From positions 372,001 through 436,000 of the forward strand of contig JAGGDC010000003.1 of the NCBI GenBank assembly GCA_020809425.1: DNA of 64,000 nt. Direction: 5' to 3'. Numbering within the stretch: the first letter of the stretch is position 1; every line of letters begins with the position of its first letter. Under the pieces are notes generated by a model. That model was not told the origin of the DNA. It saw only the letters and a list, made by a program, of their open reading frames with translations, and did not search any database. Below, in pieces: positions 1 to 64,000 of this stretch. Origin of the DNA: Candidatus Synoicihabitans palmerolidicus (GTDB taxonomy: Bacteria; Verrucomicrobiota; Verrucomicrobiia; Opitutales; Opitutaceae). The position numbers and the translations under genes are program-made.

Positions 1-788
1 ATCCGGGAACTCGTCCTCTCCGGCAAGATCGGGACCATCGGCGGCTTCGTCTCGGCCCGCACCGGCAACCACTTTCCCGCCAAGCTCAAACTCGTCGACC
101 ACGGCGACGAAGGCAAAAAGAAGGTCGAGCTCGACTTCGGCCAAAAGGAAGCCCTCGAAGCCCTCGAACCCTTCTGGACCGATCCCAAAACCGGTGCCGA
201 ACTCTGCGAAGACGCCACCACCTTCGTCCTGCGCGAACGCGACGGCGATGAATGGAAACGCGCCTTCCGCGTTGGCCGTATCATGTGCCAAAAAGAGGTC
301 ACCCGAGAGCAGGCATTGCAAATGGTCACTCAAGGGAAAACCGACCTCATCACCGGGTTTATCTCCAAGCGCGGCCGGCCGTTCGACGCCTTCTTGCTCA
401 AAGCCGGCTACCGCGTTCGCTGGGAATTCCCTCCCCGCGAAGCCAAACCCGGTGCCAAAGGCAGCCCGCGCGCCAAGAAAACCTTCGATCCGGCCAAGGC
501 GACCCTCATTGGCCCAAGCGTGGTCCATGGCGAAGAAGCCCAGCTCCACTCGACCAAGGACGCTTTTGTCGTGACCAAACCCAGTGGGGCCGAAAACGAA
601 CCCCGCATCGTCTTCGAGCTCAAAAAAACTCTGTGAACGCGAAATCACGCAGCCCGAAATCGAAACCCTCTTGGAGGACGGCAAAAAAAACCGTCCTCGA
701 AGGTTTCGTCTCCAAACGCGGCAGCAAATTCAACGCCCACCTCGTCCTCTCCAAAGCCAAAGCCGATTTCGAATTCCCTCCTCGCTGA
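1..788 (+). CDS. topB: DNA topoisomerase (type IA, TopB-like), C-terminal part, frameshifted
   Basis: The reading frame is already open at base 1, so only the C-terminus of a type IA topoisomerase is present; the TOPRIM and active-site tyrosine regions lie outside the window. At least three copies of the topoisomerase C-terminal repeat are visible. The clearest read GKTDLITGFISKRGRPFDAF (about 331-393) and LEGFVSKRGSKFNAHLVLSK (about 693-756), each followed by an aromatic-rich WEFPPR or FEFPPR end. Such tandem repeats are typical of TopB-like enzymes of Bacteroidota and Verrucomicrobiota and are thought to help bind single-stranded DNA. The frame is lost twice, at an A7 run (622-628) and an A8 run (683-690); restoring each gives one continuous repeat region ending at 788. 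TopA with unusual C-terminal repeats is the alternative. Confidence 0.75.
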
Positions 789-996
789 GGAGCAAACCCA
801 ACTCGATCTCCGCCCCACCGAAATAACCCCTCCGCCATAGGGGCTCCCCTCGCCGCGGCCCCCCCTCCGCCGTACGGCCTCTCCTCGCGGGAGCCCGCGC
901 CGTGCCGTGCCTCTTCGCCCAAACGCCCACCACCGCTTTTTCCGCCCGAATGCTCCGGGCTTGAAACTTTTCCGTGGTCAATTCGTCTTACCCCCC

Positions 997-1920
997 ATGT
1001 CGCAACCCCGCCTAGCTGCCATTGCCATACTCGGCCTAACTGGTCTGGCTCTGCAACAATACCGCCGTGCAGAAGCGCTGACGGCCCAATTGGCGATGTC
1101 CCCTCTCGACCTCGGAGCCAACCTCAACCGCGGCGACCGACCCGATTTCGCCCCGGCCAAACTCGCCGACGCCCCTTCCGACGCCGTCGTCGACCTTCTC
1201 CCGGACGAGGACCTCGAGGACGACACCACCGCGCCCGAAACAGAACGTCGCCGTGGCGGGAATAACAACCGTCGCGACATAGCCGCTCGCATGGACGAAC
1301 TTATGAAATCCCCTGAATTCGCCAGCGCTTGCCAAACTCAACAACTCGCTCGACTCGATGGGCGTTACGCGGATTTGTTTGCCAAGCTTAACCTCCCGCC
1401 TGAGGCCCTCAATCAACTCAAAAACCTCCTCGCCGAAAAACAAACCGTGCCGCGGGACGTGTTCACCGCCGCCCGCGCCGAGGGCATGGGCCGTGAAGAT
1501 CGCGACGATATCCGCGCCCTGATTCAGGTTTCACCAGAGGAAATCGACGCCGAAATCCGCAACGCCATCGGCGCACAGGCCTTCAACGAACTCAGCACCT
1601 ACGAAGCGACTACGGCTCAACGCAATCTCGTGGAAAATCTCGAGACGCGGCTCAACTACACCGCCACCCCTTTGAACAGCGCGCAGGCGGATATGTTGGT
1701 TAACATTTTCTCCGAGACCTCGACCAACAACGGCGGTGGCGGATGCACCGTCGTGATCCCTGACGAAAGTATCGCCCGCGCCCAAGGCGTCCTGGCCCCG
1801 GATCAACTTCAAGCCCTCAACCGCACTCCAAACGGAGCAACAAGCCGCCCAGACCGTCATCAGGCCATGCGCAGCCAATTCAGGGGCAATCGCGGTCAGA
1901 ATCCGCCCGGCGGAGGATAA
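997..1920 (+). CDS. Hypothetical exported or membrane-anchored protein
   Basis: I do not recognise the family. The ATG at 997 is preferred over upstream starts because it begins a short hydrophobic segment (residues about 6-17, AAIAILGLTGLALQQY), consistent with an N-terminal anchor or signal. After it come an acidic, Asp/Glu-rich linker (about residues 60-80), an Arg/Asn-rich stretch RRRGGNNNRRD, and a mostly helical Ala/Leu/Glu-rich body. The C-terminus is Gly/Asn/Arg/Pro-rich and low in complexity, ending in PPGGG. A single cysteine lies beside a GGGG run. No catalytic motif is seen. It stands alone between the topoisomerase and the aldolase; a role in the envelope is only a guess. Confidence 0.5.
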   Translation: MSQPRLAAIAILGLTGLALQQYRRAEALTAQLAMSPLDLGANLNRGDRPDFAPAKLADAPSDAVVDLLPDEDLEDDTTAPETERRRGGNNNRRDIAARMDELMKSPEFASACQTQQLARLDGRYADLFAKLNLPPEALNQLKNLLAEKQTVPRDVFTAARAEGMGREDRDDIRALIQVSPEEIDAEIRNAIGAQAFNELSTYEATTAQRNLVENLETRLNYTATPLNSAQADMLVNIFSETSTNNGGGGCTVVIPDESIARAQGVLAPDQLQALNRTPNGATSRPDRHQAMRSQFRGNRGQNPPGGG

Positions 1921-2065
1921 ATCCACCGAACCACAGTCCACGCGCAGGCCGGCGCAAGAACTGCAGAGCAGTTCCCCTGCTACTGTGATAAAAAGCCCTT
2001 GCCGGTTGTTTCGACCAACCGATAACGTCCTTGTTCGGTCAACCGACTCCTTTCCCTGAAAACCC

Positions 2066-3010
2066 ATGATCGTAACCACCGCTCAGCTATTTAAGCACGC
2101 CTACGGCAAATACGCCGCTGGAGCATACAACATCAACAACGCCGAACAGGCGATGGGGCTCTTTAAGGGCGCTATCGACTCCAAGGCTCCCTTCATCATT
2201 CAGATCTCCAAGGGGGCGCGCAAATACACCGACAAGCGTATGCTTGAGGCCGTTATCCGCGCCGCGTCCGAGATTTTCCCCGAGGCCATCTTCGCCGTGC
2301 ACCTCGATCACGGTGACGAAGAAACCTGCTACGATTGCATCGACTCCGGTTTCTTCAGCTCGGTCATGATCGACGCTTCCCACGACCCGTTCGAGGAGAA
2401 TGTCGCCATCACCAAGCGAGTCGTCGATCGCGCCCACGCCAAGGGAATCTCCGTCGAAGCCGAGCTGGGAATGCTCGGTGGTGTCGAGGAAGACATCCAA
2501 GTCGACGAAGGTAACGCCTGTTTGACCGAGCCCGCCGAGGCCGAGGAATTCGTCAAACTCACCGGGTGTGACTCCCTCGCCTGCGCCATCGGCACCAGCC
2601 ACGGCATCTTCAAATTCAAAGGCCGCCAATCCTTGCACTTTGAAGTGCTCGATCAAATCCAGAGCCGCCTCCCGGATTTCCCGCTCGTCATGCACGGCTC
2701 CTCCTCGGTTCCTCAAGACGAAGTCGCCCGCATCAACGCCGCCGGCGGTAAAATCGCTGGCTCCGTGGGCGTCGACGTTAACGAGTATCTCCCCGCAGCC
2801 AAAAGAGGCGTCACCAAAATCAACATCGATACCGACGGCCGCCTCGTCTGGACCCGCGTTCATCGCGAGTTCTTCCAAGCCAACCCGGAGCAATTCGATT
2901 TCCGTCCCCCAGGGAAACTCTTCATTGCGGAGTACGCCAAGTTCGTCGCCAGCCGCAACGCGCTCCTCGGCTCCGCGGGCCAACTCGAAGATCTTCGCGC
3001 CTCCCTCTAA
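2066..3010 (+). CDS. fba: Class II fructose-bisphosphate aldolase
   Basis: Zinc-dependent aldolase that cleaves fructose 1,6-bisphosphate into glyceraldehyde 3-phosphate and dihydroxyacetone phosphate in glycolysis, and runs in reverse in gluconeogenesis; cytoplasmic. The 314-residue length fits the family. Visible motifs are HLDHGD (residues 79-84, with the catalytic Asp81 and zinc-binding His82), AELG (about 132-135), GTSHG (zinc His179), VMHGSSS (zinc His210) and the phosphate-binding KINIDTD (251-257). The ATG at 2066 gives the usual N-terminus ending in the AGAYNINN element. The gene is intact. Its closest relatives would be the shorter tagatose/fructose bisphosphate type, so some tagatose-bisphosphate activity cannot be excluded. 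Confidence 0.93.
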   Translation: MIVTTAQLFKHAYGKYAAGAYNINNAEQAMGLFKGAIDSKAPFIIQISKGARKYTDKRMLEAVIRAASEIFPEAIFAVHLDHGDEETCYDCIDSGFFSSVMIDASHDPFEENVAITKRVVDRAHAKGISVEAELGMLGGVEEDIQVDEGNACLTEPAEAEEFVKLTGCDSLACAIGTSHGIFKFKGRQSLHFEVLDQIQSRLPDFPLVMHGSSSVPQDEVARINAAGGKIAGSVGVDVNEYLPAAKRGVTKINIDTDGRLVWTRVHREFFQANPEQFDFRPPGKLFIAEYAKFVASRNALLGSAGQLEDLRASL

Positions 3011-3281
3011 GGTCGGCACCACCACGGTTCTTCCGTTAACCTTTCTGTCGGGTGGCGCGTTTTTTCATACCCTGAAAACGCCCTCCACCGCCCCTGCACC
3101 CCGCATCGTTCGCTCCCTCCTCCACTCGGAGCTCCGACCGAATTGATGAACAAAAACCTCGATTTGCGGTCGCGAAGAAAGACTTTCCTAAGTCTAATGT
3201 CGTTGGCCCGTAATCCTCTGCGGATGTCGCCGTCTCTTCCGTCATTCATTGTGTCGTTTCCCCGAGCCATTCTCGCCCTGC

Positions 3282-3417
3282 TAGTGTGCTGAAAGTTAAT
3301 GAACTATACTGAATGAAGGGATGCGGCGGTGCGGGCGCGTTGGATTTTATCCAGGATGGCGGAGCCTTCCGCCTTCCAAGTGTAGCGGGTGGGTTCGAGG
3401 TCGCGTGCGGCCATGTA
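3282..3417 (-). mobile_element. End fragment of the IS630-type element
   Basis: This 136-bp stretch matches the left end of the nearly full copy at 48624-49810 (only a few mismatches), including the terminal CTAGTGTGCTG and the codons for the transposase C-terminus ending in AASLHSV. It begins at a TA dinucleotide, the expected target of IS630 elements. The match stops at 3417 exactly where the next IS begins, so the rest was removed or displaced when that element inserted. Confidence 0.85.
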
Positions 3418-5231
3418 GAGCGTGTCCCACAAGCTCAAGAGGTTGGCGATGAGGAGGTAGCGTAAAAATAAAGAGGCTGAAACCGGGAAGATTTCCTGGT
3501 TTCGGCACAAAAACGGCGTGTATAATTTGGTGTGAACAATACTATCGAAGCCGTTGCCCTGAAAACCTGACTGCGTCCAGACCTGACTCCGGTCGGACCC
3601 AACAAAGATTACGCCGCGTTGCGCGATCAACTGGCGGGGCTCGACCAGTTGCTGGCCAACAGTCACTTGGAAGCGATGGCCGTGGACTTTGCCCGGGAAA
3701 ACTGGCGGGGCGACAACGTGGCCGGGTTGCCGCGACACCTGCAGTTCGCGCGCAAGGCGCGGTGGGGGCAGGTATTGCGCATGATGCTCGTAAACATCAG
3801 CTTGCGTAAACTTTCCCTGAGCATCGCCTCCAGCGATCTGTTGGTCGACTTTTGCGGAGCGCGCCGGATCGACGGCATCAAGGGGGTCTCCCAAAGAAAG
3901 CGTGCGGGAGCGTGCGTCCACATGCTTCACCGCCGGGCAGGTGCGCAGGATGAGCCAAGTCTTTATCGAGATGTGCGGTGAGGCGGACCGGGCGAGCGAA
4001 CTGGGACTGGCTGCGGTGCAGCCGATGGATACGTGCCTGGTGGACTCGACCTGCCTGCAGGCCAACATCCATTTTCCGGTCGACTGGGTGCTCTTTCGCG
4101 ACGTGAGCCGCACCCCCTCAAGGCGGTGAAACTGATCCGTGCAGCGGGGTTGCTGGGTCGGATGCCGAACGAGCCGCCAGTCTTTGCCAAGCAGATGAAT
4201 CGGTGGTGCATCGCGATGACCCACAGCCGACGGTGCCGCGATGCGAAGCGGGCCCGCAAGGGCGTGCTCCGCCAGATGAAACGCCTGCTGCGCACCATCG
4301 GCGAACACGCCCGCCGCCGCCGCGACCACCTCGCCGCCGACTACGCCCGAACCCGCTTCAGTGAGCGCCAGGCCACCCACCAGCATCATTGCGCGCATCG
4401 ACGCCATGCTCGAACAACTGCCGGCCGCGATCAACCAGGCCCACGAACGCATCATCGGCGCGCGACCAGTGCCCAACGCCGAGAAGATCCTCAGCGTCTA
4501 CGAACCCGACGTGCAGACCGTGGTCCGGGGCAAGGCGTCCGGCGAGGTCGAGTTTGGCAACACCCTCATGATCAGTGAGAACGTGACGGGGTTGATCACC
4601 GATTGGCAGTGGTATCAGGGAATGACTCCTGCCGAATGGCGTAAGTTCGACCAGAGCCTCGAGCGCCAGAATCAGTTCGACCTGAGCACCCCGATCAAAG
4701 CGGCGAGCACCGACCGAGGCTTCTCGACCAAACGGCTGTGCGAACGCTTGGCCGAAGCCGACATTTATGACGCCACTTGCCTCCCGCGATCCGCAGCAAT
4801 TGCAACGGCGCATGTAGGAGCCGCAGTTCGTGGCGCTCCAACATCGCCGGGCGTCGACGGAGGCCCGCATCGCCATCATCAAGCAACACCAAGGCACGCG
4901 ATTGCGTGCCAGAGGCTTCACGAATCGCTACCTGGCGGTAGCCTGGAGCATCCTCGGTCACAACCTGTGGCTCATCGCCCGACTGCTGGCCGACCAACCA
5001 CCGCAGGCCCAAGCCGCCTAAAACCACCACGCCTACTCTAACGATGAACAATAAACCGGCTGCCGGAGGTTCCTTCCTGGAAACGATCCAGGCACTGCTG
5101 CTGCGACACTGCAATTTAACCATTAAATTGCATCTGCGCGCGCCTACATCCGCCATTGGTAGCAGGAAATCCGTTCAAAAATCGGCTTTCCTGCCCCCCT
5201 TCCAAAATCAAGGTAAATGGGACACGCTCTA
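3416..5231 (+). mobile_element. Second IS (TA-flanked, GAGCGTGTCCC inverted repeats)
   Basis: The element starts with GAGCGTGTCCCA at 3418 and ends with TGGGACACGCTC at 5229, perfect inverted repeats of 12 bp, each flanked by TA. It carries one degraded DDE transposase. Its right end (about 5160-5229) is itself a hairpin with arms GCAGGAAA and TTTCCTGC, and is nearly identical to the arms of the MITE at 12124-12229. It has inserted into the IS630-type fragment on its left and the nuclease/P-loop gene on its right. Confidence 0.8.
3590..5021 (+). pseudogene. DDE transposase, multiply frameshifted
   Basis: A transposase can be read only by changing frame several times (near 3900, 4110, 4370 and 4780). 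The recovered pieces include LRDQLAGLDQLLANSHLEAM, a catalytic-type aspartate in PMDTCLVDSTCLQANIHFP, the second-aspartate region KILSVYEPDVQTVVRGKA followed by EFGNTLMISE, and a C-terminal RRASTEARIAIIKQ block carrying the likely catalytic Glu. This architecture fits IS1182/ISNCY/IS5-related DDE enzymes; the exact family is uncertain. The breaks are too many for homopolymer errors alone, so the copy is probably inactive. Start and stop are approximate. Confidence 0.7.
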
Positions 5232-6346
5232 TTTAGATTCTCAAAGGAAGAAATGAAAGCCCCGCGCTTGGCGTGTTTCTCCGCCGTCGTTCGAAGGTAG
5301 TCGGTGAGAAGATACTGCGTTCGCGAGGACGCATTCTCCGTTGTCGCCCCGTCGGTGAAGAAGGCCGCAGCAGCGGCCACTGCGTCTTCGGAGGGTTCCA
5401 TGCTGTCCAACTCTGTCGTCAGGGAGCCGAGCCAAACTTGTGACGGTGTGAGAGGCCGTGAGAGTCGATACCTCAATCCCAATCAGGCTGGAAAAAATCA
5501 CTATGAAAAGCTGCCGAACCGAGAAACAAATCGATAGGTGGATCGCACAGACTGTTTTTTCTCCCCGGCTTTGTCCAGCGCCGCGCTGATCAACAAGGAT
5601 TTGCCATAGCCTGCGGCCCCTTCGACGACAACCACCCCTTGAGTTTGACGGCTCAGGAGATGCCCTAGTTGTTGCAAAAATTCCCTCCGGCGTGCACCGT
5701 AGATTTTTGCCGCGATTGGATCGCGGTCGAAAAACCGTTTCGAAGGTGATGTCTAAGCAGCCAATTCTCTCGTCCGTTTGCCGGTTGACCTTGGCTGCAG
5801 ACACGGTGGTGGAGGAGTCAGATCGAAGTTCCGTCGAATACTTCGGATGCTGCTTCGGTTCCGCGCAACTGGATACAAGCCAATCGACAAATGAGCGGCG
5901 TACCTTCTTTTTAGTTTTACCATCCGTGACCGAACCCAAGCGACCACGGCTTCACCGTCGACGAGTTGAATCTTCATACGTGTGGTCCGGGTAAACTGAT
6001 GCGCCTCCTCGATGGCTTGCGGTGAATAACGTTGATTACAAACGATCACCAGAATGTCCGCATCTCGATTGTAGGCGACGATGAGCGAGGTGGCGAAAGA
6101 TCTTAATTCCAGACTCTGAGTTTTCGACCGTAGCTTGGCTTCCAACAGGATATTCAGATCCAAGCCGAACTTATCGGGATCTGAAAGGGTGCAACGCACG
6201 ACACCGTCGAATCCGCCATCTTGAGCAGGAGGCGTCAGCAACACGAGCGAGGGCTCGATCTTAAACTGACTGTGGACGAGTTGGAGGCTTAGTTCCTCGA
6301 ACTGACGACAGAAAACGCCCGCATTTTGATCACTCGCGCAGGACAT
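5232..6346 (-). pseudogene. Mrr-like nuclease fused to P-loop (STAND-like) NTPase, truncated
   Basis: From the ATG at 6346 the protein begins MSCASDQNAGVFCRQFEELS. About 30 residues later comes LTPPAQDGGFDGVV, then ILLEAKLRS. The pattern D-(10-20)-ExK after a QDGGxDG loop is that of Mrr/PD-(D/E)XK restriction endonuclease domains. After two frame changes (around 5960 and 5760) the sequence continues FFDRDPIAAKIYGARR and then VVVVEGAAGYGKSLLISAAL, a Walker A motif (GxxGxGKS), as in STAND/NACHT-type NTPases. A last open segment (about 5250-5480) reads AEKHAKRGAFISSFE and then runs into the IS at 5231, so the C-terminal part is lost. Nuclease-STAND fusions are known in anti-phage proteins of the Avs type (Avs4 has an Mrr-like effector); assignment to that group is inference. 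It is almost certainly non-functional here. Confidence 0.6.
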
Positions 6347-6854
6347 GGATAATGTTCAGTTATCAGGCGGATTAGTCGCTAGGCAACCGAAACCGACGGT
6401 ATCGAGTCAGCTCAGCGGGATGTTCGAGGCTATGGGAGGGGTGATGGTCGATGAAGATGGGTAGCTTCCCGAAACCGCGGGTGGCTACCGGTTGCTTCCT
6501 GAAACGCGGTGGTAAGCGTAATCTTTCAACTTTTGCGATTTGCTCAGTTGCGACAATCGCGGGAGATTTCGTTTTCTGGAGGTTGGGCCAAGGTGTGTCG
6601 AAATCGACCGTGACGAGGTCGCGGGACTACACTTGCCGCCTTTGATTCTTTAAGGCCGTTCAGGGGCGGTTGGTTATTTGCGGCAAATGTACGAAGTTTG
6701 CAGTGACGGGTCCGAAAGGGGCGACGTTTGCGCTCACTAGTTGAGCGCAGTCATCGGAGTGCGTAATAGCCCGCCGTCGCGCATCGCGCTATGGCGGCGG
6801 GTAGCCTTCGCTAAGGCTCCCACTGGCAGAGCCAGCCGAAGCCTTGGCGAAGGC
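6347..6854. other. Intergenic region with REP-like hairpins, no convincing gene
   Basis: No credible coding sequence is seen. The stretch holds a near-direct repeat of GCTTCCYGAAACCGCGG around 6465-6510, a hairpin with CCCGCCG/CGGCGGG arms (about 6770-6800), and a second, larger imperfect hairpin with AGCCTTCGCTAAGGCT and AGCCTTGGCGAAGGCT arms (about 6808-6854). The last one abuts the 3' end of the tmRNA and may act in transcript end formation. Confidence 0.45.
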
Positions 6855-7212
6855 TGGTGGAGGTGGCGGGAATTGAACCCGCGTCCCTCTGACTTTCTCG
6901 CAACGCATCTACCAGTATAGGTTCAATTTAATCTCGCTCACGTCAGGCATCGAACCCAGCCACAACGCTCGCCAACCCCCGGGTCGAAGATACGGCGTAA
7001 ACTCCGCGGGTCGCAGAATACGCTATGCCTGAAGTCGGCGATCACATCAGCTATCAGGTGTCACTGGGCAATCGTCGCTGAGTTAATTAAGCAGCGAGGG
7101 GCATTGCTTCGTAGGTGCCATTTATCTTTTGGTGAAGGAGTTTTTACGAGCGACCTTCATACTCGACCGGCAGCGAGACAATCCAACCAGAGGTCGAATC
7201 CAGAACACCCCC
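6855..7212 (-). ncRNA. ssrA: Transfer-messenger RNA (tmRNA)
   Basis: Read on the minus strand, the 5' end GGGGGTGTTCTGGATTCGAC is the canonical tmRNA start, and the 3' end GGTTCAATTCCCGCCACCTC followed by CACCA is the canonical tRNA-like T arm and acceptor with encoded CCA. GGGGGUG pairs with CACCUCC to form the acceptor stem. The tag reading frame ends in TYEAMPLAA with its stop TAA at 7087-7089 followed by a second in-phase-looking AATTAA context; the PLAA-type end resembles the usual LAA degradation signal. The preceding in-frame stop limits the tag to at most about 16 codons; the exact resume codon is not certain. The RNA rescues stalled ribosomes with SmpB. Length 358 nt is normal. Confidence 0.95.
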
Positions 7213-7261
7213 GTAGCCATCGCCGAAACGGTCTTCACAGAACGCTTCATCGAACCGGGTG

Positions 7262-7287
7262 TTTGATTAAGATCTCGCTTAATCAAA
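7262..7287. promoter_or_regulatory. Perfect 10-bp palindrome upstream of tmRNA
   Basis: TTTGATTAAG and CTTAATCAAA form a perfect inverted repeat with a 6-nt spacer, about 50 nt upstream of the tmRNA 5' end. It lacks a T tract on either side, which argues against a terminator. The AT-rich arms resemble an operator for a dimeric regulator, or part of the ssrA promoter region. The binding partner is unknown. Confidence 0.45.
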
Positions 7288-7457
7288 GAACGGATAAGTC
7301 AGTTTGCCCAGTGAATGAGGGAAAGCAAGCGCCGGTTGAGCGCATGATTGTAAGGACCAAATTTCGGCCCGAAGGGGGGATTCCACAAAGGTGTTTTGTT
7401 TCCACGGATGGGATAAACCACTGGTCGATTGTCATTTTGGGGTGTAGGTTCAGAAAT

Positions 7458-7586
7458 ATGTCAGAGCAGGAACCCATTATTGATTTCGAACCCAAGACCC
7501 CCTTTTCGTGGAGGATCGTGGTGGGATTTGTGGGGGCTTGGATTGTCGCTCTAGTCATGGCTCTGATGCTGAAAAGCGCGATGTGA
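7458..7586 (+). CDS. Small membrane protein (42 aa), 3' end abuts IS3 element
   Basis: A short reading frame starting ATG at 7458 encodes an acidic head (MSEQEPIIDFEPKTPFSW) and one clear membrane segment (about residues 20-38, VVGFVGAWIVALVMALML) with a short positive tail. The design is that of a single-pass small membrane protein with the N-terminus inside or outside undetermined. The stop codon TGA (7584-7586) is the first three bases of the inverted repeat of the inserted IS3 element, so the original protein may have been longer. No family is recognised. The ribosome site is weak, which lowers confidence. Confidence 0.4.
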   Translation: MSEQEPIIDFEPKTPFSWRIVVGFVGAWIVALVMALMLKSAM

Positions 7587-7640
7587 GGTGGACCCATGAA
7601 GTTGGACAGGAGGGATGATCAAATCCCAAAGGAGTCCAAT

Positions 7641-7955
7641 ATGTCGAAGCAACGACGTGCCTTCAGTGCCGAGTTCACAGCGAAAGTATGGCTCGAAGCC
7701 CTCACGGGAATCGAGCCGATCCACGTAATCGCGCAGCGTCACAAGGGGCATCCGGTGCAAGTGAGTCAGTAGAAGAAGGAGGTGTCCGAGCGGTTGCCGG
7801 AGGTCTTCGCGAAGCCCTCGGCGCAGGTGCGCGACGAGATCGAGCGGAATCGCAAAGAGAAGGACTTGTATGCGCGGATCTGGCAGCTGCAGATGGAGCT
7901 CGAGTGGCTCAAAAAAAGTTGGCGCATTTGGGGAGTAAGGAGCACCGCAGCATGA
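7641..7955 (+). pseudogene. IS3 OrfA (helix-turn-helix), in-frame stop
   Basis: Starts at ATG 7641 after an AGGAG site and reads MSKQRRAFSAEFTAKVWLEA, the usual start of IS3 OrfA DNA-binding proteins. A TAG at 7770-7772 replaces the codon expected to be Trp (VSQ-stop-KKE, where relatives have W). Past it, the frame continues through a Leu/Lys-rich coiled segment and ends at TGA 7953-7955, overlapping the orfB ATG by ATGA. Confidence 0.75.
7911..7918 (+). other. Probable programmed -1 frameshift site (A7G) in IS3
   Basis: AAAAAAAG lies in the orfA/orfB overlap. IS3 elements commonly make the OrfAB transposase by -1 slippage at A6G/A7. Shifting here joins orfA (ELEWLKK) to the orfB frame (KLAHLGSKEHRS) without a break. 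Confidence 0.55.
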
Positions 7956-8772
7956 TCGAAACCGAGCATCCGAAGCTGAGTGTGGCTCGGCAGTGCGAAC
8001 TGTTGGAGCTGCCACGCTCAACCTACTACCACCACCCGAAGGAAGCGGACCTGGCGTTGATGAAACAGATCGACGAGATCTACCTCGAGTCACCGTTCTT
8101 TGGTAGCCGCCAAATGACCCGTTGGTTGCAACGCGAAGGACACGTGGTGAACCGTAAACGGGTGCGACGATTGATGCGATTTTAAGGGGACTCACGGCGA
8201 TCTATCAAAAACCGAGTCTGTCGAAGAAAGCGGCCTCTCATCAGATCTATCCGTATCTGCTGCGAACGCGGAAGGTTGAAAGGTCGAATCAAGTGTGGGC
8301 AACAGATATCACCTACATCCCGGTGTGCGGTGGCTTCGTTTACCTGTGTGCGGTGATCGACTGGTACTCGCGGATAGTGCTCGCATGGGAACTGTCCAAC
8401 ACGCTCGATGCGTCGTTTTGCGTGCGAGCGGTGCAGCGCGCGATGGCGATGTACGGCAAGCCGGAGATCTTCAACACCGACCAAGGCTGCCAGTTTACCA
8501 GCGCCGAGTTCACCCAGCCATTGTTGGCCGCCGGCGTGCGACTGTCGATGGACGGCAAAGGACGGTGCTTGGACAATGTCTTGGTCGAACGCCTGTGGCG
8601 CAGCGTCAAATACGAGGAAGTCTATCTGAAACGCTATGAGACGATGGTCGAGGCCCATGCCAACTTGGAGACCTACTTGCTGTTCTACAACGACCGACGA
8701 CCGCACTCCGCCCACGGCCGCCAAACACCATCCGAGGTCTACCACGCACAACTCGCCCAAGCCGCCGCCTGA
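7952..8772 (+). pseudogene. IS3 OrfB transposase (DDE), one frameshift
   Basis: The integrase-type transposase reads MIETEHPKLSVARQCELLEL with the HTH_21 segment SPFFGSRQMTRWLQREGH, then stops early at 8183-8185 (RLMRF-stop). A one-base change restores GLTAIYQKP and the rve catalytic core: WATDITYIPV (first Asp), IFNTDQGCQFTS (second Asp) and DNVLVERLWRSVKYEEVY (catalytic Glu). The C-terminus NDRRPHSAHGRQTPSEVY is typical. The family is IS3, IS150/IS51-like. Confidence 0.85.
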
Positions 8773-8985
8773 CGGCGGCTATCCGAGCGGGGAGGAAGCC
8801 GCGCTTCCTCCCCTGCACCCCTCCATTATCTTTTATGCTTGGTCAGAAAACCCAGAAACCTATAATTATAAATCCGCCCGCCCTGTCCAACCGACGGGGC
8901 CCACCTCAGTTGTTCGTGATTTAGGTGGGGGTCTGCACGCTGATATTTCTCAAGAATCGCAAGTAACCCGTTAATTCGACCTGTT

Positions 8986-10137
8986 ATGAAACAAACCTTA
9001 TCTCTTATCATCACCGGCATCATTGTCGTGGTCATGCTGCTCGCCAGCGTATTTATCGTCGATATCGAAACCGTGCAAGGTAACGAAATCGGTGTGAAGG
9101 AAACCTGGTCGGGAGGCGTACTGGCCGACCCCTTACAGCCGAAGACTTACGTGCTGTTTCCCGGTTTTACCCAGAAGGTCTTTAAATACGACCTGTCTTC
9201 CCAGGTGTTTGTGATGAATGATCAATCGAACGATACCTACGGTGAAGGTCGTCGGCGTGACAGTTACTTGGTGCAATCATCCGAGGGGCAGGATATGCGC
9301 ATCTCGCTCAACATCCGCTGGCGTCGCGATCCTCTGCACATCGTCGATCTGCACAAGACCGTGCGCGAAAACGTCGAGGAGAAGATCCTCCGTCCAGAGC
9401 TCATGCGTGTGGTCAAGGATCAAGCTACAACCCGGTCCGCGCTCGACGCGTATTCCGGGGCCGGTCTGGTGACTTTGCAGAGCGATATTTCATCAGCACT
9501 GATGTCGCCGGAGGCGGAGTTGCGCAAACGGGGCGTGATCGTGGAGAACTTTGTGATCGAGCATATAGGCCTCGATCCGTCCTACGTTGAGCAGATCAAA
9601 GCACGCCAAGTCGCGGTGCAATCACGCTTGCGCGCCATCGAGGAAACGAAGGCCGCCGAGGCCATGGCCGAGCAGGCCAAGGCCGAGGCACAGGCCGCTT
9701 ACGAGCGGGCCGTGGTGGATGCGCAACGGGACAAGGACGTCGGTGTGCTGGAAGCCGAGAAGAAAGCGCAGCAACAGGTGCTCGACGCCGGTGCCGCCGC
9801 CCAACGGGTGGAATTGGCCGCTCAGGCGGATAAGAACCGCAATGTGCTCGCGGCGGAAGGTGAACAAGAAGCTGCTATCCTGCGTGCCCAGGCCATCAAG
9901 GCGCTGGGTGAAGCGGAGGCGGAAGCAACTCGTCTGAAGTTGAGCGCGTACTCCGCTGAAGGTTCGGAAGCGTTTGTGCGCATCGAAGTCGCGAAATCGA
10001 TGGCGAGTGCCTTCGAGAACATCGATGGTTACCTGCCACAGGACATGACAGTGAATTTGTTGAGTGATTCATTCCTGCGGGCCGTGGAGTCGGTCGTGGG
10101 GGGAGCCGCGGCGCAGGAAATGCCGGCCCGCCGATAG
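8986..10137 (+). CDS. SPFH/Band 7 (prohibitin-like) membrane protein
   Basis: An N-terminal membrane anchor (residues about 7-27, LIITGIIVVVMLLASVFIVD) is followed by an SPFH domain (about 30-215) and a long Ala/Glu/Lys/Gln-rich coiled coil (about 215-320, with EETKAAEAMAEQAKAEAQAA). The C-terminal segment (QDMTVNLLSDSFLRAVESVV) resembles prohibitin-like members. Such proteins form large ring or cage oligomers at the membrane and scaffold proteases or lipid domains. The gene stands alone, with a strong terminator right behind it; no NfeD partner is adjacent. The gene starts 78 bp after the IS3 end, so its native promoter may have been altered by that insertion. Confidence 0.85.
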   Translation: MKQTLSLIITGIIVVVMLLASVFIVDIETVQGNEIGVKETWSGGVLADPLQPKTYVLFPGFTQKVFKYDLSSQVFVMNDQSNDTYGEGRRRDSYLVQSSEGQDMRISLNIRWRRDPLHIVDLHKTVRENVEEKILRPELMRVVKDQATTRSALDAYSGAGLVTLQSDISSALMSPEAELRKRGVIVENFVIEHIGLDPSYVEQIKARQVAVQSRLRAIEETKAAEAMAEQAKAEAQAAYERAVVDAQRDKDVGVLEAEKKAQQQVLDAGAAAQRVELAAQADKNRNVLAAEGEQEAAILRAQAIKALGEAEAEATRLKLSAYSAEGSEAFVRIEVAKSMASAFENIDGYLPQDMTVNLLSDSFLRAVESVVGGAAAQEMPARR

Positions 10138-10165
10138 AGCTTCGGAAATCTGCAAACACCCAGGA

Positions 10166-10192
10166 AGCGCGCGAGTACTCGCGCGCTTTTTT
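10166..10192 (+). terminator. Rho-independent terminator after SPFH gene
   Basis: AGCGCGCGAGTACTCGCGCGCT-type perfect palindrome (10166-10187) followed directly by a T run to 10192; 28 bp after the SPFH stop codon. Confidence 0.85.
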
Positions 10193-10217
10193 GAGCCCAC
10201 GCATTCTTCTGATCCAC

Positions 10218-10312
10218 AATTCCGAAGTTGGATGTTACAGCAGGGAGCGAAGAGCGCGAAGTTGGACCGAGTTACGGTCCGTCGAAGGCATCGATTCGCT
10301 CACCTGGCAGGC
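10218..10312 (+). repeat. Dispersed intergenic repeat, copy 1
   Basis: Begins AATTCCGAAGTTGGATGTTA and contains GAGTTACGGTCCGTCGA. The same roughly 95-bp sequence occurs in reverse at 42781-42876 with about 85 percent identity by eye. It is non-coding and shows no transposase. The rest of this gap (10313-10401) is AT-rich and holds two copies of ATGTAATTTA 27 bp apart (10332 and 10359), possibly an old element end. Confidence 0.7.
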
Positions 10313-10401
10313 AGGGCTATTTCATAATAAAATGTAATTTACAGGTAGATAATATTATATGTAATTTATAATCGGTCTGGTCCGATCAGACAGAGTCGCA
10401 A

Positions 10402-11050
10402 ATGTTTGAGAAAACGACCCGTCCAAACCGCCGTCAGAGATACCTGCTGGATAATGCCACGATCCGGTTGCTCGACGATCAAGCAGAGATAGAGCGATGG
10501 AACGACCTGATCCGCACTCACCATTATTTGCGCAGTTCGAACGTGGCGGGAAAAGCGCTGCGCTACGTGGTGGAAGTGGCAGGGAAGTGGGCGGCACTGC
10601 TCTCGTTAAGCTCCGCAGCCTACCATCTAAAGGCACGCGACAGCTGCATTGGCTGGGAAGCATGGCAGCGCAGGCAGCGCCTCGAACTGCTGCCAACAGC
10701 CGCTTGCTGATTGTTGGGTCGTCGCGCTCCATGCCAAATCTGACGTCCCAACGCCTCTCGCTGGCGCTCAGACGCCTGCGCGAAGACTGGCGTGGTGCTT
10801 TTGGCTCGGAACCTGTCGCAGTCGAGACCTTCGTGGATCCGGAGTTTTTCGAGGGCACTTGCTATAACAGGCCGCCAACTGGACGGTGGTAGGTTCGAGC
10901 CAGGGGTTCGCCCGCCAAGCGGCAGATTTTTACCAGCATCACGGCAAGCCCAAGACGATTCTGATGTATCCACTGCGTCAGGACTTCAAGGAGCTGCTGT
11001 GCCGCGAGGAGCTCTACCCGAGCCCTACCATGGCTACTGCCCAGCAGCAG
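10402..11050 (+). pseudogene. DUF4338 (DruA-like) protein, frameshifted
   Basis: Starting at ATG 10402 the protein shows the DUF4338 signature: NDLIRTHHYLRSSNVAGKAL, RYVVEVAGKWAALLSLSSAA, and RDSCIGWEAWQR. The frame then changes near 10695, giving NSRLLIVG, SMPNLTSQRLSLALRRLRED and VETFVDPEFFEGTCY, and again near 10870, giving AANWTVVGSSQGFARQAADF and PKTILMYPLRQDFKELL. These blocks are in the family's usual order and together cover most of it. DUF4338 includes DruA of the Druantia anti-phage system and many stand-alone copies next to transposases. Here the partner is an ISAs1-type transposase, so a mobile-element role is more likely than defence. Two breaks make it probably inactive unless they are errors. 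Confidence 0.7.
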
Positions 11051-11069
11051 CAAAAGCGGTATCCGCGCC

Positions 11070-11657
11070 TTGCCGAAGGTAAGGCCGATCGGCTCGCTAA
11101 GGGCAGCCTTCGGGTTGCTCGAGGACCGGCGCGAGCGCAAGGGGAGCCGATATCGCCTCTCCGGTTTGCTCGGCGTGGTCGTTTGCGGATACTTCGCGGG
11201 GTGTCGCTCGCTGGAGCAGTGCGCCTCCTTCGCCGCTGCGTTGAATCAAAGGCAGTGCCGCAGCTTCGGCTTCTGGCGTGCCCCCGGCCACCGGCAAGCT
11301 CGTCGCACCCTCCCATACGACACTATGGCGAGCCATTTGCGCTGCGCAGTCAGAGGCCTTCGATAAAGTCGTGGAAACATGGCTCCGGCAGCATCAGCAC
11401 GACGCCCCGCAGGCCATCGCCATCGACGGCAAGGTGATCAGGGCGACGGCGACACCCTCCAATCCTGAGGCCTTGAGCGTCTCGGCGATCAGCCATAGCC
11501 TAAAATATTTTTCCCCGCAGCCTTTTCGTCAGGGGAAAGAACCACGAGCCGCAAGCCATCGTCGATCTGCTCGGCCAGATCGGTCCGATCGATGGAACGC
11601 TCGTAACCGTTGACGCCCTACACTGCCACAAGACGCTAGTGTGTGAGAGTTAATTAG
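11070..11657 (+). pseudogene. ISAs1-family transposase, frameshifted and 3'-truncated
   Basis: Begins MPKVRPIGSLRAAFGLLEDR then RYRLSGLLGVVVCGYFAGCR, the DDE_Tnp_1-associated N-terminal domain of ISAs1 transposases. After a shift near 11270 it continues PSHTTLWRAICAAQSEAFDK and AIAIDGKVIRA (first catalytic Asp), and after another near 11535 IVDLLGQIGPIDGTLVTVDA (second Asp). The frame is then interrupted at 11637 by the IS630 derivative, which supplies the stop codon, so the C-terminal catalytic Glu region is missing. It lies about 20 bp behind the DUF4338 gene in the same direction. Confidence 0.75.
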
Positions 11658-12123
11658 ATATACAAACTAAAAATAGTAGTGCAGGATGGGTGCATGGCCC
11701 GCCCTGTTAATCCGCTAATCATTGATGCCGCGCAGCATCAAGAACTTGAACAGATGATCAAACGCCCGACCACGCCGCAACGGGAGGTCAGGCGGGCGCG
11801 CATCGTGTTGTTGCGGGCCGAAGGGAAAAACCAGGAGCCGGTGGCTGCTCAGATCGGAGTGAATCGTCCGGTGGTGGCGAAGTGGGAAAAGCGATTTCGT
11901 GAGGCAGGGTTGGCTGGATGGGCCGAAGCGAGACGTTCGGGCCGGAAGCCGAGTGTGGATGTGGCGATTCGCGCTCAGATCGTCACTGAGGTCACGCAAC
12001 CCCCGGCCTGGCGCACCCGCTACACTTGGAAGGCCTAAGGCTCCGCCATCCTGGAGAAAATCCAACGCGCCCGCACCGCCGTATCTCTTCATTCAGTATA
12101 GTTAATTAACTCTCCGAACACTA
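11637..12123 (+). mobile_element. Internally deleted IS630-type derivative
   Basis: About 487 bp, flanked by TA at both ends, with the same termini as the copy at 48624-49810 (inverted). The left part carries the transposase N-terminus almost identically, then jumps directly to the other terminus; the central DDE region is gone. It could only move with a transposase supplied elsewhere. It has inserted into the ISAs1-type gene. Confidence 0.85.
11694..12038 (+). pseudogene. IS630 transposase N-terminal remnant
   Basis: Reads MARPVNPLIIDAAQHQELEQ and on through the helix-turn-helix region, identical in protein sequence to the 48.6-49.8 kb copy up to VTEVTQPPA. It then joins WRTRYTWKA-stop, where RYTWKA belongs to the far C-terminus of the intact protein. 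The catalytic domain is absent. Confidence 0.85.
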
Positions 12124-12230
12124 GAGCGTGTCCCATTTATCCTAATTTTGGAAGGGGGGCAGGAAATCCGCTCAAAAAATAGGCTTTTTTGCCCCCCCTT
12201 CCAAAAGCAGGGTAAATGGGCCACGCTCTA
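12122..12230. repeat. Hairpin MITE of the second IS family
   Basis: About 107 bp between TA dinucleotides, starting GAGCGTGTCCCATTTA and ending TAAATGGGCCACGCTC. The whole unit folds back on itself (TTTTGGAAGGGGGGCAGGAA pairs with the TTTTTTGCCCCCCCTTCC side). Each arm is nearly identical to the right end of the IS at 3416-5231. No coding capacity. Confidence 0.85.
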
Positions 12231-12238
12231 CTTTATTA

Positions 12239-12823
12239 ACTCGTTCTGTTAGCGGCAACGCCGCCATCGGTTGGCTCGCCGCCACCGCCATGGTTGCCGT
12301 CGCCTTGTTGCTTTCGATGCAACTGCTTCGCGTGCGTAGTCGCGCCATTCTCGCCGAACAGGAAGCCCGCTTGAACCTCGTCGACCAGAATCTTTTGGAA
12401 CAGGAACTGAAAATTGAAAAACTCCTCACCAAACACCTGCTCAGCTCAGCCCAAGACCCGTCTCGTATCCAAGCCTGCATCCTACAGCCGACCGCTGTGC
12501 GCGCCGAACAAAACATCACGTGCATCGTGATTTGGGACGCAGACAACACAACGGGAGCCCTGAATTTCCATGATCGAGGCGTCGCGCCATCCTCTTCACT
12601 CGCCGCCTCTTCTCGAACCTTCACTCTCCTGGCCCGCGTACGCACTGCTTCCGGAGAAATGAATGAAGCGTTGGTGTTCTCCTCCGCCGTACCGACTGAC
12701 TTCCATCGTGGAGTTTTAAAATTCACTCCTCAGTCCGGCAACGTCGTCGGATTCGCCCTCAAAGTGACCGAAACCGGTGCCAACAGTCTCGAAATGCAAC
12801 TCAATGGCTCCCTATTCCCTTAG
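12239..12823 (+). CDS. Anti-sigma factor-like protein, N-terminally truncated
   Basis: The frame is open from the MITE edge. A membrane segment (AAIGWLAATAMVAVALLLSM) is followed by a heptad-like helix (EQEARLNLVDQNLLEQELKI) and a beta-rich domain containing CIVIWDADNTTGALNFHD, ARVRTASGEMNEALVFSS and GVLKFTPQSGNVVGFALKV. This order matches the periplasmic part of RskA-type anti-sigma factors, where a WD element and closing beta strands are conserved. The cytoplasmic zinc-binding half expected upstream is missing, apparently cut away by the transposon cluster, and no ECF sigma gene is adjacent. The protein may still be made from ATG 12290 but could not bind a sigma factor in the usual way. Confidence 0.5.
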   Translation, partial: TRSVSGNAAIGWLAATAMVAVALLLSMQLLRVRSRAILAEQEARLNLVDQNLLEQELKIEKLLTKHLLSSAQDPSRIQACILQPTAVRAEQNITCIVIWDADNTTGALNFHDRGVAPSSSLAASSRTFTLLARVRTASGEMNEALVFSSAVPTDFHRGVLKFTPQSGNVVGFALKVTETGANSLEMQLNGSLFP

Positions 12824-12878
12824 CCTAAATCACTTTCCGCGCTTGCAACGGTCTCTTCCCAGCAAAAGCTAACCGACC

Positions 12879-14066
12879 ATGGTCATCAAACCCCGTGTTC
12901 GCGGCTTCGTCTGTGTGACTTCGCACCCCGAAGGCTGCGCTGCCCACATCCAACAACAAATTGATTACGTGAAGTCCAAGGGACCGATTAAAAACGGTCC
13001 CAAGAACGTTTTCGTGATCGGCTCGTCGACAGGCTTCGGCTTGGCGTCTCGCATCAGCGCCGCTTTTGGCTCCGAAGCCAAGACCATCGGGGTCTTTTTC
13101 GAGCGCCCATCCGAGCCCGCTCGCCTCGGCACCGCCGGGTGGTATAATACCACCGCCTTCACCGCCAAAGCCCGTGCCACCGGTCTGTATGCCCGCAACT
13201 TTAACGGCGATGCGTTTTCCACCGATATAAAGACCCAGGTCATTGCCGCGATTAAGGAAGATCTGGGATCTGTTGATCTGATCATCTACTCCTTGGCGTC
13301 TCCTCGTCGCACCCACCCGGATACCGGGACCGTGCATAGGTCGGTGCTCAAACCCGTCGGCAATACTTACACCAATCGCACCGTCGATACTGATCGCGGT
13401 ATCGTAAGTGACGTCACCATCGAACCAGCCTCCGATACAGAGATAGCTGATACCACCGCCGTCATGGGCGGAGACGACTGGGAACTCTGGATCAAGGCAC
13501 TTGACGAAGCCGGCGTTATTGCCGACGGCGCCACCTCGGTCGCCTACTCCTACATCGGCCCGGAGGTCACTTGGGACATCTATAAAAACGGCACCATCGG
13601 CCTGGCTAAAAACGACCTCGAAGCTGCCTGTAAACGCATCGACGCCTTGCTCAAAACCAAGGGTTACGGCCGCGCCCTGATTTCGGTCAACAAAGCCCTC
13701 GTTTCTCAGGCCAGTTCTGCCATCCCCGTCGTTCCTCTTTATATTTCAATCTTATACAAGATCATGAAGGCCAAGGGGTCCCACGAGGGCTGTATTGAGC
13801 AAATGCAACGCCTTTTCGCCACTCAACTGTACAATAACAGTGCGGTCGACTTCGATGAGGCCGGTCGGGTTCGTGTGGATGATTGGGAAATGCAGGAGGA
13901 CGTCCAAGCCGCAGTGCGTGAGATCTGGCCCCAAGTTACGACCGAGAACATCGAAGAACTCACCGATATCGCCGGATACCGGGCCGAGTTCCTGAAAATG
14001 TTTGGCTTCGGCTTACCTGATATCGACTACGCTGCCGATACCGAGTCGCATCGGCCCATGATCTAA
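12879..14066 (+). CDS. fabV: Enoyl-ACP reductase FabV
   Basis: NADH-dependent trans-2-enoyl-ACP (CoA) reductase of fatty acid synthesis; it is naturally insensitive to triclosan. The 395-residue length fits. The nucleotide-binding GSSTGFG (residues 48-54), SLASPRR (138-144) and the extended active site with Tyr235 and Lys244 (TWDIYKNGTIGLAK), spaced exactly Y-x8-K as in FabV, are present. The N-terminal MVIKPRVRGFVCVTSHPEGC is typical. The gene is intact and has its own terminator. Confidence 0.96.
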   Translation: MVIKPRVRGFVCVTSHPEGCAAHIQQQIDYVKSKGPIKNGPKNVFVIGSSTGFGLASRISAAFGSEAKTIGVFFERPSEPARLGTAGWYNTTAFTAKARATGLYARNFNGDAFSTDIKTQVIAAIKEDLGSVDLIIYSLASPRRTHPDTGTVHRSVLKPVGNTYTNRTVDTDRGIVSDVTIEPASDTEIADTTAVMGGDDWELWIKALDEAGVIADGATSVAYSYIGPEVTWDIYKNGTIGLAKNDLEAACKRIDALLKTKGYGRALISVNKALVSQASSAIPVVPLYISILYKIMKAKGSHEGCIEQMQRLFATQLYNNSAVDFDEAGRVRVDDWEMQEDVQAAVREIWPQVTTENIEELTDIAGYRAEFLKMFGFGLPDIDYAADTESHRPMI

Positions 14067-14084
14067 ACAAATTCCATTTACCCG

Positions 14085-14113
14085 AAAGGGCGCCGAGTTT
14101 CGGCGCCCTTTTT
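14085..14113 (+). terminator. Rho-independent terminator after fabV
   Basis: AAAGGGCGCCG / CGGCGCCCTTT stem (11 bp) with a 5-nt loop and a T5 run; 18 bp after the fabV stop. Confidence 0.85.
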
Positions 14114-14149
14114 GTTTGCGCGAAGAAATCGTCTGCTCCGCGGTCTTGG

Positions 14150-14611
14150 TCACTCCACCGCTTCCGCCACCACCTGAATCTCCACCGTGGAATTCTTGGG
14201 TAACCCCGCCACCGCGACTGCCGCGCGCGAATGACGGCCGGCCTCCCCCAATACCTCGATAAACAGATCACTCGCGCCATTGATTACTCCGGGACTGTTA
14301 TCAAAACTAGACACCGCGTTCACGTAGCCTCCCACATAGATCAAGCGCTTGATATTGCTCAACGAACCCACCGCCGACTTTAACGTCGCCAACGTGTTCA
14401 AGGCACAGATACGCGCCGACTCATATCCCGTCTCCACCGTTTGCTCCGCCCCCACTTGTCCAGAGTGCGTTATCTCCCCGTCCCGCACCGAAATAGTGCC
14501 CGCGCAATAAATCAGATTCCCGGTCCGCACGAACGGCAGGTAATTTCCGCCCGCCGCCGGCGGGTTCGGAAGCTCGAGTCCAAGCTCAGTCAATTTCGCT
14601 TCAGGTTGCAT
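14150..14611 (-). CDS. ridA: RidA/YjgF family protein
   Basis: Reactive imine/enamine deaminase that hydrolyses 2-aminoacrylate-type intermediates, forming a cytoplasmic trimer. I place the start at ATG 14611 (MQPEAKLTELGLELPNPPAA), which gives 153 residues, the length of the longer YjgF-like group; an upstream extension in the same frame is an artefact of the opposing amidase. Visible features are LIYCAGTISVRDG, the NTLATLKSAVGSLSNIKRLI segment, and the conserved Arg in HSRAAVAVAGLP (Arg129) that binds the substrate carboxylate. It is divergent from the amidase gene; in Rut-type pyrimidine breakdown a RidA member (RutC) acts beside an amidohydrolase, but that link is inference. Confidence 0.9.
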   Translation of the reverse strand: MQPEAKLTELGLELPNPPAAGGNYLPFVRTGNLIYCAGTISVRDGEITHSGQVGAEQTVETGYESARICALNTLATLKSAVGSLSNIKRLIYVGGYVNAVSSFDNSPGVINGASDLFIEVLGEAGRHSRAAVAVAGLPKNSTVEIQVVAEAVE

Positions 14612-14764
14612 AACTTCAACTAGGCCTCTTTTCGACTTTGAGGCCAGCTGATTATCCCTTCGCACCATTGAAAAAATCACGGGTCCCCCCGACGCTGCGC
14701 ACGCATGGATATCTCTGCCTGAAAATCCCTCTTCCGAGAAAGCCCGTCGCGAGTCGCGTCCACG

Positions 14765-15869
14765 TTGCAAGAGCGCCTGGCACAACTGACTGCTAACCAA
14801 TCTGATGCGATTTGGGCGCAGATCGCCACAGACTCGCTGGGCGCGAGTGCCGACATCTCCGGAGCCTTGGCCGGTGTTCCTTTCGCCAGCAAAGACCTGT
14901 TCCCTCTCTCCGGTGCACCAACCCGCAGCGGCGGCAGACTCCATTCCCGTATTGCACGCCAGGATAGTACCTTGGTTGCCGCCATGCGCGCAGTCGGAGC
15001 CATTCCCATCGGCAAGACCCACCTTCACGAGTTTGCCTATGGACTCACCGGCGAAAACCCCCATTTCGGTGCCGTCAGTCATCCCCAATTCGCTGATCGC
15101 ACTGCCGGCGGATCTAGCAGCGGATCCGCCGCCGCCGCCGACATCGTGCCCTTCGCATTGGGCACCGACACCGGTGGATCCCTGCGCGTCCCGGCTGCCT
15201 TTTGCGGACTCTACAGTTGGCATGATGTGCCTCGACATCCTTGGATATCCGATGGATTTCCGCTCGCGCCCAGCTTCGACACCGCGGGTTGGTTAACCTC
15301 ATCTCCCGTGGATATTCGGATATTGAATACGACCCTGTGGGGCGACTTTCCATCAAGTGCCTCCACACCGCGTAAAGCTTATCTCGACGCAGCTTCACTG
15401 CACGTCGAAATGGCCTCAGCAGAGACGCAAATAATGGCCGCCAAGGCGTCATCATTCTGCGATCCCTCCCCCATCTCATCCCATGCGGATTTCGCGGCCG
15501 AACTTCATGATACCGGCTTCGCTTACAGCGTGCTGCAAAGCACCGAAGCCTTCGCCGTCCACCAGACCAGGCTCGACGCACGAAAGTCCGCATACGGATC
15601 AGGCCGTCTGGCAACGCATCGATCGCGGTCGTCGTTGGACCGCACGTCAACTTGACCACGCCCACGTAAAGTCAATGCGGGTCAAACTCGCGTTCGCCCG
15701 TTTTTTTCAAGACCACGATTTTCTCATTATGCCGATATCTCCGACCCCAGCGTTGACACACGCTGAGTGTGATCAGTCCCATCGAGAGGCCCTCCTCGCA
15801 CTGCCCCCCCCCTCCGCTTCACTTGCCGGCTTGCCCGCTCTAACCGTGCCCATCGCGCTTCCCTCCTGA
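14765..15869 (+). CDS. Amidase signature family protein, one frameshift
   Basis: Hydrolase with the Ser-cisSer-Lys triad. Numbering from TTG 14765: Lys43 in PFASKDLFPL, the Gly/Ser-rich loop TAGGSSSGSAA with the cis-Ser at about 118, and the nucleophile Ser139 in GTDTGGSLRVPA. A frame change near 15595 is needed to continue VWQRIDRGRRWTARQLDHA and the C-terminus LAGLPALTVPIALPS. An ATG at 14705 is in the same frame but separated by TGA at 14720, so the start is uncertain. The product is short, about 370 residues, as in the small amidase/AtzE-like members. The substrate is unknown; urea-derived amides such as allophanate would fit the neighbouring nucleobase genes, but this is speculative. Confidence 0.75.
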
Positions 15870-15962
15870 TTAAGCCTCGGGCTTCAAATTATATTCCCTT
15901 CCCCGCATCCCGCCGCCCTTGATTGGGTTCTCTCTCGGTGCGAAACCTGCTAAATTTACCTT

Positions 15963-16760
15963 ATGATTAGAGCTGAAACACCATCCGACTGGATTCTTGT
16001 CACCCACCCCGATCACGCCCACTTGGCTGGTCAAATTGCCGACGCTTGGGGTAATGCCGAATTCGACCGACCTGAGCCCTACGCCCCCATCCGTTACGCG
16101 GTGTATCACCACGACGACGGTTGGCTCAACCGTGACGCCAACCCAAGTCTGACTGCCGCCGGTACACCGGAAGCTTTCATCCGGGAATTAGTCGGGGCGT
16201 ATTCTGCCTTCGAAGAGATCGATCTTCCGTCTTACCTCCAGGTTCGCGAACAAGCCACGCAGGCCGTGACGGCCGTCGATCTCACTGAGGCCGTTTTCGT
16301 CTCCATGCACTCTGTCAACTTACTCACCGAGCAGGTCGACGTGGATACCATTTTGCCGGAACACCGGGCCGCCCACGCTTCATTCGTGGCTGCTCAACAG
16401 GCATGGCAAATGAAAACCCTCGCCACGGTGGGGCTCTCTCCCGACAAAGCCCAGCGCGGTTTCGAATTTCTCCAATGCTGCGACAACCTCTCGCTCATCG
16501 TGTGCTCCGCTTACGACCAGCCTCGCCCTCTGCGTCACCGCCACCCCGATCGCCACGGTCAACTCCACGAACTCCAATCCACTCCGCTCAAGGCCAACGT
16601 GTGGCGTATTTCCCCATGGCCTTTCAAAGACAATTCCGTCGAAATCACCTTGCCTCGCCGCCGCATCAGCAAAGCCTACTTTACCGACTTAAGTTCGTTC
16701 CGCAACGCGTTCGCACAAACTGAAGTTGAGGCTGTCAGCGTCATTCTCCAGAAGGATTAG
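15963..16760 (+). CDS. DUF3891 family protein
   Basis: The N-terminus MIRAETPSDWILVTHPDHAH and the motif YAVYHHDDGWLNRDANPSL are the hallmarks of DUF3891, an all-helical family resembling HD-type folds. Conserved His/Asp residues (HPDHAHL, HHDDGW) suggest a metal site. The 265-residue length is normal and the gene is intact. Function is not established. It sits between an amidase and a nucleobase permease in the same orientation, so a hydrolytic step on a nitrogen compound is possible. Confidence 0.8.
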   Translation: MIRAETPSDWILVTHPDHAHLAGQIADAWGNAEFDRPEPYAPIRYAVYHHDDGWLNRDANPSLTAAGTPEAFIRELVGAYSAFEEIDLPSYLQVREQATQAVTAVDLTEAVFVSMHSVNLLTEQVDVDTILPEHRAAHASFVAAQQAWQMKTLATVGLSPDKAQRGFEFLQCCDNLSLIVCSAYDQPRPLRHRHPDRHGQLHELQSTPLKANVWRISPWPFKDNSVEITLPRRRISKAYFTDLSSFRNAFAQTEVEAVSVILQKD

Positions 16761-16872
16761 GTTCCGATCAATCAGGGCTATCCATGATATTTATTCATGC
16801 ATTGCCCGCCATTCGGGTCCGTCTAATCCTCTGCGGTGGTTGGCACCACCAATGCTTGCACGCCCTCTTCCC

Positions 16873-18240
16873 ATGCTCTCTCGTTTGTTCAAACTCTCTG
16901 ACCACGGCACCACGGTTTCCCGCGAACTGCAGGCCGGCCTCACAACCTTCGCGGCGATGGCCTACATCCTCGCGGTTAACCCCAATATACTGGCCGACTC
17001 GGGAATGGATCGTGCCGCTCTGGTCACCGTAACCGCTCTCACTGCCGCCGTCAGCACCATGCTCATGGCGGCGCTGACCAACTTTCCCCCTCGCCTTGGC
17101 CCCGAGCATGGGCATCAACTCGTTTTTCACCTACTCTCATTTGTCTCGGCGCAGGGGTGCGCTGGCAGGAAGCACTGGGCATGGTGTGCGTAAATGGGTT
17201 TGTTTTCCTCCTGCTTTCTCTCACGGGCGTGCGCGAGAAAATCGTCCGAGCCATTCCTTATTCGCTTAAGATCGCGATCCCTTGCGGCATCGGCTTGTTC
17301 CTCGCGTTCATCGGTCTGAAAAACGGAGGGGTTATCGTGGCGAACCCGGCCACGTTCGTCAGTCATGGAGATTTCACATCAGGCCCGGTCGCCGTCTGCT
17401 TGGCGGGCATCGCCCTGACCATCGTGCTGGTCGCCAAGCGCGTCCCCGGTGCCATTATCATCAGCATTCTCGCAACTGCTATGATCGGTCTGTTCGTGTC
17501 AGACGGCCAGGGAGGTAAAGTAACGACATTGCCGGAGGCGTGGCTCTCTGTCCCGGCCTCACCGGCTCCCGTCTTTCTCCAACTGGAGTTTGGTTTCCTC
17601 AAAGATTGGACCGCGTTTCAGATCGCATTGCCTCTCATCATGACCCTGCTGCTAGTCGATATGTTCGACAACATCGGCACTTTGATCGGAGTCACCAAAC
17701 GCGCCGGGCTCCTCGACGCGGATGGCAATCTCCCCAAAGCCGGAAGAGCCCTCGTCGCTGATTCCCTCGCCGCCATTCTTGGTTCCCTCTTTGGGACATC
17801 CACCGTAGGACATCCACCGTAGGACATCCACCGTAGTCAGTTACATCGAATCCGCCTCCGGCGTCGAGGCCGGCGGTCGTACCGGGCTCACCGCCGTCAC
17901 GGTCGCGGGCCTCATGCTGCTCGCTTTGGTCTTCACGCCTATAATCCGCGCCATCCCTGCGGCCGCAACAGCTCTGGTTGTGATTGTGGGCGGCATCTTC
18001 ATGCTGCAGTCAGTCATCGAGATCAAAATGGACGATTTCCGGGTCGCGGCGCCCGCCATGCTCATGATTTTATGTATTCTACTTACCTTCAGTATTGTCG
18101 AGGGTATCGGGCTCGGTCTCATCTGCGCCGCTTTGATCGCTTTGGCCGACGGCAAAACCAAGACGTTTCCTGTGGTGGGCTATAGCATCGCCGCAGTTTT
18201 CTTTCTGCAGTTTTTCCATATCTTCCCCTTCTCCGGTTGA
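16873..18240 (+). CDS. NCS2 family nucleobase permease (AzgA-like), frameshifted
   Basis: Proton-coupled purine/pyrimidine importer of the AzgA-like NCS2 branch. From ATG 16873: FKLSDHGTTVSRELQAGLTT, FAAMAYILAVNPNILADSGM, and, after correcting shifts near 17095 and 17145, the signature APSMGINSFFTYT-like segment in TM3. Later parts include GIGLFLAFIGLKNGGVI, LPLIMTLLLVDMFDNIGTLI and GVTKRAGLLDADGNLPKAGR, all typical. At 17794-17835 a 14-bp unit is present three times and breaks the frame; with one unit the protein reads GTSTVVSYIESASGVEAGGR, the conserved continuation. The substrate could be adenine, hypoxanthine, guanine or uracil. The downstream genes suggest nucleobase use. Confidence 0.85.
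17794..17835 (+). repeat. 14-bp tandem repeat x3 inside permease gene
   Basis: GGACATCCACCGTA repeated three times without spacer. One copy restores the conserved reading frame; the two extra copies add 28 bp, a net +1 shift, and create a TAG stop. It is either a slippage-prone locus or an assembly error. Confidence 0.9.
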
Positions 18241-18303
18241 GTCGGCAGGTGCCCACCCGCCTTAAAATTCCCTCCGCCGAGTCATTTTTTCTGTTCGTCC
18301 GTT

Positions 18304-19905
18304 ATGGCCAATTCCTCCACCAATACCACCGCCTCGGTTCCAACGATCTCGTTTCCCAATATTCCGCCTGAGTTTCAACGACTCGTGGCCGAAATGCAGC
18401 ACTCGACCGGCGCCCTGCTACATCCCCAGACCATGGACGATCGCCCGCTCCACGGCACCACCCTCTACATTGCCACATGCTCACTGGAGACGCGCTACGG
18501 GACCTTTCGCACTCACATCTTCCAGGACATCATCGACCGCCACTACATCATCGCTCTGGCCTATGGAGACATTACCGCCGCCGAAGTGCTCTACACTCGT
18601 CTCCACTCGTCCTGCGTAACCAGTGAAACACTACGTGGGTGCGACTGTGATTGCGTGCAACAGCTCGAAGGCGCGTTCAAAGTCATCGCAGAAAAAGGCA
18701 GCGGCATACTTTTTTATCTCATGCAGGAGGGCCGCGGAGTCGGTTACGTGGGTAAATCCCGTGATCGCATGATGGTGCAGGCGTCGCTCGATCAACTCTC
18801 CACGTTTCAAGCCTATGCGTCCATGGGATTGAAGAAGGACCATCGCAACTACGACAACATCTCGGACATCTATCGCCTGCTTGGGATCACCGCTCCGTTC
18901 ATCGTGCTGACCAACAATCCCGACAAAGTCTCCGCGCTCCGAGATCAGGGAATCAACGTGGTCGATACGGAAACTTTGGAGTTTGAGCCTTCGCCCTTCA
19001 ATCTGGCCTACCTCACGTCCAAAGCCGCCAGCGGCCACATTTTGAGCCGACCTTCCGCCACTGCGGTCAAGCGCGCCCTGCCCCCTGAGCCCGTCGTACC
19101 GTTCAAACCGCACGCCCTGCCCGGCGCCAAACGTTTCATTTATTCGGCCAGTTACTTTCTGCCCATGAAGCCCGTGGATGACGAAGTCCTGCTCGGTGCC
19201 GACGAGTTCCAGGCATTCTTCCGTGACAAAAAGGTCGAGGACTACATCGCCGAGGAGAATCCTCTCATAATCGACTACCAGTTGATTCGCGGCAACCGTT
19301 TCCTCATCAAGATCCACCCGGGCAGCCTCAAGGCGTTTCAAGACGCCAATCCCGAAGATCCCATCGTCGACCTCTTGACCACCCCCTATTGGTTCCGTGT
19401 CCACGTCTACTACGACATCGTGACCAGTCAGGAATTTGTAATCCTGACTCACGGCAAAGCGCGCATCTACGACATCCCCGTTGTGCGGCTGCACAGCGAA
19501 TCGCTTTTAAATCGTTTCCCGCTGCGCACGGTCGAGAACCGCGACAAGTTTAAGCAATCGGTGAAGCACATCGTTACCTACGGGATTGGTGTGATCCAAC
19601 TCATTTACAACGACGGGCGCGGAGCCGGCTTCGGAGCCTACGCGACGGACCTCATGCTTTCTGAAGCGGGCTTGGCGCTCTCCAGCGATGAAGCCTACAA
19701 ACGCATCGGCGTAGACTACGATAGCCGTGATTACGAAGCGTCCGTTTCCTTGCTCAAGCAGCATATTCCAAACGAAAAAATCCAAATGATGATGAATTCC
19801 CCCTCCAGTCTTGTCAAGAAGCCGGAGTATGCACTCGCGCTGCAGCATCACAAGGTGGACGTGGAACGCTGGATCTTTCTCGATGACGAATCTCTCGGAG
19901 AATGA
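18304..19905 (+). CDS. Tandem GTP cyclohydrolase II-like protein
   Basis: A 533-residue protein with two RibA-like halves. The N-terminal half (about 50-240) has the zinc site as Cys104, Cys115 and Cys117 (HSSCVTSETLRGCDCDC, same spacing as Cys54/65/67 of E. coli RibA), the catalytic loop LMQEGRGVGYVGKSRDRM and VLTNNPDKVSAL. The C-terminal half (about 360-520) keeps a recognisable HSES and YNDGRGAGFGAYATDLML but lacks all zinc cysteines and the TNNP motif, so it looks like a degenerate, non-catalytic copy. No DHBP synthase domain is present. It is translationally coupled (ATGA) to a SIS gene and follows a nucleobase permease, not riboflavin genes. RibA homologues outside riboflavin synthesis include Urc1 of the yeast uracil-degradation pathway; a similar role here is inference. 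True riboflavin RibA is less likely. Confidence 0.75.
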   Translation: MANSSTNTTASVPTISFPNIPPEFQRLVAEMQHSTGALLHPQTMDDRPLHGTTLYIATCSLETRYGTFRTHIFQDIIDRHYIIALAYGDITAAEVLYTRLHSSCVTSETLRGCDCDCVQQLEGAFKVIAEKGSGILFYLMQEGRGVGYVGKSRDRMMVQASLDQLSTFQAYASMGLKKDHRNYDNISDIYRLLGITAPFIVLTNNPDKVSALRDQGINVVDTETLEFEPSPFNLAYLTSKAASGHILSRPSATAVKRALPPEPVVPFKPHALPGAKRFIYSASYFLPMKPVDDEVLLGADEFQAFFRDKKVEDYIAEENPLIIDYQLIRGNRFLIKIHPGSLKAFQDANPEDPIVDLLTTPYWFRVHVYYDIVTSQEFVILTHGKARIYDIPVVRLHSESLLNRFPLRTVENRDKFKQSVKHIVTYGIGVIQLIYNDGRGAGFGAYATDLMLSEAGLALSSDEAYKRIGVDYDSRDYEASVSLLKQHIPNEKIQMMMNSPSSLVKKPEYALALQHHKVDVERWIFLDDESLGE

Positions 19906-20993
19906 TGAACTTCACCGCCGATTCCGCCGCCGATCCGTTCGGTCACAATTTGTTGGCTCAGCGCCTGCAGCTCATTCCACAGATTCTAACCGATATGTTG
20001 ACGGCGGGGCCTCGCCCGCTTTCGCCCCGCTCACTCGCCAGTCAGCGCTTCATCGTGACCGGCACCGGCAGCTCCGAAGCTCACGCTCGCTACTTGGCGA
20101 CCTTGCTCAATCTCCACAGTGATCTCGCGGCGGCTTACCTTCCCCTCTCCGGTTTCGTAGATGCCCCTCCGGCGATGTTCGCCGGGAAAACTCTCGTCGT
20201 TTTCAGTCAAGGCGTCTCGCCCAACGCACAAATCGCTCTGCAACGCGGCCGCGATTTCGCCCACACCATACTATTTACCGCCACTTCGCCGGAAGCGGCT
20301 GAGACCGCCGGAAAAACCGATCGAGCCCGTCTCCTGCGCAGCATTCTCGATCAGAGAGGCGAGTTGGTGGAGTTTCCCTTGGCGGAAGAATACACGACCT
20401 TGATTCGTTTCGTGGGTCCACTGGCTGGCTACCTGACCGCACTGCAGTTCACTGCTCAGTTTTCCAGCTCGCGAGTAATCCTGCCGACCGCCGCGGATTT
20501 GGCTCCCCTCCTCGCCGCCAAAGCCCCCTCCCAGCTACGCGACGCCATGTGTCAGTTGCCCAGCGAGTTTGCCGGGGGACTTAATGTAATTACGGCCGCT
20601 CCCATTTCTGATTTCTCTCAGAATCTGGCCTGCAAGTTCATGGAAGGCCTGTATTGGACCTGTCCCTCGATTTCGGATTTCCTTCAGTTTGCCCACGGAC
20701 CATTTCAACAAATGACCGCTCATCCGAAACCAGCCATCATTCTCCAAGGAGATGGACCAAGAGAAGCTGAGATGGTTCAACGTGGTGTCGACATGTTGCG
20801 CGGAGTAGGCGCTAGCGCATTTGTGATTCAAGTGCCGGCGCCCCCCTTGCTCTCGATTTTTGGCTTTGAGGCCGCCCTCAATGACCTCGTATTCCAGGCC
20901 ATGCGCCACCTTGGCGTGGATCAGGTCAATTGGCCTGGCAAAGGCCGCGACGACCAGCTCTACGGATTCTGTCCGGATCCTGCGACTGCCTGA
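19902..20993 (+). CDS. SIS (sugar isomerase) domain protein
   Basis: Overlaps the RibA-like gene by ATGA, implying coupled translation and a shared pathway. The first SIS module shows IVTGTGSSEAHARYLATLL (about residues 50-68) and TLVVFSQGVSPNAQIALQR (about 95-113), the phosphosugar-binding Ser/Thr loop pattern. The second module has FMEGLYWTCPSISDFLQFAH followed by GPFQQM, resembling the Glu and HGP elements of GlmS-type isomerase domains. No glutaminase domain is present. The ligand is probably a phosphosugar, perhaps the ribosyl product of the coupled enzyme; this is inference. 363 residues, intact. Confidence 0.75.
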   Translation: MMNFTADSAADPFGHNLLAQRLQLIPQILTDMLTAGPRPLSPRSLASQRFIVTGTGSSEAHARYLATLLNLHSDLAAAYLPLSGFVDAPPAMFAGKTLVVFSQGVSPNAQIALQRGRDFAHTILFTATSPEAAETAGKTDRARLLRSILDQRGELVEFPLAEEYTTLIRFVGPLAGYLTALQFTAQFSSSRVILPTAADLAPLLAAKAPSQLRDAMCQLPSEFAGGLNVITAAPISDFSQNLACKFMEGLYWTCPSISDFLQFAHGPFQQMTAHPKPAIILQGDGPREAEMVQRGVDMLRGVGASAFVIQVPAPPLLSIFGFEAALNDLVFQAMRHLGVDQVNWPGKGRDDQLYGFCPDPATA

Positions 20994-21000
20994 GTGAGAC

Positions 21001-21029
21001 AAAAAAGGCCGCCGGATAACCGGCGGCCT
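21001..21029 (-). terminator. Rho-independent terminator after TonB receptor
   Basis: AGGCCGCCGG / CCGGCGGCCT stem (10 bp, 4-nt loop). On the minus strand it is followed by T6, so it ends the receptor transcript; it may also stop the SIS transcript from the other side. Confidence 0.8.
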
Positions 21030-21062
21030 GAAAATGTGACAGCTGATGCGACTTTGTGCGGA

Positions 21063-23404
21063 TCAGAAGCGGAACTTCACCGTGAGCTCGGAGCGAATGC
21101 CTTGCTCGGCCACGATCGCCTCGTTGCCATAGGTGCCGTTGGGCGGAGACCAATTCTCTTCATCCGTAAGGTTAAGCACAGACAAACGAGCTTCCCAAGT
21201 GTCGGCCGTATAGAAAACGCTGGTATCGATTTCATATTGCGAAAGAATCACCAGCGTGCCCGCCCAGTTGTTGTTGATCTCGTTGTGGAAAGTGCCGTTC
21301 AAGGTAACACCAAATCCGTTGTCGAACTTGTAGGAGACCATACCATTCATTTGGAAGGTCGGGCAGCCCCTGAATCTTCGTCTCGCCGCCGGAAGCGCGT
21401 TGCACCTCAGGTGCCACCGCCGGGGACACGTTCACTGCCTCAAAACCAACTCCGGGTGTAGTCGCGTCGATGTAACCCATGGAGAACGTCGTGAAGAAGT
21501 TCTTGTTGGGTTGGTAGTTCACTTCGAACTCCACTCCATCGTAAGTGTAAGTCGCGACTGGGCTGTTGATCGGCTTGTTTTGACGGATCTGGTGATAGTA
21601 CGCCGCACCGAAGAAAAGCTTGCCGTCCATCATCGAACGCTTTGCGCCGACCTCGAACAGTTCACTGGGTTGAGTGAAATCGGCCTTGGTCAGAACAATG
21701 TCACCATTGCCATCACGACCAAGACCGGCGAAACCACCACCATTGCCCGTAGCACCAGAGGTATTTTCGCTCAAATTACCGGTGACGTAAAATGTCAGCG
21801 CTTCGACCGGCTCATAAATCAAACTCGCGTTGACGTTGGGTAGCGTGACACTGATTGAACGCTCAGAATCATCCGTAAACGGATCCTCAGTCGTGACCTT
21901 AAGAAAATCGGGGCGACCACCGGCCACGAGGGAGATTTGATCGTTCAGTTTGAAAAAACCCTGCACGTACGGAGAACCGCTGATCGCGGAAGACTCAGTG
22001 GTATCGCCATTCTCGAGCTGTGAACTCGCCATCCGACCCGGGTAACCGGGAACCGGGCCGCCATCGAATCCGAGCGCTCCCTGGCCATAGCCGGGAAAGT
22101 TGACCGAATTGCGGACATCGATGTAGGTGAGGTCACGGGTCAAGTTCCAAACCGCTGCCGGCACAAAATAGAAATCGTTGTAGGCCTTGTGGGTGATGTA
22201 ACGTCCCGCGACACCGGCATTCAGCTTGTGGTCACCAAACGACTTGATGAACTCCAAGCGCGACTCAAACGTGACCGACGGGTCCACGATTTCGGAATGG
22301 AATAGTAGTAGGCACTGAAAGTTTCCCGGCGAGTGTAGGTGAACAAATTGTTGTTCACGATGGTCAGGTCAGGATCTCCCTTGAAGGTCTGAACCGCCTG
22401 CACTTTGAAGTTACGGCCAATCGAATTGTCGCCCGGGTTAAGCAAGCGACGGCTGCGATCGAGTTTCACCTCGGGGCCCAACTCATTTGATTGGACGGAA
22501 AACCACTCGTGACGTAAGCGGAATTTTGAGAATCCAAATCTGGAATGCCAGGTCCCTGATTGGTATTTACGCCTGTGCGATAAAGGCCGTTGTCAATCAG
22601 GTTCTGCGTCGGACGATTGATACCTAAATTTTCGGTGTATTCCGCATAAAATGCCTGCGCATTAAGGAAGAGTTCATAGTCATCTGACGGACGGTAAGTG
22701 ATCGCCGCGTAGAGAGAATGGCTCTTGCGATACTCGTCGGCATACCATCCTTCGGAGTCTTCTCCGGAATAAGAGATGCGGTAGGCCAATTTGTCGGAAA
22801 CTGGAGCACCAAAGTCGATCCCTTCTCGGAGGATCCCGTCAGTGCCGGCCGTGACCCAGGCTTCTCCATTCGCCTGATCAAAATACGGACGCTTGATGAT
22901 GTAGTCGATAAAACCGCCCACGTAGGCAGAGGCGCCTTGAACCGCTGTGGCCGGACCTTTGACGATATTCACCGACTCAACCCAGTTGAAATCGATCGGC
23001 ACTCCGTTTCCGTTGCTGGTCAAACCACCCCTCATACCGTTGTAAAACACATCGGCATACTGACCACGAATGTCGGGATTCGCCGGTGCGCCAAAGTTCG
23101 AACGGGTGAAGAAACTCGAAGTCAGCTTGGCAAAAGCTCGAACATCTTGAATCCCGATGGCCGTAAGCTGCTCACGGGAAATAATCGTCACGCTGCGGGG
23201 AGTGTTTAGGATGCTGTCGCCCACCCCGAAGACTGACTCGAATGGCCGCGAAGTCGGCATGATGTTTTCCTCGATGGGAACATCGTTGACTTCAAATTTC
23301 TCCATTTCGATCGGGTCTTCATCCGCAGATTGAGCCCCGGTAAACGGAGTAAGGCCGGCAAACAACGCTGCCAGCGGTAGCGATTTAGATATAAGTCGAT
23401 TCAT
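21063..23404 (-). CDS. TonB-dependent outer membrane receptor, frameshifted
   Basis: Active importer for a large ligand across the outer membrane. From ATG 23404: signal peptide MNRLISKSLPLAALFAGLTP ending near GAQSA, then EMEKFEVNDVPIEEN typical of Opitutales receptors. The plug domain follows (SILNTPRSVTIISREQLTAI, NFGAPANPDIRGQ, NWVESVNIVKGPATAVQGAS), and then the beta-barrel with many aromatic strands. The end TWEARLSVLNLTDEENW and IRSELTVKFRF-stop is the usual TonB C-terminus with a final Phe. Frame breaks occur near 22480, 22280 and 21350. The plug resembles siderophore-type receptors rather than SusC. It lies downstream of the adenine deaminase on the same strand; the cargo is unknown. 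Confidence 0.85.
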
Positions 23405-23536
23405 TTGCGGTAAGTCAGATCGTCCCGTTCAAAGCACGGGTCATGCCTCCGTTCCAGAAATAACGCTCATATCTAAAACAAATACTGCGCAGTGGCCGCT
23501 GGTATGCGTCTGCGAATCCTCTTATTGTAATAACTA

Positions 23537-25364
23537 TTATGCGCCCCTCACTTCAAACAGAGGTGAAATGGCCATTCCCGGCACCGTGATCAACCCTTTG
23601 TCGGTGATCCGGATCTCTGGAATCACAGAAAGAGGGATGAGGTTGAAGCCCATGTAAGGCAGTGTGCATCCCACTGCAGACCATGCCTTGTTGAGTTTTT
23701 ACGAGGCCTTCGCGACCACCTTGGCCCGCTCGTCCGAAAGCAACCCCGCCACCGGCAGAGCCACCGAGGCCACCAATTTTCCGTTTCTCCCTACCCCCCC
23801 CTCCCTTACTCTGCTGAATCACTCTGCTGAATCGTTTGGAGGGCAAACATCATATGCGACTCATTCGTGCCCGCGATGATCAAATTATGCGCATCGTGCC
23901 CCACACTGCTGGCGACTGCGCCATCCTTGAGACCGAAATTGCGCAGCAATCCGTGGGCAACTTCTCCCGAGAGTCCGTGGCGCTCAATCACGCTCACACA
24001 ACACAAATCATGATTCACGAAATGCTCCTCCCATGACGTAGCGGGCTCCCAAATCACTTTTTCGTGGAAGAGAATAATTCCCGGCAACTCCGTACGAATC
24101 GTATTGGCCACAACTCGCTCGGTTGGTAGTTCCGGCACCAGTTTAGGTAATTTCCGGGGCAGCTTAATCGTACGGTAGGCTGCTTTCGGGTAACGATACG
24201 GCTGACTCAATGCTGCCTCCAATACCGGAGTAATCCGGCGATTTCGGACCACCAACTCGCCTCCATACCAAGTGCTTGGCGGTTCCAACGCATCGTTCAT
24301 CAACACCAAATCCGCCCGACGTGCCGGCCCCAATCCACCAATTTCATTGTCCAAATGAAAGCGAGTCGCCGGATGCAGGGATCCCATGCTCACAACCGTC
24401 TCCGTGGATACTCCGGCCCTCACTGCTTCCCGCACCACCCAGTCCAGTCCAAACATGAACAAACCATCCGCATCCCGATCATCCGTGCATACACAGACTC
24501 GCTTGGGATTGGCCCCCAATTCCGTCACCGTCTTGATCGCCTGTGGAAGGGAATGCCAAGGCGTAGTGGGGGGCCGCCGCGCAAGAATACCCACACCCCG
24601 TTCTCCAGAAAATCATCCGCAATTTCCCGGTCTATGGCTTCATGTGTATCGTTGATTCCACTGGCCGCCCCTGCTGCCACGAATTCCCGTCCGTAAATAT
24701 GTCCGCTGATCGGCTTCCCCCGCTTGATCGCCTCTCCCTGCACCGCGTGACTGCGCTCATCACCCATCGCGACTTGCACAAAAGCCATCTTCTCGCCCAA
24801 AGCTACCGCCTCCGGCCACCGATCGAATAGCTGACCAATTTTCTCCGGCGTCAGGTCCCCTCCTGCAGTCTCAAACGCCGCCTAAGTCGCCGGGACCGTG
24901 CTCGGCACGGTCAGGAATATATTCAACGGCGCTTGTCGCGCATCCTTGAGCATCCACTCAATTCCCGCCGTATCACACACGTTACCAATTTCATGACTGT
25001 CGCAAAATATTGTCGTCGTGCCGTTTAACAACGCCGCTTCAGCATAGGCACACGCCGTCATCATCGAGCTCTCAATATGGATATGCTGATCCACCAAACC
25101 GGGCGCAATAATCCCTCCCCTTGTGTCAAAAAACTTCGTCTCACTTCCTTTCCGTTTTTTGCATGTTCCGTCCGGCTTCACCTCGGCAATTCGCCCGGCC
25201 TTGATCCATACCTCCCGTGCCTCGTGAATCCGTTCCGTATAACTCGAAAAGACCCGCCCCCCCCCTCTTATCACTAAATCCGGTTCGGCCTGCCCCATCG
25301 CCACGGCGGCGAGTTGACGAGTTACGGTGTTCAATGGTGGAACGGAGAATCGAGTAAGAGGCAT
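23537..25364 (-). CDS. ade: Adenine deaminase, frameshifted
   Basis: Converts adenine to hypoxanthine and ammonia in purine salvage; amidohydrolase family with bound metals. From the start at 25364 ([20 protein letters not shown]) the N-terminal part has [20 protein letters not shown] (metal His pair) and [21 protein letters not shown] break near 24880 leads to [20 protein letters not shown], another near 24590 to [16 protein letters not shown] and [14 protein letters not shown]. The C-terminal part [20 protein letters not shown] is followed by a 13-bp duplication and a G-run that disturb the frame; the true end [20 protein letters not shown] and [16 protein letters not shown] can be read to a TAA at 23537. 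Total length, about 600 residues, matches the family. Confidence 0.9.
23808..23833 (-). repeat. 13-bp tandem duplication inside adenine deaminase gene
   Basis: On the gene strand GATTCAGCAGAGT occurs twice in tandem, adding 13 bp just after IQQS and shifting the frame. It resembles the 14-bp triplication in the permease gene. Confidence 0.85.
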
Positions 25365-25441
25365 GAACTAAATTCAGCAATCGTGGTGCCAGCGGCCACC
25401 TTTTTCATTGGCCCATTTCCGGCTTACCGAAATCGTCCCTC

Positions 25442-26876
25442 ATGCTTCGACCGATTCTCGCCATTCTCGCCACGTTCCTGAGCTCCATTCGCCTCTGCGC
25501 CGACTTCGATGCCCGCTACGAAGCCATTTGCCAAGCGGCGTCTCCCGCTCAACTCTACACTTTTCTTTACGCACTGCCCAAAGGCGGGGACCTACACAAT
25601 CACTTCGGCGGAGCCAATCGCTCCGAATGGATGTGGGCCATCCTCACGGATCCGTCCCGCAATGGCGGCGACACGTTCTACGCTCGCGAAAGGTTCAACG
25701 CATCCCCCCGACGCCATCGGCTGCCACCGCCCGCCCGCCACACCATCCGCCAAGCCACCTATGACGCGCTTCCCGCTCTTGCCCAGAGGCGAGTACATTG
25801 CACTGACTGCGCTCACCACCGATGAACGTTCGGACTGGCTCAACGCCTTCCGCCTCGATGCCCCCGGCGAGGGGCGAGACGTATTTTTCGATGATCACTG
25901 ACCTCGACTCGGAGACATCAACGCGAACCCGCACGTGCGCTTCGAACTCCTCGCCGACAACATAAAAGCCTTCGCGGCCGAAGGCGTACGCTACCTTGAA
26001 TTACAGTTCGGTCTGGGCGGTCTGTCTCACAATGACCTCACACCGCTCACCGACGAGGAAGCCCTCTCCATGATGGAAACCCGCCTCGCCCAACCGGACG
26101 TCGCATCCACCGGCCTCGAGGTGCGGTTCCTCGAAATGGTCCTGCGCTTCAGTCCGGCCGCCGAAGCCACCCAGGTAGAAACCTATGCTTGGGTTGACGC
26201 CCACCGCTCTCGCTGGGTCGGCATCAACATGACCGGCATCGAAGAGAACGGTAAAGGCTACCCGCTACGCTTTCTCGAGACTTACCGCCGTCTTCGTTCC
26301 GAATACCCCACTCTTCCTCTTTCCATCCACGCCGGAGAGATGGACAGTCCGGATCGCAATATTCGTGAAACACTCCTGCTGGGCGCCTCTCGCATTGGCC
26401 ACGGGGTCAACATCCTCGGCGATCCCGACACCTTACGGATGCTGCAACACAGCAATCGCACTCTGATCGAAATAAACCTCATTTCCAATCGTCTCCTCGA
26501 ATACGTGCCCGATCTGCAGCGCCATCCGTTTCCAGAGCTGCTCCGCACTGGTGTTCCCGTCTGTCTCAACACCGACGATCGAGGAATGTGGGACAGTAAT
26601 CTCACCGATGAATACTACACCGCCGTCACCCACTGCAATCTGTCGTGGACCGAGCTCATCTCCCTCGGTCGCAATTCCCTGCAGCACGCCTTCGTCGAGA
26701 AACCAGTCAAATCCCGCCTCCTCTCCGAATACGAAGCAGCCGTCGCCGCCTTCGAATCCCGTTTCAACATCGGCACCGTCCAGGATGCGCTCGCCGAGCT
26801 CACATCAGTTGCTCCCGTTACCTACGACTATGGGAAGGCCAATTGGGGGTTCCGCTTCGCGCGACCCACTCCTTGA
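25442..26876 (+). CDS. Exported adenosine deaminase-like protein, frameshifted
   Basis: Deaminates adenosine (or a related nucleoside) to inosine. A signal peptide (MLRPILAILATFLSSIRLCA) points to periplasmic or secreted action, as in ADGF-type enzymes. Metal and catalytic motifs are present: ALPKGGDLHNHFGGA (His-x-His), LPLSIHAGEMDSP (His and catalytic Glu), GASRIGHGVNIL (His) and VPVCLNTDDRGMWDSNLTDE (paired Asp). Two frame changes (near 25730 and 25890) are needed between the N-terminal strand and RFELLADNIKAFAAEGVRYL. It is divergent from adenine deaminase with about 77 bp between starts, so both may share a control region. Confidence 0.88.
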
Positions 26877-27650
26877 TCAGTTCGCGTCCCTGGTTCCCAA
26901 ACCAGCCGCCAAACGACCGCGGCGTCTCCTGCCGCTCGGTTTAGTCCCATCGTAATTTCGAGATCGAAGTTTAAGTCTTCGCTTATCATCCAACTCCGCC
27001 CCACCCCCGCTGTCCATGGGAGCACCGTGGTGACTTGCGCTTCATAACTGGTGGCGATTTCCGCGTACCACCCCGACGGTCCCCCGCAGACCGCACTGCC
27101 CGACCACATCGTCACGCACTGACCATGCCCCCCCTCGGAGCCAATCAACCGCCACCATGGCTTCGAACCAAAAATCATCCCGTAGTGATCGACCAAATAC
27201 AATCGCTGTTCCTGGCTCCCAGGCGCCATTGCCGATTTCTTCGTTCGCCAACGGAACCCTCACGTAAGGCAACGCCGCCCAAGCCGATCCCCTTTCCTCG
27301 TCGCCGTAAAAATCCCCCTTCGCTCTCAACCAACCATCACCCCACCCGGATAACCGGTCCTGATCCGCGTCAAGTTGCACGCTCGACTCCCCCCAATCGT
27401 CGAATCCTAGTTGCACATCGAAATTCGGGGTCAATCTCCTCGTCAGCGTAACGGCCTCGATCACCGTTTCGCGATGCCTTACCCGGTCTCGATCCGTCGT
27501 ATGATTGTCCCAACCGACCCCGCCCACTTCGGCTTCGAGCCGCCAAGTTCCCACAGGCACAGTCGTCGGACTTTCCGTCATTTGCCCTTGCCCTGCAACA
27601 GGGATCCACACCATCGCCCCGACCAAACCCGCCTTGCGAATCGAGCTCAT
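26828..27650 (-). CDS. Putative outer membrane beta-barrel protein, frameshifted
   Basis: Starts at ATG 27650, overlapping the upstream permease stop as ATGA, so it is the last gene of the metal operon. MSSIRKAGLVGAMVWIPVAG is a signal peptide (cleavage near GQGQ). The body alternates polar and aromatic residues as in barrel proteins (TWRLEAEVGGVGWDNHT, NFDVQLGFDDWGESSVQLD, WAALPYVRVPLANEEIGNG). After a shift near 27200 the C-terminus reads NLDFDLEITMGLNRAA-like strands. It resembles the outer-membrane transporter-like family related to MetA of phenol degradation. A role in metal passage over the outer membrane is suggested only by position. Confidence 0.6.
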
Positions 27651-28603
27651 AAATCGTTCGTTGAGGTCGGACTTGGTGGACGTTGGGACGTGTGAAGGTG
27701 ATTGAGCCACGCAATCACAGCCCAAACCACCGCAAACACCGCTGCGCCACCCACCACCATGGCCGCGCCAATTGAACAATCTAGCCACACCTCCAGACTC
27801 ACCCCCAGCCAAGCACTCAACAGGGCATGCACCAAAACGATCGCGTGCATATGAGAGAGTCGCCGCGTTATCAGCGATGCGGTTGCACCGGGAAGGATCA
27901 GCATGGCAATAACCAGGATGGCTCCCACGGCCTCAAATGCGCTCACCACGACAATGGATAAGATGGCCATCAACCCGTGATGCACCCACGCCGGATTGAT
28001 TCCCATCGCACGTGCCAATCCATCGTCAAATGAGGCCACCAACAGCTCCTTGTAAAAGGCGATGATCAGCAGTCCAACGACCAATAGCACCCCCGCCATA
28101 CGCACCAGTGACACGGGACCAATCTCCACGCCGCCCAGTGTCACCATCGGCTCCAGTGGCACAAAAGCGATCTCACCATATAGCACGCACTCCGCGTCGA
28201 GATCCACTTGTTGACTGTAAATTGAAGTGAGCAACATGCCGATGGCGAACAACGTCGAAAACGCGATACCGATCGCGGCATCCTGCTTCACTCGCGTGCG
28301 GCGATGAATCGCATCAATCAGCAACGTGGTCGTCACTCCCGCCACTAGCGCCCCGGCAAACATCGGCCAGGTTCCCCGGCTGCCCGACCACAGAAACGCA
28401 ATGACCAAACCGGGTAATACGCTGTGACTCACCGCATCTCCCATCAATGCCATGCGGCGCAAAATTAGGTAATTCCCCACCAGTCCGCAACTGGCCGTCA
28501 CCAACAACCCCATCAGCCCGATCCAGCCAAAGAGCTCGAGGTCCTCTGTCCACGGCGCCACCATCACTTGGTGCCAATCAAATGCCGGAATCAGTTCGTT
28601 CAT
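27647..28603 (-). CDS. Metal ABC transporter permease (TroD/MntD type)
   Basis: Integral membrane subunit of a cluster-9 Mn/Zn/Fe importer. About eight membrane segments; typical motifs are GNYLILRRMALMGDAVSHSV (residues about 43-62), AFYKELLVASFDDGLARAMG and AILVIAMLILPGATASLI. The first of these is conserved in all ABC-3 permeases. It overlaps its upstream partner (28600-28603) by four bases. Having two different permeases suggests a heterodimeric membrane part, as in Tro/Mnt systems. Confidence 0.9.
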   Translation of the reverse strand: MNELIPAFDWHQVMVAPWTEDLELFGWIGLMGLLVTASCGLVGNYLILRRMALMGDAVSHSVLPGLVIAFLWSGSRGTWPMFAGALVAGVTTTLLIDAIHRRTRVKQDAAIGIAFSTLFAIGMLLTSIYSQQVDLDAECVLYGEIAFVPLEPMVTLGGVEIGPVSLVRMAGVLLVVGLLIIAFYKELLVASFDDGLARAMGINPAWVHHGLMAILSIVVVSAFEAVGAILVIAMLILPGATASLITRRLSHMHAIVLVHALLSAWLGVSLEVWLDCSIGAAMVVGGAAVFAVVWAVIAWLNHLHTSQRPPSPTSTNDL

Positions 28604-30087
28604 GACGTCTCCTCCGGGTTGCGCACACCGCCATCTCCACCTCGCACTGCGGCATCACGATGGATGTCACGCGGCCCCGGAATCGACTTCCCGTGAGGAT
28701 CCACCGTCGCGTAATTCAACCGCCGCTCTAGTTCACGCACCACCGTTTCCCCGAGCACATGCTCGATCCTCTCCGCGTCGTCGTGCACGTGATCCGGCGC
28801 GATATTGGCGGAGTTGGTCAAATAGAGCTCCCACAACCGGTGATTGCGCACAATCTCCGCCGCACGTTGCCTCCCCTCAGGCGTAAAATACACGACATTG
28901 CTGTCCACCGTCGCGAAACCATGACCCGCCAGCATGCGGCTACGGCCCAACGCTTCATCTATCGTCTCTTTCCTGCGTTCCGCGAGGTCAGCCAAGGTCG
29001 TGCCCACATCTCTAAATCCACCGTTCTCCCAGATGTGGTAAAGCGCTTTGAGCGTATTCTCGCGCTCCGTGCGCGCCGCACTCTGACGATGCCGCCACCA
29101 TCGCGCAATGACACCATGCCGAGGCCCCATGAAGTACGCGCAGGTGAATACCGTCGAGGCGCCGATCACCATTAACGGACCGGTCGGCAATCCTCGGCCC
29201 ACAAATGAAAAGAACGCTCCCGTCACTCCCGCCAAAACGCCACAACCAGAAGCCAGCAACAGCATCCGATGCATGCGGTCCGTCAAAAGGTAGGCGGTGG
29301 CTGCCGGCGTGATCAACATGGCTGAAACCAACACCACCCCCACCGCCTGTAACGCGATCACCGTGGACGCCGCCAACATCAGCATCAGCCCGTGATGCAC
29401 CCATTCCGCCGGGATACCGCTCGATCGGGCAAACCCCGGATCGAAACTCGTCGCCAACAGCTCCTTGTAAAACAACCCGACCAACGTGACCGCCACCAAG
29501 GTCACAATGGCCATCAGGCTCACATCGTCTCCTCCCAACGCCGCCGCCTGCCCAAACAAAAACTTGTCCAACCCACTCTTGTTGCCGGTCGGCAGGCGCT
29601 GGATCATCGTGACGAGGCAGATTCCCACCGCGAAAAACGTCGCCAACACCAGACCGAGCGCCGTGTCCTCCTTCAGCCGTGTGGTCCTGGTCAGCGCACT
29701 CACCATCGCGGTACCGGCCAAACCTGCCACCACCGCCCCCACAAAAATCGCCCATGGGTCTTTGGACATGTTCCACAAAAACCCCAGCGCCACCCCTGGT
29801 AACACGGCATGGGATAACGCATCGCCCACCAAGGCCATGCGTCGAACCACGATGAAACTCCCCAGCAGGCCACAGCTCAGTCCCAACAACACCGAACCGA
29901 CCAACGCATAACGCAGCGACGCATCCCGGAAACTGAAGAACCGCACGAGTTGCTCCCCCCAATCGGTGTTCGCGATGTCCTGCACGCTCGCCGCCTGAAT
30001 TGTCGGTGCGAAACATATGGCCAGCCCCAGCGCCCACACCAGACGACGACGCCCCAAACTGCCGAGAATTGCCCCGCCGGGATTCAT
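28600..30087 (-). CDS. Metal ABC permease fused to DtxR/MntR-like domain
   Basis: 495 residues. The first about 330 are a TroC-type ABC-3 permease: a possible signal/first TM (LVWALGLAICFAPTIQA), LLGSFIVVRRMALVGDALSH, LFYKELLATSFDPGFARSSG and VLVSAMLITPAATAYLLTDR. The last about 150 residues (from NTLKALYHIWENGGFRDVGT) are soluble and look like a DtxR/MntR-family regulator: a winged-helix-like region with FTPEGRQRAAEIVRNHRLWE and a dimerisation/metal-site helix HDDAERIEHVLGETVVRELE. In free DtxR proteins these His/Glu/Asp residues bind Mn or Fe. Membrane permeases with such tails are known in Bacteroidota and related phyla, but their role is not established; direct metal feedback on transport is plausible. 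Confidence 0.88.
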   Translation of the reverse strand: MNPGGAILGSLGRRRLVWALGLAICFAPTIQAASVQDIANTDWGEQLVRFFSFRDASLRYALVGSVLLGLSCGLLGSFIVVRRMALVGDALSHAVLPGVALGFLWNMSKDPWAIFVGAVVAGLAGTAMVSALTRTTRLKEDTALGLVLATFFAVGICLVTMIQRLPTGNKSGLDKFLFGQAAALGGDDVSLMAIVTLVAVTLVGLFYKELLATSFDPGFARSSGIPAEWVHHGLMLMLAASTVIALQAVGVVLVSAMLITPAATAYLLTDRMHRMLLLASGCGVLAGVTGAFFSFVGRGLPTGPLMVIGASTVFTCAYFMGPRHGVIARWWRHRQSAARTERENTLKALYHIWENGGFRDVGTTLADLAERRKETIDEALGRSRMLAGHGFATVDSNVVYFTPEGRQRAAEIVRNHRLWELYLTNSANIAPDHVHDDAERIEHVLGETVVRELERRLNYATVDPHGKSIPGPRDIHRDAAVRGGDGGVRNPEETS

Positions 30088-30872
30088 AGATTTACGCCAC
30101 CATTCCCGGCGCCCAATACCGAGGCCACTTCCGATAGGATCGTGAGCCGACCGCCATACGTTCTCTGCAATTGCTCCGCCGTGAATACTTCTGCGGTCGG
30201 ACCAAACGCCACTACGTTCATGTTCAACAGCAGCAGCGAATCAAAATACTGCTTCGCCGTGGGCAAATCATGATGCACCACAATAAGGGTCTTACCTTGA
30301 TTACGCAGCTCGCGTAGCACGGTTACAATGGCCGCTTCGGTCGCCGCGTCCACCCCGGCGAAAGGTTCGTCCATAAAATACAGATCCGCCTGCTGAGCTA
30401 GCGCCCGAGCCAGAAAAACGCGTTGCTGCTGTCCGCCGGATAGATTGGAAATCTGTCGATTTGCGTAGGGCAACATTTTCACCCTATCCAGACAATCACG
30501 CGCCACATTCCTATCGACCTTCGACGGGCGCCGGAACAGCCCCAATCTGCCGTAACGGCCCATCAATACCACGTCCATGACATTGACCGGAAAGTCCCAG
30601 TCGACCGATTCGCGCTGCGGCACGTAGCCCACCCGCGTCGGCACTTCCTTGAGCGACTGACCAAACACCTTCACCCATCCGCTCTGCATCGGCAGCAAAC
30701 CCATGCACGCCTTGATCAGCGTCGACTTGCCCGCACCATTCGGTCCGATAATGCCGATCAACTGGCCGGCCGGAACCTCCAGGTCAACCCCCCACAGCAC
30801 AGGCTTCTTGTGATAGGCCACCGTGAGATCGTGAATCTCCAACGGCGCCGCCTGATTTTCGGTCCCGCTCAT
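30084..30872 (-). CDS. Metal ABC transporter ATP-binding protein
   Basis: ATPase subunit of the Mn/Zn/Fe importer, cytoplasmic face. Walker A GPNGAGKST (residues 43-51), Q-loop GYVPQRESVDWDFPVNVMDV (the WDFP form is characteristic of metal importers), signature NLSGGQQQRVFLARALAQ, Walker B LYFMDEPFAGVD and switch HHD (VVHHDLPTAK). It overlaps both neighbours by four bases (ATGA), so the four transporter genes form one tightly coupled operon. Confidence 0.95.
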   Translation of the reverse strand: MSGTENQAAPLEIHDLTVAYHKKPVLWGVDLEVPAGQLIGIIGPNGAGKSTLIKACMGLLPMQSGWVKVFGQSLKEVPTRVGYVPQRESVDWDFPVNVMDVVLMGRYGRLGLFRRPSKVDRNVARDCLDRVKMLPYANRQISNLSGGQQQRVFLARALAQQADLYFMDEPFAGVDAATEAAIVTVLRELRNQGKTLIVVHHDLPTAKQYFDSLLLLNMNVVAFGPTAEVFTAEQLQRTYGGRLTILSEVASVLGAGNGGVNL

Positions 30873-31789
30873 CGCAACGCCTCCACTATCGTCGTCAGAT
30901 TGTGCTTCACCATGCCTTCATAGGTACCCAGATCGTAACCATTCTCGATTTGGCCCGGCGTGCCCATCGCATCTGAAAATAGTTCACCACCAATCCGCAC
31001 CTGCGCATCCGTGGCGATTCGTTCAATGGTCGCATGCGGTACACTCGACTCGACGAACACCGCTTTCACCCCGTGCGATTTGATGAAGTCCACCAAGGTA
31101 GCCATGTCCGCCAACGCCGCCTCGCTCACGGTCGAAATCCCCTGCAACCCGATCACTTGAAAGCCGTAAGCCCGACCAAAGTAACTGTAGGCATCGTGAC
31201 TCGTGACCAAAATGCGCTTCGCCGCGGGCAAGTCACTCGCCTTGGTCAATGCCCACTGATGCAAGACCTCGAGATGTGCTTTCGCCTGAACACCCTGACT
31301 CCGGTAAACCTCCGCCCCGTCCTCGTCAGCGCGGATCAAGCCCGCAACCACTGCGTCGATGCACCGCGCCCATAACGCCGTATCGAACCAGATGTGCGGG
31401 TCTGGGTGCCCGGGAGCGTCTGCCGGGTGCAACAAATCGTCGTGCGGCAAATCCGCAGCGACCGCATAGACATGGCGCCCCATCCGCCTCATCCGATTGA
31501 AAACATCAGTCATTTTTCCCTCCAGCAACAGACCGTTGTAAAAAACCACATCCGCTCGCTGCAATTTGCTCACGTCCGACGCGGTTGCCTTGTATAAGTG
31601 GGGATCCACCCCCGCGCCCATCAACGCCTGCACATTCACTCGGTCGCCGCCCACCCGCTCGACCAAGTCCGCCACCATACTCGTCGTCGCGACCACCTGT
31701 AGCGGCGCCACCGCCACCGAGACGCTTGCCCATCCCGCCACCGCCAGGCACCATACCAGTATTCGACCCATTGCTCGTTGAGTTCGCAT
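30869..31789 (-). CDS. Metal ABC transporter substrate-binding protein (TroA/MntA type)
   Basis: Periplasmic cluster A-I binding protein for Mn2+ or Zn2+. I prefer the ATG at 31789 (MRTQRAMGRILVWCLAVAGW, a clear signal peptide); ATGs at 31798 and 31834 would add a basic leader and place the start almost on the palindrome. Metal ligands appear as His in AGVDPHLYKATASD, His in PGHPDPHIWFDTALWA, Glu in FVESSVPHATIERI and Asp near the C-terminus (ENGYDLGTYEGMV). There is no long His-rich loop, which favours Mn/Fe over Zn. First gene of the operon, transcribed away from the ferric-type permease. Confidence 0.92.
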   Translation of the reverse strand: MRTQRAMGRILVWCLAVAGWASVSVAVAPLQVVATTSMVADLVERVGGDRVNVQALMGAGVDPHLYKATASDVSKLQRADVVFYNGLLLEGKMTDVFNRMRRMGRHVYAVAADLPHDDLLHPADAPGHPDPHIWFDTALWARCIDAVVAGLIRADEDGAEVYRSQGVQAKAHLEVLHQWALTKASDLPAAKRILVTSHDAYSYFGRAYGFQVIGLQGISTVSEAALADMATLVDFIKSHGVKAVFVESSVPHATIERIATDAQVRIGGELFSDAMGTPGQIENGYDLGTYEGMVKHNLTTIVEALR

Positions 31790-31842
31790 AAAATTCATCA
31801 CCGTGCACCGAATTGATCTGAGTTTCATAGTCAAGTAATGTT

Positions 31843-31858
31843 ATTAGTCTGGCCTAAT
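31843..31858. promoter_or_regulatory. DtxR/MntR-like operator palindrome
   Basis: ATTAGTCTGGCCTAAT contains inverted ATTAG and CTAAT half-sites, the core of DtxR/IdeR/MntR boxes (TTAGG...CCTAA). It lies about 54 bp upstream of the preferred start of the binding-protein gene, suitable for metal-dependent repression of the operon. No complete promoter is obvious to me. Confidence 0.5.
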
Positions 31859-31925
31859 TATAGAGATTCGAGCCTTCCTCCTTGCGGCGAGCGGCGAGTG
31901 AAGTCATTTGCCCAGAGTGGCCGGA

Positions 31926-33528
31926 ATGTCGCAGGGATTCGCCCGCTTGGTCTTCGCCTTCACCGCCGCATTTTTTGCGGCCTTCTTCGTCTGGCCCATT
32001 CTTCAAATTCTAAAGGGCGGCTTCGTCGACGCGGATGGCAATCTCACCATCTCCTACCTGATCGCCCTCCTCCAGGACCCGGTCTACCTTCGTGGACTCG
32101 GTAATTCTTTCCTGCTGGCCTGCGCGACTACTTCAATCGCCTTTCTCGTCTCTCTGCCGCTGGCCTTCATCGCCGATCGTTATCAATTTCCATTCAAAGT
32201 CGCTCTAAGTTCCGTCGTCCTGATCCCCATGATCCTGCCGCCCTTTGTCGGCGCGATCGGTATCAAACAAATCTTCGGTCAATACGATGCGCTCAACGCC
32301 GCCATATCATAGGGCTAGGCATTCGTCCCGAAGACTGGGCCTTCGATTGGTTCGCCGCCAATCGTTTCTGGGGCATCGCCTGCGTTCAAGCCTTCTCGCT
32401 CTATCCCATCGTTTACCTCAACGCCGTCGCCGCCCTCGCCAACATCGACCCGGTCTCTTTGCCGGCGGCACCATTGTTTTCATCTGGGCGTTCACCGAAC
32501 TCGGTGTCCCTCTGATTTTTGATTACCCTCGAGTCACGTCCGTCCAAATATTCTACGGGGTGAAGGAAATCGGCGGCAACCCGTTCCCCTTCACCCTCGT
32601 AGCCGTCATGCTGGCCTGCACCGTCGCCCTCTATGCCCTCGGTAAGGGACTGTTCGGCCGCGAAGCCCACGCCATGCTGGCCAAGGCCACCAGCACCGGC
32701 GGTCCGCGTCCGCTGCCCGGATTGCGCGGTTGGTTGTGCACCGCTGCCTTTGTCACCGTCACGTTGATCGCGGTACGCCCGCACATGGGTGTCGTCCTCG
32801 TCTCCTTCGCATCGGATTGGTATCGTACCATCCTGCCCAATTCGTTCACTCTCGACAACTACGAGATCGCCATCGGCCACGGGCTCACCGTGCCCGCCAT
32901 CGCCAATTCCCTCAAATTCGCCAACATCTCCACCGTCATCGACCTCATTCTCGGTATCGCCATCGCTTACGTCGTAGTGCGATCCAAGATCCGCGGACGC
33001 CAGATTCTCGATTTCCTGTCCATGCTCCCGCTCGCGGTGCTGGCCTTCGGATACCTGGCGATGAGCCAGGAGGGACGTTTCTTTTCGTTCCTTAATCCGA
33101 TCGAGAACCCGACCATGCTCTTGATCATAGCGTACTCTGTACGGCGTCTGCCCTACGTGGTGCGCTCAGCGGTCGCCGGCTTCCAACAGACCAGCGAAAC
33201 CCTCGAGGAGGCCGCGCAGAATCTGGGCTGCCCGCCCCTCAAGGCCACCGCCAAGATCACCCTGCCGCTCATCGCCGCCAATCTCATCGCCGGCGGCCTG
33301 CTCGCCTTTGCGTTCGCCATGCTCGAGGTATCCGACTCTTTGATACTCGCGCAGAAACAAGCCTTCTACCCCATCACCAAGGCCATTCTTGAGCTCTTCG
33401 AACTGCTCGGCGACGGCAAGTTCATCGCCAGCGCGCTCGGCGTCTGGGCCATGGTCTTCCTCGGTGTCACCATCGTCGGCATGAGTCTGCTCCTTGGCAA
33501 AAAACTCGGCGCTATCTTCCGCGTCTGA
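31926..33528 (+). CDS. Ferric-type ABC transporter permease (two-half), frameshift and internal deletion
   Basis: Large FbpB/AfuB-like permease with two homologous membrane halves. From ATG 31926: MSQGFARLVFAFTAAFFAAF, SYLIALLQDPVYLRGLGNSF, IPMILPPFVGAIGIKQIFGQ. A shift near 32305 leads to GIRPEDWAFDWFAANRFWGI and YLNAVAALANIDP. At 32450 the sequence jumps straight to GLFAGGTIVFIWAFTELGVP, so the region normally holding the first EAA loop (about 25-30 residues) is absent. The second half is intact with its EAA loop LEEAAQNLGCPPLKATAKIT. EAA loops dock the ATPase, so this deletion would matter if real. No ATPase or binding-protein gene is adjacent. Confidence 0.8.
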
Positions 33529-33535
33529 TTCCCGG

Positions 33536-34378
33536 ATGCTCTATCTAGTCGCGGTCTCCCTGCTCTGGGCGTTTTCCTTCGGTCTCATCAAGGTGGGCCT
33601 CACCGACCTCGATGCCAATGCGGTCGCGACCGTCCGCCTGACTTTGGCGCTCCTGGTCTTCCTGCCATTTTTTCGCCCCCGCACCATCCCGCGCCCGGCT
33701 GCCTTTACGTTCATCGCCATCGGTGCGATCCAGTTCGGTCTAATGTATGCCCTCTACATCACCGCCTTCCACTACCTGATGGCCTACGAGGTGGTGATGT
33801 TCACCATTTTTACGCCCATCTATGTCGTGCTGTTTGATGGCGCCCTCGCTGGCAAACTCAACCGGCGCGCCGTCGCCGCCACCGGTCTGGCCTTGGTAGG
33901 GGCCGGAATCCTCAAATGGCGCGGTGGCCTGAGTGACGGGGGATTGATCGGGTTCTTTCTCATGCAAGGTTCCAACCTCTGTTTCGCCGTCGGCCAGATC
34001 GCGTACCAACGCTACCGCCAGCAATGGCCCCGTGCTATCGACGCCAAACTCTTCGCCTGGCTCTACATCGGGGCAGTCCTCGCCGCGGGCTCCGTATCGC
34101 TTGCCATCACCGATTGGTCGACATTCCACCCCGCCATCAACCAGTGGGGGGCGCTGGTTTACCTGGGCGTAATCGCCTCGGGCGTCGGCTTTTTCGGTTG
34201 GAATCTGGGCGTCACCAAAGTCAACGCGGCCACCGTTGCCGTCTTCAATAATCTCAAAATCCCGCTGGCAGTCGCCGTCGCCCTTTTAGTGTTCGGCGAA
34301 AAGGCGGACCTATCGAGACTTTCCGTCAGTCTGGCGTGCATGGCCGTCGCCCTCTATCTCGCCCAAAAGCGTCCTTAG
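33536..34378 (+). CDS. EamA/DMT family transporter
   Basis: Ten-TM drug/metabolite-type exporter. The ATG at 33536 starts directly with TM1 (MLYLVAVSLLWAFSFGLIKV) and lies 8 bp after the permease stop. Two EamA repeats are visible: the first ends near RRAVAATGLALVGAGILKW, the second contains GLIGFFLMQGSNLCFAVGQI and NNLKIPLAVAVALLVFGEKA, the usual GE motif before the last TM. It resembles the carboxylate/amino-acid/amine subgroup. The substrate is unknown. Intact. Confidence 0.85.
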   Translation: MLYLVAVSLLWAFSFGLIKVGLTDLDANAVATVRLTLALLVFLPFFRPRTIPRPAAFTFIAIGAIQFGLMYALYITAFHYLMAYEVVMFTIFTPIYVVLFDGALAGKLNRRAVAATGLALVGAGILKWRGGLSDGGLIGFFLMQGSNLCFAVGQIAYQRYRQQWPRAIDAKLFAWLYIGAVLAAGSVSLAITDWSTFHPAINQWGALVYLGVIASGVGFFGWNLGVTKVNAATVAVFNNLKIPLAVAVALLVFGEKADLSRLSVSLACMAVALYLAQKRP

Positions 34379-34402
34379 CCCATCTCGTCTCGCTCAGGTC
34401 GA

Positions 34403-35728
34403 TTACTCGACGTTCAGATCTTTCGCCGCCGCGGTGACCAGTCGGGCATAGGCCGCCTCCACCAGCGCGCCAGTCTCGCCTTCCACCAAGAGTCGCAACT
34501 TGGGTTCCGTTCCCGAGTAGCGCACCAATACCCGGTCCCGGTCACCGAGTGTTGCTTCCCAGTGAACGATTTCAGCCTGCAACGCCGCACAGGAGTCCAG
34601 CGCCAGTTTCTCGGCCACCCGGATCGCCCCACTGCGCTGGGGGGATTTTTGTAATATTTTTCTCAATACACTCAACGGTTCGCCCGTGCGATGCATGATC
34701 CGCAACACTTGCAGGGCTGCCCCCAATCCGTCGCCCGTGGGTCCTACTGCCGTGCAGATGATGTGACCGCTCGTTTCCCCCCCGAGACTCGCCCCGACCT
34801 CGCGCATCCGTTCGCTCACATAGCGATCGCCTACATCGGTTCGCGACACGGTGCCGCCCCCCGCCTTCACGACGGTATCCACGCCAAGATTGCTTTGCAC
34901 TGTGATCACCACATGCCCTCCCGACAACTCCCCGGCCCGCAGGCCGTGGTGCGCGAGTATGGCTAGGACCTCGTCACCATCCAGCACTCCGCCGGTTTCA
35001 TCACACAAAATGCAACGATCCCCATCTCCATCGTGAGCAATCCCAATTCGTGCACCTTGCGCCACGACCGCCTCGGCCAGTTTCTCCGGGTGTTCACTTC
35101 CCACCCCGGCATTGATATTGGATCCGTCGGGCTCATCGCCAATCGCCGTCACCACAGCTCCCAATCGACGTAGGACCGCCGGACTGGTGCCGACCGTCGC
35201 CCCGTTTGCCACATCCAGAACTATCGGCCATCCTCGTAACGCGTGTTCCGGCAATTGGGTTACCATAAATCGCACGTAATCGACCACCGCCTCCGGATCA
35301 AGCGTCAACCGGGCCGTCCCGGTTGCCGCCGTCACCGGCATCGCTGCCTCAATGGCGAGTTCATCCGCATCCGTGAGTTTGATGCCTGAGCCGGTGAAAA
35401 ACTTGATTCCGTTATCCGCCGCAGGGTTGTGCGACGCCGTAATCACCACGCCAAGCACGGCTTCTCCGGCGCGCATCGCTCTCGCGACCGCCGGGGTCGG
35501 GATCACGCCCAACGACACGGGTTCCAACCCCGCCGCCGTAAGTCCCCGGGCAATCGCCGCCATCAACGCCTCCCCCGAGGCCCGGGTATCCCGGCCGATC
35601 AGTACTCGTCCCTTGCCTCCGGCCCACTGACCCGCCGCTTGCGTCAATCGCGCCGCAAACGATTCGTTGATCAACGGCCCCCCAAACGGTCCGCGCACCC
35701 CATCGGTGCCGAAATAACGTCGCTTCAT
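34403..35728 (-). CDS. glmM: Phosphoglucosamine mutase
   Basis: Interconverts glucosamine 6-phosphate and glucosamine 1-phosphate for UDP-GlcNAc, peptidoglycan and LPS synthesis. Start at ATG 35728 (MKRRYFGTDGVRGPFGGPLI), the usual GlmM N-terminus; the longer frame upstream is a shadow of trpD. Active-site ITASHNP with phosphorylated Ser99, metal loop AHDGDGDRCILCD, GGETSGHII sugar-binding loop and RYSGTEPKLRLLVEG phosphate-binding loop are all present. 441 residues, intact. Overlaps trpD by ATGA. Confidence 0.96.
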   Translation of the reverse strand: MKRRYFGTDGVRGPFGGPLINESFAARLTQAAGQWAGGKGRVLIGRDTRASGEALMAAIARGLTAAGLEPVSLGVIPTPAVARAMRAGEAVLGVVITASHNPAADNGIKFFTGSGIKLTDADELAIEAAMPVTAATGTARLTLDPEAVVDYVRFMVTQLPEHALRGWPIVLDVANGATVGTSPAVLRRLGAVVTAIGDEPDGSNINAGVGSEHPEKLAEAVVAQGARIGIAHDGDGDRCILCDETGGVLDGDEVLAILAHHGLRAGELSGGHVVITVQSNLGVDTVVKAGGGTVSRTDVGDRYVSERMREVGASLGGETSGHIICTAVGPTGDGLGAALQVLRIMHRTGEPLSVLRKILQKSPQRSGAIRVAEKLALDSCAALQAEIVHWEATLGDRDRVLVRYSGTEPKLRLLVEGETGALVEAAYARLVTAAAKDLNVE

Positions 35729-36777
35729 GCGTTCGATGTAAAAAAGTCCTTGGTCGCGGCAATCTTTGCCCGCACGGGCCCACCCAGCAGGCACTCCCGG
35801 GCCGGCGCTAAACCGTCGCGCACGGAATCCACGCGACCGGTCACCCACAAGCCCAGGGCCGCATTGAGTACAATCGTGTTCACCAGTCCCTCCGGTCCTT
35901 TGCCGTCCAGCAGCGCATCCACCATGGCCAAATTCTGGGCTACGTCACCGCCTTTCAGATCCTCGAAACTTGACTCCGGTAGCGTGAAATCTCCCGCCCG
36001 CCACGTCGTGTCGATATCACTCAACCGACCCACTCCTCGTACGCGGTTGGCCGTTGCCGTGGTGACTTCGTCAATCCCGCGGCCATCTCCGATGATCCCG
36101 TGAGCCACCACCCCCGCCTTCGTATTCAACAATGAGAGGACATCCGCCATCCGTTCCACCCAACTCTCCGCAAACACTCCCAGAATCACGTGCGCCGGAC
36201 GTCCCGGATTTATGGTGGGGCCCAAAATATTGAACACCGTCCGCCTCCCCTGCGCCGCCAACGCCTTGCGCACCGGCACGATGTGCTTGAACGCCGGATG
36301 AAACGCCGGCGCAAAAAAGAAACAGTAGCCGAGTTGCGCCAAGGCGCCCCGCAGGGTCTCGACCAGCGCATCCGTTCGCACTCCCAACCCCGCCAGAAGA
36401 TCTGCACTGCCGCAAGCCGACGTGATGCCCCGGTTGCCGTGCTTCATGACCGTCACCCCCGCACTCGCCAATACGAGGACCACCATACTCGAGATGTTGA
36501 ATCCCCCGGAATGGTCCCCTCCCGTCCCCACGATATCGATCGCGTCCGCCGCATAAGCCTCCACTCCCGGATTCACCGCCCGTTGCCGAAGCGCTCGTGC
36601 AAACCCGGCGATTTCCCCGGGGGTCTCTCCCTTGTCGGCCAATGCGACCAAAAAATCTCCTTTGGATGCAGGATCGACATCCGCCGACGCCAGCGCCTCC
36701 GCAGCTGATTCAATTTCAGGAGCAATCAATGACTGCGCCGCACGCAGTTTTTCGATCAATGGGGCAAGATCAGACAT
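35725..36777 (-). CDS. trpD: Anthranilate phosphoribosyltransferase
   Basis: Second step of tryptophan synthesis: anthranilate plus PRPP gives phosphoribosylanthranilate. Visible are GTGGDHSGGFNISS (residues 84-97, PRPP site), VMKHGNRGITSACGSADLLA, FFFAPAFHPAFKHIVPVRKA and RTVFNILGPTINPGRPAHVI. 350 residues, normal and intact. Coupled to glmM through an ATGA overlap, an unusual pair with no obvious pathway link; no other trp gene is nearby. Confidence 0.96.
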   Translation of the reverse strand: MSDLAPLIEKLRAAQSLIAPEIESAAEALASADVDPASKGDFLVALADKGETPGEIAGFARALRQRAVNPGVEAYAADAIDIVGTGGDHSGGFNISSMVVLVLASAGVTVMKHGNRGITSACGSADLLAGLGVRTDALVETLRGALAQLGYCFFFAPAFHPAFKHIVPVRKALAAQGRRTVFNILGPTINPGRPAHVILGVFAESWVERMADVLSLLNTKAGVVAHGIIGDGRGIDEVTTATANRVRGVGRLSDIDTTWRAGDFTLPESSFEDLKGGDVAQNLAMVDALLDGKGPEGLVNTIVLNAALGLWVTGRVDSVRDGLAPARECLLGGPVRAKIAATKDFFTSNA

Positions 36778-36859
36778 CGCAGCCCTACCCCAAGCGGAAA
36801 AACGCGCTGCGCAAAGCCAAATCTGGACACAACGCGTCAGTTGTGGGACACGAGGAGCA

Positions 36860-37861
36860 GTGCGCTACGCAATTGCCATCCTCGCCACCATCCTCACGAC
36901 CTGCCTCATCGCAGCTGAAACTGTCCAAACCACCCCTGACACCCCCACGCCCTGCCGCCTAAGTAAACGGGACGCGGTCATACTCGGTGTGGTCGAAGGC
37001 ATCACCGAGTTCCTGCCCATTTCGTCCACCGGGCACCTCATTATCACAAATCACGCCCTCGGCCTCGATGACGAAACTCCTCTCGTCGACGCCTCGGGAC
37101 GAACCATGTGGCTCAAGCCTCCGTCTCCGGAGCATCCCGAAGGCGTCCCGCTCACGCTCAAACTCGCCGCCGATACCTACATTGTTGTCATCCAAGTCGG
37201 CGCGATCGCCGCCGTCGTGTTTATTTTCTGGTCCTCCCTTGCCTCCATGTTACGCGGACTGGCCGGTCATGACGCGGCTGGGCTCCGCCTCCTGCGCAAC
37301 ATCGCTCTGGCATTTTTCCTTGTGGTATTTGTGGGTCTCGCCATTGATGACTGGATCGATGCCAATCTTTTCACCCTGACGACCGTGATCGCCGCGCTCG
37401 TCGTTGGCGCCGGCTTCATGTGGGCGGCCGAACGGTGGCGCAAGGGTCAGCATAAGCAGCCGACCAAAGAGCCTGCCGACTTGACCCCTCGCGAGGCGGT
37501 CCAAATCGGCTTCATTCAGTGCTTGGCTCTCTGGCCCGGTATGAGCCGCTCCATGGTGACCATGGTGGGGGGCTACTTTTGCGGCCTAGCTCCCGCCAAA
37601 GCTGCTGAATTTAGCTTCTTGGTCGGACTCCCCGTTCTCGGCGGCGCTGCAGTTTACAAGGGCCTGCGGGCCGGTCCAGCCATGATCTCTCTCTTCGGTT
37701 GGTCCGAAATGCTGATCGGAGGCGCCGTCGCTGCGGTTTCAGCCGGAATCGCGGTACGATTTCTCGTTTCTTACCTCCAACGTTTCGGTCTGGGAGTCTT
37801 TGCGGTCTACCGTGTAGTGCTCGCTATTTTCCTCACACCTTGGACTCTCGATCTCATTTGA
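36860..37861 (+). CDS. uppP: Undecaprenyl-diphosphatase
   Basis: Recycles undecaprenyl pyrophosphate to the monophosphate lipid carrier for peptidoglycan. GTG start at 36860 with a GAGGAG ribosome site just upstream; a further upstream frame is not coding. An N-terminal signal-like segment (AIAILATILTTCLIAAE) precedes the family motifs GVVEGITEFLPISSTGHLI (residues 43-61, catalytic Glu and SSTGH) and LALWPGMSRSMVTMVGGY (catalytic Arg). An insertion of about 30 residues (MWLKPPSPEHPEGVPLTL region) between TM1 and TM2 makes it longer than the E. coli protein. Divergent from trpD. Confidence 0.94.
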   Translation: MRYAIAILATILTTCLIAAETVQTTPDTPTPCRLSKRDAVILGVVEGITEFLPISSTGHLIITNHALGLDDETPLVDASGRTMWLKPPSPEHPEGVPLTLKLAADTYIVVIQVGAIAAVVFIFWSSLASMLRGLAGHDAAGLRLLRNIALAFFLVVFVGLAIDDWIDANLFTLTTVIAALVVGAGFMWAAERWRKGQHKQPTKEPADLTPREAVQIGFIQCLALWPGMSRSMVTMVGGYFCGLAPAKAAEFSFLVGLPVLGGAAVYKGLRAGPAMISLFGWSEMLIGGAVAAVSAGIAVRFLVSYLQRFGLGVFAVYRVVLAIFLTPWTLDLI

Positions 37862-37984
37862 CCCAACTCCGCAAAGGATAATCGCTTGACGCCCCCCAAC
37901 CCCGGTCTTTAGTTATCCATCTTTACCAAAACCGAAGGGCTCGATTTTCGTAACCTCACGCACCCTCAATTAACATCGCCCGTC

Positions 37985-38164
37985 ATGGCCCAACCAAAAC
38001 GCAAAACATCCAAACGTCGCAGTGCCAACCGCCGCGCCGCCAACGCTTTCAAGGCTCCCGAGCTCTCCATCGATCCTACGGACGGTTCAGCCGTCCGTCC
38101 GCATCGCGTAAATCTGAATACCGGGATGTATCGAGGTCGCCAGGTGCTCGATGTCAACGTCTGA
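37985..38164 (+). CDS. rpmF: 50S ribosomal protein L32
   Basis: 59 residues: MAQPKRKTSKRRSANRRAAN opens the typical L32 N-terminus, and the end carries NLNTGMYRGRQVLDV. The zinc Cys of some L32 forms are absent, i.e. the C-minus type. It overlaps plsX by 14 bases in the classic rpmF-plsX-fabH order. Confidence 0.92.
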   Translation: MAQPKRKTSKRRSANRRAANAFKAPELSIDPTDGSAVRPHRVNLNTGMYRGRQVLDVNV

Positions 38165-39278
38165 GCACTCCGCCTCGGAAATATTGATCCGTCCGGCAAT
38201 TCTCACGGATGGAAATCCCCAAAGGCGAACCCGCCGCATCGCGCTCGACGCGATGGGCGGAGATATGGGCCCCGGCGAGGTTGTTTCGGCCCTTCAACTT
38301 GCCCTGCAAGAATTTGGGGACTTGTGTCCCGTTACCATAATCGGTGACGAAGCACAGCTCTCCCCACTCTTGGGGCAGGCCAAACTGACTAACCACCCCA
38401 AGGTGTCACTCCTCCATGCCAGCGAGGTGATCACCATGGCGGACAAGGTCATGACCGCAATCAAGCGTAAGCGAGATTCGTCGATGCTAAAAGCCATCGA
38501 ACTCGTCAACGAGGGCGAGGCTCGTGCCGTCATCAGCACCGGCAATACCAGAATTTTAGTCTCCGCCGGGACCCTGAAACTGCGCACCTTGGCGGGAGTC
38601 GAACGCCCCGCCCTGTCACCCGTCATCCCTCGAGAAGGCGGACACTTTATCCTCATTGATACCGGAGCCAATCCCGAGGCCAATCCCGTCCACTTGGTGC
38701 ACAACGCCATTTTAGGCAGCCACTACGCCCACATGAAACTGGGCATCGAGAAGCCCCGAGTCGGACTGCTCACCATCGGCACCGAAGAAGGCAAGGGCAA
38801 CGCCGTCATTAACGGCACCCATGAGAGTCTGAAATCGCTCGGCAACTTGGTGAACTACGTGGGACCGGTCGAAGGGTTTCAGGTCTTCCTCGATCATGTG
38901 GACGTCATCGTCTGCGACGGATTCACTGGAAATATTTGTCTGAAGAGCTGGGAATCTCTCTCCAAATTTTTCCGCAATGAGTTAAAGGCTCAGATGCTGT
39001 CTTCACCTCTTCGGCGACTGGGTGGCCTGCTCGCTAGGGGCGCGTTCACTGGATTGCGTCACCGTATTCAACCCGAACGTTACGGCGGCGCTCCGCTCCT
39101 CGGACTACGTGGCACCATCCTCAAAGCTCACGGTTCCGCCAATCGCTACGCCCTCATGAATGCCTTGGGCGATGCCAGCGAATTTATTCGAGAGGACCGT
39201 ACCAGCCGCATCGAAGCCGACATCGATCGTGCCAACAAAATCCTCCTACCGGAAGCGGTCGATGTGAACGGACGGTGA
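38151..39278 (+). CDS. plsX: Phosphate acyltransferase PlsX
   Basis: Makes acyl-phosphate from acyl-ACP for phospholipid synthesis. The core begins RRIALDAMGGDMGPGEVVSA (DAMGGD is diagnostic), then ARAVISTGNTRILVSAGTLK, GGHFILIDTGANPEANPVHL, LLTIGTEEGKGNAVI and VIVCDGFTGNICLKSWES. The C-terminal amphipathic region and GSANRYALMNALGDASEFI are typical. The N-terminal about 30 residues are extra relative to most homologues, and an internal start is possible. 375 residues, intact. Confidence 0.95.
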   Translation: MSTSEHSASEILIRPAILTDGNPQRRTRRIALDAMGGDMGPGEVVSALQLALQEFGDLCPVTIIGDEAQLSPLLGQAKLTNHPKVSLLHASEVITMADKVMTAIKRKRDSSMLKAIELVNEGEARAVISTGNTRILVSAGTLKLRTLAGVERPALSPVIPREGGHFILIDTGANPEANPVHLVHNAILGSHYAHMKLGIEKPRVGLLTIGTEEGKGNAVINGTHESLKSLGNLVNYVGPVEGFQVFLDHVDVIVCDGFTGNICLKSWESLSKFFRNELKAQMLSSPLRRLGGLLARGAFTGLRHRIQPERYGGAPLLGLRGTILKAHGSANRYALMNALGDASEFIREDRTSRIEADIDRANKILLPEAVDVNGR

Positions 39279-39293
39279 GCCACCTCTCTCATA

Positions 39294-40286
39294 ATGGCCG
39301 CCTCCACTTTTCCCATTCTGGGCACCGGATCCATACGCGCCGTCGCGCATCATGATCGAACAACGATCTGGCCGAGATCGTGGAGACATCCGACGAGTGG
39401 ATTTTTACCCGCACCGGCATCCGCGAACGCCGTATCGCCGCCGACGGCGAATTGACCTCCGATCTCGCCGCCGCCGCCTCCGAAGCGGCCCTGTGCGACG
39501 CCGGGATCTCCTCCGCTGACATCGATCTCATCATTTTGGCCACGGTCACTCCCGATTTGCCCATGCCGGCAACCGCCTGTATCGTGCAAGCCAAACTGGG
39601 AGTCCCGTCCCATGCCGCTTGTTTCGACGTGCAAGCTGCCTGCTCCGGCTTCATCTACGCTCTCGATACCGCCTGGGCCATGCTGCAGTCCGGGCGCTAC
39701 CGCCAGGCCTTGATCATCGGCGCCGAAAAACTCTCCACCGTCCTCGATTGGACTAATCGCACCACCTGCGTGTTCTTCGGCGATGCCGCCGGCGCCGGCG
39801 TCATTGGCCCGGCGCCCTTCGGCTCGACCGGAGCCATCAAAGGCGCTCGCCTCTATTCCGAGGGAGGCAACCCCGATTTATTGTGCATTCCTGGTGGCGG
39901 ATCCGGCTTCCCCGTGCCGGGCCCGGGGGATCCTCCTCGGCATATCAAAATGCGTGGACGCGAAGTCTTCAAATTCGCCGTGCGCGAAATGAAGGACGCC
40001 GCTCGAGACATTCTGGAACAACTTGACGTGTCACCGGACAAAATCTCGTGCGTCATTCCTCATCAAGCGAACCTGCGTATCATTGACGCCATCGCCCAAT
40101 ATTTAGAACTCCCTGTGGACCGTTTTTTTTGTGAATCTCGACCGCTACGGCAACACTTCTGCTGCCTCGATTCCACTGGCCATTGATGAAGCCCGACGCG
40201 TCGGACGCATCAAACCCGGTGACTTAACTCTGCTCGTCGCCTTTGGAGCGGGCTTGACCTATGGTAGCGCACTGGTTCACTGGTAA
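39294..40286 (+). CDS. fabH: Beta-ketoacyl-ACP synthase III, frameshifted
   Basis: Starts fatty acid elongation by condensing acetyl-CoA with malonyl-ACP. ATG at 39294 gives [13 protein letters not shown]; two small shifts near 39332 and 39357 restore YAPSRIM and [20 protein letters not shown]. Catalytic residues are present: Cys in [17 protein letters not shown], His in [11 protein letters not shown] and, after a shift at the T8 run near 40124-40131, Asn in [20 protein letters not shown]. The C-terminal [17 protein letters not shown] is typical. Third gene of rpmF-plsX-fabH. All breaks look like sequence errors in an essential gene. Confidence 0.93.
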
Positions 40287-40294
40287 TACCTCTC

Positions 40295-41380
40295 ATGTCC
40301 TCTATTTCGATGCGTCGTATTAGCGCCTTTATTCTCCTCGCCTTTTTCATCGGCTTCTCCGCCAACCTCCGGGCCGAACTTGTTTGGACACCTGGCGACG
40401 GCTGGCGCATCAAAGGGGGAGCCTTCTCCGGCTTGGTCGGAGCCGATGCCCGTAACGCACTGGAGCTCATGAATAAAGCTCGTGCGGCCGAGGAGAGAGG
40501 CAGTAAGCGCAGTGCGCTGCGCGCCTACAAAAAGGTCACCAATGCCTATCCCAACTCAATCTACGCCCCTGAGGCTTCTTTCTGCATCGGCCACCTGCGC
40601 CTCGCCAATCGCCAATACTACAAGGCGTTCGAAGCGTTTCAGAAAATTATGACGCGCTACCCCAACAGCGATCGCTTCAATGAGGTGTTGGGCCAACAAT
40701 TTGAAATTGCCACCAGTCTCATGAACGGCGCCCGTAACTACCTCTGGGGTTGGTTGCCGAGCTTCAAGAATCGCGAACGCGCCATTACCTATTTCGAGTG
40801 GGTCATCGCCAGCGCCCCGTATAGCGACTACGCGCCCCTCGCGCTCATGAACGTGGCCCGTACCCATCAGCGTCTGAAAAACACGCCCTACGCCATCGAT
40901 GCCTTGGACCGGTTGATCAACAACTACTACCAAAGCTTGCTCGCCCCCGACGCCTACCTGCAGCTCGCTCAAAGCCACGCTTCCCTGGTCGACGGTCCCA
41001 ACTACGACCAAGAGTCCACTCGCGAGGCCATCACTTATTTTCAGGATTTCATGATCCTGTTCTCCGAGGACAGCGGCCTTTCCGACGCCCAGGAAGGGCT
41101 CAACGACATGAAGACGGTCTTCGCCGAAAGTAAGATGGTCCTCGGTGACTACTACCTGAAGTATCGTAAAAATTACCAAGGAGCCCGCGTCTTCTATAAC
41201 GAAGCCATTACCGATTTCCCCAATTCTGCCGTCGCCGACCGCGCCCGTTCTCAACTGGAAATCGTCGACGCTCGCGAAGCCGCTTTGGTCATCTCCAGTA
41301 AGATCGACGAAAACGGCGATCCGATCAACCTCGAGAAAACCGCTCCGCAACCTCGAAAGAAATTCCTCGGAATCTTCTAA
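40295..41380 (+). CDS. BamD-like outer membrane assembly protein (TPR)
   Basis: Starts 8 bp after fabH. MSSISMRRISAFILLAFFIG with ANLRAEL is a signal peptide, without a lipobox cysteine at the usual place. Tetratricopeptide-like repeats follow (SALRAYKKVTNAYPNSIYAP, KAFEAFQKIMTRYPNSDRFN, REAITYFQDFMILFSEDSGL, GARVFYNEAITDFPNSAVAD); the YPNS repeat ends are typical of BamD/YfiO. 361 residues is longer than E. coli BamD but usual for Verrucomicrobiota. It precedes lptE-like and lptD genes, supporting a role in outer membrane biogenesis. Confidence 0.85.
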   Translation: MSSISMRRISAFILLAFFIGFSANLRAELVWTPGDGWRIKGGAFSGLVGADARNALELMNKARAAEERGSKRSALRAYKKVTNAYPNSIYAPEASFCIGHLRLANRQYYKAFEAFQKIMTRYPNSDRFNEVLGQQFEIATSLMNGARNYLWGWLPSFKNRERAITYFEWVIASAPYSDYAPLALMNVARTHQRLKNTPYAIDALDRLINNYYQSLLAPDAYLQLAQSHASLVDGPNYDQESTREAITYFQDFMILFSEDSGLSDAQEGLNDMKTVFAESKMVLGDYYLKYRKNYQGARVFYNEAITDFPNSAVADRARSQLEIVDAREAALVISSKIDENGDPINLEKTAPQPRKKFLGIF

Positions 41381-41423
41381 CCCGGTTCGGTCTGCGGTCT
41401 CTCGCCCCACCTTGTCCTTCGGA

Positions 41424-41967
41424 ATGCCGACATTGCCCGTAGTATTCCACACGCGATCCTTCCTCCTAATCATAGGAGGATTCTTCGGAGCCGCTTTCTT
41501 CTCCGGCTGCGCGCACTACCGCCTCGGCCAAGGGGAAGACGCGTTGACCTTCGAGACCCTTTACGTCGCCCCCATTACCAACGAAGCGGCCGTTCCTCAG
41601 GCTGTCGCCGTTGTCAGTCGCCAATTGCGCACTGCCCTTATCCGAGACGGCCGCATCACCCTGGCTTCCGATCCCTCCGCCGCCGACGCCGTCTTAAACG
41701 TAAAATTGGTCGACTACGGCCGCACCTTCACCGCTGTCCTGCCCAACGACACTGCACTCGCCCGAAAATTCGATCTCGAACTCTCGGCGGTCTACTCATT
41801 GACGGATCACCGCACAGGCAAAACGCTCTTCAAAAAACCGCACTGTGATGGTCACTCGCCAAATTTTCGGCGATGATGGCCAAAATCCGGCCGAATATCA
41901 GGCGCTCCCCCTCCTGGCCGATCAACTTGCCGATTGGGTGGCGCATGCCGTGCTCGACGTCTGGTGA
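41424..41967 (+). CDS. lptE: LptE-like LPS assembly lipoprotein, one frameshift
   Basis: Signal peptide with lipobox FFSGC (Cys29) marks an outer membrane lipoprotein. The rest shows the LptE pattern: CAHYRLGQ, FETLYVAPITNEAAVPQAVA, VSRQLRTALIRDGRITLAS and VLNVKLVDYGRTFTAVLP. A shift near 41835 (FKK run) is needed to continue TVMVTRQIFGDDGQNPAEYQ and LADQLADWVAHAVLDVW-stop. LptE plugs the LptD barrel for LPS export; lptD is 3.4 kb downstream. Confidence 0.8.
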
Positions 41968-41989
41968 TTGAAGGGTTCGACTGGGTCCC

Positions 41990-42655
41990 GTGAAGTTTGC
42001 TCCACTGCTCGCCCCTTCTCTTTTAGCTGGTGATCACGCCGCACTCGGCGACAGCGCCGAAGTTGTGCCCGCCCACGGCCTCCGCTGGCTCCATATAGAT
42101 ATCATGGATGCCCACTTCGTGCCGAATCTCACCTTCGGTCCCGAAATCGTCGCCGCTCTGCACCGTCGCCCCGCCCTGCAAGACACGTTCTTCGATACTC
42201 ACCTCATGCTCGGCGAGCCTCAGCATTACGTCGAAGCTTTCGCCCAAGCAGGGTCAAATCTGATCAGCATTCACATCGAACCCGACTACAACCATGCCGC
42301 CACCCTTCGCCACATTCGCGAACTGGGTTGCCAAAACGGGATCGTACTTAATCCCGATACCCCGGCCAAAGCCATCGAACCTTACCTCAATCAAGTCGAT
42401 CTTGTACTGATTATGACCGTGCAACCCGGATTCGGAAGCCAGAATTTCCGCCGGACCATGATGCCCAAACTCGAACAAATCGACACCTGGCGGCAAGAAC
42501 GTGCTCTCCCATTCCGTCTCGAAGTCGACGGTGGCGTCGATCTCACCACCGGTCCGCTTTGCTGTGCCGCTGGAGCCGATACCTTCGTGGCCGGCACCTC
42601 GTTCTTCAAAGCCACCGACCGCGCCGCCTTCGTCGCCGCAGTTCAAGATTGGTAA
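41990..42655 (+). CDS. rpe: Ribulose-phosphate 3-epimerase
   Basis: Interconverts ribulose 5-phosphate and xylulose 5-phosphate in the pentose phosphate pathway. GTG start at 41990 gives LLAPSLLAGDHAALGDSAE, then LHIDIMDAHFVPNLTFGPEI (metal His35 and catalytic Asp37), THLMLGEP, IMTVQPGFGSQNFR and LEVDGGVDLTTGPLCCAAGA (second catalytic Asp). A TIM-barrel protein of normal length (221 residues), intact. A small inverted repeat TTCCGTT/AACGGAA lies 6 bp after the stop but has no T tract. Confidence 0.95.
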   Translation: MKFAPLLAPSLLAGDHAALGDSAEVVPAHGLRWLHIDIMDAHFVPNLTFGPEIVAALHRRPALQDTFFDTHLMLGEPQHYVEAFAQAGSNLISIHIEPDYNHAATLRHIRELGCQNGIVLNPDTPAKAIEPYLNQVDLVLIMTVQPGFGSQNFRRTMMPKLEQIDTWRQERALPFRLEVDGGVDLTTGPLCCAAGADTFVAGTSFFKATDRAAFVAAVQDW

Positions 42656-42780
42656 ATTTCATTCCGTTCAAACGGAAGGCGAATCGAATGGAATTAGTTT
42701 AATCCTAGAAAACGCAGTTCACATCAGAAGCCGCATGTGAAAAAGTTATGTTATCCCGTCGGTGAGTGGGTTTCAAACGT

Positions 42781-42876
42781 ACACAGGCAGGTGAACAAAT
42801 CGATGCCCTCGACGGACCGTAACTCGTTCCCACTTCGCGCCCTTCGTTCCCTTCTGTAACATCCAACTTCGGAATT
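42781..42876 (-). repeat. Dispersed intergenic repeat, copy 2
   Basis: Reverse-orientation copy of the sequence at 10218-10312; shared stretches include AATTCCGAAGTTGGATGTTA and GAGTTACGGTCCGTCGA. It occupies the middle of the 320-bp gap between rpe and glgB; I see nothing else in that gap. Confidence 0.7.
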
Positions 42877-42976
42877 TAGGTTCAATCTGCGTCCGAATCC
42901 CGCCCGACCTTCGAATTCGTGATCTCTTGTTCCAACGAGGACACGGACGTACCCCAGACCGAAAATCAGTAAGGCT

Positions 42977-45188
42977 TCAACTGGCCGACCACTTGAAGAT
43001 CGTCGTGCTCAAGGGAGGAATCGTCAGACTCAGACTCTGGGCAAATCCATCAGCTTCGACTTCTTCAGTGTGCACTTCGCCGGCGTTCCCCACGCCCGAA
43101 CCGCCGTAGTACTCACTGTTCGAATTGATGACCTCGCCCCACCGACCACCTCGCGGCGCACCTATCCGGTAAGCTTCCTTGGTGGACGGCGTAAAATGAC
43201 CGACCACTAGAAACACCGTTTCCTCGGATTCGTCCTGTCGGAAATATGAGATAATGCTGTCGTCCGTGTCATGCGCCGCCACCCAGCGAAACCCATCTGG
43301 CTTCAAGTCATTAGTGCTCAGCACGGGCTCGGACGCATAGAGTTTATTGAGATCCCGCACCAGTAATCGCACTCCTTCGTGATCGATATATTGGCACAAA
43401 TGCCAATCGAGACTGCCGGCATAGTTCCACTCATGCGACTGCCCAAATTCGCAGCCCATGAAGAGACTCTTTTTCCCCGGCCAACTCCACATGTGTGCGT
43501 AGAGGGCCCGCAAATTCGCTGCTTTTCCCGGAATGTGCCACGCGCCCATTTTGTAGAGCATGGAGTTTTTACCGTGCACTACTTCGTCATGCGAAAACAC
43601 CGAAACGAAATTTTCTGACCATTGATACAACGCGCCAAAGGTGAGGTCGTTTTGGTGCCATTTGCGATGCACCGGATCCTGCTCGAAGTAGCGCAACGTA
43701 TCGTGCATCCATCCCATGTTCCACTTGAAGTCGAACCCTATGCCGCCCTCGTCCACCGATTTGCTGATGCCTGCAAACGCGGTCGACTCCTCTGCGATCA
43801 TCAATACTCCCGGATAGTAGTCGTGCACCAATCGATTGGTATCTCTCAGGAAATCCATCGCTTCCAAATTCTCCCGTCCTCCGTGCTTATTGGGGATCCA
43901 TTCGCCTTCTTTGCGCGAATAATCGAGGTAAAGCATCGATGCCACCGCATCGACCCGTAAGCCGTCGATATGGTATCGGTCCAACCATGCCAGCGCATTC
44001 GCGACTAGGAATCCGCGCACTTCGTGTCGGCCAAAGTTGAAAATCAACGTCCCCCAATCCATGTGCGCTCCTTGGCGGGGATCCTCGTGTTCGTAAAGAT
44101 GCGTCCCATCAAACTCGGCCAATGCAAAGCTGTCTCGAGGAAAATGCGCCGGCACCCAATCCAGAATGATGCCCAGTCCTCGTTGATGGAGATGGTCGAC
44201 GAAATACGCGAAATCATCCGGGGTTCCGAACCGATGGGTCGGCGCATAAAAACCCCGTCACTTGGTAACCCCAGGATCCTTCGAATGGATGCTCTGCCAA
44301 GGGCATGACCTCGATGTGCGTGAACCCCATTTCCAAAGCGTAATCGGCCAGCATCGGCGCCAGCTCACGGTAGTTGAATGGTCGTCCGCCATCCTCAACT
44401 TGACGTTTCCAAGATCCCAGATGCACTTCGTAGATCGAGATCGCGCGATCTATGCTGCCAGCCTGCTCCTGCCGCTGTGTCATCCAACTTGCGTCCTGCC
44501 ACTCGTGCTTACGCGTATTGTGCACAATGGACGCATTGCCGGGAGGTGCTTCAAAATAAGTCCCGAAGGGATCCGTCTTCACCAGCAAATTATCACGCTG
44601 GTCCAATAACTCAAATTTGTAGAGCTCACCCTCTTTCAAGCCGGGGATAAACAACTCCCAGACTCCCGAACCGCCCAAGGGTCGCATGGGAAAATACCGA
44701 CCATCCCAGTGGTTGAAGTTCCCCATCACGGACACGCGCTTGGCACTGGGCGCCCACACCGCAAACGAGACTCCCGCCACCCCGTCAATCGCCCGCACGT
44801 GCGAACCCAGTTTGGTATAGATCCGGTGGTCATTGCCTTCATTGAACAAATACAAGTCCTGCTCTCCCAAGGTGGGCAGAAAACTATACGGATCATAAAA
44901 CTGCCGGATCTCACCCGTGGCGAAATGCGCCCGTAACTGGTAGGCAAATACGCTCTTCCGTCGCGGAATGAACACCTCGAACAATCCCTCATCCGCCACC
45001 CGCACCATTTCCAAGGTCTTGTTCGTTTTCAGATCCACCACTTCACAAGCGGTGGCGTCCTTCAGGAAGACTCGGACGTACAACCCGAAAGCACGGCCCT
45101 GCTTGGAGGGATGCATGCCCAACACATCGTGCGGTTTAGCCTCGTGAGCGTTGCGGAGAGAATCGATTTGGGCGGAAGTTAAAGCCAC
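42977..45188 (-). CDS. glgB: 1,4-alpha-glucan branching enzyme, one frameshift
   Basis: Forms alpha-1,6 branches in glycogen. The N-terminal part has an extra module and CBM48 ([20 protein letters not shown]), then [17 protein letters not shown] and [21 protein letters not shown] break at an A5 run near 44249 separates GYQVTGF from [16 protein letters not shown]. The GH13 core follows: [18 protein letters not shown] (nucleophile Asp), [12 protein letters not shown] (acid Glu) and [18 protein letters not shown] (third Asp). The C-terminal beta domain ends [16 protein letters not shown] propose GTG 45188 as start; this is uncertain because no clear ribosome site is seen. Divergent from lptD. 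Confidence 0.93.
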
Positions 45189-45337
45189 AATAGAAAGAGG
45201 GACGCGGGAGGACGTTAGCCAATCGAACCGTGCGCGTCGAGTCACGACCGCAGCTTTCGTGGTCCCGTCGCCACGTGAAGTTTTATCCAAATCCACCCTC
45301 GGCTTGCTTCCCTCCCTCCGCCTTCCTTTGCTCCACG

Positions 45338-47455
45338 ATGTTCATGCGCCGCCGCTCACTGCTCGCTTCGTTATTTATTGGCGCTCTCGTCTTCTCGACC
45401 GGAGCGATAATCACTCGTGCCCAGTCCGAGATCGTCTCCGGTGGCACATCAATCTCCGCCGAGGTTCTGGATGTAGATTTGGATACGGGCGAGATCGTCT
45501 ACCGGGGCAATGCCTCCTCCACCTTTGGGGATCTGCGCCTGTTCGCCGACGAAATACGATGGCATCGCGCTGATAACCGCGTCACCGCCCGAGGTCATAT
45601 CATTGCTGAACAACATGATATACGTATCCTCGCCGAGGAGATGACCTATCACACAGTCACTCAAAACTACACCGTAACCGATCTACGGTTCGGACGTGCC
45701 CCGCTCTACATTTCAGGTGAAATGCTCTCCGGATCAGCCGACGAATTGTCCTTCACCAATGCGGTGGTCAGTTTCGGCGAACCGAGCCCCTGGGCCCCGA
45801 CTATCACCGCCGACGCCCTGCTCTATTTCCCGATTCGCGAGCGTATGCAAACCCGCGGGGGGCGGGTCGGCCTCGGGTTCTTCCAGCCCATCCCGTTGCC
45901 GTCCACTCCTCTCCCGACCAACCTTCCATGGGTCCAGGACCTCACTTTCGATGGAGGCTACACCGGTCGACTCGGTGCCCATCTGCTGATCGGCGCCCAG
46001 GCGCCTCTGCGTGAATCCCTCCGCCTCGGTGCCGAATTGGGTCTCTACTTCAAACGCGGCGTCATGTTTGGTCCCACCTTCAGCTACGGTTGGAACCAGT
46101 CCTCCGATACGGCCACCGTAGGTTCATTCCGTAGTGGTTACATTTATGATTCCGGTCGCCGCCTGTCCGATATCCTTGGCAACCCGATTTCCAATGACCG
46201 TGGGATAATTACCTGGCAACATCGCCAAGCGTTCTCCCCGAATCTCACCCTCAACGCCGACCTCAATTACTGGAGCGATTCGGAGGTCATTCGCGATTTC
46301 CGAGCGCGCGATTTTTCCCCGGTTCAAGTCCCCGATTCATTCGCCGAGCTCTCCCACACGGGTACCAATACCACCGCCGGTCTGTTCATGCGGGCTCAAC
46401 CCAACGACTACCACCGCATCCGCCAACGTCTGCCCGAACTCACCTTCGACCTGCTCCCGACGCCCTTGGGTTCGGGTTGGCTGCAGGAGCTACATGCCTC
46501 GGCGGCGGGCCTCCGCGAGTCGTCTCCGACCTCCGGAACCGACCTTCGGTCCGACCGTCTCGACCTCTACTACGGTCTCACTCGCCCTTGGCGCCCCGAA
46601 TCCTGGCTGACCGTCAACCCGGTCGTTGGCGCCCGGGCTACTCACTACACCCGCGCTTTGGGCAACCAAAGCGACTACACCCGCTTATTGGGCGAACTGG
46701 GCGTCGATGCAGAACTACATGCGAGCGCCGTCTTTGCGTATCAAAACGAACGTTGGGGCATCAATGGACTCCGCCACCTCGTCACCCCTCGTTTATCCTA
46801 CCGCTACATTCCCGATGCCGACAAAGGCGCCACGTCCATCCCTCCGATCGATCGCCGTGTCTTTTCCACCTACCTCGAACCACTCGCCTTGGGCGCTCGA
46901 CGTCAAATCGATCAACTCTCCCGTTCGCACACGCTGCGCCTCGCGCTGGATCAACGTCTGCAAACCAGGGCCGACATTTACGGCTCCCGCGATCTCGCTC
47001 ATCTCGTCATCGCTGCTGACTCCCGATTCGACCGCCTTCCTGGCCAACGCACTCTTTCGTCCCTCCATTCAGAGCTGCACCTTACTCCGGTCCCTTTTCT
47101 TGATTTCCGACTCTACCACCGCGTCACTCCCGGAGACTGGACGCTGCGCGAGCTCAACAGTGCCATCACTCTGCGCAGCGCCGAAACCTGGAGCGTCACC
47201 CTCGCCATCCACTACTTGGAAGGAGACATCCAAGAGTTCATCACCGGTTTTGCCTATCGCCTTAATGAAGTCTACGAGGGCTATGGTCGCTTCCATTTTG
47301 ATTCGAGCCGCGACCGATTCGTTGAACAAACCTTCGGGGTTCGTCAGAGCATTGCGAATCGCTGGGTAGTCGGCTACGAGCTCTCGTTCTACGAAGGACC
47401 ACGGCGCGAAAGTGACTTCGGATTCAGCCTTGTTCTCGACACCATCCGCTTCTGA
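45338..47455 (+). CDS. lptD: LPS-assembly protein LptD (OstA)
   Basis: Outer membrane barrel that inserts LPS in the outer leaflet together with LptE. ATG 45338 starts the signal peptide MFMRRRSLLASLFIGALVFS ending near TRAQS. The N-terminal OstA/LptA-like domain reads ISAEVLDVDLDTGEIVYRGN, GDLRLFADEIRWHRADNRVT and ARGHIIAEQHDIRILAEEMT. A long barrel follows, with QHRQAFSPNLTLNADLNYWS and RHLVTPRLSYRYIPDADKGA, the usual LptD strands, ending FGFSLVLDTIRF. 705 residues, intact. The disulphide cysteines of proteobacterial LptD are not seen. Confidence 0.88.
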   Translation: MFMRRRSLLASLFIGALVFSTGAIITRAQSEIVSGGTSISAEVLDVDLDTGEIVYRGNASSTFGDLRLFADEIRWHRADNRVTARGHIIAEQHDIRILAEEMTYHTVTQNYTVTDLRFGRAPLYISGEMLSGSADELSFTNAVVSFGEPSPWAPTITADALLYFPIRERMQTRGGRVGLGFFQPIPLPSTPLPTNLPWVQDLTFDGGYTGRLGAHLLIGAQAPLRESLRLGAELGLYFKRGVMFGPTFSYGWNQSSDTATVGSFRSGYIYDSGRRLSDILGNPISNDRGIITWQHRQAFSPNLTLNADLNYWSDSEVIRDFRARDFSPVQVPDSFAELSHTGTNTTAGLFMRAQPNDYHRIRQRLPELTFDLLPTPLGSGWLQELHASAAGLRESSPTSGTDLRSDRLDLYYGLTRPWRPESWLTVNPVVGARATHYTRALGNQSDYTRLLGELGVDAELHASAVFAYQNERWGINGLRHLVTPRLSYRYIPDADKGATSIPPIDRRVFSTYLEPLALGARRQIDQLSRSHTLRLALDQRLQTRADIYGSRDLAHLVIAADSRFDRLPGQRTLSSLHSELHLTPVPFLDFRLYHRVTPGDWTLRELNSAITLRSAETWSVTLAIHYLEGDIQEFITGFAYRLNEVYEGYGRFHFDSSRDRFVEQTFGVRQSIANRWVVGYELSFYEGPRRESDFGFSLVLDTIRF

Positions 47456-47459
47456 ATCT

Positions 47460-48626
47460 GTGAGCCGCGTCGACAATCAACGCCGTCTGTTCCTCGAACT
47501 CACCGAAGAACTTCGTCCTTGGTGGCGTCGGGATCCAGGCTTACCTCAGCGCCTGAACGCATGGCTCGCCCGGCACCGCTCGGGCAGTCGTGATCGCCGC
47601 CTTTATCGCGAACTCGCCTACACCTCGTGGCGCATCCTTCCTTGGATCGAAGACGCGTCCCCTGATCGCATCATCGAACAGGTTGCACAATTTGCCGCTC
47701 CTTCGAAGGCCACCTCCTCCTTCATTGAGGCATATAAAACCTCGGAATCTATCACGGTTCCAGCCCCCGCCGACTCCCTGTTACCCGATTGGCTCTCCCG
47801 GGAATGCCCCGCCGCGCTCGGGCCATTGCAACGGGACGCGCTCCTCCGACGCGCCCCTCTCTGGATCCGATTGCAAACCGCCCAACCGCATTCCGTGGCG
47901 GCCGAGCTGAACGATCTGGGCATCGCGCACCACCCCTCCGGCCTAAACAACTTTGCGGATGCTTGGCGCATTGATGGGGAACCCAATCTCCTGACCACCC
48001 GATCTCACGTCCGCGGTCATTTCGAAATCCAGGATATAGGATCCCAAGCGTTGCTCACCTCGCTCGCCGATCGCCCTCAAGGGCGTTGGCTTGATGCCTG
48101 TGCCGGGGCCGGTGGCAAGACCCTGCAGCTTGCTCGCTTGCTTGGTCCCCACGGCCACGTGACCGCCCAGGACGTCCGCGGTGAAGCTCTACGCGAATTC
48201 GAAAAACGCGCTGACCGAGCAGGATTGACCAACGTCGAGGTCGAACGTGTTCCCGACGGACAATTCGATGGCGTCTTGCTCGATGCGCCCTGCTCCGGCA
48301 GTGGAACCTGGCGACGCTCGCCCCACTTGAAGTGGACCACGACGCCCGCAACCCTCCAGCGCGCCGCCGAAAAGCAGCACTTCGTGCTCGATACGTTCGC
48401 CCCCCGAGTCGCTCCAGGTGGATTACTGGTCTACGCGACATGCTCACTTTGCCATTCCGAAAATGCAGCTGTCATCGAGTCGTTTTTGGAAACCCACCCC
48501 GAATTCAGGGCCGTCCCGCTTCGCCACCCCTCCACCGGCACGGAAATTCCGACGGGGCAACTGAGCCTGCTCCCGGCCGACCTTGATTCAGACGGCTATT
48601 TTGTCGCCTGCCTACGCCGGACCTAG
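47460..48626 (+). CDS. RsmB/NOP-type RNA cytosine-5 methyltransferase
   Basis: SAM-dependent RNA m5C methyltransferase, probably for 16S rRNA. GTG 47460, five bases after the lptD stop, is preferred over GTG 47412, which overlaps lptD. An N-terminal NusB-like helical part (RRLYRELAYTSWRILPWIED) is followed by the catalytic domain: GRWLDACAGAGGKTLQLA (SAM), LLDAPCSGSGTWRRSPHLKW (release Cys) and LLVYATCSLCHSENAAVIES (nucleophile Cys). The stop TAG contains the TA into which the IS630-type element inserted; because the base after the other TA copy is also G, the stop codon was the same before insertion. Confidence 0.9.
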   Translation: MSRVDNQRRLFLELTEELRPWWRRDPGLPQRLNAWLARHRSGSRDRRLYRELAYTSWRILPWIEDASPDRIIEQVAQFAAPSKATSSFIEAYKTSESITVPAPADSLLPDWLSRECPAALGPLQRDALLRRAPLWIRLQTAQPHSVAAELNDLGIAHHPSGLNNFADAWRIDGEPNLLTTRSHVRGHFEIQDIGSQALLTSLADRPQGRWLDACAGAGGKTLQLARLLGPHGHVTAQDVRGEALREFEKRADRAGLTNVEVERVPDGQFDGVLLDAPCSGSGTWRRSPHLKWTTTPATLQRAAEKQHFVLDTFAPRVAPGGLLVYATCSLCHSENAAVIESFLETHPEFRAVPLRHPSTGTEIPTGQLSLLPADLDSDGYFVACLRRT

Positions 48627-49810
48627 TGTGCTGAGAGTTAATGAACTATACTGAATGAAGGGATGCGGCGATGCGGGCGCGTTGGATTTTCTCCAGGATG
48701 GCGGAGCCTTCGGCCTTCCAAGTGTAGCGGGTGGGTTCGAGGTCGCGTGCGGCCATGTAGGTTTCAGGTTTCGATGGCGTTGGTGAGGTCTCGAACGCTG
48801 GTGAAGCTGCCATCGCGGATACAATCGACGGTGAGGTCGCGGAAGAAGCGCTCCACTAGATTCAACCAGGAAGAGGATGTTGGAGTGCAGTGCGATGCAG
48901 TGCGACGCCATGGGCTTTGGCATGGCGCTGATGGCGCCACTTTATCCAGCTCTTCACTTTGGCGTGCTTGTGGGTGGCGTCGTTGTCGATGATCAGATGC
49001 AGGACCAAGCCGTCTGGTGCCTGCGCATCGATGTGCTTGAGGACACCGAGCCATTCGCGGTGGGTATGCCGAGAGGCGGTGCGTCGCATGATTTTGCCGT
49101 CCAGATAGCCGAGGGCGGCGAATAGCGTGACCGTGCCGTGGCGGGTGTAATCGTGGGTGGCGGTTTTGATGTGCCCGATACCAATGGCAGGCCCGGCTGG
49201 GTGCGCTCAAGCGCCTGGCACTGGCTTTTCTCGTCGCCACACAGCACCAAGGCCCGATCGGGCGGATTCAGATACAAGCCGATGACATCCCAAAACTTGG
49301 CCTCAAAGTTCCGGTCACGCGACAACTTGAACATTCGTCGCAAATGGGGCTTCAGGTCATTGGCCCGCCACAGACGCTGCACGGTGTGGGCCGACACCCC
49401 CTTGGCCTTGGCCATCGCCCGTGAGGACCAGCGGGTGCGCCCGGCCGGGGGTTGCGTGACCTCAGTGACGATCTGAGCGCGAATCGCCACATCCACACTC
49501 GGCTTCCGGCCCGAACGTCTCGCTTCGGCCCATCCAGCCAACCCTGCCTCACGAAATCGCTTTTCCCACTTCGCCACCACCGGACGATTCACTCCGATCT
49601 GAGCAGCCACCGGCTCCTGGTTTTTCCCTTCGGCCCGCAACAACACGATGCGCGCCCGCCTGACCTCCCGTTGCGGCGTGGTCGGGCGTTTGATCATCTG
49701 TTCAAGTTCTTGATGCTGCGCGGCATCAATGATTAGCGGATTAACAGGGCGGGCCATGCACCCATCCTGCACTACTATTTTCGTTTCGTATAGCTAATTA
49801 ACTCCCACTA
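48624..49810 (-). mobile_element. IS630-type insertion sequence, nearly complete
   Basis: About 1.19 kb with imperfect inverted ends (CTAGTGTGCTGAGAGTTAAT and, reversed, CTAGTGGGAGTTAATTAGCT), flanked by TA. It carries one transposase on the minus strand. Related pieces lie at 3282-3417 and 11637-12123. It separates the methyltransferase gene from scpA. Confidence 0.88.
48646..49757 (-). pseudogene. IS630 family transposase, frameshifted
   Basis: From ATG 49757 (MARPVNPLIIDAAQHQELEQ) the N-terminal helix-turn-helix region reads normally (RRARIVLLRAEGKNQEPVAA, VAKWEKRFREAGLAGWAEAR) up to ALVLCGDEKSQCQALERTQP, which holds the first catalytic Asp. After a shift near 49170 comes HREWLGVLKHIDAQAPDGLV and LHLIIDNDATHKHAKVKSWI (second Asp); after another near 48900 PTSSSWLNLVERFFRDLTVD (catalytic Glu) and VRDLTNAIE. 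A last shift near 48765 leads to RYTWKAEGSAILEKIQRAR. All motifs are present, so only frame errors separate it from a functional enzyme. Confidence 0.88.
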
Positions 49811-49885
49811 GACTAGCAGCCTCTACTCCCTTTTAACCGGAATAATCTTGCCGCAACGATTCCGCCGCCAAGCCTGCGCTCAGCC

Positions 49886-50677
49886 GTGGTTCCCGACTCC
49901 GATTTACGTATCAAGCTGCCCGTATTTGAGGGCCCCCTCGACTTGCTTCTCGTTTTGATCCGCAAGAACGAGCTCGATATTTATGATATTCCCATCGAAT
50001 CGGTCACCAAGCAATACATCGAGGTCCTGCATTCCATGCAGAAACTTAATCTCGATGTCGCCGGCGATTTTTTCGTCATGACGGCCACCCTCATGGAGAT
50101 CAAAAGTCGTATGCTCCTGCCTCGCGGACTGGCGGCGATCGACACGCACGGCGACGATGAAGGCGGGATCGACCCACGCTGGGAACTCGTCCACCAGCTG
50201 CTCCAATACAAAAAATTCAAGGAAGCCGCCATCGAACTCGACCGCTTGGTCGATTTCCAGCAAGGCCTGCTCGCCCGCCACGTCTCCAAACTCACCGTTC
50301 CCCAAGACGAACGTCCCTTGCTCCCCATTGGTCGCATCGATCTTTGGAACGCCTTCAACATGGTCCTTCGTCGGCTTTCCGAAAAACTGGTACTGGTGGT
50401 GGGTGAAATTCGCGACGAACAAATCACCGTCGCTGACCAGATGGAAATGTTGATCGAAAAGATCAAAACCAAGAAATCATTCGTGTTTTCATCTCTGTTT
50501 ATCGACCCTATCACCGTCCGTCTGCTCGTCGCGACTTTCCTCGCAGTGTTGGAACTCACTCGTATGAATAAGCTTCGGTTGCGCCAAAACGAAGCCTTCA
50601 CCGATATTCACTGCGAAGCCCGCGAAGAAGAAAAGTCCCTTGAAACCCCTCCTGAACCGGACATCGTAATCGCGTGA
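49886..50677 (+). CDS. scpA: Segregation and condensation protein A
   Basis: Kleisin subunit of the bacterial condensin with SMC and ScpB; cytoplasmic. GTG start at 49886 gives LRIKLPVFEGPLDLLLVLIR, KNELDIYDIPIESVTKQYIE and GDFFVMTATLMEIKSRMLLP, the SMC-neck-binding N-terminus. The C-terminal winged helix is represented by TVRLLVATFLAVLELTRMNK. 263 residues, intact. scpB is not adjacent; instead a coupled 88-residue gene follows. The IS630 copy ends 76 bp upstream and may have cut off older regulatory sequence. Confidence 0.93.
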   Translation: MVPDSDLRIKLPVFEGPLDLLLVLIRKNELDIYDIPIESVTKQYIEVLHSMQKLNLDVAGDFFVMTATLMEIKSRMLLPRGLAAIDTHGDDEGGIDPRWELVHQLLQYKKFKEAAIELDRLVDFQQGLLARHVSKLTVPQDERPLLPIGRIDLWNAFNMVLRRLSEKLVLVVGEIRDEQITVADQMEMLIEKIKTKKSFVFSSLFIDPITVRLLVATFLAVLELTRMNKLRLRQNEAFTDIHCEAREEEKSLETPPEPDIVIA

Positions 50678-50940
50678 GCGAATCCTCCGAAAAGCCCTCT
50701 CCGCGTCAACCCGTCCCGATAAACGGCTTACTCGGAATTGGCCTCGACAACGCCGACGGCCACAAACGCATTACCCGCGGCGAAAAATTCGCCTTGGTGA
50801 GAGGCTCCCAGGAGACCCACGAGCGCATGACTGAAACCGCCCTCAAGACTTTTGAGGAGCTCAAAAAGCGCGACAAACACATCGAAACCGTCGACCGCAA
50901 GGAGCTCGCCGAGATCATCAAGAAATCGACCCCTCAGTAA
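50674..50940 (+). CDS. Small conserved-looking hypothetical protein coupled to scpA
   Basis: GTG start overlapping the scpA stop by four bases (GTGA). 88 residues, hydrophilic and mostly helical: a Pro/Ser-rich head (SESSEKPSPRQPVPI), NGLLGIGLDNADGHKRITRG, then a charged helix ERMTETALKTFEELKKRDKH and IETVDRKELAEIIKKS. No family recognised, no signal peptide. The overlap suggests co-translation with ScpA. Confidence 0.6.
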   Translation: MSESSEKPSPRQPVPINGLLGIGLDNADGHKRITRGEKFALVRGSQETHERMTETALKTFEELKKRDKHIETVDRKELAEIIKKSTPQ

Positions 50941-50951
50941 ACCGTGCCATC

Positions 50952-51123
50952 ATGTCCCCGACCACCGTAACTCCCGTCCCCCTGCTGCGCGCTTCGTTTC
51001 GCCTAGCCGGCATGGCGGGACGACTTGGGCCCTCGTTACGTCCCGGTTTGGCAACCCGCTCTCGCCGCCCTTTCTGCAATTCTCACCCTAGGGTTTGCCT
51101 TTCTCCTCTACACCAAACTTTAA
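50952..51123 (+). CDS. Short single-pass membrane protein, one frameshift
   Basis: From ATG 50952, MSPTTVTPVPLLRASFRLAG continues; a shift in the region near 51030 gives RYVPVWQPALAALSAILTLG and FAFLLYTKL-stop, one clear C-terminal membrane segment. About 57 residues. It lies 12 bp from the thioredoxin gene in the same direction. No family recognised. Confidence 0.45.
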
Positions 51124-51135
51124 TCTGTCCCTTCT

Positions 51136-51459
51136 ATGTCCGCCAATATTGACAACCTCGATTCATCCTCATTTCAAACTACTGTCAGCAGTGACCAGCC
51201 CGTGCTCGTGGACTTCTGGGCACCTTGGTGCGGTCCCTGCAAGGCGATAGCCCCGATCCTCGAGGAGCTCGCCACCGAACTCGAAGGCAAACTCACTATC
51301 GCCAAGGTCAACGTGGATGAAAACGAAGCTATTTCTGCCGAATACGGAGTTCGTGCCATTCCCACGCTCCTCGTTTTCAAGGAAGGCAAGGTCGTCGAGC
51401 AGATCGTTGGCATGACCTCCAAGGACGCACTCGTGAGTAAAGTCACTCCCCACCTCTAA
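51136..51459 (+). CDS. trxA: Thioredoxin
   Basis: Cytoplasmic disulphide reductase. 107 residues with VLVDFWAPWCGPCKAIAPIL (active-site WCGPC), VNVDENEAISAEYGVRAIPT (cis-Pro) and LLVFKEGKVVEQIVGM. Intact, normal length. Followed by a terminator shared with the opposing prenyltransferase side. Confidence 0.96.
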   Translation: MSANIDNLDSSSFQTTVSSDQPVLVDFWAPWCGPCKAIAPILEELATELEGKLTIAKVNVDENEAISAEYGVRAIPTLLVFKEGKVVEQIVGMTSKDALVSKVTPHL

Positions 51460-51484
51460 GCGTTCGTTTTAAGACTATCCCCTC

Positions 51485-51517
51485 GGGCGCGACTTTCTCC
51501 GGTTGCGCCCCTTTTTT
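51485..51517 (+). terminator. Rho-independent terminator after trxA
   Basis: GGGCGCGAC / GTTGCGCCC stem (9 bp with one G-T pair) with an 8-nt loop, then a T6 run. Confidence 0.8.
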
Positions 51518-51521
51518 GTCC

Positions 51522-52424
51522 CTAAACCAACAACCCCACAACCACCCCTAACGCGGTCAGAGCTACATGCCGACCAGTCACTCCGAGCAAGGCGATCAAC
51601 TCCTCCGCGTTCTGAGCCGCGCAGAGTCGGCGGTATTGCCTTGCCCCACTCACCAAGCAAAAGACCGCCAGCACCCCGCCCACCACCGGCGACCAGGTTC
51701 CCCGCGCGACCAACCATCCCACCGCCCCCACCATCAACAGGTGGTCTCCGGCAAACTGCAGTTCCGCAAATGTCGGCCCCCAACGTACCGCAAGCGTGCG
51801 TTTACCCGCGACACGATCGGTCGCAATGTCTCGATAATTGTTAACTACCAGTATGTTGGTCGCCAACGCCCCGATACCTGCCCCGAGGATCCACGCGTCC
51901 GGCGTAACTTGCCCCGCCTGCACAAAGTAAGTGGCGGTCACCGCCACCAGACCGAAAAAGACAAATACGAACACGTCCCCCCACCCGTTGTAAGCCAGCG
52001 GATAAGGTCCCCCCGTGTACGCAATGCCGGAAAAAATCGAAGTCAGTCCCACCACCAATAACGGCCACCCTCCAAACGGTAATAAACTTAGTCCGACGAT
52101 AAAAGCCGCCCCAAACACGGCCGCTATGGCCCGTTTCATCGTGGCCGGAGCAATCACCCCGGCCGCCACCGCCCGCCGTGGTCCCACGCGGTCCTTGGTA
52201 TCCGCCCCCTTTACAAAATCAAAGCAATCGTTCGCATAGTTCGTCCCAATCTGGATCAACAACGCAAAAGTCAGGCAGATCGCCGCCGCACCCAAATGCA
52301 TCGTCCCATCATGCCAGGCCAGCGCCGTCGCCACCAGCACGGGGGCAATCGCTGCCGGCAAGGTTCGAGGTCGAGCCGCCTCCCACCAAATCCCGCGCCC
52401 CACCTCGGTCCGCCCTACCTTCAT
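51522..52424 (-). CDS. menA: 1,4-dihydroxy-2-naphthoate polyprenyltransferase-type protein
   Basis: UbiA-superfamily membrane enzyme that attaches a polyprenyl chain in menaquinone synthesis. WWEAARPRTLPAAIAPVLVA opens like MenA; the first Asp-rich motif is NYANDCFDFVKGADTKDRVG (N-x3-D) and the second NNYRDIATDRVAGKRTLAVR (D-x3-D). About eight membrane segments. 300 residues, intact. Other men genes are not in the window, so the menaquinone assignment rests on sequence pattern. Confidence 0.88.
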   Translation of the reverse strand: MKVGRTEVGRGIWWEAARPRTLPAAIAPVLVATALAWHDGTMHLGAAAICLTFALLIQIGTNYANDCFDFVKGADTKDRVGPRRAVAAGVIAPATMKRAIAAVFGAAFIVGLSLLPFGGWPLLVVGLTSIFSGIAYTGGPYPLAYNGWGDVFVFVFFGLVAVTATYFVQAGQVTPDAWILGAGIGALATNILVVNNYRDIATDRVAGKRTLAVRWGPTFAELQFAGDHLLMVGAVGWLVARGTWSPVVGGVLAVFCLVSGARQYRRLCAAQNAEELIALLGVTGRHVALTALGVVVGLLV

Positions 52425-52453
52425 CGCACAATGATTTTTTGCCGCTTCCTAAA

Positions 52454-53083
52454 TTACGCCAATCTACGCCGAAACAGTACGGCAACAATCGGTGGAAATC
52501 CCGCCAACGCCGCCATTAACAGCGCCCCGCGGACTCCCGATCCTAAAAAGATAGCCAATATCACGATTCCCGCCGCATAGGTCGCCAAGAATGCCGCCGC
52601 GTTTGGTAGCACAATATTGATGGCCCAGATGGCGAAAAATCCGATCATGCCTGCCTGCCTGCCCACCACGAGAAAGCTCAATCCCATGATGAAAAAGATC
52701 GGCGGAAAAAATGTGAGACGCTCTTCCATTCGAATCAACTGAATCGTCACGCCCGTCAAAAGTAAGGCAGCTTGAGTGCCAAGGACCAACTTGGAAAGCG
52801 AGACTCCTGGCGCCTGAACCCACACTTCAACCAGCGTCGGCACGGTGACCATCACCGCCGTGCCTCCAGCCAACGCACGGGCCAAATCCATCCAATTGCG
52901 ACGACGAACAAACTCCTCGTCCGCCCACAGACTCGAATCCCCCGGCATGCGGTCACGATTCGCGCCTCCGTGCGTTTTGGGTTTTCTCCTCGCCGAACGC
53001 TCGAAATTTCCAAATCGCAGCCAACCCCGCGGGGTCCACAACAGTATCAAACCAAGCAAAAGAAGTAGGAGATCGCTAGTCAC
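52454..53083 (-). CDS. Hypothetical membrane protein
   Basis: 209 residues. One N-terminal membrane segment (LLLLLLGLILLWTP), then a basic stretch with RSARRKPKTHGGANRDR and four more likely membrane segments (LARALAGGTAVMVTVPTLVE, LGTQAALLLTGVTIQLI, LTFFPPIFFIMGLSFLVV, FFAIWAINIVLPNAAAFLAT). No family recognised. Lies 29 bp upstream of the menA-type gene on the same strand. Confidence 0.65.
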   Translation of the reverse strand: MTSDLLLLLLGLILLWTPRGWLRFGNFERSARRKPKTHGGANRDRMPGDSSLWADEEFVRRRNWMDLARALAGGTAVMVTVPTLVEVWVQAPGVSLSKLVLGTQAALLLTGVTIQLIRMEERLTFFPPIFFIMGLSFLVVGRQAGMIGFFAIWAINIVLPNAAAFLATYAAGIVILAIFLGSGVRGALLMAALAGFPPIVAVLFRRRLA

Positions 53084-53134
53084 AGGATTGAGAAGCTTGA
53101 CACTCCAATCGGCTCACAGGCAACGGTCAAAGTC

Positions 53135-53903
53135 TCATCGTTCTTCTTCATCTCCAACCGGAAACGCCGATGAAGTCAATTTTTCCAGAAAATGAGCGAT
53201 TCGTTGATCCACGACCGCTCTCATGGCCCGCGCATCGTCAATCGGTACGCGACAAGCCACGCCAGCGCCTCCTCCGGTCGCCCCAATTGCACCAAGAGTT
53301 CCCCTCTCAGTCGCCCCACATAATAGGGCACATCGCTGCACGATTCGGCTCGCACCAACACCGCCAAAGCCCCTTCGCGATCCCGCCCCAGTCGCCACCT
53401 CATCATCACTTCCTCAAAGACCAGATTCACATCTCGAGGGTGGTGACGCTGAGCCTGTTCCAAATGGATCAATGCAGCTGCCAAAGGAGGCGTGCCCGCC
53501 AACTCCATTCCATTCCGCCTATTCTCGTGCCTCCACGCCGTCCCATCATAGCCGATCATGCGTGCCCCATTGATCCAATAGCCAACCGGTCGTGGATCAA
53601 CCCTGCCCACCCAGCCTAGATTTTGCCTCATCGCAACTTCATCTCGTCGACTCCAGTCGCCATAAGCGCGCACCCACCAGAGGTCAGCGACCAAAGACCG
53701 GAAGCCTCCTAAAATTGCCACCGCCACCCCGGGAGGCGATTCCACATTGTCGTTCAGATCGCCATTAGCGACCACGCCCCCCCCGCATTCACCCGGCCCG
53801 TGCTGCCGTTCAGGCTAGGCTCCAACTTTCCCACGCCCCAAAAGAGCAAGGCCATCAGTCCCCACCCGATCCATGCCGTCGACCATGATACTTTATAATG
53901 CAC
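53135..53903 (-). CDS. Hypothetical membrane-anchored TPR-like protein, frameshifted
   Basis: I place the start at GTG 53903, which overlaps the end of the ABC permease gene. It gives MHYKVSWSTAWIGWGLMALL and one membrane segment. A shift at the C8 run near 53776-53783 leads to GGFRSLVADLWWVRAYGDWS, and the rest looks like helical repeats (AALIHLEQAQRHHPRDVNLV, RLRGELLVQLGRPEEALAWL). Another shift near 53225 continues AMRAVVDQRIAHFLEKLTSS. No family name; linked to the ABC genes by overlap, so probably an accessory protein of that transporter. Confidence 0.55.
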
Positions 53904-54665
53904 GTCGTTTCAAAACCCATGTCGCTAGTCCCAAATAGATGATCGCGTATTCCAGCGCATATAGCACCAACCGCCCGAGTGACGCCACCCCTGCGCCTCC
54001 TTCGGCCTGCCAAGCCTCTCGACCAAACAACTGCAACTGCGGCACCGCCCTAACGATTACCGATAACACCGCATTCTCCTCGATCGCGAGAAAGCGCAGC
54101 TGACCGGCGCCGCACCGCACAAGAGTGCGGCCATGACGACAAAAAACAAACTGCGTCCTAAACAAGCCAACCACGTCGTCCCGGCGACCACAACGAATTG
54201 TTTGGCGCTCAGGATCACCAAGAGCGTCACCAATTCGCGCCCATCCACTCGTTCGCCGGATATATCAGCAACACGCCCGCTATGCCTCCCGTAGACAGCG
54301 CTCCATAGGGCCTCTACGGTAGCCCAAACTCCTAGACTCTTGCCCAGCACCCACGTCGATTTCCTGGTCGGTCCGCTCAGGATCACCGCCGCCGAACCGT
54401 CTTCAAATTCTCGCGTAAATACCTGCGCGCTGCCCACGACCGCCATCAAAGTTGCCAACAAGCCCTGCATCCCGCTGCCAAAATTCATCAAAACCTCGGC
54501 CTGAGACCTTCCTAGGTTGAAATCACGCCAAACCCATCCGCCCCCCGTGGCCACAACGGCGAGCGCCACCAGGAGCACCATCGACCTTTGTCGCCATAGC
54601 TCCTGCCACGTATTCGCCGCGATCAATCCCACCGTCCGGATAATCGGCAGAACGTTCACCGTCAC
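53893..54665 (-). CDS. ABC-2 type exporter permease, frameshifted
   Basis: GTG start overlapping the ATPase stop (GTGA). IIRTVGLIAANTWQELWRQR is the usual first cytoplasmic helix, followed by SMVLLVALAVVATGGGWVW. MQGLLATLMAVVGSAQVFTR and AVILSGPTRKSTWVLGKSLG are typical ABC-2 segments for SARP/NatB-like permeases. The middle (54230-54310) can be read in either of two frames, one giving STGGIAGVLLIYP. The C-terminus GVASLGRLVLYALEYAIIYL continues to WVLKRRAL-stop. Cargo unknown. Confidence 0.7.
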
Positions 54666-55408
54666 GATGTCGCCGCCCCTCTCTCCATCATGGCGATACA
54701 TACTTCGTCCAATGAACTCTGACCGTCCCTCAACAACTCCGACACCGTCTCCTCCATCAATAACCGCCCGCGATGCATCAACCCCACGCGGTCGCAATGC
54801 CGCTCGATACCTCCCAGTAAATGGGACGTCAAAATCACCGTTTTACCATCCTCACGCAAAGTCTCCAGTCGTGCCCACATCTGGCGCACGCCCAGCGGAT
54901 CCACCCCTGCAAACGGCTCATCGAGGATCACCAACTGAGGATCCGTCATCAATGCCTGCGCCAACGCCAAGCGCTGTTTCATCCCCTTCGAGTAAGTGCC
55001 AACCCGCCGATTTCGTTCTGCCGGCCTGAGATGGACCTAGTCCAACAACTCCTCCGCTCGGGCTTCGGCATTCCGTTCAATCGCCCCAGCCATACCAAAC
55101 CTTCCTTCCCCGTGAGATGCAGCTGTACCCCGCCGAGCTCTGGCATATATCCCGCCATCCGCCGCGCCGCCGCCCCTCCTGCTTCGCAGCCTGCCACCCG
55201 ACAACTGCCCCGATCCGGCCTCGCCAAACCCAACGCGATCTTGAGCAGCGTGCTCTTCCCGGAACCATTCGCCCCCCCATAGGCCGAATATCACTCCGCG
55301 GGGGATCGCCAGATTGACCCGGTCCAACGCTCTTACTCGCAACCCATTGCCCCAACCCGGATTAAAATCCTTGGTAACCTCCTCCATGACCAAGGCCAGC
55401 CCACTCAT
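54662..55408 (-). CDS. ABC exporter ATP-binding protein, frameshifted
   Basis: From ATG 55408: MSGLALVMEEVTKDFNPGWG, ALDRVNLAIPRGVIFGL. A shift in the G7 run near 55273 restores Walker A as GANGSGKSTLLKIALGLA. Then GYMPELGGVQLHLTGKEGLV carries the Q-loop region; another shift near 55030 leads to KQRLALAQALMTDPQLVILD and EPFAGVDPLGVRQMWARLET with Walker B and D-loop, and ILTSHLLGGIERHCDRVGLM with the switch His. Exporter-type ATPase, paired with the ABC-2 permease. Confidence 0.8.
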
Positions 55409-55411
55409 CGT

Positions 55412-55687
55412 TCAACGAATCCCAAAGCCCACAAAGGTCGACTCCCGACGACTCCGATCTCGCTCAATTTGCCGCACGTAGCCGTGCATCCGTTCGTGGA
55501 TCGCCTCCACAAAATCCTCAATGTCCTGATCGCCACCTTCCACCTCGATCCGTACGCGTCCATCCGTCAAATTTCGCACGAACCCGGTCACATCGTATTC
55601 CTGGGACACCTGAAAAACGTTGTAACGGAAACCAACTCCCTGCACGCGGCCGCTGAAATGAATGATCTCGTAGTTCGTCGCGGCCAT
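55412..55687 (-). CDS. acyP: Acylphosphatase
   Basis: Hydrolyses acyl-phosphates. 91 residues with HFSGRVQGVGFRYNVFQV (catalytic Arg21 region) and VTGFVRNLTDGRVRIEVEG (catalytic Asn39), the two family signatures. Three bases upstream of the ABC ATPase gene on the same strand, so likely co-transcribed. Confidence 0.93.
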   Translation of the reverse strand: MAATNYEIIHFSGRVQGVGFRYNVFQVSQEYDVTGFVRNLTDGRVRIEVEGGDQDIEDFVEAIHERMHGYVRQIERDRSRRESTFVGFGIR

Positions 55688-55829
55688 GAATTTACAACTG
55701 CATCTACGACGTCCATTCCTTCGGCCTCAATCCGAAAAATATTCATGACCGGGCTATTTTTAGGTTTTTCGTTGCATTTTGAGTATCCAGTTTCAAGTTG
55801 CTGTGAGGTCCGAGACCCACCCATCACGA

Positions 55830-56540
55830 ATGAGTAACTTTGATTCTAACAGCCCATCTGACAACGAATGGGAAGAACGTGGCGAGCTGGCGTGGAATGA
55901 GTTCGATTGGGAACAATACCTCCGCGAACAGGATGACATGATCCACCGCTACATCGGCTTCTACGAAAAAGTCGCCGGGCGTACTGATCGCATCGACGAA
56001 GTCGCCCACCGCATGGGGTGGGATGAAGACAGCTGGAGCAGTGACACCGATTTCGAGCCGCCCTCCCCAAACTTGGGCGAAGTAGACGCCGAACCCGGTT
56101 CCTCCGCTGGTGAGAACGATGCCGAACCCTACACCCTGCATAAATATCCCGTTTTCATCGCGACCAAAGGCATCTTCCTGACACTCGTGAGAAGCTGGGA
56201 AAGAGCCGCTGATCGCAGCGACAACGTTCCCCAGCCGCAGGCCCTTGCCTTCCATTCTGCTCTGCACCGAGCAGAACAACAGGCAATGTTCGCCATTTCA
56301 GCCCTCGATTTCGGCGACTATGCCATGGCCATCAGCCTGCTGAAACGTGCCATGCGCGAGCTCAATACCTGTTTCGCGCTGCTTGGAGCCAACGAAGCCC
56401 CCAGCCGGGCCTTGGCCCCCTTGGCCCAATACCGTAAAAACGCCACGCTTCGACTCTTCGACCTGCGCGAAATCTGGTTGCGAGTCATGAATGAGTGCCG
56501 CGAAGAGCTCGAACGGCCTTCCGACGAAGAAGACGACTAA
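55830..56540 (+). CDS. Hypothetical acidic protein
   Basis: ATG at 55830 is preferred to an earlier TTG. 236 residues, strongly acidic with many Trp in the N-terminal third (NEWEERGELAWNEFDWEQYL, GWDEDSWSSDTDFE), a variable linker, then a helical domain (ALAFHSALHRAEQQAMFAIS, DFGDYAMAISLLKRAMRELN, LFDLREIWLRVMNECREELE). No cysteine motif or signal peptide. No family recognised. Followed by a strong hairpin terminator. Confidence 0.65.
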   Translation: MSNFDSNSPSDNEWEERGELAWNEFDWEQYLREQDDMIHRYIGFYEKVAGRTDRIDEVAHRMGWDEDSWSSDTDFEPPSPNLGEVDAEPGSSAGENDAEPYTLHKYPVFIATKGIFLTLVRSWERAADRSDNVPQPQALAFHSALHRAEQQAMFAISALDFGDYAMAISLLKRAMRELNTCFALLGANEAPSRALAPLAQYRKNATLRLFDLREIWLRVMNECREELERPSDEEDD

Positions 56541-56584
56541 TTCCTTCATTACTTTCGAGCCCACCCCAGTCCGACCCAAAACGG

Positions 56585-56620
56585 AACAGGCCGAGGATTC
56601 ATTGAGTCCTCGGCCTGTTT
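56585..56620. terminator. Hairpin terminator between hypothetical gene and tRNA-Ser
   Basis: AACAGGCCGAGGA / TCCTCGGCCTGTT stem of 13 bp with a 9-nt loop and short T tail; probably bidirectional. Confidence 0.75.
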
Positions 56621-56704
56621 CATGTCCCGATTACGGGCTCGAAATACAACATCAGCGAGGTCCGCAGGTGCCGTTATCATCGCTCCCGGAACCAAAGGAA
56701 CTGC

Positions 56705-56796
56705 TGGCGGAGAGAGGGGGATTCGAACCCCCGGAAGGCTTTTACACCTTCAGCGCTTTAGCAAAGCGCCGCTATCGTCCACTCAGCCATCTCTCC
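56705..56796 (-). tRNA. tRNA-Ser (anticodon GCU)
   Basis: Read on the minus strand: GGAGAGATGGCTGAGTGG start, anticodon stem-loop CGCTTTGCTAAAGCG with anticodon GCT, a long variable arm (TGAAGGTGTAAAAGCCTTC), T arm GGGGGTTCGAATCCCCC, acceptor TCTCTCC, discriminator G and encoded CCA. 92 nt, class II, as expected for serine. Confidence 0.95.
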
Positions 56797-56911
56797 GGAG
56801 CAGGTCGGGGAAGGCAAATCTTACAGCTCCAAAGTGCAAGGCGAATTCTACCTTATCTTATCAATACCTCACGTTTGGGGCCGATATCGCTGTCCGGCTC
56901 GCCCTTGGAAT

Positions 56912-57475
56912 CTAGACCGGCCCCTTCCGCTCCGCCGTCTCATTCCCCTTTCCCTCCGCGCCTTCCGCGGTGACCTTCGGTCCGCCCACCAACACGGAAA
57001 GATGCTCTTGCACGGCAATGAAAAATTCCGGGTCCAATTCCCCCACCGCCACCTCATAGAGGCCTTTGGTCCCCCGATGCTGATAAATGTCCTTGGTGCC
57101 GTCCTCCGTACGTCCCTTTGGTTTGATCAACCGTTTCCGCTCCAACATCAACGCGAGAAACTGCACCAAACGTCCATCGTCCACCGATAGCTCCGCCGAA
57201 GGGTCGGCCAACGTTAAAAATAAATTCTCGGCCGTCCGCTTCATTTCCCGCTCCGGATTCTCGCCCGCGACCTTCGCCTTATAATCGTGCACCCACCGAC
57301 ACGCGACCCGCCCCGGAGTCTCGAAATTTGGCTCCGCCTCCTCACGCACATCAATCCGCACGATCTCTTCGTCACTGGCCTGCCGCACCAAATGACTCAC
57401 CACACGTTCATCCTCGATAAATGGCTCGTCTGTCACAAAACAACGGGGCGACATCGGGGGCAGATTCATTTCCAT
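56912..57475 (-). CDS. Hypothetical protein (187 aa)
   Basis: Starts MEMNLPPMSPRCFVTDEPFI. It shows a central charged region with RWVHDYKAKVAGENPEREMK and RTAENLFLTLADPSAELSVD, then LVQFLALMLERKRLIKPKGR and GTKGLYEVAVGELDPEFFIA. The tail is low-complexity (TAEGAEGKGNETAERKG). No signal peptide or membrane segment. I do not recognise the family; similar proteins with a C-T-D-E-P element appear in other Verrucomicrobiota from memory, unverified. Divergent from the phosphoesterase gene by 65 bp. Confidence 0.6.
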   Translation of the reverse strand: MEMNLPPMSPRCFVTDEPFIEDERVVSHLVRQASDEEIVRIDVREEAEPNFETPGRVACRWVHDYKAKVAGENPEREMKRTAENLFLTLADPSAELSVDDGRLVQFLALMLERKRLIKPKGRTEDGTKDIYQHRGTKGLYEVAVGELDPEFFIAVQEHLSVLVGGPKVTAEGAEGKGNETAERKGPV

Positions 57476-57540
57476 GGAGTTCTTGTCTAGACCGCCCGAT
57501 TCCCGATGCTAGCAAATTCCCGCTTCCTCTTCCCTCCCGC

Positions 57541-58200
57541 ATGAACGGACGCATCATTGCCATCGGCGACATTCACGGTTGCCACGAAGAATTTCTCGCG
57601 CTGCTTACTCGCCTCGCGCCGACTTCTGACGACCAAATCATTATCCTCGGTGACCTCCTTAATCGGGGTCCCGACAGCCTCCGCGTGCTCGATATCGCAC
57701 GTGAAGTAAAAGCGCTCACCCTGATGGGAAACCATGAGCTTCGTTTGCTCGAACACCGGCGCTCCAACTTTACGACCAAACTCAAAGAAACCGACGTCGC
57801 CACCCTGGCTCTGCTACGGCCCCACGACTGGGATTGGCTGGAATCGCTTCCTTTCACCCACTATCTGCCGGAAATAAACACCGTGTTCGCCCACGGCGGT
57901 TTCCTCCCCGGAACCCCTTGGACCAAACAACCCGTCGAGGTCGTCACTTGTATTCAGGTCGTCGACCGCGAGGGTCACGCCCGCAAACGAGCCGAGTGCC
58001 CCGAGGGCGTCCTGTGGGCCGACCTCTGGAGCGGCCCGCCATTTGTCGTCTACGGCCACATCCCGCGTCCCGATATTTATAAACTGAAGTGGTCCGCTGG
58101 AATCGATACGGCCTGTGTCATGGGGGGACTGCTCACCGCTTACATCCTCCCTGATCGCCGTTTTGTGCAGGTGCGGGCCAAAAGGCGTTACTTCCTCTGA
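57541..58200 (+). CDS. Calcineurin-like metallophosphoesterase
   Basis: Bimetal phosphoesterase of the PPP/ApaH-like type. ATG 57541 gives MNGRIIAIGDIHGCHEEFLA with GDIHG (residues 9-13), then IIILGDLLNRGPDSLRVLDI (GDxxxRGPDS) and LTLMGNHELRLLEH (GNHE). Later INTVFAHGGFLPGT and FVVYGHIPRPDIYK supply the remaining His ligands. It resembles bacterial Ser/Thr protein phosphatases or diadenosine polyphosphate hydrolases; the substrate cannot be told. 219 residues, intact. Confidence 0.9.
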   Translation: MNGRIIAIGDIHGCHEEFLALLTRLAPTSDDQIIILGDLLNRGPDSLRVLDIAREVKALTLMGNHELRLLEHRRSNFTTKLKETDVATLALLRPHDWDWLESLPFTHYLPEINTVFAHGGFLPGTPWTKQPVEVVTCIQVVDREGHARKRAECPEGVLWADLWSGPPFVVYGHIPRPDIYKLKWSAGIDTACVMGGLLTAYILPDRRFVQVRAKRRYFL

Positions 58201-58256
58201 TCACCACCAACGTTTTCCTCCTCTGTCTCTTTGCTCCTTCGCTAACTGTTTGACCC

Positions 58257-58811
58257 ATGCCAGAATCGACCGTCCCCGGCGCCCTCCTGCTCTGCCTCGA
58301 TATGCAGGCCCTCTTTCTCAATGCGATCGAATCCCGCGATCGCCTCATCCGTCGCTGTCAACTCGCCCTCCACGCCGCCCAAGGCCTCGGCATGACCGTC
58401 GCATTCACGGAGCAGGTGCCCTCCAAACTCGGACCAACCATCGATTCGATCCGCGCAATTGTTCCCGAGGCTGGGACCTTTCCTAAGACCACCTTCTCCG
58501 CCCTCGCCGATGACTCCATTGCCGGGTTCATCGCTCACCAGGACATCGAACATCTCATCATCTGCGGTATCGAAACCCCCATTTGCGTCTACCAGACTGC
58601 TCTGGACGCCCTCAATCGCGATATCGCCGTAACCGTGCTCAGTGACGTCATCGGCGCTCGGTGCCCGACCGACGCCGCGGTCGTCACCAGCGCCCTCTCG
58701 CGCCACGGCGCTCATGTCTTGCCTCTCGAGTCCATTTTTTACGCCTTACTCCACGACGCCGACCACCCGTTCTTCAAATCGTTCACTCAATTGGTTAAAA
58801 TCCATGGCTGA
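58257..58811 (+). CDS. Isochorismatase-like cysteine hydrolase
   Basis: Catalytic triad of the family: Asp15 (LLCLDMQALFL), Lys77 (TFPKTTFSAL) and Cys110 (LIICGIETPICVYQTAL). The motif usually reads CGIETHVCV; here His is Pro. 184 residues, as in YcaC/isochorismatase-domain proteins often called ISOC1/2-like. Overlaps the next gene by 8 bases. Substrate unknown. Confidence 0.88.
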   Translation: MPESTVPGALLLCLDMQALFLNAIESRDRLIRRCQLALHAAQGLGMTVAFTEQVPSKLGPTIDSIRAIVPEAGTFPKTTFSALADDSIAGFIAHQDIEHLIICGIETPICVYQTALDALNRDIAVTVLSDVIGARCPTDAAVVTSALSRHGAHVLPLESIFYALLHDADHPFFKSFTQLVKIHG

Positions 58812-59790
58812 TTCCCCTCCACTCACCGTCGCCGACCTCAAAGCCCTCGCCGGCGGTCTACCCTTCACTACCGTCCTGCTCCTTCGGAAAGCCACGGTCA
58901 AAAAGGCCTCCAACGGGAATCCGTTTCTGTCTCTCGAATTTGGCGACCGAGGAGGTAGTTTCACTGCCAACCTCTGGAGCGATCATCCTCAATATGATGT
59001 CGTGCAATCCCGTGGCGAAGGCGTCGCTCTGCGCCTCACCGGCCGCACCGACCACTACCAAGGTCGCTTCTCACCGAAATTGGGTGAAATTGAATTGCTC
59101 GATGAAGCCGAACTCGAAGCCAGTGGCGCCCTGGCCGCTTTGGTTGAGGTTCCGCCCGAAGACCCGCAGGAGATGTGGCGTGAATGCGAAACCTACATCG
59201 ATCACATCACTCACGACGAATTACGCATGACCGTGCGCGGCGTGTTCGAAGAAATCGGTCCGCAATTTCGCACCTCTCCGGCGGCCACGTCCATGCACCA
59301 TGCCTATCGTCATGGCCTGCTGGAACACACGCTCCACATGGCTCGTGTCGCCAAAGCCATTCTTACGCTCTATGCCGAAGTGGATGCCGATCTCGCGATG
59401 GCGGGAATCCTCGTGCACGACACGGGCAAAGTGACTGAATACGAGGGCGCGTTGGGCTCAACACGTTCGCGCAAGGGCATTCTCCAAGGGCACGTGGTCC
59501 TGGGCTATGCCATTGTCCGTAAAGCGGGGCTTCGTGCCAAACTCGACCCGGATCGGCTCGAACGGCTCGAACACATCGTGCTCAGCCATCAAGGCGAACC
59601 CGCGTGGGGCGCTGCCGCCTGGGCTGCCACGCCCGAAGCCGTGCTCGTCTCCATGATCGACAACCTCGACGCCCGCATGGGCATGGTGCAACGCGCTCTC
59701 CGCACCACCTCTCCCACCGAGCAATTCAGTGAACGTCTCATGGGGCTCAATACCACCCTCCTTACCGAGCCGCTTCCTCCGCCCGAATAA
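58804..59790 (+). CDS. YhaM-like OB-fold/HD-domain 3'-5' exoribonuclease
   Basis: N-terminal OB fold (about residues 20-105; FTTVLLLRKATVKKASNGNP, FLSLEFGDRGGSFTANLW) and an HD domain (about 160-300) with HHAYRHGLLEHTLHMARVAK, GILVHDTGKVTEYE (HD pair 205-206) and RLEHIVLSHQGEPAWGAAAW. This arrangement is that of YhaM/CbfF exonucleases acting on RNA or ssDNA 3' ends. ATG 58804 lies inside the preceding gene's end. 328 residues, intact. Confidence 0.88.
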   Translation: MADSPPLTVADLKALAGGLPFTTVLLLRKATVKKASNGNPFLSLEFGDRGGSFTANLWSDHPQYDVVQSRGEGVALRLTGRTDHYQGRFSPKLGEIELLDEAELEASGALAALVEVPPEDPQEMWRECETYIDHITHDELRMTVRGVFEEIGPQFRTSPAATSMHHAYRHGLLEHTLHMARVAKAILTLYAEVDADLAMAGILVHDTGKVTEYEGALGSTRSRKGILQGHVVLGYAIVRKAGLRAKLDPDRLERLEHIVLSHQGEPAWGAAAWAATPEAVLVSMIDNLDARMGMVQRALRTTSPTEQFSERLMGLNTTLLTEPLPPPE

Positions 59791-59855
59791 AGAACGTCCC
59801 TACTGCGGTGGCGACCTTGCATTCGTCGCCCCCCCCCGGCACGCCCTCGGCCCGG

Positions 59856-60245
59856 TCATTTCCACCGTATGGTCATGATGGTACAGGCCTCGGCCACGGT
59901 CCATTCATGGTAGATTCCACCGCCCCAGATCGCATAGTCGCCGTGGCGCCGTAGCACCACTTCGTGCACGCCTTCCGCCAAACTCGGATCGCAAGAAAAC
60001 TTCAGGCGGAACTCCCCTGTTTCACTCACCAGCACCGAAAGCGTTCGCCCTTCATTGACGGGTTTATTTCGGCCGCGACCATCTCCGATCAGATGTGCCA
60101 TCCACTTTATACAGGGTCCCGTCGTGTCCTTTGCATCCGGCACAAACCGTAACCCCGAGCCCTCCTCGGTCTCCGGCGAAAACCCGACGACCCACCCGCT
60201 GCCACGAGTCTCCAAATCTCCAAGATTTCCCGTTTCGATTTCCAT
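59856..60245 (-). CDS. Hypothetical beta-rich (cupin-like) protein
   Basis: ATG 60245 overlaps the pilC stop as TGATG. About 129 residues, beta-rich: GSGWVVGFSPETEEGSGLRF, KWMAHLIGDGRGRNKPVNEG, GEFRLKFSCDPSLAEGVHEV and HGDYAIWGGGIYHEWTVAEA. The last segment, with a spaced Gly/His pattern, resembles cupin-fold sensor proteins. No family assigned. Downstream of pilus genes by position only. Confidence 0.55.
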   Translation of the reverse strand: MEIETGNLGDLETRGSGWVVGFSPETEEGSGLRFVPDAKDTTGPCIKWMAHLIGDGRGRNKPVNEGRTLSVLVSETGEFRLKFSCDPSLAEGVHEVVLRRHGDYAIWGGGIYHEWTVAEACTIMTIRWK

Positions 60246-61512
60246 CAACTCAAGGTCTGCACGATTCTCACCAAAGGCAAAAACAGCGCGATCACCACTG
60301 TCCCCACAATCAACGCCATCAGCACAATCATCACCGGTTCCAGCATCGAAGTCAGCGCAGCCACCGCATTATCGACTTCCTCATCATAGGTATCGGCCAC
60401 TCGTCCGAGCATTTCGGTCAGCTTTCCCGTTTCCTCGCCAACTTCGACCATACTGGCGACCATATCAGGAAATACGCCCGTTTGGGCCAGCGGATGTGCC
60501 CCCCCCCCTCGCCCGCGCGTACCCGTGTCTGCACCGCATCGACCGCCTCCGCCACATACACATTGCCCGCAGTGTCACGGGTGATTTGCAACGCATCGAG
60601 AATCTGTACACCAGAGGACAAAAGCGTGCCCAAAGTACGCGTAAATCGCGCCACCGCCAACTTCAGCACCAAATCCCCCAACACCGGCGTCGCCAATGCT
60701 AACCGATCCCCCAATCGCATCCCTTGCTTCGTTCGCAGCGCCCAGCGTCCGCCCCCCACCACCGCCCCCACCCCCAACACGGTGATACCAATATTGTCCT
60801 GCACCAGTTGACTGAACGCCAACACGCCGTGGGTCAGCGCCGGCAATGGCTTACCTTTCAACAGATTCGCAAAAATGCTCTCAAAGCGTGGCACCACAAA
60901 TACGATCAACGCGGCCACCACCCCCACCGCGATTAGTATGCTGATCAACGGATACGTCATCGCCGCTTTCACCTTCCCTCGAATCTTCTGCGCCTTTTCC
61001 CAAAACTCCGCCAGGCGTTCGAGCACCACATCCAAAGCGCCGCCCGCCTCGCCGGCTTTCACCATATTGAGATACAATCGATCAAAATGACGCGGGTGTG
61101 CCACTAGGCCATCCGACAAACTCCCGCCCGTTCGGATCGTTTCCGCGATCGCCGTCAACGCATCCCGGAACGGCCCCGGCTTTTGTTGGCGCTCCAATAC
61201 TTCCATGCTCCGCAACAAAGGCATCCCGGCCTTCACCAGTGTCGCCAACTGCCGCGTAAACTGCATGCGCATTGTCGGAGAGCTCGGCGCCATGCCGGGC
61301 AGACCGAGCGACCGCCCTGTTCTGCGTCGCGATGCCGCCCCGTTTTTGGCTTCCGGGCTCTGCTCTCGTTTTTCTTCAACCTCGAGACGGGTCGGATAAA
61401 GCCCCTGCGCCTTCAGCTCCGCCGTAACCTGCTGCGCGCTGCCTCCGATCAGCGTCCCCTTCTTTTCCCGACCGGAGGTCGCATCAATGGCATGGTAGGC
61501 AAAGGTCGGCAT
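60245..61512 (-). CDS. pilC: Type IV pilus inner membrane protein PilC, one frameshift
   Basis: Platform protein (GspF family) of type IV pili. ATG 61512: [20 protein letters not shown], typical. First T2SSF domain: [40 protein letters not shown] and [20 protein letters not shown]; second: [20 protein letters not shown] and [21 protein letters not shown] shift at a C10-like run near 60500 restores [20 protein letters not shown] and the last [22 protein letters not shown]. About 420 residues as expected. Confidence 0.92.
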
Positions 61513-61558
61513 GGCGGGAAAGATATGAGGTGTAGTATAGCACTTCTTCGGCCGAAGT

Positions 61559-63227
61559 CTAACCATTCAACACTGCCTCGATTCCCGCATCTCTCAGGGT
61601 CTGCATCCCTTCCTTCATCGCCCGCTGGCGGAGCTCAAATGCCGCACTGCTTTCGGCGATTTGTTCGCGCAAGGTTTCACTCATCGACAACCACTCGAAC
61701 AAGCCGTGGCGTCCCCGGTATCTATCCGGTTCCACCGCAGTGCGCCACATCCCCGGCCTCGATAAAACGGTCGCCCACCCCAGCGTTCCGCGGTCATCCC
61801 CAATCGCTCCCGCAGCGCGGCATCGGGCGTGTAGGATTCCCGGCACTCGCCGCACACGCCGCGCACCAATTGTTGCCCCAGCACTGCTTCCAATGAGGAG
61901 CTGATCAGGTAGGGCTCGACACCCATGTCCGTGAGGTCGCGTCACCGCCCCGGGCACATCGTTCGTATGCAGGGTGGCCAATACTAAATGCCCCGTCAGA
62001 GACGCCTGAATCGCGATCTGCGCCGTCTCCAGGTCTCGAATTTATCCGACCATGATCACATCCGGATCCTGCCGCAAAAACGTTCGTAGCACTCGACCGA
62101 AGGGGCAGCCCGATCGCCGGCATTGATCGGCACCTGCATCACGCCATCGATCTCATACTCCACCGGATCCTCCGCCGTAAAGAGCTTCCGTTCCACCGCA
62201 TTGAGTTCCCGTAGCGCACTGTAGAGCGTAGTTGTTTTCCCCGACCCGGTCGGCCCCCGTTACCACCAAAATGCCATTGGGGCGCGTAATTATTTATCGG
62301 ATACCTTAGGCAATCGGAGGGGGCATGCTGAGTTCGCTCAACTCCAGTCGGACCGCGCCTTGATCCAACACGCGCAACACCACCGGCTCACCAAACTGCG
62401 TCGGCAGCGTCGATACCCGCAAATCCACCGGTCGGCCGCCGGAGCGTGATCTTGATGCGTCCGTCCTGCGGCACGCGTCGCTCCGCAATATTCAAGTTCG
62501 CCAACACCTTCAATCGCGACGCAATCGGCCCTGCCAGATGCTTAGGAGGTGGCGCCATGTCATTAAGCGCCCCATCCACGCGATAACGTATCCGGTAATT
62601 GGATTCAAATGGCTAAAAATGAATGTCTGACGCCTGCTCCCGGATAGCCTGCGCCAACACCAAATTCACAAACCGGACAATCGGTGCCTTGCTCGCTATG
62701 CTCTCCAGATCACGGATGGACAGTTCCGCTTCATCCGACTCCTCGCCAATCTCTTCGATATCCGCCAGCACCTCCTCCCACGTCGTCTCGTCCTCGCCGT
62801 AATGTTGATCAATCAATGCCTGCACGCGCGGAGGATCCCCGACGAGCACGCGCACCTCCCGCCCCAGCGCAAACGTGAGATCCTCCACGACTCTGGCGTT
62901 GAAAGGATCCACGGCCAATACGTCGACCCCCGTCGCATCCGCGCGTAGCGCGGCGACCCCATACATGCGGGCCAGATTGGCTGACACCAGCGCCGCCGGC
63001 TCCGCCGACAGCTGCGCCGGGAGTTCACGCTCGTACGGACAACCCAGATGGATCGCCAATTCCGCCAGCAACGTCTCCTGCGTCACCCATCCGTTGTCGA
63101 TGGCCACGTCGGCCACCGCCCGGCCCGTCGTTTCATGTGCTTCCTGCGCCGCCGCCAATTGCTCCGGATCGAGTAGGGCGTGCTCACGGAGAAAATCGAG
63201 CACCGTATGATGGTGAGCCTCGAACAT
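61559..63227 (-). CDS. pilB: Type IV pilus assembly ATPase PilB (GspE family), heavily frameshifted
   Basis: ATG 63227: [20 protein letters not shown] and the MshEN/GspE N-terminal domain ([60 protein letters not shown]). Then [20 protein letters not shown] with ASDIHF. The catalytic part needs several shifts: [33 protein letters not shown], a disrupted Walker A around 62235-62270, the [18 protein letters not shown] Asp box, [16 protein letters not shown] zinc-type segment and the C-terminal [20 protein letters not shown]. At least five breaks; the region 61900-62300 is the worst in the window. Confidence 0.88.
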
Positions 63228-63286
63228 ATTGGCAGAGGGGCGGCGATGGGATAAAGTTGGCGGCTCGGCTCCTTGTTCGCCGGGTC

Positions 63287-64000
63287 CTAGACCTCGGTCA
63301 ACTGCGTGCCCATATCCAATAGTTTTTTGCGCATGCCTGCCGCGTCCTGCGCCTTCTCCACCGCCGTGTCCGGCGTGATCAATTCGCGATTTACCAAGCT
63401 CATCAGATGCGTATCCATCGTGATCATACCCAGCGCCGCTCCGGTCTGAATGTCGGATGGAATTCGGAAGATTTTGTTGTCGCGAATCAACGAGGCGATC
63501 GAAGTGGTCGTCACCATGATCTCGTAACCGGCGGACTCGGCCGCCGCCCACTTTTTTGCACAGGACTTGGGAAATCACAGCCACAATCGATGACCCCAGC
63601 TGGGTCCGAATCATGTCCTTCATGTTCACTGGAAACGCATCGACGATACGGTCCACCATTTTGGCCGCACTGTTCGTGTGCAGAGTGCCCAAAAACCAAA
63701 TGACCGGTTTCCGCCGCGCTGATCGCCGCCTCAATCGTCTCCAAATCGCGCATTTCACCCACCAGAATCACATCCTGATCCTGTCGCAATGCTCGACGAA
63801 TCGCCTCGACAAACGACGGCACATCCTGCCCAATCTCGCGCTGGGTCACTACGCAGCGTTTATGGTCGTGATAATACTCGATCGGATCCTCGATTGTGAT
63901 GAGGTGCCCTTCGCGGTGCTCGTTGATGTAATTGACCATCGACGCCAATGTCGTCGATTTGCCCACCCCCGTGGGACCAGTCACGAGGATCAATCCACGC
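63287..64000 (-). CDS. pilT: Type IV pilus retraction ATPase PilT, C-terminal part, frameshifted
   Basis: The N-terminus lies beyond the window edge. Present are Walker [39 protein letters not shown] (Asp box), [20 protein letters not shown] (Walker B) and, after a shift near 63700, [20 protein letters not shown]. Another shift near 63555 leads to [20 protein letters not shown] and the C-terminal helix with [20 protein letters not shown]. The AIRNLIR-like C-terminal motif ([10 protein letters not shown]) needed for retraction is present. Precedes pilB and pilC in the same direction. Confidence 0.92.

Follow-up and report, generated by a model that had tools for sequence, protein, structure and literature searches.

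Background

The best-described relatives of the proteins considered here belong to riboflavin synthesis, nucleotide degradation and phosphosugar metabolism. The yeast protein Urc1 is a homologue of GTP cyclohydrolase II (GCH II), the RibA enzyme of riboflavin synthesis, and the URC system of Lachancea kluyveri (Urc1, Urc4, Urc6) combines this RibA homologue with a phosphoribosyltransferase (PRT) in degradation at the nucleotide level. A COG3236 N-glycosidase, which acts on riboflavin intermediates, releases ribose 5-phosphate from a RibA product, and among the phosphosugar enzymes with two SIS domains the deglycase FrlB cleaves its Amadori phosphate. Purine breakdown, as known, proceeds via xanthine and urate or by reductive variants of that route. 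In Sinorhizobium and Brucella, BrbF, a member of the creatininase family, deformylates a formamidopyrimidine (FAPy) nucleotide during riboflavin synthesis, and the GCH partner of BrbF is reported as unknown (PMC9478397).

Here we compare these systems with a locus from Candidatus Synoicihabitans palmerolidicus (genome G000), using as the window a stretch of 64,000 nucleotides of contig JAGGDC010000003.1. The protein families, conserved residues, gene fusions, co-occurrence and neighbourhoods are reported as observed, and are followed by a proposal for what the encoded enzymes may do.

A tandem RibA-like gene coupled to a SIS gene

The sequence-only reading of this DNA had described a 533-residue tandem RibA-like protein, with a zinc-bearing N-terminal half and a degenerate C-terminal half, whose stop codon overlaps the start of a double-SIS gene. 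Both parts of that description hold. The core features, of which we call the first RibA2, are as follows.

18304..19905, + strand: RibA2, tandem GTP cyclohydrolase II-like protein, 533 aa (ORF, PF00925, residue comparison, tree)
18472..18969, + strand: N-terminal GCH II domain, residues 57-222 (Cys104/115/117, Arg181, and Arg155 for the canonical Tyr105)
19372..19902, + strand: C-terminal degenerate GCH II domain, about residues 357-533 (GRGAGFGAY kept, zinc cysteines gone)
19902..20993, + strand: double-SIS protein of phosphosugar isomerase/deaminase/deglycase type, 363 aa (motif positions Glu248, His265, Lys347)

PF00925 matches the RibA2 reading frame in two stretches (174 bits, Pfam), profile comparison relates the C half to the N half and to E. 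coli RibA with 99.5% probability, and the best Foldseek match is E. coli RibA (2bz0). The N half retains the three cysteines and the QEGRG loop, and its Arg181 is of the catalytic type, while in the C half the zinc ligands of cysteine are gone and GRGAGFGAYATDLM remains. The C half is probably a built-in partner subunit. In deltaproteobacterial relatives it is shortened, at one locus (L069) to the point of stopping short of the GRG loop and the second arginine, so that catalysis by this half is improbable in those bacteria. The RibA2 and SIS genes are unbroken in the window, unlike several of their neighbours. With an estimated completeness of 69.8% and several genes in broken frames, absences from the G000 assembly mean little.

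The stop codon of RibA2 shares an ATGA with the start codon of the SIS gene, and a GGAG lies shortly before it. Against the Pfam SIS model the partner scores 14.6 bits, under the cut-off of 25, but its AlphaFold model (pLDDT 87) bears out the fold, aligning over nearly its full length (about 320 residues) with double-SIS phosphosugar enzymes at Z scores of 20-28.3. NagB-II, GlmS/GFAT and other phosphosugar isomerases give Z scores of 25-28, and the FrlB deglycase 21. Most members of the SIS family keep the Glu...HGP...Lys pattern of GlmS-type enzymes, as judged by motif reading and not by structural superposition, and by analogy with FrlB this pattern would fit cleavage of a ribosylamine phosphate. 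The partner shares a full-length fold and, as far as motif reading goes, apparently the Glu...HGP and Lys positions with the GlmS isomerase domain, NagB-II and FrlB, but differs from them in falling under the Pfam cut-off and in its coupling or fusion to RibA2 and creatininase; it is a sequence family of its own.

RibA2 is distinct from canonical RibA

Relatives of RibA2 were sought in the order Opitutales, in the phylum, in GTDB contigs and in one deltaproteobacterial class. The search returned 51 loci, many of them metagenome-assembled, which dereplicate at 90% identity to 43, and RibA2 is present in 15 of the 132 genomes of the order. No relative was found in the viral contigs searched, nor a full-length one in the plasmid search. 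A Rhizobium plasmid match, considered as a Urc1 comparator, was rejected as an ordinary single-domain GCH II adjoining transposases. One genome (G050) carries a second, frameshifted copy of RibA2 near a RidA gene (L048 8278-9309), and a small RibA2 clade adjoins an NCS2 gene at loci without SIS in G091 and an Ereboglobus MAG (L038, L060).

In a tree of GCH II domains, where the comparison set consisted of 29 RibA/RibBA domains of canonical type and 6 RibBA domains that are degenerate, all 43 RibA2 N halves lie beyond a single branch of length 1.9 and support 100/100. When the same 43 N halves are compared with 28 canonical members in E. coli RibA numbering, every one keeps Cys54/65/67, Gln70, Glu92, Arg94, Lys101, Asp126, Arg128, Thr149 and Lys154. 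The position of Tyr105, in contrast, which is tyrosine in all 28 canonical members, holds arginine in 42 RibA2 proteins and cysteine in the remaining one; the Ala104 position is aspartate in 41 of 43, and the Glu53 position is serine or alanine throughout. With the zinc and catalytic residues kept and the pocket changed, the N domain has the appearance of a working zinc enzyme. RibA2 falls under the cut-off of the NCBI equivalog TIGR00505 (151.4 bits against 205.85) and above that of the subfamily model NF001591 (183.7 against 148). It therefore shares with RibA (E. coli 2bz0, TIGR00505) the fold, the zinc cysteines, the catalytic-type arginine and the GTP-site residues, but differs in its tandem form with a degenerate second half, in the Y105R, A104D and E53S changes, in its separate clade and in its SIS partner. 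By tree and residues, RibA2 is a family distinct from canonical RibA.

Linkage to SIS and creatininase proteins

The tie to the SIS gene, on which the sequence-only reading depended, is conserved in relatives. Within the order Opitutales the SIS family (alignment A2) occurs in 14 of the 15 genomes with RibA2 and in none of the 117 without it, a contrast whose Fisher p of 5e-18 overstates the number of independent events because the genomes are related. The exception is G091, where no SIS was found genome-wide. A SIS gene accompanies RibA2 at 35 of the 43 dereplicated loci, in nearly every case immediately following it or fused to it, and some of the loci without it are contig ends. On one deltaproteobacterial contig (L067) RibA2 and SIS are fused into a protein of 792 aa, and at nine other loci of the deltaproteobacterial class a SIS-creatininase fusion lies directly 3' of RibA2, its creatininase part being confirmed by PF02633 at L069.

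The creatininase linked to RibA2 matches PF02633 at 196 bits and has the E-x-H-G, HGGN and HAGE metal motifs. It is found in 13 of the 15 Opitutales genomes with RibA2, as against 29 of the 117 others, and within about 10 kb of RibA2 at 16 of the 43 loci (nine of them the deltaproteobacterial fusions). Given the fusions and the co-occurrence across phyla, the simplest reading is that RibA2, SIS and creatininase share a pathway. A link between RibA2 and creatininase is also chemically sensible, considering that BrbF acts on a FAPy nucleotide. The likeness to BrbF is at the level of the creatininase family and of a presumed action on the product of a formyl-leaving GCH; the RibA2-linked creatininase differs in being fused to SIS.

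A second, degenerate creatininase is found near RibA2 at seven of the 43 loci, and in G000 the creatininase pair is a single fused protein away from the RibA2 locus. Paralogues that lack the metal motifs stand beside or fused to an intact creatininase at L036 11433-12044, L041 5072-5623 and L161 8907-10472 (the G000 fusion), and are perhaps pseudo-subunits. Elsewhere (L167, L168, L172) a creatininase pair clusters with an amidohydrolase, DUF2165, a cytosine-deaminase-type protein, an FAD-binding protein and an ABC transporter, the last with an NMT1/THI5-type binding protein at L167; a cluster of this type also occurs in a genome without RibA2.

Other neighbouring genes

Around the core pair lie the following genes.

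14150..14620 (start approximate), - strand: RidA/YjgF-family protein, confirmed
14765..15869, + strand: amidase, in two frames here; PF01425 in relatives
15963..16760, + strand: DUF3891 protein (PF13030), a recurrent neighbour
16726..18240, + strand: NCS2 permease of AdeP/GhxQ (purine) type, in three frames here; intact in, e.g., L034 10453-11790
23806..25364, - strand: adenine-deaminase-like amidohydrolase, in fragments here; homology to L044
25442..26876, + strand: adenosine-deaminase-like protein, in two frames here; homology to L044

An upstream NCS2 permease, DUF3891 protein and amidase had been named earlier and are all present, although the permease and amidase genes are spread over several frames; RidA was likewise named correctly, and homology supports the two deaminase assignments. 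A TonB-dependent receptor gene is also split across frames. Relatives carry intact NCS2, amidase, adenine-deaminase-like and TonB receptor genes, and the frame-split genes at 14765-15869, 16726-18240, 21063-23404 (the receptor) and 23806-25364 suggest assembly indel errors or decay.

Within about 10 kb of RibA2 at the 43 dereplicated loci, amidase is found at 17, RidA at 16 and the NCS2 permease at 13, so that the permease linkage recurs as well. DUF3891 and Amidohydro_2 follow with 10 loci each, and PRT, TRZ/ATZ-type amidohydrolase and formamidase with seven each. The Amidohydro_2 gene is a recurrent neighbour on the opposite strand (e.g. L034 11832-12800). No Urc4 (DUF1688) is seen among the annotated neighbours of RibA2. 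The setting of permease, deaminase, amidase, formamidase and RidA belongs to the verrucomicrobial loci; outside the module, the deltaproteobacterial neighbours (lipid desaturase, cytochrome c, ABC permease, ketoacyl synthase) are not purine genes.

Four of the permeases, when tested, shared 37-44% identity with the E. coli adenine permease AdeP and 32-38% with GhxQ; UraA, RutG, XanQ and UacT were matched only weakly. Two linked PRTs (PF00156) best match hypoxanthine/xanthine PRT models (HPRT/XPRT) and not uracil PRT (UPRT). Permeases of this kind together with such PRTs favour purines over pyrimidines.

A possible route of purine dismantling

We regard it as an even call whether RibA2 and SIS provide the entry steps of a route that dismantles purines at the nucleotide level. 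Its substrate, product, step order and catabolic direction, like the role given above to the C half, we infer from family membership, motifs and gene context. The substrate would be a purine nucleotide, either made from imported adenine, hypoxanthine or guanine by the linked PRT that some loci carry, or taken as a nucleoside triphosphate. The zinc-bearing N half of RibA2 would open the imidazole ring, and would probably stop at the FAPy nucleotide, in view of the arginine that replaces the canonical Tyr105. A change at this position in the GCH II of Streptomyces coelicolor, in work by Spoonamore from 2006, reportedly yields a product that goes no further than the formamidopyrimidine. The creatininase-family hydrolase might then act like BrbF and strip the formyl group, or else open the next ring, and the SIS protein would cleave the ribosylamine bond and return a sugar phosphate. 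The pyrimidine would be left for amidohydrolase, amidase, formamidase and RidA to finish.

In canonical GCH II, Arg128, Thr149 and Lys154 serve a triphosphate. Their retention means that the substrate could be GTP itself and not a salvaged monophosphate; indeed, these residues argue for a triphosphate in preference to a PRT-made monophosphate. Other observations count against the route: PRT, formamidase and amidohydrolase each lie near RibA2 at just seven of the 43 loci, several RibA2 loci have no SIS, and the deltaproteobacterial surroundings are not purine genes. The xanthine dehydrogenase gene xdhB gave no strong match in any RibA2-bearing genome of the order, a point of little force. Mutual exclusion of the two was considered and given little weight: RibA2 is absent from all nine genomes of the order whose xdhB match exceeds 450 bits, but with RibA2 in 15 of 132 genomes this is expected by chance about one third of the time.

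Alternative explanations

The sequence-only reading had asked whether a separate ribAB set exists, failing which RibA2 would be the riboflavin enzyme. G000 does have a RibBA, whose GCH II half lacks the zinc ligands, as does that of most genomes sampled in the order (such halves are seen at L001, L024-L033 and G000:C4:54305-54751). Perhaps, then, RibA2 serves riboflavin synthesis as its GCH II, replacing the degenerate RibBA half, with the SIS gene incidental. The loss of the RibBA ligands means that RibA2 could in principle supply riboflavin, and no other GCH II with a zinc site was found in G126, G114 and G094, whose genomes are complete. Against this, 100 of the order's 132 genomes encode lumazine synthase (RibH), and the majority of these (including the complete G035 and G090) have neither RibA2 nor a canonical RibA, so the order must have another riboflavin route. 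Moreover, RibA2 and a canonical GCH II occur side by side in genomes of the deltaproteobacterial class such as G206, and riboflavin synthesis gives no role to the tightly linked SIS gene. With the RibBA check only half in favour of a separate set, and the other evidence weighing against, riboflavin synthesis is disfavoured and quite unlikely as the role of RibA2. Slightly more credible, if still unlikely, is a biosynthetic module in which GTP is turned by RibA2 and SIS into a modified pyrimidine, a pterin-like compound or an antimetabolite. GCH II homologues do start other specialised pathways, for instance that of vicine in faba bean (PMC12202586); RibA2 retains the GTP-site residues, and the deltaproteobacterial loci lack degradative neighbours. 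The verrucomicrobial neighbours (permease, deaminases, amidase, formamidase, RidA), however, form a catabolic set, and a SIS protein of this type would release the sugar phosphate and not keep it.

Ring opening followed by processing of a ribosyl phosphate, as suggested earlier, fits the parts found here, but the pyrimidine (URC) version of that suggestion finds no support. Opening of UMP by the RibA homologue, in a pathway akin to URC, would recall yeast, in which Urc1 and the uracil phosphoribosyltransferase Urc6 work together (PMC7530994) and whose URC pathway is conceptually the closest system described; the Rid-family protein RutC works in pyrimidine breakdown (PMC8113886). It is difficult to reconcile a UMP-opening pathway with linked PRTs of HPRT/XPRT type in place of UPRT and with an AdeP-like permease. 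RibA2 also reaches at most 27 bits against NF005536, which we take to be the bacterial Urc1 model, whose cut-off is 403. Very unlikely as a pyrimidine pathway, the RibA2 system is URC-like in outline, sharing a RibA homologue, a phosphoribosyltransferase and degradation at the nucleotide level, but it is not a URC member: it fails the Urc1 model, its PRT and permease are of purine type, and SIS and creatininase are linked instead. No better placed is a clean-up system that disposes of purine nucleotides after damage, or of RibA products made in excess. The COG3236 N-glycosidase offers a precedent in releasing a sugar phosphate from a RibA product, though its family is an unrelated one, and the minimal three-domain module does stand alone in Deltaproteobacteria. 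RibA2, on the other hand, looks like a ring opener and not merely a hydrolase of existing damage, and in Verrucomicrobiota its gene keeps company with those of importers and degradative enzymes; clean-up is improbable.

Implications

No description of a RibA-SIS pair was found in the literature searched, in which subscription papers are poorly covered, so that novelty is unproven. We propose tentatively, and with somewhat less than even credence, a new nucleotide-level purine degradation: the imidazole ring would be opened by an enzyme descended from RibA, with no preceding oxidation to xanthine or urate; creatininase and SIS would take off the formyl group and recover the sugar phosphate, and hydrolysis of the pyrimidine would follow. 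RibA2, SIS and creatininase make a concrete three-enzyme set that can be expressed and assayed directly. If the proposal is true, the pathway would be to purines what URC is to pyrimidines and a chemically different route of purine breakdown, independent of molybdenum hydroxylases and returning the ribose phosphate, and it would show how an enzyme of vitamin synthesis was recruited for catabolism.
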